DNA of 14,143 nt, taken from Candidatus Babeliales bacterium. GTDB taxonomy: Bacteria; Babelota; Babeliae; Babelales; JACPOV01. Positions within the stretch are counted from its first letter, which is position 1; the number at the start of each line of letters is the position of its first letter. Under the pieces are notes generated by a model, which saw only the letters and a program-made list of their open reading frames with translations, ran no database searches and was not told the DNA's origin. The translations under genes were made by a program, and so were the position numbers. Below are positions 1 through 14,143 of this stretch, piece after piece. The stretch is taken from the NCBI GenBank assembly GCA_020050475.1, contig JAGVKP010000052.1, forward strand, positions 1 through 14,143, given 5' to 3'.

Positions 1-1178
1 CCGTAAAGCTCATCCACCCCGTTCACGATCGCACGATCGCCATCGACCGTAATCTGTGCGCCCATTTTTTGAAGTTCGCGCACATGCAAAAATCTACTTT
101 CATACACTGTTTCGTGCACGACGCTTTTGCCCTGGGCGAGGCACAAGGCTGCCATAAATGGCGCTTGTAGATCAGTCGGAAACCCCGGGTATGGGCTGGT
201 GCGAAAAGAGACGGCCTGCGGATGCTGCGTTGCTTTGAGAGCAATACCGCGCCCTTCAGCACCTACGGTAACTTCATGCCCCATTTCTTGCAGTTTAGAA
301 AGAAAGACATCCATATCGCTTGCCATCGCATCCGGCACTATTACATTTCCTCCGGTGATCGCCACTGCAATCAAAAGACTCCCTGCTTCTAGCCGATCAA
401 CCATGACACGATACTCAACCGGCCGTAATGATGCCACACCCTCAATTTCAATCGTTGCCGGGGCTTTAATGGCAATGAGCGCACCCATCGCCCGCAAAAG
501 ACCGATAAGATCAATTACTTCTGGCTCAAGGGCCGCGTTGATGATCTGCGAAATACCGGGCGTCAAAACCGCCGCCATTAAAATATTTTCGGTCGCCCCA
601 ACGCTAGGATATTCAAGCACACAGCGCACTGGCTTCAGTTGATCAGTGTGTGCACGCAAGAATTCACCCTCGACATCCAACTTTACCCCCATCCGCGCAA
701 AATTTTTCAGATGATAATCAATCGGCCGTGCACCAATAAGACAGCCACCCGGCAATGCAATATCCGCTTTTGAAAAGCGCGCAAGCAGCGGCCCCATTAC
801 CAATACCGAAGCGCGCATTTTTTTCATAATTGCCGCTGGCACTTGAAACGAACGAATAAAACTCGTATCAACTTCCAAAAGATTCTGTTCGGGGTAAAAA
901 AGAACTTCAGCTCCCAGCTGCTCAAGCAATGCGATCATCTGCAAGACATCGGCTGAAAATGGCACATTGTGGAGTGTCGACTTTCCTTCAGTCAAAATGA
1001 GCGATGCCATCATAACCAGCACCGCATTTTTTGCGCCGACTAACGGGACCTGCCCCTGCAAACCGAGTGACTGCTCCACACAAATGTGGTCAGCATCGGG
1101 GGCACCAGAAATAAACTGTGCCTGAATTGCTGGCCATTCGTTGACTGAAAACAGCTTATTTCCGATAACAATGCTCAT
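1..1178 (-). CDS. murA: UDP-N-acetylglucosamine 1-carboxyvinyltransferase (MurA), 3' end cut by window edge
   Basis: MurA catalyses the first committed step of peptidoglycan synthesis in the cytoplasm: it transfers enolpyruvate from phosphoenolpyruvate to UDP-GlcNAc. I translated 392 residues from the minus strand; roughly the last 30-50 residues of a normal MurA lie beyond position 1. Visible motifs are GAKNA (48-52, with the substrate-binding Lys50-Asn51), LPGGCLIGARP (142-152, with the catalytic-loop Cys146), PGFPTD (331-336, with the conserved Asp336) and ESRFLHVREL (360-369). The loop residue is Cys rather than Asp, which in this family goes with fosfomycin sensitivity. The ATG at 1178 follows AAGGAG by four bases, a strong ribosome site. 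The N-terminus is about 25 residues longer than usual before the conserved GAKNA region. The gene is divergent from tdk. I expect a conserved, functional gene. Confidence 0.95.
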   Translation of the reverse strand, partial: MSIVIGNKLFSVNEWPAIQAQFISGAPDADHICVEQSLGLQGQVPLVGAKNAVLVMMASLILTEGKSTLHNVPFSADVLQMIALLEQLGAEVLFYPEQNLLEVDTSFIRSFQVPAAIMKKMRASVLVMGPLLARFSKADIALPGGCLIGARPIDYHLKNFARMGVKLDVEGEFLRAHTDQLKPVRCVLEYPSVGATENILMAAVLTPGISQIINAALEPEVIDLIGLLRAMGALIAIKAPATIEIEGVASLRPVEYRVMVDRLEAGSLLIAVAITGGNVIVPDAMASDMDVFLSKLQEMGHEVTVGAEGRGIALKATQHPQAVSFRTSPYPGFPTDLQAPFMAALCLAQGKSVVHETVYESRFLHVRELQKMGAQITVDGDRAIVNGVDELY

Positions 1179-1282
1179 GGAACTCCTTGGCTCGCGCATA
1201 GAGGGAAAAATTGGTACTTATCTTAACTAAAAAAAAAAATTACTCTAATAAAAAATAGTTTTTTTGGCAGAAAGTTCAGCAC
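1179..1282. promoter_or_regulatory. Divergent murA/tdk promoter region with an 11-A tract
   Basis: This 104-bp gap separates the divergent murA and tdk starts and must hold both promoters unless they lie inside the genes. It contains an uninterrupted run of 11 A (1229-1239) and is otherwise A/T-rich. For tdk the best pair I can find is TTAACT (1223-1228) and TAATAA (1246-1251) with 17 bp between them, which is a weak match. For murA I see no convincing pair; TAAGAT on the minus strand within 1219-1226 is a possible -10. The A tract suggests bent DNA or a phase-variable spacer, but this is speculative. No operator-like palindrome was seen. Confidence 0.4.
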
Positions 1283-1870
1283 ATGATCGCACCTTTGATA
1301 AAAAGTTCTCTTGAAGTTATTTGCGGACCTATGTTTTCCGGAAAATCAGAAGAGCTGATTCGCCGTCTGCGTAGAGCACATTATGCAAAGCTGTCCGTCG
1401 CCGTTTTTAAGCATCAACTTGATGATCGTACCGCTATCGACCATGTCGCATCGCATAATGGCACTCTCTTGGCTGCACAACCGATACGAAGCGCGCACGA
1501 GCTCGAGCCGTTTATTTTTGGTGAAACGCAGGTAATCGGCATTGATGAGGTACAATTTTTTGATCTTGAGATCATCAACGTCATCTGCAAGCTTATTGCG
1601 CGCGGAAAACGTGTAATCGTTGCTGGCCTTGATCTCGATTTTAAACGGCGGCCATTTGGACCGATGCCAACGCTTCTTGCCATTGCAGACGAAGTAACTA
1701 AACTTAAAGCTATCTGTCTTGAATGCGGAACGGATGCACACTTTACCCAGCGACTGGTCGACGGGGCACCTGCACAGTATCATGATCCGGTGGTTATGGT
1801 CGGCGCGCAGGAGCAGTACCAGGCCCGCTGCCGCAATTGCCATCGCATCGATCTTCAACCACCATTTTAA
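1283..1870 (+). CDS. tdk: Thymidine kinase, type II (zinc-binding)
   Basis: This enzyme phosphorylates thymidine to dTMP with ATP in the cytoplasm, as part of pyrimidine salvage. The 195-residue length is normal for type II thymidine kinase. The P-loop GPMFSGKSEE lies at 15-24, a Walker-B-like IDEVQFFD at 87-94 contains the expected catalytic Glu89, and the lasso/zinc module has Cys145-x2-Cys148 and Cys183-x2-Cys186, so all four zinc ligands are present. The substrate-loop Tyr-containing segment lies around 176-182. The start at 1283 leaves a short N-terminal tail ahead of the P-loop strand, as expected; the only Shine-Dalgarno-like sequence is a weak AGAAAG upstream. The stop lies 5 bp before radA, so the two genes are probably co-transcribed. 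The gene looks intact. Confidence 0.95.
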   Translation: MIAPLIKSSLEVICGPMFSGKSEELIRRLRRAHYAKLSVAVFKHQLDDRTAIDHVASHNGTLLAAQPIRSAHELEPFIFGETQVIGIDEVQFFDLEIINVICKLIARGKRVIVAGLDLDFKRRPFGPMPTLLAIADEVTKLKAICLECGTDAHFTQRLVDGAPAQYHDPVVMVGAQEQYQARCRNCHRIDLQPPF

Positions 1871-1875
1871 CGCAC

Positions 1876-3219
1876 ATGGCAAAACAAAAAATAGAATTTA
1901 ACTGTTCACTGTGTGGCTACCGCCCGCCAAAATGGGTTGGCTGCTGCCCTTCATGCAATGAATGGGGAAGTGTTGCTCAAATCGAACCTTCACTGAGTAG
2001 CAAAGAGTCACTTTTTGCAAAGGCCCCTGCAAAACTAGCGCCGCTTTCTGCTATCACAATCCGGCATGATGAGCGCATGCTCAGCGGTATCGGGGAATGG
2101 GACCGCGTCCTTGGTGGTGGCATCATGCCCGGTTCATTTTTAATTTTAACGGGTGATCCGGGCATCGGTAAATCGACACTGCTTTTACAGATCGCTCACT
2201 CATTAGCAAAACGTCACCGGGTTATTTACGTTTCATCAGAAGAATCCCTCCAGCAGGTGCGGCTGCGGGCTGAGCGATTGGGATGCCTTGCTAATGAACT
2301 CATGTGCTCTGATCAAGCACAACTTGAATCGATTATTGCCCTCAGCCATGATCATCAACCAGAAATTATGATCATCGACTCAATCCAAAACTGCTATTCG
2401 GCCGACACCCAAGTCATTCCCGGGAGCATTGGGCAGCTGCGCGAGTCCGGTTTTCGCCTGATGCGGCTTGCCAAGGAGCGTAACTGCGCGGTCATTTTGA
2501 CCGGACACATCACCAAAGAAGGGACAATCGCCGGCCCTAAAATGCTCGAACATATGGTGGATGCCGTTTTTTATCTTCAAGGGGAAGATCGCTGGCAAAC
2601 GCGTATTTTACGCGCGGTTAAAAATAGATTCGGCGCAATTGGCGAGCTGGGATTTTTTGAGATGCACGAAAACGGTATGCAAGAAGTACCCAATATCAAC
2701 CAGCAGCTGCTTGAAGATGCCTCATTTAGTCCCGGATCAGCCCTGATCAGTTATCTTGAAGGCTCTCGCCCGTTACTCATTGAACTACAAGCACTCCTTG
2801 CTCCTTCAAAATTTGGCATGCCGCAGCGCGTAGTAACTGGCGTTGACCCCAAGCAGGTGGTGTTGATTGCCGCTCTTTTGGAAAAATACCTGCATATAAA
2901 ACTGAGCACTTTCGATATTTTTTTTAAAGTAAGTGGCGGCTTTAAAATAAAAGAAAGCGGCGTCGATCTTGGTATCGCACTCACGCTGCTTTCAAGCTAC
3001 TTTCAAAAACCTCTCCCTGAAAAATCAATTATTCTTGGCGAAATAAACCTTACTGGCCAAATTAAGCCGATCAACCAGATAAATATGCATCTTCATGAGG
3101 CAGACAAATTCGGCATCCGCCATCTCATGATCGCGCAGACCCAAAAGATTGAAAAACATTTTGCCCAGGTAAGCAGATTTTCATCCGTCTACCAGCTTCT
3201 TGAACTGTTCGGCGAATAA
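1876..3219 (+). CDS. radA: DNA repair protein RadA (Sms)
   Basis: RadA is a RecA-like ATPase, active as a hexameric DNA helicase, that promotes branch migration during recombinational repair. The 447 residues match the usual length. Visible in order: an N-terminal zinc finger with Cys10, Cys13, Cys24 and Cys27; Walker A GDPGIGKST (93-101); Walker B IMIIDSI (164-170, Asp168); the RadA-specific KNRFG motif (249-253); and a C-terminal Lon-protease-like domain from about 290 to the end that in RadA proteins is not proteolytic. I chose the ATG at 1876: it begins MAKQK next to the zinc finger, as is typical of the family, and lies just after the tdk stop. An in-frame ATG at 1837 would overlap tdk and add 13 atypical residues. 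No clear terminator follows. Confidence 0.96.
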   Translation: MAKQKIEFNCSLCGYRPPKWVGCCPSCNEWGSVAQIEPSLSSKESLFAKAPAKLAPLSAITIRHDERMLSGIGEWDRVLGGGIMPGSFLILTGDPGIGKSTLLLQIAHSLAKRHRVIYVSSEESLQQVRLRAERLGCLANELMCSDQAQLESIIALSHDHQPEIMIIDSIQNCYSADTQVIPGSIGQLRESGFRLMRLAKERNCAVILTGHITKEGTIAGPKMLEHMVDAVFYLQGEDRWQTRILRAVKNRFGAIGELGFFEMHENGMQEVPNINQQLLEDASFSPGSALISYLEGSRPLLIELQALLAPSKFGMPQRVVTGVDPKQVVLIAALLEKYLHIKLSTFDIFFKVSGGFKIKESGVDLGIALTLLSSYFQKPLPEKSIILGEINLTGQIKPINQINMHLHEADKFGIRHLMIAQTQKIEKHFAQVSRFSSVYQLLELFGE

Positions 3220-3240
3220 TTCACCGCCTTAAAATTCGGA

Positions 3241-3260
3241 CATATTTTATCATATTTTAT
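3241..3260. repeat. Tandem direct repeat of a 10-mer (CATATTTTAT x2)
   Basis: CATATTTTAT occurs twice in direct succession within an A/T-rich stretch immediately upstream of the TTGACA at 3270. Its position would suit an AT-rich upstream promoter element, but it could also be chance in A/T-rich DNA. Confidence 0.5.
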
Positions 3261-3269
3261 ATTTTTAAA

Positions 3270-3296
3270 TTGACAGGCTGGTAATAAAAATATACT
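3270..3296 (+). promoter_or_regulatory. Candidate sigma70-type promoter for the exported-protein gene run
   Basis: A perfect -35 hexamer TTGACA lies at 3270-3275. The best -10 is TATACT (3291-3296), giving a spacer of only 15 bp; a 17-bp spacer would give the weaker TACTTT at 3293-3298. Transcription would start near 3303, about 60 bp ahead of the first small gene. The site sits in the 142-bp gap after radA, which shows no gene of its own and no clear radA terminator. Confidence 0.55.
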
Positions 3297-3361
3297 TTTG
3301 CTGTAAGGATCGTGATTTTATTTGTCCGTTTTTTGCAAATATTAAGCTATGTGGGGGAACT

Positions 3362-3835
3362 ATGTCTTTTAAATCAGCTTTTTGCACACTCATCGCCTTT
3401 GCGGCTTTCAGCTCATCTATTTTTTCAATGGAGCTGTCATCTAACAATCAAAACAGCACACGTACAAGCTCACAAGCTCGTTACATCAAAAGTAAAAGGC
3501 AAAAACAGCTCATCGCGCAGGCTTCACACCCATTGGCACGATTCAAACTGCGTAACGCAATCGCTCTTGCACAGTCAAGAGAGAAAAAAAGAATGATCAC
3601 CCTTGCATCGTATCGCGACCGCACTGTTAATCCTGGCGAATCGAAATCTAAAACGGAATTTTCTTCACACCTGACTCACCAAAAAGCACTTTTGAACGCG
3701 GCACAAAATAATCAAAGACCAGGTTCACTGAATCGTCCAAATCAACTAAAAAAAATAGGTAGAACGGAACGATTCGAAACACTTCCAGGATTCTCACGCC
3801 CCGCAACCCCTCCGTTACCTGACCTTGGCAAGTAA
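3362..3835 (+). CDS. Small exported basic protein, unknown function
   Basis: I do not recognise this 157-residue protein. It begins with a typical signal peptide: Lys4, then a hydrophobic stretch at about 6-21, with a likely cleavage before Met23-Glu24. The mature part is Ser/Asn-rich near its start and then strongly basic and helical (for example KSKRQKQ around 45-51 and REKKRM around 75-80), ending in a Pro-rich tail (ATPPLPD near 148-154). No cysteine is present in the mature part, so no disulfides are expected. The start is well supported by GGGGGA (3353-3358) just upstream. It is the first gene of a same-strand run of five exported proteins. The Met-Glu pair at the cleavage site recurs in four other proteins in this window. 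Export to the periplasm or outside is inferred from the signal peptide. Confidence 0.75.
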   Translation: MSFKSAFCTLIAFAAFSSSIFSMELSSNNQNSTRTSSQARYIKSKRQKQLIAQASHPLARFKLRNAIALAQSREKKRMITLASYRDRTVNPGESKSKTEFSSHLTHQKALLNAAQNNQRPGSLNRPNQLKKIGRTERFETLPGFSRPATPPLPDLGK

Positions 3836-3872
3836 GAAAAATAAAACGTAAATGTACTCATCGAGAATCACT

Positions 3873-4454
3873 ATGTTAAAAAAAATAATTTATCTATCTT
3901 GTGGGTTTCTAGGTATCAGCATGCCGAGCAGTCCTATGGAGAGTGCTTTTTCAACAACCAGCTCACCAGTAAAAAAAGCACCTACTCAAATCGCAAAAAT
4001 TCTTCAGAAAAAATCTACTGACGCTTTTGCAAAACTAGCTATGGACAAAACTACCTTGTTCAAATTGAGTACCAAAGCACGCTATCTCACTACTCAAAAA
4101 AAAATGCGCCAACTCGTTCATATGGCGTTTCGCAATACAGAAAAGAAAGAAGAATTAGCCAAAACATTGGAGCTTTATCGCAAGCTCTCGCAAAATGGAG
4201 AGCAAAAAAAAATTGATAAAAAGAACTATACTGCACAATTAAATCGATTATCTCGCGCAAACGTCACAACGACCAGTAAGCAACTGGTTGAAGATTGCAC
4301 TCGTACGAGTGCTCATCTGAGAGCCTTACAGGCCGTCGGTATAAAACAGGCCACCATCCCCACCCATTTAAATATAAAAAAATCGCATGCCGATGCTAAA
4401 AAACTACCCGCTGCTCAAGCAAAAGAAAAACGAAGATTAGCTTTGCAAAAATAA
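3873..4454 (+). CDS. Small exported Lys-rich helical protein, unknown function
   Basis: This product is 193 residues from the start I prefer, and unrecognised. MLKKIIYLSCGFLGIS forms a classic signal peptide (two Lys, then a hydrophobic core), with Met22-Glu23 at the probable cleavage site. An in-frame ATG at 3852 would add seven residues ahead of this and push Met-Glu to residue 29, out of line with its neighbours, so 3873 is favoured; neither start has a strong ribosome site. The mature protein is rich in Lys, Ala and Gln and should be mostly alpha-helical, possibly coiled-coil in the middle (about 75-135). A short HLRALQAVGI segment near 150-160 loosely recalls segments in other small proteins of this window. 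It lies 37 bp after the previous gene and is probably co-transcribed. Confidence 0.72.
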   Translation: MLKKIIYLSCGFLGISMPSSPMESAFSTTSSPVKKAPTQIAKILQKKSTDAFAKLAMDKTTLFKLSTKARYLTTQKKMRQLVHMAFRNTEKKEELAKTLELYRKLSQNGEQKKIDKKNYTAQLNRLSRANVTTTSKQLVEDCTRTSAHLRALQAVGIKQATIPTHLNIKKSHADAKKLPAAQAKEKRRLALQK

Positions 4455-4500
4455 GTATGCAAGGTTATTGCAGCATCCTCAGGATAAGTAAAGAAAAAAC

Positions 4501-5109
4501 ATGCGCTTACTCCTACTCTCAATTCTGGCTAGCCAACTTATTGGCCTTCATCTTTTGAGCAACATTCATGCGATGGAGCAACAAAATGTCGCCAACAGAA
4601 AGCTCAGTGGCAAAAAACTCTGTTTTGATAATGCCGCGAGCGATCGCTCTCAACATATTTTTCTTCCATCGCCCAAAGAAGTGGTGAATCAGAAAAAAAA
4701 GATGCGATGGTTTACCAAAAAGCATTTTGAAGCCACTCAACAGCTTAAAAAAAACCAGGCTGAGATCGAGCAGCTTAAAAATCAGCTCAAAAAAGGTGGC
4801 GTACTTATTGAAGGGATTGCTGCGCGTCACCATGCCATCAAACTACATCCGTCAAGAAACGGACTTTCGATACCATCATCAGCCGCGAAAATTAATATTA
4901 AAACTCTCAGAGAGCAAGTTAAAGATTTTCAGCTTTCAAAACCGATAACCCTACGCCAGTTGAAAAATCATAGGAGTATTGATAAATTTTGGCGCAAACA
5001 AAAAAAACAGATTGAACAAAAAATTGTGTCAGAAAAGATACATATGCAGACACTCGAAAAAACGATAAAACTACTGCAGGAAATCGGGATCAGCCATGAA
5101 ACTCGCTGA
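4501..5109 (+). CDS. Small exported coiled-coil protein, paralogue of the next gene
   Basis: This unrecognised protein has 202 residues. A leucine-rich signal peptide (1-24) ends in IHA, followed by MEQQN; cleavage after Ala24 would fit signal peptidase I. A linker, LSGKKLCFDNAASDR (35-49), precedes a likely coiled coil at about 60-98 (many Lys, Gln, Glu and Leu). A second basic helical stretch covers 150-195. The segment 32-66 aligns with 28-59 of the following gene's product, sharing the pattern basic-basic-L-x-F...A-x-(D/E)-R...P-x-x-x-(E/Q)-(D/V)-V, so I call the two divergent tandem paralogues. The ribosome site is weak (AAAGAAAAA). The 3' end overlaps the next gene by 14 bp, suggesting translational coupling. 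Confidence 0.75.
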   Translation: MRLLLLSILASQLIGLHLLSNIHAMEQQNVANRKLSGKKLCFDNAASDRSQHIFLPSPKEVVNQKKKMRWFTKKHFEATQQLKKNQAEIEQLKNQLKKGGVLIEGIAARHHAIKLHPSRNGLSIPSSAAKINIKTLREQVKDFQLSKPITLRQLKNHRSIDKFWRKQKKQIEQKIVSEKIHMQTLEKTIKLLQEIGISHETR

Positions 5110-5791
5110 AAAAATAGCTCTTTGCCTCGTGGTATATCTGACAAACTTTTTTGTGCCGAGCTTGACAATGGAACGATTACACACAAAAGCAGCACGCAGG
5201 CTTGATTTTTCCGGGCAAGCAGCAGAGAGAAATCAACCTTTTACCCCTCCGACAGAACAGGACGTCAAAAAAATAGCCAATCTTCTCAATTCAATAAGCG
5301 AAATACAGCAAACCATTATCCAAAAGCAAAAAACAATCACCGAAGACCAGCAACAACTTACCGCAGTTATTCGTAATCGAAAAATGCTTAAAGCTTTTTT
5401 TCGCAAGCGCCATCGAGAAACGCGATTTTTTGGACAAAAATTACGCAGGCCCGCAAGCCTCACGAGATTTGATGTTGAACAAGCACATAGCATGCTCAAT
5501 CGGCTCAACTTATACGTAGATCGAGCAGACCGTAAATTGCGCTACAACAAAATGAGGATACGCCGCATCCCATTGGAAGTAGCGGCATGTAAAGATACAA
5601 AAAGAAAACTTATACCGCAGCTCAAACAGCTTACCCTTACCGCTAATTTTAATAATGCAAAAATAAGTCTTGCAATAGGTTCGACGCTTCAGACACTTTC
5701 AAACATTAATCAAAATGAGCACTCTATCATGCAAACATTGAAGCCTAAAAAAGACCAGCTCAATGTACGTTGCTTGGAAAAATTACACTAG
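5096..5791 (+). CDS. Small exported helical protein, paralogue of the preceding gene
   Basis: This unrecognised protein has 231 residues. A signal peptide (MKLAEKIALCLVVYLTNFFV and on to Thr24) ends in SLT before Met25-Glu26. The early mature segment RRLDFSGQAAERNQPFTPP (34-52) matches the equivalent part of the upstream protein. This is followed by a Gln-rich helix likely to form a coiled coil (about 55-95), a very basic stretch (95-120 and 146-158) and a C-terminal helical part. The start codon lies inside the previous gene, with AGGAAA and GGGA shortly upstream, and the 14-bp overlap suggests coupled translation. Export and an envelope or secreted location are inferred; no catalytic motif is visible. 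The gene is followed by a 76-bp gap with a separate promoter candidate, so it may end the first transcription unit. Confidence 0.75.
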   Translation: MKLAEKIALCLVVYLTNFFVPSLTMERLHTKAARRLDFSGQAAERNQPFTPPTEQDVKKIANLLNSISEIQQTIIQKQKTITEDQQQLTAVIRNRKMLKAFFRKRHRETRFFGQKLRRPASLTRFDVEQAHSMLNRLNLYVDRADRKLRYNKMRIRRIPLEVAACKDTKRKLIPQLKQLTLTANFNNAKISLAIGSTLQTLSNINQNEHSIMQTLKPKKDQLNVRCLEKLH

Positions 5792-5803
5792 GTAAAAAAT
5801 CTC

Positions 5804-5832
5804 TTGAGTTAGCCTTCCTTATTTTGTACCAT
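5804..5832 (+). promoter_or_regulatory. Candidate promoter for the gene at 5868
   Basis: TTGAGT (5804-5809) and TACCAT (5827-5832) are separated by exactly 17 bp, each matching four of six consensus bases. Transcription would start near 5839, within the Fur-like box just downstream. The match is moderate and could be chance. Confidence 0.35.
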
Positions 5833-5833
5833 T

Positions 5834-5848
5834 TGAAAATCATTATCA
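5834..5848. promoter_or_regulatory. Fur-box-like operator
   Basis: TGAAAATCATTATCA matches the 7-1-7 inverted-repeat Fur consensus (TGATAAT-N-ATTATCA) at 13 of 14 defined positions. It lies 20 bp ahead of the start codon and over the predicted transcription start, where a bound repressor would block transcription. That Fur or a relative such as Zur or PerR binds it is inference; no regulator gene is in the window. Confidence 0.45.
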
Positions 5849-5867
5849 TTTTATTCGGAGATAACAA

Positions 5868-6200
5868 ATGATTTTCAGAAATAGAGCTATTGCTATTATA
5901 GCAATAGCAACCTTCGGCTCAATTCTCAGTAATGAAGATCAGCTTCAAAAACTTATGGAAAGATTTGCCAAGATAAAAACTAGTTACATTCATAATCCTT
6001 CAAGCGCCATTCCAGAAGAAACACATATTGCAAATCTTTCACAGGATGATCTTGGAGTAATAGAAAAACTGGTGGGATCGTTTGATCAAATAGCTAAAGA
6101 AACAAAAAATCGTAGAACAAATAGGCGATCACGTTCTCACGCCAACGAACTTCGTTCGATTCTGGCCAAGAGAAATATTACATTACTGACAGAAAAATAG
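5868..6200 (+). CDS. Small exported protein, unknown function, possibly metal-regulated
   Basis: This 110-residue protein matches no family I know. The first 21 residues form a signal peptide (Arg4 and Arg6, then an Ile/Ala-rich core), likely cleaved near ILS before Asn22. The mature part is helical, with an acidic segment around 45-60 and a very basic one at 82-90 (KNRRTNRRSRSH). The start is strongly supported by GGAG (5857-5860) with a 7-base spacer. The codons for residues 7-14 form a 23-bp palindrome, which could fold in the mRNA close to the start. The gene is preceded by a Fur-box-like element and its own promoter candidate, setting it apart from the four genes before it. It lacks the Met-Glu pair seen in several neighbours. 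Confidence 0.72.
   Translation: MIFRNRAIAIIAIATFGSILSNEDQLQKLMERFAKIKTSYIHNPSSAIPEETHIANLSQDDLGVIEKLVGSFDQIAKETKNRRTNRRSRSHANELRSILAKRNITLLTEK
5886..5908. repeat. 23-bp palindrome inside signal-peptide codons
   Basis: Arms GCTATTGCTAT (5886-5896) and ATAGCAATAGC (5898-5908) are perfect inverted repeats around the single base at 5897. The palindrome lies 16 bp after the A of the start codon at 5868. It could be an operator half-buried in the gene or an RNA hairpin near the ribosome site. It could also be a by-product of alternating Ala-Ile codons. Confidence 0.6.
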
Positions 6201-6238
6201 ATCGGTATGCGAAACTCTAGACGCGGTCAGTACCGATC
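6200..6238. terminator. Inverted repeat abutting a stop codon, weak terminator candidate
   Basis: GATCGGTA (6200-6207) pairs perfectly with TACCGATC (6231-6238) across a 23-base interior. The left arm begins on the last base of the stop codon at 6200. No T tract follows, so it is not a standard intrinsic terminator; it may stabilise or pause the transcript before the protease gene. Confidence 0.35.
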
Positions 6239-6275
6239 GCTAAACTGAAGCGGGAATTATTGCGTAAGGAGTTTA

Positions 6276-9200
6276 ATGAACGCGTCATCGATCTCATCAA
6301 AATCACCTATTTTTTGGATTTTATTAACGCTCACCTTTTCAGGTGGGCTTTTTTTTGCGCATCATTTTTTTCCTTATGCCTTTGCATTGCTCAATATCAA
6401 TATTTCAATGACACGCCATGAAGCGCTCAAAAAAGCATCTCTTGAAGCACTCAAGCATGGCTGGGGACCGAAAGATTTTTCGCAAGCCGCTTCATTTGAA
6501 ACCGATAGCGAAACGAAAAATTTTATTGAGCTGAAAGCAGGCGGCGTATCCGCCGTGACTGCCGTTATTGATGAAGGCTGGTATAATCCGTACTTTTGGA
6601 AAATACGTCATTTCAAAACACAAACCACCCAAGAAACGGCAGTCTATTTCATGCCAGATGGTAGACCGTACGGCTTTCAAGAGATCCTATCAGAAAATGA
6701 CTCCGGTGCGGCGTTAGATGCCCAGCAGGCACGCATGATTGCTGAAACCAAAGCATCAACATATTGGGGCATTTTATTTGATCAATACCAACGTGCCGAA
6801 TCGTCGCAAGAAAAAAAAATAAGCGGGCGGATCGATCACCATTTTGCCTACGAACGTATCGGTAAAAAAATTGCCGATGCACCGTACCGACTAACTCTTG
6901 GCATCAGCGGCGACCGTTTTACCGAGCTTTCATATAGCATAAAGGTACCGGAAACATTTACACGCGAATATGAACATATGCGATCTTCAAATAACACGAT
7001 CGCCTTTGCTTCTCTTTTTATTATGGCGCTTTTATACATCGGCGTTGGATGCACTCTCGGGCTTGCATATCTGGTACATCAGAATGCACTCTGGTGGCAA
7101 CCAGCCGCTATTTTTGCTGTCATTATAGCATCCTTGCAAGCACTCAATGAGGTCAATGAACTGCCACTTGCATGGATGGAATACCAAACGGCGCTCAGTA
7201 TTACAGCATTTCTTTTGGGGCTCTTTTCAAGCATTATTGCGCAATTTCTTCTTTATTCTGCACTCCTGACCCTCATTTTTACTATCGCGGAAGGACTATC
7301 TCGCACAGCTTTTAAGAATCATCTTATTTTGTGGCAGCTGTTTAAAAATAAGACTGCCAGTTCTTGGCAAGTAATTGGTCGCACCATCGGCAGTTATCTT
7401 CTTATTGGCTTTACGCTGGCCTATTCGATCGGTTTTTATGCTTTTGCGCATCAGATACTTGGCTGGTGGAATCCATCAGAGACTTTTTTAAATCCAAATA
7501 TTATTGCTACGTACGCGCCATGGTTCAGCTCTCTATCTCAATCAATTATGGCCGGCTGTATGGAAGAGGCACTGTTTCGCGCAATACCACTTGCCGGTGC
7601 CGCACTTATTGGCCAACGATTTGGCAAACGAAATTTATTCATAGCGATTGCCTTTATTGCGCAAGCAATTATTTTTGGTGCAGCGCACGCCAACTATGCC
7701 GCACAACCGGCATATACCCGCGTCGTCGAGCTTATTGTTCCTTCCTTTATTTTTGGCGGACTCTATTTAGTGTATGGTCTTCTGCCAGCTATGCTCACCC
7801 ATACACTTTTTGATATTTTCTGGTTTGCGCTGCCACTCTTTTTGGCACACGGCATGATGATTAATAAAATGATAGTCGTTTTTTGTAGCCTTGCACCGCT
7901 CTGGATTATTGCGTACGCAGTATACCGATATGGCAGACCACATCGGGCAGGATCATCTGCGTACAATAGCGCATGGCGTCCAAAACTAAGTGACGATTCT
8001 AGTGACTATGAAGAGCAAGAAGAACACGAACCGCAAACCATACCCCGCGCTGGCAGATTTTTATTGGCACTGGCAAGCATCGGCGCTGCCGCCTGTTGGT
8101 TTGCTACCACCCGATTTATTCACGACAACGAGTCCCTCCGCCAACCAAAAAAAGTTATTGAGCAGTCATTAGACGAACTGATTAACAGAGAGTACCCATT
8201 AGTGGCAGCTGAACCGTGGCATCGGATTATCTTCAGCGATGTCTCAATAGGGCAGCCGGATCTTTTTATCTGGCAGACGGCACGTAATCAATTTGCCAAG
8301 CTCATGGGCACCTATTTGCCTCCGGCTTATTGGATTGCGCGTGTTGCCCAATTTACCGGAGATCTAACCGCGCGAGCCGAGGAATATCGCTTTTATTTTG
8401 ACGGCACAGGAGAACTCAAGCGCGTAACGCATATCGTACCAGAATCACTTCCTGGCGCTAACTTAGCAGAACCTACGGCTGAAAAGAAAGTACATGAACT
8501 TTTCAACTCAGTATATACCGTTGATCCAAAAATGCTCAGTAAAATCAGTGCCGAATCAACAAAGCAACCAGAGCGAACTGACTGGGTATTTAAGTACCAG
8601 GATACAAACGTGGTGCTGCCTGAAGGGCAGGCTCGCTTTCAGGTAGATTTAAGTGGTGACACCGTAGCCGATTACCAGCGCCTCATTTTTGTTCCTGAAT
8701 CATGGCAGCGGACACAGCAGGAAAAAGAAACTATTTACCATATTATCGCCCTGTATGCCAAGATGATTTTAATTGGAGCACTCGCGGTCTTTGGCCTGAT
8801 TATAGCACGCCGTTGGCGCCGGATGAGCATCCCTTATCATGTCTTTTTTGTTATTGCAGGTATGGTATTCATTAAAGGAATTGGCCAGCTTTTAAATGTC
8901 TGGCCGCTCATTGAAGCGACATTTGTAACCAGCGAACCGTATCTGCATCAGCAATGGACCATGATTGGTCGTATGCTTTTACAAATTAGTATGTACGCCG
9001 TGAGCTTAGGTATTGGCGCCGCCGTAGCTAGCTTGCATTGGCAGCGCGTTTCTCATCGTCACACCTGGCATGAATATCTTTTTGTCGGCTGCGCTACCGG
9101 ATTAATCGTAACGGCCGTACGCTCACTTATGACGGCGGCATTATTATCACCAATTCCTCTTTTTCCCGATTATCGCTTTGCCGGAGCGCACTGCCCGGCA

Positions 9201-9605
9201 TTAGGATTTGTCGGCGGTATTATCAATCCGTTTATTTCGTCAATGATTGCTCTTTTACTCATAACGTGCGCAGCTGATATGCTGACAAACAATTGGCGCC
9301 GCCATCGCCTCCTGGGATGCATACTCATTGCCGGTCTTTTTGTCGTCAATCAAGCGACAGAAATTCACAGTATTGCATCCTGGATCGTTCCCGCGACATC
9401 TTTTGCCATTATAGTGAGTGTTCTTTATGCATGGTACCTGCGTCATTATCGACCGGCGCTGCCCTATGTCATCGGTACGTTTGTGGTTTGCCAAGTCGTC
9501 CAGCAGCTTACCTTTAATGCGTATCCAGGAGTCATCAGTGGCGCTCTCATTGCGCTCGCAGTTGTCAGTTTGATTTCCATCTGGTGGAGCAGACAATTAG
9601 CGTAA
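6276..9605 (+). CDS. Tandem-duplicated CPBP (CAAX-type) intramembrane metalloprotease, second copy catalytically dead
   Basis: This 1109-residue polytopic membrane protein belongs to the CPBP/Abi family of membrane proteases related to Rce1, which cleave substrates within or beside the membrane. Copy 1 (about 11-527) has an N-terminal membrane segment, a large soluble region (about 40-235) of the sort found ahead of some bacterial CPBP domains, then a bundle of about eight membrane helices carrying the three family motifs: Glu430-Glu431-x3-Arg435, Phe467-x3-His471 and His509-x3-Asp513 (Asn is commoner at the last position). An acidic cytoplasmic-type linker (572-587) leads to copy 2 (about 593-1109). 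Copy 2 repeats the soluble landmarks at a constant offset of 582: Arg185/Asp187 and Arg767/Asp769, SGD 211 and 793, VPE 224 and 806. Copy 2 contains no EExxxR and no FxxxH at the equivalent places, so it is presumably a non-catalytic half. The start has AAGGAG four bases upstream. The substrate is unknown. Confidence 0.88.
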   Translation: MNASSISSKSPIFWILLTLTFSGGLFFAHHFFPYAFALLNINISMTRHEALKKASLEALKHGWGPKDFSQAASFETDSETKNFIELKAGGVSAVTAVIDEGWYNPYFWKIRHFKTQTTQETAVYFMPDGRPYGFQEILSENDSGAALDAQQARMIAETKASTYWGILFDQYQRAESSQEKKISGRIDHHFAYERIGKKIADAPYRLTLGISGDRFTELSYSIKVPETFTREYEHMRSSNNTIAFASLFIMALLYIGVGCTLGLAYLVHQNALWWQPAAIFAVIIASLQALNEVNELPLAWMEYQTALSITAFLLGLFSSIIAQFLLYSALLTLIFTIAEGLSRTAFKNHLILWQLFKNKTASSWQVIGRTIGSYLLIGFTLAYSIGFYAFAHQILGWWNPSETFLNPNIIATYAPWFSSLSQSIMAGCMEEALFRAIPLAGAALIGQRFGKRNLFIAIAFIAQAIIFGAAHANYAAQPAYTRVVELIVPSFIFGGLYLVYGLLPAMLTHTLFDIFWFALPLFLAHGMMINKMIVVFCSLAPLWIIAYAVYRYGRPHRAGSSAYNSAWRPKLSDDSSDYEEQEEHEPQTIPRAGRFLLALASIGAAACWFATTRFIHDNESLRQPKKVIEQSLDELINREYPLVAAEPWHRIIFSDVSIGQPDLFIWQTARNQFAKLMGTYLPPAYWIARVAQFTGDLTARAEEYRFYFDGTGELKRVTHIVPESLPGANLAEPTAEKKVHELFNSVYTVDPKMLSKISAESTKQPERTDWVFKYQDTNVVLPEGQARFQVDLSGDTVADYQRLIFVPESWQRTQQEKETIYHIIALYAKMILIGALAVFGLIIARRWRRMSIPYHVFFVIAGMVFIKGIGQLLNVWPLIEATFVTSEPYLHQQWTMIGRMLLQISMYAVSLGIGAAVASLHWQRVSHRHTWHEYLFVGCATGLIVTAVRSLMTAALLSPIPLFPDYRFAGAHCPALGFVGGIINPFISSMIALLLITCAADMLTNNWRRHRLLGCILIAGLFVVNQATEIHSIASWIVPATSFAIIVSVLYAWYLRHYRPALPYVIGTFVVCQVVQQLTFNAYPGVISGALIALAVVSLISIWWSRQLA

Positions 9606-9681
9606 GCAGAAAAAAAGATATCACGTAGACTACTGAATGCGATACACTAGAGGTTGATCAATTTTCTATAAAAGGAATCAT

Positions 9682-9903
9682 ATGAATATACCGAAACTTC
9701 TACTGGCACTCGCTCTCAGTTTATCAACGATTTTTCTTTTTGGGCAGTTGCCCCATGCAAAAAAATCAAAAACGCAACCACAGCAGTACAAAAACAGAAA
9801 AATCGACACACTTAAAAAAGAAGAAAAGCGTTTCAATCCTGAAGATCGTTTTGTCACCGCATCCACAGAAAAAAAAACAGCCACCGCAAAACCAAAAGGC
9901 TAA
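9682..9903 (+). CDS. Very small exported polybasic protein, unknown function
   Basis: This 73-residue protein has a signal peptide of about 25 residues (Lys5, then LLLALALSLSTIFLF) with a likely cleavage after PHA. The mature part of about 47 residues is extremely Lys/Gln/Thr-rich, with no cysteine and no hydrophobic core, so it is probably unstructured. The ATG at 9682 follows AAGGAA by six bases, a good ribosome site. It lies 76 bp after the protease gene. A small exported basic peptide next to a membrane protease invites comparison with processed peptides, but nothing in the sequence shows processing. No family is recognised. Confidence 0.65.
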   Translation: MNIPKLLLALALSLSTIFLFGQLPHAKKSKTQPQQYKNRKIDTLKKEEKRFNPEDRFVTASTEKKTATAKPKG

Positions 9904-9907
9904 AAAT

Positions 9908-9926
9908 ACGGCAAATCTACTGCCGT
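9908..9926 (+). terminator. Short hairpin after the 73-residue gene, weak terminator candidate
   Basis: ACGGCA (9908-9913) and TGCCGT (9921-9926) form a perfect 6-bp stem with a 7-base loop, starting four bases after the stop codon. There is no T tract directly after it, so termination is uncertain. Confidence 0.35.
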
Positions 9927-9957
9927 CAAGCAGACGAGTACGCCAATAAAATTTTTC

Positions 9958-9978
9958 ATCAGCATATAATTAGCTGAT
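9958..9978. repeat. Short inverted repeat in an A/T-rich intergenic region
   Basis: ATCAGC (9958-9963) and GCTGAT (9973-9978) flank a 9-base A/T spacer containing TATAAT at 9965-9970. It could be a small operator or a chance hairpin. The rest of 9927-10045 shows no gene. Confidence 0.3.
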
Positions 9979-10045
9979 TACACAAAACATACGTGTATCT
10001 TTTATTTTGATTTTTTTATTCGGCATTTTTATCAAAAAAATACGA

Positions 10046-10051
10046 TATAAT
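10046..10051 (+). promoter_or_regulatory. Perfect -10 box upstream of the two-gene unit
   Basis: TATAAT at 10046-10051 matches the -10 consensus exactly, but the expected -35 position (10023-10028) reads GCATTT, which is poor. If used, transcription would start near 10058, giving a leader of about 80 bases before the GTG start at 10141. Confidence 0.4.
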
Positions 10052-10140
10052 TCTTGCTTTTTGACGAAAAAATGCACGAGACTTTTTCTGAAAAAAAAGT
10101 TTTTATAACTCTCGATTCACTCAAAAAAAGGAGACCGCTT

Positions 10141-11535
10141 GTGCGTTTTATTAATTTTTTAAAAATAGGCAGCGTTCCACTTATAACACTAACGCTATTT
10201 GGGCAACAAGCCGGCACTCTTGAACAACAACTTTTACATGGCCAAACATCTTTTGAAAAACTTGGTATAGCAAATGAAAGCAGTTTTGATACAGCACTTA
10301 ATGCGTATAATAAAATCAACACTCAACTTGCTCATTTACCAAGCGCAAGACAACAAGCATCAAACGAATTTGCTCTCGAAGCTCTTTTTAAGATTGGCAT
10401 TTCTAACTCTGATTATCAGACTGATTTGATTAAATTTATCAATGATCAACTCCTATCGGCTTATCTTGCATTAAGTAAAGATAAATCACAGCAAGTTTTT
10501 ATGGACACACTCGAAAGATTTCTTGATCTTCTTAAAAAAGAATTAGAAAAGCCAAAGGTAAGCGAAGAATTAAAAATAGATTTTTCTATCCTTGTTGAAT
10601 CAATAAATCGAATGATTGCACAACTAACAAATACCGAAAAGCAGCGTGGCCCTTCCCAGTACGTCACAATACTGGTTTCAAAGATAAAAAATGAAAACGA
10701 CAATACGCAATTTCTCAAAAATTTTGTACATCGTTACGCTAATTCACCAGCATTGCTTATGATTGTTGAAATAAAAGAAGCGTACGCAAACGCGCTTTAT
10801 AAGCTTATCTTTGCTGAGGAATCCACAAACGCTATTCCTACATACGAATTTCGAAACCTTTTTTATAAGAGTCGATTGTCTAGTATTTTAGAAACAGTCA
10901 CGCCTAGGAAAGAATTACTTGACGAGGCAAAAAAAAGACTCGCCTCTCTTTTTGTTGAAGCTCGTGAGCGCTTTTTGGGCCTCATGAATCCTGTTGCTTC
11001 GGCAATTAAACAAGGTAACACACAAAATGTAGCAAAATCATTTGAAACACTTTTAAACCAACTTGTTGATCTTCGGCTGAGATTTGCATACTCCGCCTTA
11101 CCGGAAATTCATGAATCTTTGACCGATCTTACTTTAGCAACCAATCGCCTCCATCTTATTATGCTCGATACAAAAAATCCGGAAGATTATTTAAAAAAAA
11201 ATCCTAAGATAAAAAGACGCGACGAACAATTTGATGAAAAAGTGGCCGCCCTTATTGACAAAATTGATAAAACAATACGCCTTGCACCAATGCCTGCTTA
11301 TCGCGAACTCAGAGGAATTCTTCTAGAGCATAATCCACTTTTTTACGCCTCTTATGGCCTGCGCAATGCATACGTACGTAACATGCTCGAGCTTATCAAA
11401 AATAAATCTGCAGCATTCGGCAACGAACTGAGCAACGTCAAAGAACGATTAAAAGGTCTTGTGCGTAACGGCTGGCGGGCAAACGAAGCATTTAAAATAA
11501 ACAGTAATCTGTATAAAGAAGTAATGGATCTTTAA
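10141..11535 (+). CDS. Exported helical protein with two copies of an unrecognised domain
   Basis: I start this 464-residue protein at GTG 10141, because GGAG lies seven bases upstream and the codons from there encode a signal-peptide-like start (Arg2, then a hydrophobic core to about 21). An in-frame TTG at 10054 and ATG at 10072 would place charged residues ahead of it and have no ribosome site. The protein is almost wholly helical. A 23-residue block at 201-223 (N-S-P...IK-x-A-Y...LI) recurs at 397-419 (H-N-P...LR-x-A-Y...LI) with identical spacing, and the helices before each block also correspond (about 112-132 with 289-311), so the protein is an internal duplication. The C-terminal half resembles the whole next protein. 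No catalytic motif is visible. An envelope or secreted location is inferred. Confidence 0.72.
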   Translation: MRFINFLKIGSVPLITLTLFGQQAGTLEQQLLHGQTSFEKLGIANESSFDTALNAYNKINTQLAHLPSARQQASNEFALEALFKIGISNSDYQTDLIKFINDQLLSAYLALSKDKSQQVFMDTLERFLDLLKKELEKPKVSEELKIDFSILVESINRMIAQLTNTEKQRGPSQYVTILVSKIKNENDNTQFLKNFVHRYANSPALLMIVEIKEAYANALYKLIFAEESTNAIPTYEFRNLFYKSRLSSILETVTPRKELLDEAKKRLASLFVEARERFLGLMNPVASAIKQGNTQNVAKSFETLLNQLVDLRLRFAYSALPEIHESLTDLTLATNRLHLIMLDTKNPEDYLKKNPKIKRRDEQFDEKVAALIDKIDKTIRLAPMPAYRELRGILLEHNPLFYASYGLRNAYVRNMLELIKNKSAAFGNELSNVKERLKGLVRNGWRANEAFKINSNLYKEVMDL

Positions 11536-11554
11536 CTAAGCAAGGAAATTTATT

Positions 11555-12496
11555 ATGCGTTATCTTTATCAAATAATTTTAATGAGCTTTTTACAAAATG
11601 CCGCATGCAAAGCAATAATCCCAGAAATTGATAGACTTGCAAATAGAATTATTGTCTCAACGAGCATCCAAGATGTTATCGATCCCACTAAGGCAACCGG
11701 AAATTTAATCACATTGCCTAATCTAAAGGAATATCGCAACCTTCTCGAGCAAAATTTAGAAAAACTTGCCAGTCGGTCTGGTATTGACTACGTTGAACAA
11801 GACGCGCTCCAAGAAGCGCGTTCGCGACTTGAAAATGAGATAGGGCTCATCAATGAAAAAATAGATCAGTATAGTGTGCCGCTTGATCAAGCATTTTACG
11901 AGACACAAAAAAATATTTTTTTATCATTAGTCTCACAATTTTCAAAATCACAATCAAATTCTAATACGGCTACTGAATTTTATGATCTTTTTAAACGTCT
12001 TTACGATCATGTTGGTGGAATACAAATCTTGTATGATGAATCAAAAATACTGGATAATAAGCTCGTTAATCTTATAATCGCAACCTACCGTGTATTAAAC
12101 CTCCAAAAGGCTCTCTTGCCCGAAGACGAACGCCAATTGGGGGTTACACTTTCCCGCAGGTCCAATGAACAGGAAGACGCAATCAACTCCAAATTAAAGA
12201 ACCTACGTTCACAATTGGCAAAGAAAAAAACCTCTTTGCGTTCAATCGAAAAAGCAGTCCGTAACACGCTTGCTGATAATCCAATAATCTTTTTTACATC
12301 AGGGAGAATTAGATCAGAATATGTATTAGCAATGATCAAAGTAATCGAAGCGTACCGAGAGCAAAAAGATGATCAAGAAGCAAAGGCGCTTACATCACTG
12401 CTTCAAACTATTGTCAATGATCGCTGGGGAGGCGAATCAAAATTTGGTATTAAAAAAGATGCTTATCAAGAATTTATTTCACTCCCAAAGATATAG
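11555..12496 (+). CDS. Exported helical protein, single-domain paralogue of the preceding gene
   Basis: This 313-residue protein has a short N-terminal export signal (Arg2, hydrophobic to about 18). A Cys at 18 follows QNAA, but the position three before it is Asn, so it is not a good lipobox and I do not call a lipoprotein. From about 55 on, the protein aligns with residues 230-461 of the preceding gene's product: E-(F/Y)-RNL at the start (59-63), a Ser/Asn-Thr-rich turn and helix (132-150), the NP...Y block (241-264), and a C-terminal R-x-W or G-W followed by K-x5-Y-x-E (290-306). A charged coiled-coil-like region spans about 205-235. The start has AAGGAAA upstream and is 19 bp after the preceding stop, so the two form an operon. 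No known family. Confidence 0.75.
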   Translation: MRYLYQIILMSFLQNAACKAIIPEIDRLANRIIVSTSIQDVIDPTKATGNLITLPNLKEYRNLLEQNLEKLASRSGIDYVEQDALQEARSRLENEIGLINEKIDQYSVPLDQAFYETQKNIFLSLVSQFSKSQSNSNTATEFYDLFKRLYDHVGGIQILYDESKILDNKLVNLIIATYRVLNLQKALLPEDERQLGVTLSRRSNEQEDAINSKLKNLRSQLAKKKTSLRSIEKAVRNTLADNPIIFFTSGRIRSEYVLAMIKVIEAYREQKDDQEAKALTSLLQTIVNDRWGGESKFGIKKDAYQEFISLPKI

Positions 12497-12550
12497 CACT
12501 ATGCAATGCACTAGATTTTTTTTGCGCCCTCAGCACGCTTAGCACAACTA

Positions 12551-12594
12551 TACGGCTCAAATTGTAGTAAAAATAGCACACAATTTGAGCCGTA
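12551..12594. terminator. Perfect 15-bp hairpin between convergent genes, likely bidirectional terminator
   Basis: TACGGCTCAAATTGT (12551-12565) is perfectly complementary to ACAATTTGAGCCGTA (12580-12594), with a 14-base loop. It sits in the middle of the 117-bp gap between the convergent genes ending at 12496 and 12614, exactly where a two-way terminator is expected. There is no clean T tract directly after either arm, so it may act with the 8-T run at about 12512-12520 or as an mRNA 3'-end stabiliser. Confidence 0.65.
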
Positions 12595-12613
12595 CGATAT
12601 TCTCTTTCAAAAG

Positions 12614-12937
12614 CTATAATTTTGAGGGCTGCCGAAAGAGCACTTTCAGAGTGTCTGCTTTTGCTCGATTCACCTTGGTTTCATTCTGCTCTATGAATTT
12701 CATAGTCCTTAAAATTGCCAAGCTGTGCTCATTTTTAATCTGATATCGTGGATAATAAACTGAGGTATAAAGTTCGGCATAGGCAACCGTCCGCTGCATG
12801 GAATAGGGCAGATTTTGGTCAACAAGTTTTTGCAACTTGAAGATCAATTTTTGCCGCTCAGTAAGTTTTCCCGTCGTGTAAACGGAATGAGAAGAAATCA
12901 CAACAAGCATCGATAAGAGGTGTCTGTATTTCATCAT
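12614..12937 (-). CDS. Small exported protein, unknown function, last gene of the minus-strand cluster
   Basis: This unrecognised protein has 107 residues. A signal peptide (Lys3, Arg5, hydrophobic to about 16) is followed by a helical, Tyr- and Lys-containing mature part. A stretch QIKNEHSLAILR (66-77) weakly resembles VKPEHLNTLR in the protein encoded at 13631-13984, so distant relationship within the cluster is possible. The start codon overlaps the upstream gene's stop by four bases (ATGA on the minus strand), a hallmark of translational coupling; a second Met codon follows directly. No catalytic motif, no mature cysteine. The 3' end faces the hairpin at 12551-12594. Confidence 0.7.
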   Translation of the reverse strand: MMKYRHLLSMLVVISSHSVYTTGKLTERQKLIFKLQKLVDQNLPYSMQRTVAYAELYTSVYYPRYQIKNEHSLAILRTMKFIEQNETKVNRAKADTLKVLFRQPSKL

Positions 12938-13182
12938 AATTTCGATTTGAGGCGTTTCGGTGTTTTTTTAGCTGATTGAATACTCGCTTCATTACTGCTT
13001 TTTTTTAGTTCATTTTTTTGCTGATTTTGTGCTTTTTTATCAGACGGCTCAAGTATACCAGAATTGCTCGGTTGGTTAAGCGCTTCTTGTAACCCTATTG
13101 CAAATCCGGTAACGACGTTTTGCTGCTGTGCTGGCGTCAATCCAACCAGAAATCCTATCAGGAAATTGTTCCAATGCTTCAT
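12934..13182 (-). CDS. Small hydrophobic-headed protein with a basic tail, unknown function
   Basis: This product is 82 residues and unrecognised. A hydrophobic segment (FLIGFLVGL, 7-15) near the N-terminus could be an export signal or a membrane anchor; a second mildly hydrophobic stretch follows at about 22-35. The rest is Gln/Asn/Ser-rich, ending in a strongly basic tail (KKTPKRLKSKL, 72-82) that resembles the polybasic end of the protein encoded at 9682-9903 in composition only. Two GGGG runs lie just upstream of the start. The stop overlaps the start of the next gene by four bases, so the two are translated together. Confidence 0.62.
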   Translation of the reverse strand: MKHWNNFLIGFLVGLTPAQQQNVVTGFAIGLQEALNQPSNSGILEPSDKKAQNQQKNELKKSSNEASIQSAKKTPKRLKSKL

Positions 13183-13219
13183 ATACCCCTTCCCCTTGCT
13201 AAATAATAGTCAGCTACTT

Positions 13220-13549
13220 TTATGGATTTTCTTTATCTAGACCCAAAAGCTCGCGCCCTATCGCAAAGACTTTCGGACCAGTCAAGCCGCGATTCATAAG
13301 CAGTTCGCAAGCTGATGTACGATCTGGATGAATCTGTTCCGGCTTTTTACACCATCTAGCAAAAAGGTTAAGCGCCTGTTTTGATACCCTACTACCATCT
13401 TGCGAACGCCACACCAACGTATAGAAGTGATTTTCGACCGCCGATCGCAGCTGCTCATTTTTCTCTTCAAGCAACGAAGATTTTGCATTATACAGGCAGA
13501 AAGACGGCAAAAAAATAGTGAAAAGAAAGAGATATAATGCGCAGTTCAT
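13220..13549 (-). CDS. Small exported protein, paralogue of the protein encoded at 13631-13984
   Basis: This 109-residue protein has a signal peptide (1-18, hydrophobic and ending in PSFC) and an unrecognised mature domain. Residues 59-101 align with residues 53-92 of the neighbouring protein: AL-x-x-LFA, a Lys-rich turn, a Pro, then L-x-x-x-GL, six residues, AI-x-x-E-(I/L) with identical spacing in the last part. Two cysteines (67 and 81) are present in the mature domain and could form a disulfide outside the cytoplasm. The start has AAGGAG six bases upstream. It lies 37 bp ahead of the next minus-strand gene and probably forms an operon with it. Confidence 0.73.
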   Translation of the reverse strand: MNCALYLFLFTIFLPSFCLYNAKSSLLEEKNEQLRSAVENHFYTLVWRSQDGSRVSKQALNLFARWCKKPEQIHPDRTSACELLMNRGLTGPKVFAIGRELLGLDKENP

Positions 13550-13576
13550 GGCTTTCTCCTTTTTATAAAAATAGCA

Positions 13577-13604
13577 AAGGCAGCCCCTAAAAAGGAACTG
13601 CCTT
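13577..13604 (-). terminator. Hairpin between two minus-strand genes, terminator or attenuator
   Basis: Read on the minus strand, AAGGCAGTTCC (13604-13594) pairs with GGGGCTGCCTT (13587-13577) as an 11-bp RNA stem including two G-U pairs, with a 6-base loop. A U-rich stretch (TTTGCTATTTTTAT, counting from the stem end) follows, as in an intrinsic terminator. It lies between the stop at 13631 and the ribosome site of the gene starting at 13549, so it would limit read-through into the downstream genes. Confidence 0.6.
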
Positions 13605-13630
13605 CATAACTTGATCTTTAATAAAGTTAC

Positions 13631-13984
13631 TTATTTACTATTCGTTTGATGCTGTTGAGCTTGTTGAGATTGCTCGCGCATCTGCTCCATCTTATTAACA
13701 ATCCAACGAATTTCGTTTGGGATAGCAAGTGTATTGTTTGGAATCAAGCCTGCTTGACGCAAAGTATTAAGATGTTCAGGTTTTACGGCAGCACCAGTTT
13801 TCGATTTAGCGAAAAGTTCTTCTAAAGCACCTGTATTATTTTGAAGCGTTAGAGAAGAAATTCCCAACAGCGTACGCTGCGTCCATACAATTGCCTTATC
13901 AACCGAATTATTATTGTTGTTCTGCTGCTCCATAGCCACCAATGGCCCTGCAATCAATAACGAAAGTAAAAATAGTCTTTTCAT
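13631..13984 (-). CDS. Small exported protein with Met-Glu cleavage-site motif, unknown function
   Basis: This 117-residue protein has a textbook signal peptide (Lys2, Arg3, then LFLLSLLIAGPLVA) with cleavage after Ala17 before MEQQ. The mature protein opens with five Asn, has a helical middle and ends in a Gln-rich tail (about 100-113). Residues 53-92 form the domain shared with the protein encoded at 13220-13549 (ALEELFA, then LRQAGL, then AIPNEI). Its MEQQN start of the mature chain is identical to that of the protein encoded at 4501-5109. AGGGGA lies upstream of the start. The gap to the gene before it is 40 bp with no visible terminator. No known family. Confidence 0.75.
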   Translation of the reverse strand: MKRLFLLSLLIAGPLVAMEQQNNNNNSVDKAIVWTQRTLLGISSLTLQNNTGALEELFAKSKTGAAVKPEHLNTLRQAGLIPNNTLAIPNEIRWIVNKMEQMREQSQQAQQHQTNSK

Positions 13985-14024
13985 AAATCCCCTAAAAAGT
14001 TAAACCACACAAAAGTTAAAAACA

Positions 14025-14143
14025 TTATTTTTCATTAAGCACGGCAATACACGCTATCTTCAACGGATTCATTTGATCCGGATCAATCCCAAAAGAAAGA
14101 AGTTTCGTTTTTGATTCTTGAGCTATTTTATAGCTGGGATTAC
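14025..14143 (-). CDS. C-terminal end of a gene running off the right edge, unknown function
   Basis: An open frame enters from the right edge and stops at TAA (14027-14025), giving 38 C-terminal residues. It ends with LLSFGIDPDQMNPLK and a short hydrophobic stretch before NEK. The L-x-x-x-G-(I/L) pattern followed by Pro recalls the C-terminal part of the protein encoded at 13631-13984, so it may be another paralogue of that small-protein family. It is on the same strand, 40 bp ahead of that gene, and so could be in the same operon. Too short to identify. Confidence 0.5.
   Translation of the reverse strand, partial: NPSYKIAQESKTKLLSFGIDPDQMNPLKIACIAVLNEK

Follow-up and report, generated by a model that had tools for sequence, protein, structure and literature searches.

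The 14,143-nucleotide stretch of DNA analysed here (the window) carries, at 6276-9605, an open reading frame made of two homologous modules in tandem, each comprising one anchor helix, a YcdB-like domain and about nine further helices. We refer to the encoded polypeptide as the window protein and to its modules as copy 1 and copy 2. Its features are as follows:

6276..9605, + strand: whole tandem protein, 1109 aa (open reading frame; relatives are full length)
6300..6371, + strand: copy 1 anchor helix, residues 9-32 (hydropathy)
6372..6983, + strand: copy 1 ectodomain, residues 33-236, YcdB/YcdC-like (HHalign 99.9% to the copy 2 ectodomain; outside by the charge rule)
6984..7955, + strand: copy 1 membrane bundle, residues 237-560, about 9 helices (hydropathy and helix comparison, charge rule)
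7518..7820, + strand: CPBP/Rce1 catalytic core, PF02517 (45.7 bits, cut-off 22.4)
7563..7580, + strand: EExxxR motif, residues 430-435 (sequence; 175/175 relatives)
7674..7688, + strand: FxxxH motif, residues 467-471 (sequence; H471 in 175/175 relatives)
7800..7814, + strand: HxxxD motif, residues 509-513 (sequence; H509 in 175/175 relatives)
7956..8045, + strand: linker between the copies, residues 561-590, predicted cytoplasmic (charge rule; direct reading)
8049..8120, + strand: copy 2 anchor helix, residues 592-615 (hydropathy)
8109..8726, + strand: copy 2 ectodomain, residues 612-817 (HHalign 99.9% to the copy 1 ectodomain)
8727..9053, + strand: copy 2 helices 1-3, residues 818-926, homologous to 237-350 (HHalign 97.0%, E 8e-11)
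9138..9602, + strand: copy 2 degenerate core, residues 955-1109, lacking the catalytic residues and probably CPBP-derived (profile comparisons)

A preliminary description of the sequence had proposed a head-to-tail duplication and suggested comparing the halves by HHalign. With alignments of 105 relatives, the halves match at 100% (E 9.2e-45), the ectodomains at 99.9% (E 3.6e-33) and the bundles at 97.1% (E 6e-11), against 0.7-1.0% in four reversed-profile controls, so the observation is real. The two halves of the single protein find each other by BLASTP across the soluble region (E 5e-5), and the copy 2 profile also matches copy 1 elsewhere, with E values of about 1e-21 to 1e-40 in genomes that carry the two copies in a single frame. 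The constant offset of 582 residues given in the same description holds for three landmark pairs (R185-x-D187 with R767-x-D769, SGD 211 with 793, VPE 224 with 806); at P415/P974 it has fallen to about 559, since the stretch between helices 3 and 5 is some 23 residues shorter in copy 2. Copy 2 does stop where the first catalytic bundle would end, its last helix (1087-1103) corresponding by position to 527-545 of copy 1. When loops up to helix 7 were alternated between inside and outside, the inside loops had a Lys plus Arg density of 12-28 per 100 residues, compared with 2-7 for the short outside ones, in copy 1 and copy 2 alike. Both are thus predicted to share one topology, with the ectodomain outside the cytoplasmic membrane and a CPBP-type bundle of about nine helices within it.

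The tandem is an old and widespread family found in many phyla. The genome collection yielded 184 related stretches when searched for the two-copy architecture, as also suggested at the outset. Of 96 loci examined, 92 hold the tandem as a single unbroken open reading frame, and in the phylum of the window it lies in one frame in 34 of 39 matching genomes. In trees, copies 1 cluster together across phyla, separate from copies 2. A single clade of copies 2 was not rejected (p 0.567, on a chosen 40 of 131 rows), a result that does not in itself establish the clade. We also asked whether a conserved operon might point to the substrate. The open reading frames of the 96 loci, 15 of which have short flanks, were clustered. 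The three largest clusters of neighbours, with 12, 8 and 6 loci, were labelled by eye as radA-, tdk- and murA-like and reflect Dependentiae-type synteny; no partner outside that neighbourhood recurs in more than 6 of the 96 loci, and the idea was rejected.

Copy 1 is, as judged from its residues, a CPBP/Rce1-type glutamic intramembrane protease, and we infer that it is proteolytic. EExxxR, [FW]xxxH and Hxxx[ND] follow one another in this order in copy 1 of all 175 non-redundant relatives, position 513 being Asp in 165 and Asn in 10. The genome search placed the PF02517 match well above the curated cut-off, while hmmscan left it unreported in the same protein; across copy 1 modules hmmscan found PF02517 in 24 of 33, and the copy 1 profile scores 82-91% against ordinary CPBPs. 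Copy 2 presents the opposite picture. Adjacent glutamates occur in the reading frame only at 430, 579, 582 and 702, and therefore nowhere within 820-1109. The sole FxxxH of copy 2, at 968, lies off the equivalent place, and at that column His is outside the five commonest residues in 105 relatives. The ordered motif triple is found in copy 2 of 0/175 non-redundant relatives, although single motifs occur anywhere in the bundle (EExxxR in 1/175, [FW]xxxH in 46/175, HxxxN/D in 34/175), and PF02517 was detected in none of 34 copy 2 modules. These results uphold the preliminary account of the three motifs in copy 1, of their loss from copy 2 and, more generally, of an intact first half joined to a catalytically dead second one.

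The ectodomains appear to resemble the YcdB/YcdC repeated domain PF16244; a scan of the window protein itself with this model gave no match. Some relatives match it weakly, P0110 and P0111 exceed its cut-off of 27 bits (28.5 and 29 bits), and at E 0.01 it is found in 1 of 33 copy 1 modules, 3 of 34 copy 2 modules and 4 of 26 modules that belong to a further group of relatives. These 26 modules come from the phylum to which the Caldithrix genome belongs; in them an ectodomain and bundle of the same kind are followed by a SpoIIE-type region. Their bundles derive from CPBPs (scores of 98.5% against copy 1 and 93% against ordinary CPBPs; PF02517 in 11/26) and are largely stripped of the motifs, with EExxxR in 1/26, [FW]xxxH in 4/26 and HxxxN/D in 2/26; the second Glu is retained in 19/26 and the Arg in 22/26. 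Pfam confirmed SpoIIE in 10 of 10 proteins tested (8 of the 26 and 2 acidobacterial), and the fusions form their own group in trees. They resemble PP2C phosphatases of the SpoIIE/RsbU type that have membrane input domains, the homologous ectodomain and dead bundle standing before SpoIIE. The phosphatase domain (PF07228) is absent from the window protein and present only in relatives. The fusions show that related dead bundles are used in signalling; they do not show this for copy 2 itself.

Several relatives depart from the usual pattern. In one genome (G042), copy 2 stands alone near radA, and PF02517 found no match in that genome. In another (G051) the tandem is kept and the catalytic residues of copy 1 are replaced (Q430, N471, N509, N513), so the protein in that lineage presumably acts without cutting. 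Because copy 2 occurs alone in the one and in a tandem with replaced residues in the other, the pseudo-half probably serves a function in its own right. Seven single modules were also found: L217-L220 retain all three motifs, and L226, L227 and L180 have EExxxR and HxxxD and lack the [FW]xxxH form.

Our main reading, to which we give a probability of roughly 0.5, is that the window protein is an intramembrane protease joined to a dead copy of its own module that most likely acts as a receptor or regulatory half. The ectodomain of copy 2 would read the state of the envelope or a ligand, the dead bundle would relay this to copy 1 by contact, and the relay would control substrate access to copy 1 or its activity. 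The sequence shows the architecture; proteolysis by copy 1, its control by copy 2 and a sensing role of the ectodomains are inferred. Such a built-in regulator is suggested by related dead copies, which are found as the presumed sensory part of proteins that signal. Of the roles offered in the preliminary description, those of an inhibitor and of a partner to the fused protease are probably incomplete, since one genome retains copy 2 by itself and SpoIIE phosphatases carry related dead bundles.

A less probable alternative is that copy 2 is a scaffold that holds the substrate and presents its helix to copy 1, with no sensing involved. This has been proposed for APH-1 in gamma-secretase, where APH-1 is a CPBP-type fold with poorly conserved catalytic residues (PMC7387801), and covalent fusion in an uninterrupted frame would maintain a 1:1 ratio. 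The solitary copy 2, in a genome with no PF02517 protein found, fits this scaffold poorly, as do the dead bundles on phosphatases. It is unlikely that the tandem is no protease in practice and that a CPBP scaffold has another membrane function, such as lipid-linked modification, chaperoning or transport, in which these residues serve or formerly served. The two variant genomes are compatible with this, and LnsB, a remote CPBP homologue, is needed for lipoprotein N-acylation according to PMC7387801. Against it, the motif residues are invariant in the 175 others, as a catalytic site would be, and the single modules keep all three motifs or two of them.

More doubtful still is the proposal that the duplication covered no more than the ectodomain and helices 1-3. 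The final helices of copy 2 would then be an unrelated membrane segment, and copy 2 would be no pseudoprotease. Compared directly, the cores 405-560 and 955-1109 score 26% with 105 sequences and 56% with 175, and the later helices range over 21-56%, where the best mismatched helix pair reached 33% in one run and 19% in another. The copy 2 profile does not match ordinary CPBPs (0.8-5%), in line with the PF02517 result, and the acidobacterial copy 2 core scores 7-8% against the copy 1 core of the window family. Intermediates nevertheless argue for common descent. The stretch 927-1109 scores 89% against the SpoIIE-fused dead CPBP (42-67% for the core 955-1109), and the acidobacterial copy 2 core scores 96-97% against the copy 2 core of the window family, 95% against the SpoIIE-fused one and 73% against its own copy 1. 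An unrelated transporter gave about 1% or less, and reversed profiles mostly 11% or less, with one at 25.7% over 28 columns. Both copies have about six further helices after helix 3. Because these intermediates link the cores and the predicted loop orientation agrees, the copy 2 core is probably a decayed CPBP core. Recent duplication at this locus, or an artefact of assembly, has nothing but the repeated landmarks in its favour and is rejected on the divergence of the halves (only about 16% identical), the cross-phylum grouping of copies 1 apart from copies 2 and the conservation of an ancient tandem in many phyla.

Returning to the receptor or regulatory half, we tentatively extend the idea, with somewhat less than even confidence, to an unnamed receptor class of dead CPBP bundles with YcdB-like ectodomains, in which the window protein would be a signal-gated intramembrane protease. 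The outputs would be SpoIIE phosphatases in the Caldithrix phylum and Acidobacteriota or, in the tandem, an active CPBP protease; receptor and enzyme would then be parts of a single chain with a common protease ancestor. None of the Pfam and NCBIfam scans made gave the modules a dedicated name: Pfam gave mainly PF02517 and PF16244, and NCBIfam, run on six tandem proteins, two sub-threshold hits only (MrtJ in one relative, and SLATT). A sequence search of solved structures returned one hit, taken as chance (E 0.67). Among the matches listed in the literature, titles and abstract openings mention neither a tandem CPBP in which one half is dead nor a fusion of CPBP to SpoIIE. How intramembrane proteases become activated is an open question, for which a fusion of an apparently active and a dead copy kept across many phyla is a ready experimental system. 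Since the same kind of dead bundle precedes a signalling enzyme in the SpoIIE fusions, the concept of a dead intramembrane protease as receptor is directly testable in bacteria.

Inactive intramembrane proteases that regulate are familiar among the rhomboid pseudoproteases (iRhoms, derlins). Copy 2 would embody the same idea in a different protease family, and rhomboid pseudoproteases are not known to be fused to an active copy. Within the CPBP/type II CAAX (Rce1-like) endopeptidases of PF02517, copy 1 resembles MmRce1 and MrtX: its EExxxR, FxxxH and HxxxD motifs lie within membrane helices or close to them. The myxosortase MrtX has 239 aa, and the same source (PMC11980579) describes prokaryotic CPBP members as largely unexplored; compared with such proteins, the window protein adds a YcdB-like ectodomain and doubles the module, with one copy dead. 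SpdC/LyrA, LnsB and APH-1, discussed in PMC7387801, have a CPBP-type fold that lacks conserved catalytic residues, as copy 2 probably has too. SpdC is there called almost certainly not a protease; as described in PMC5854430, it binds WalK and other histidine kinases and acts on signalling through its membrane segments. These are separate proteins, whereas copy 2 forms a single chain with an apparently active protease and brings an ectodomain of its own.

From its sequence, the tandem protein is best read as a predicted intramembrane protease whose own chain includes a dead partner that would act as a sensor or regulator. Copy 1 would be the protease half, and copy 2 the dead partner with the sensing or regulatory role. 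The gene is as follows:

6276-9605, + strand, ORF of the tandem protein (1109 aa)

The genome that carries it has 738 kb and a completeness of 79%, and the nearest named relatives of the protein come from Dependentiae/Babeliales.

The two halves are homologous. The preliminary description had reported landmarks recurring at an offset of 582 residues, together with the presence or absence of catalytic motifs; direct reading of the 1109-aa protein finds every landmark in its place and the motif statements exact. The HHalign comparison it proposed, performed with profiles built from 105 full-length relatives, gives 100% for residues 9-560 versus 590-1109 (E 9.2e-45). With the same relatives, the ectodomains match at 99.9% (E 3.6e-33) and the membrane bundles at 97.1% (E 6e-11), while reversed controls (n=4) yield 0.7-1.0%. 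The bundle signal is carried by helices 1-3 (237-350 versus 818-926; 97%, E 8e-11). The catalytic core and its counterpart (405-560 versus 955-1109) reach 26% with 105 sequences and 56% with 175 non-redundant ones (197 minus copies at least 90% identical and gappy rows). Since the best mismatched helix pair scores 33% in one comparison and 19% in another, the direct core match alone is unconvincing. Copy 2 compared directly with ordinary CPBPs gave no match (0.8-5%), which speaks against a CPBP origin of its core.

Intermediate proteins appear to narrow this gap between the core of copy 2 and CPBP. A whole-genome search with the copy-2 profile returned an 821-aa relative in a Caldithrix genome (L179, 712-3174) that carries a C-terminal SpoIIE domain (Pfam E 1e-43). 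Thirty loci were listed for this relative (L187-L216), and the 26 with an intact ORF above 740 aa were used. Their bundle is CPBP-derived: it matches copy 1 of the tandems at 98.5% and a profile of ordinary CPBPs (24 ORFs out of 30 loci) at 93.4%, and PF02517 is matched in 11/26. Despite this ancestry it is catalytically dead, with EExxxR found anywhere in the bundle in 1/26, [FW]xxxH in 4/26 and HxxxN/D in 2/26; the second Glu of EExxxR is kept in 19/26 and the Arg in 22/26. Together, the Caldithrix protein and the 30 loci represent a family of SpoIIE phosphatases with a dead CPBP bundle as membrane input domain.

Residues 927-1109 of copy 2 in the window family match the dead SpoIIE-fused bundle at 89% (E 2e-6), and the narrower stretch 955-1109 at 42-67%. 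A second, more distant tandem type, here called acidobacterial (n=11; seven by acidobacterial search, three by another search and one from genome G106), has a copy-2 core that matches the SpoIIE-fused core at 94-95% and the window's copy-2 family at 96-97%. Against its own copy 1 this core scores 73% over a longer stretch and 21% over a shorter one; its 7-8% against the copy-1 core of the window family weighs against a CPBP-derived reading. As controls for the intermediates, an unrelated transporter alignment gave about 1% or less, and reversed profiles gave at most 11% in two comparisons and, in another, one match at 25.7% over 28 columns.

EExxxR, [FW]xxxH and Hxxx[ND] occur in this order in copy 1 of 175/175 non-redundant relatives and in copy 2 of 0/175. 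Columns fixed at 97% identity or more number 41 in copy 1 (33-560) and nine in copy 2 (600-1109), eight of the latter in the ectodomain. Judged by the missing motifs and the few, mostly ectodomain, fixed columns, copy 2 has been conserved for its domain and not for catalysis.

Averaged hydropathy gives each copy one anchor helix, then the ectodomain, then about nine helices, of which the last three merge in copy 1. When the N-terminus is taken as inside and successive loops are assigned alternately, charge counts for loops up to helix 7 give both copies 12-28 K+R per 100 residues in inside loops and 2-7 in short outside loops. By this distribution the two ectodomains are predicted to lie outside and the two C-termini inside, as a cytoplasmic SpoIIE domain in the fused relatives would also demand.

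The two-copy architecture, which the preliminary description proposed to seek in related genomes, is widely present. A genome collection yielded 288 pattern matches, 184 of them encoding a relative. Record titles of the best 80 of these 184 name Dependentiae, Acidobacteria, Neomarinimicrobiota, KSB1, Caldithrix, Poribacteria, Gemmatimonadetes, Bdellovibrio/Oligoflexia, Gammaproteobacteria and others, although such labels are not always reliable for metagenome-assembled genomes. A single ORF of at least 1000 aa is present in 92/96 loci (exceptions L014, L072, L073 and L086), the 96 being the window, 15 of 19 from one search and the best 80 of 184, and thus the closest relatives. In the window's phylum the copy-2 profile matches 39/101 genomes; 34 of the 39 carry the tandem as a single reading frame of 1078-1166 aa, with PF02517 found in 33/34. 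The other five comprise copy 2 alone (G042), matches at contig ends (G061, G078) and split tandems (G021, adjoining unknown bases, and G064). The phylum of G106 has 51/120 matching genomes, 47 with frames of at least 999 aa, and that of G105 has 3/114, two tandems and one marginal. G103 is an acidobacterial record; in its phylum the SpoIIE-fused module profile matches 36/149, some weakly, and motif-bearing single modules, tandems and SpoIIE fusions all occur among the ORFs read at the 20 loci listed. Modules that stand alone, about 540-650 aa long, carry all three motifs (L217-L220) or EExxxR and HxxxD without [FW]xxxH (L226, L227, L180); L180 and L218 have a confirmed PF02517 match.

In a tree built by a quick method from the ectodomain and helices 1-3 of 131 modules, 47/47 copies 1 fall in one group (support 86) and 29/29 SpoIIE-fused modules in their own (support 89). 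Copies 2 split into two types: that of the window, with 38 rows and G042, and the acidobacterial one, with nine rows, which is closer to copy 1 and single modules than it is to the window type. In a 40-row subset, copy 1 forms one group with a support of only 58, and the test does not reject placing all copies 2 in a single clade (p 0.567). This sorting by kind, not by genome, indicates that the duplication is older than the family's spread.

Two exceptions, each from one genome, depart from the active-dead pairing. G042 (96% complete) has a lone 541-aa copy 2 near radA, where relatives have the tandem; it nests inside tandem copies 2 on the tree (support 84), and its genome gave no PF02517 match. 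G051 (one contig, 95% complete; L183, 1528-4971) retains a 1148-aa tandem and 32/41 of the fixed copy-1 columns, with Q430, N471, N509 and N513 (window numbering) replacing E, H, H and D; its genome likewise gave no PF02517 match. G035 has, besides the tandem, a separate 575-aa protein (L178, 591-2315) that combines a copy-2-like bundle with another, unassigned N-terminal part, adjoining ORFs that by eye are glycosyltransferase-like and flippase-like.

Genes named by eye as radA-, tdk- and murA-like repeatedly adjoin the tandem gene in Dependentiae/Babeliales relatives; together with the nearest named relatives, this is the basis on which the window is assigned to its phylum. Comparison of the ORFs of the 96 loci revealed no widely recurring operon partner. 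At 3362-6200 the window has a row of five short ORFs (157, 200, 202, 231 and 110 aa) whose starts look by eye like signal peptides, without Pfam matches above cut-off and without mutual BLASTP matches at E 0.01. The gap from radA to the tandem gene is 180-1962 bp in 10/11 relatives with radA adjoining, versus 3059 in the window and 4032 in L071, and the five therefore look lineage-specific. Downstream of the tandem gene, 10054-12496 encodes another two predicted proteins, of 493 and 313 aa, for which Pfam gave no match above cut-off, and 12614-13984, on the minus strand, another four short ORFs (107, 82, 109 and 117 aa), most signal-peptide-like at the start by eye.

PF02517 scores 45.7 bits on the tandem protein in the genome search, yet hmmscan of the same protein reports none, so standard annotation may miss the active half. 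Among the listed titles and abstract starts of open-licence literature we found neither a conserved single chain that joins an active to a dead CPBP nor a dead CPBP bundle as input to a SpoIIE phosphatase, and we claim novelty for both only within that literature. Pseudo-CPBP proteins are already known. The EExxxR and HxxxN motifs are described as the CPBP catalytic site (PMC11980579), APH-1 and LnsB have CPBP folds without conserved catalytic residues, and SpdC is rated as almost certainly no protease (PMC7387801); WalK is among the histidine kinases that SpdC binds, and their membrane segments are involved (PMC5854430). SpdC, APH-1 and LnsB provide precedents for a CPBP-type dead partner such as that proposed for the tandem protein.
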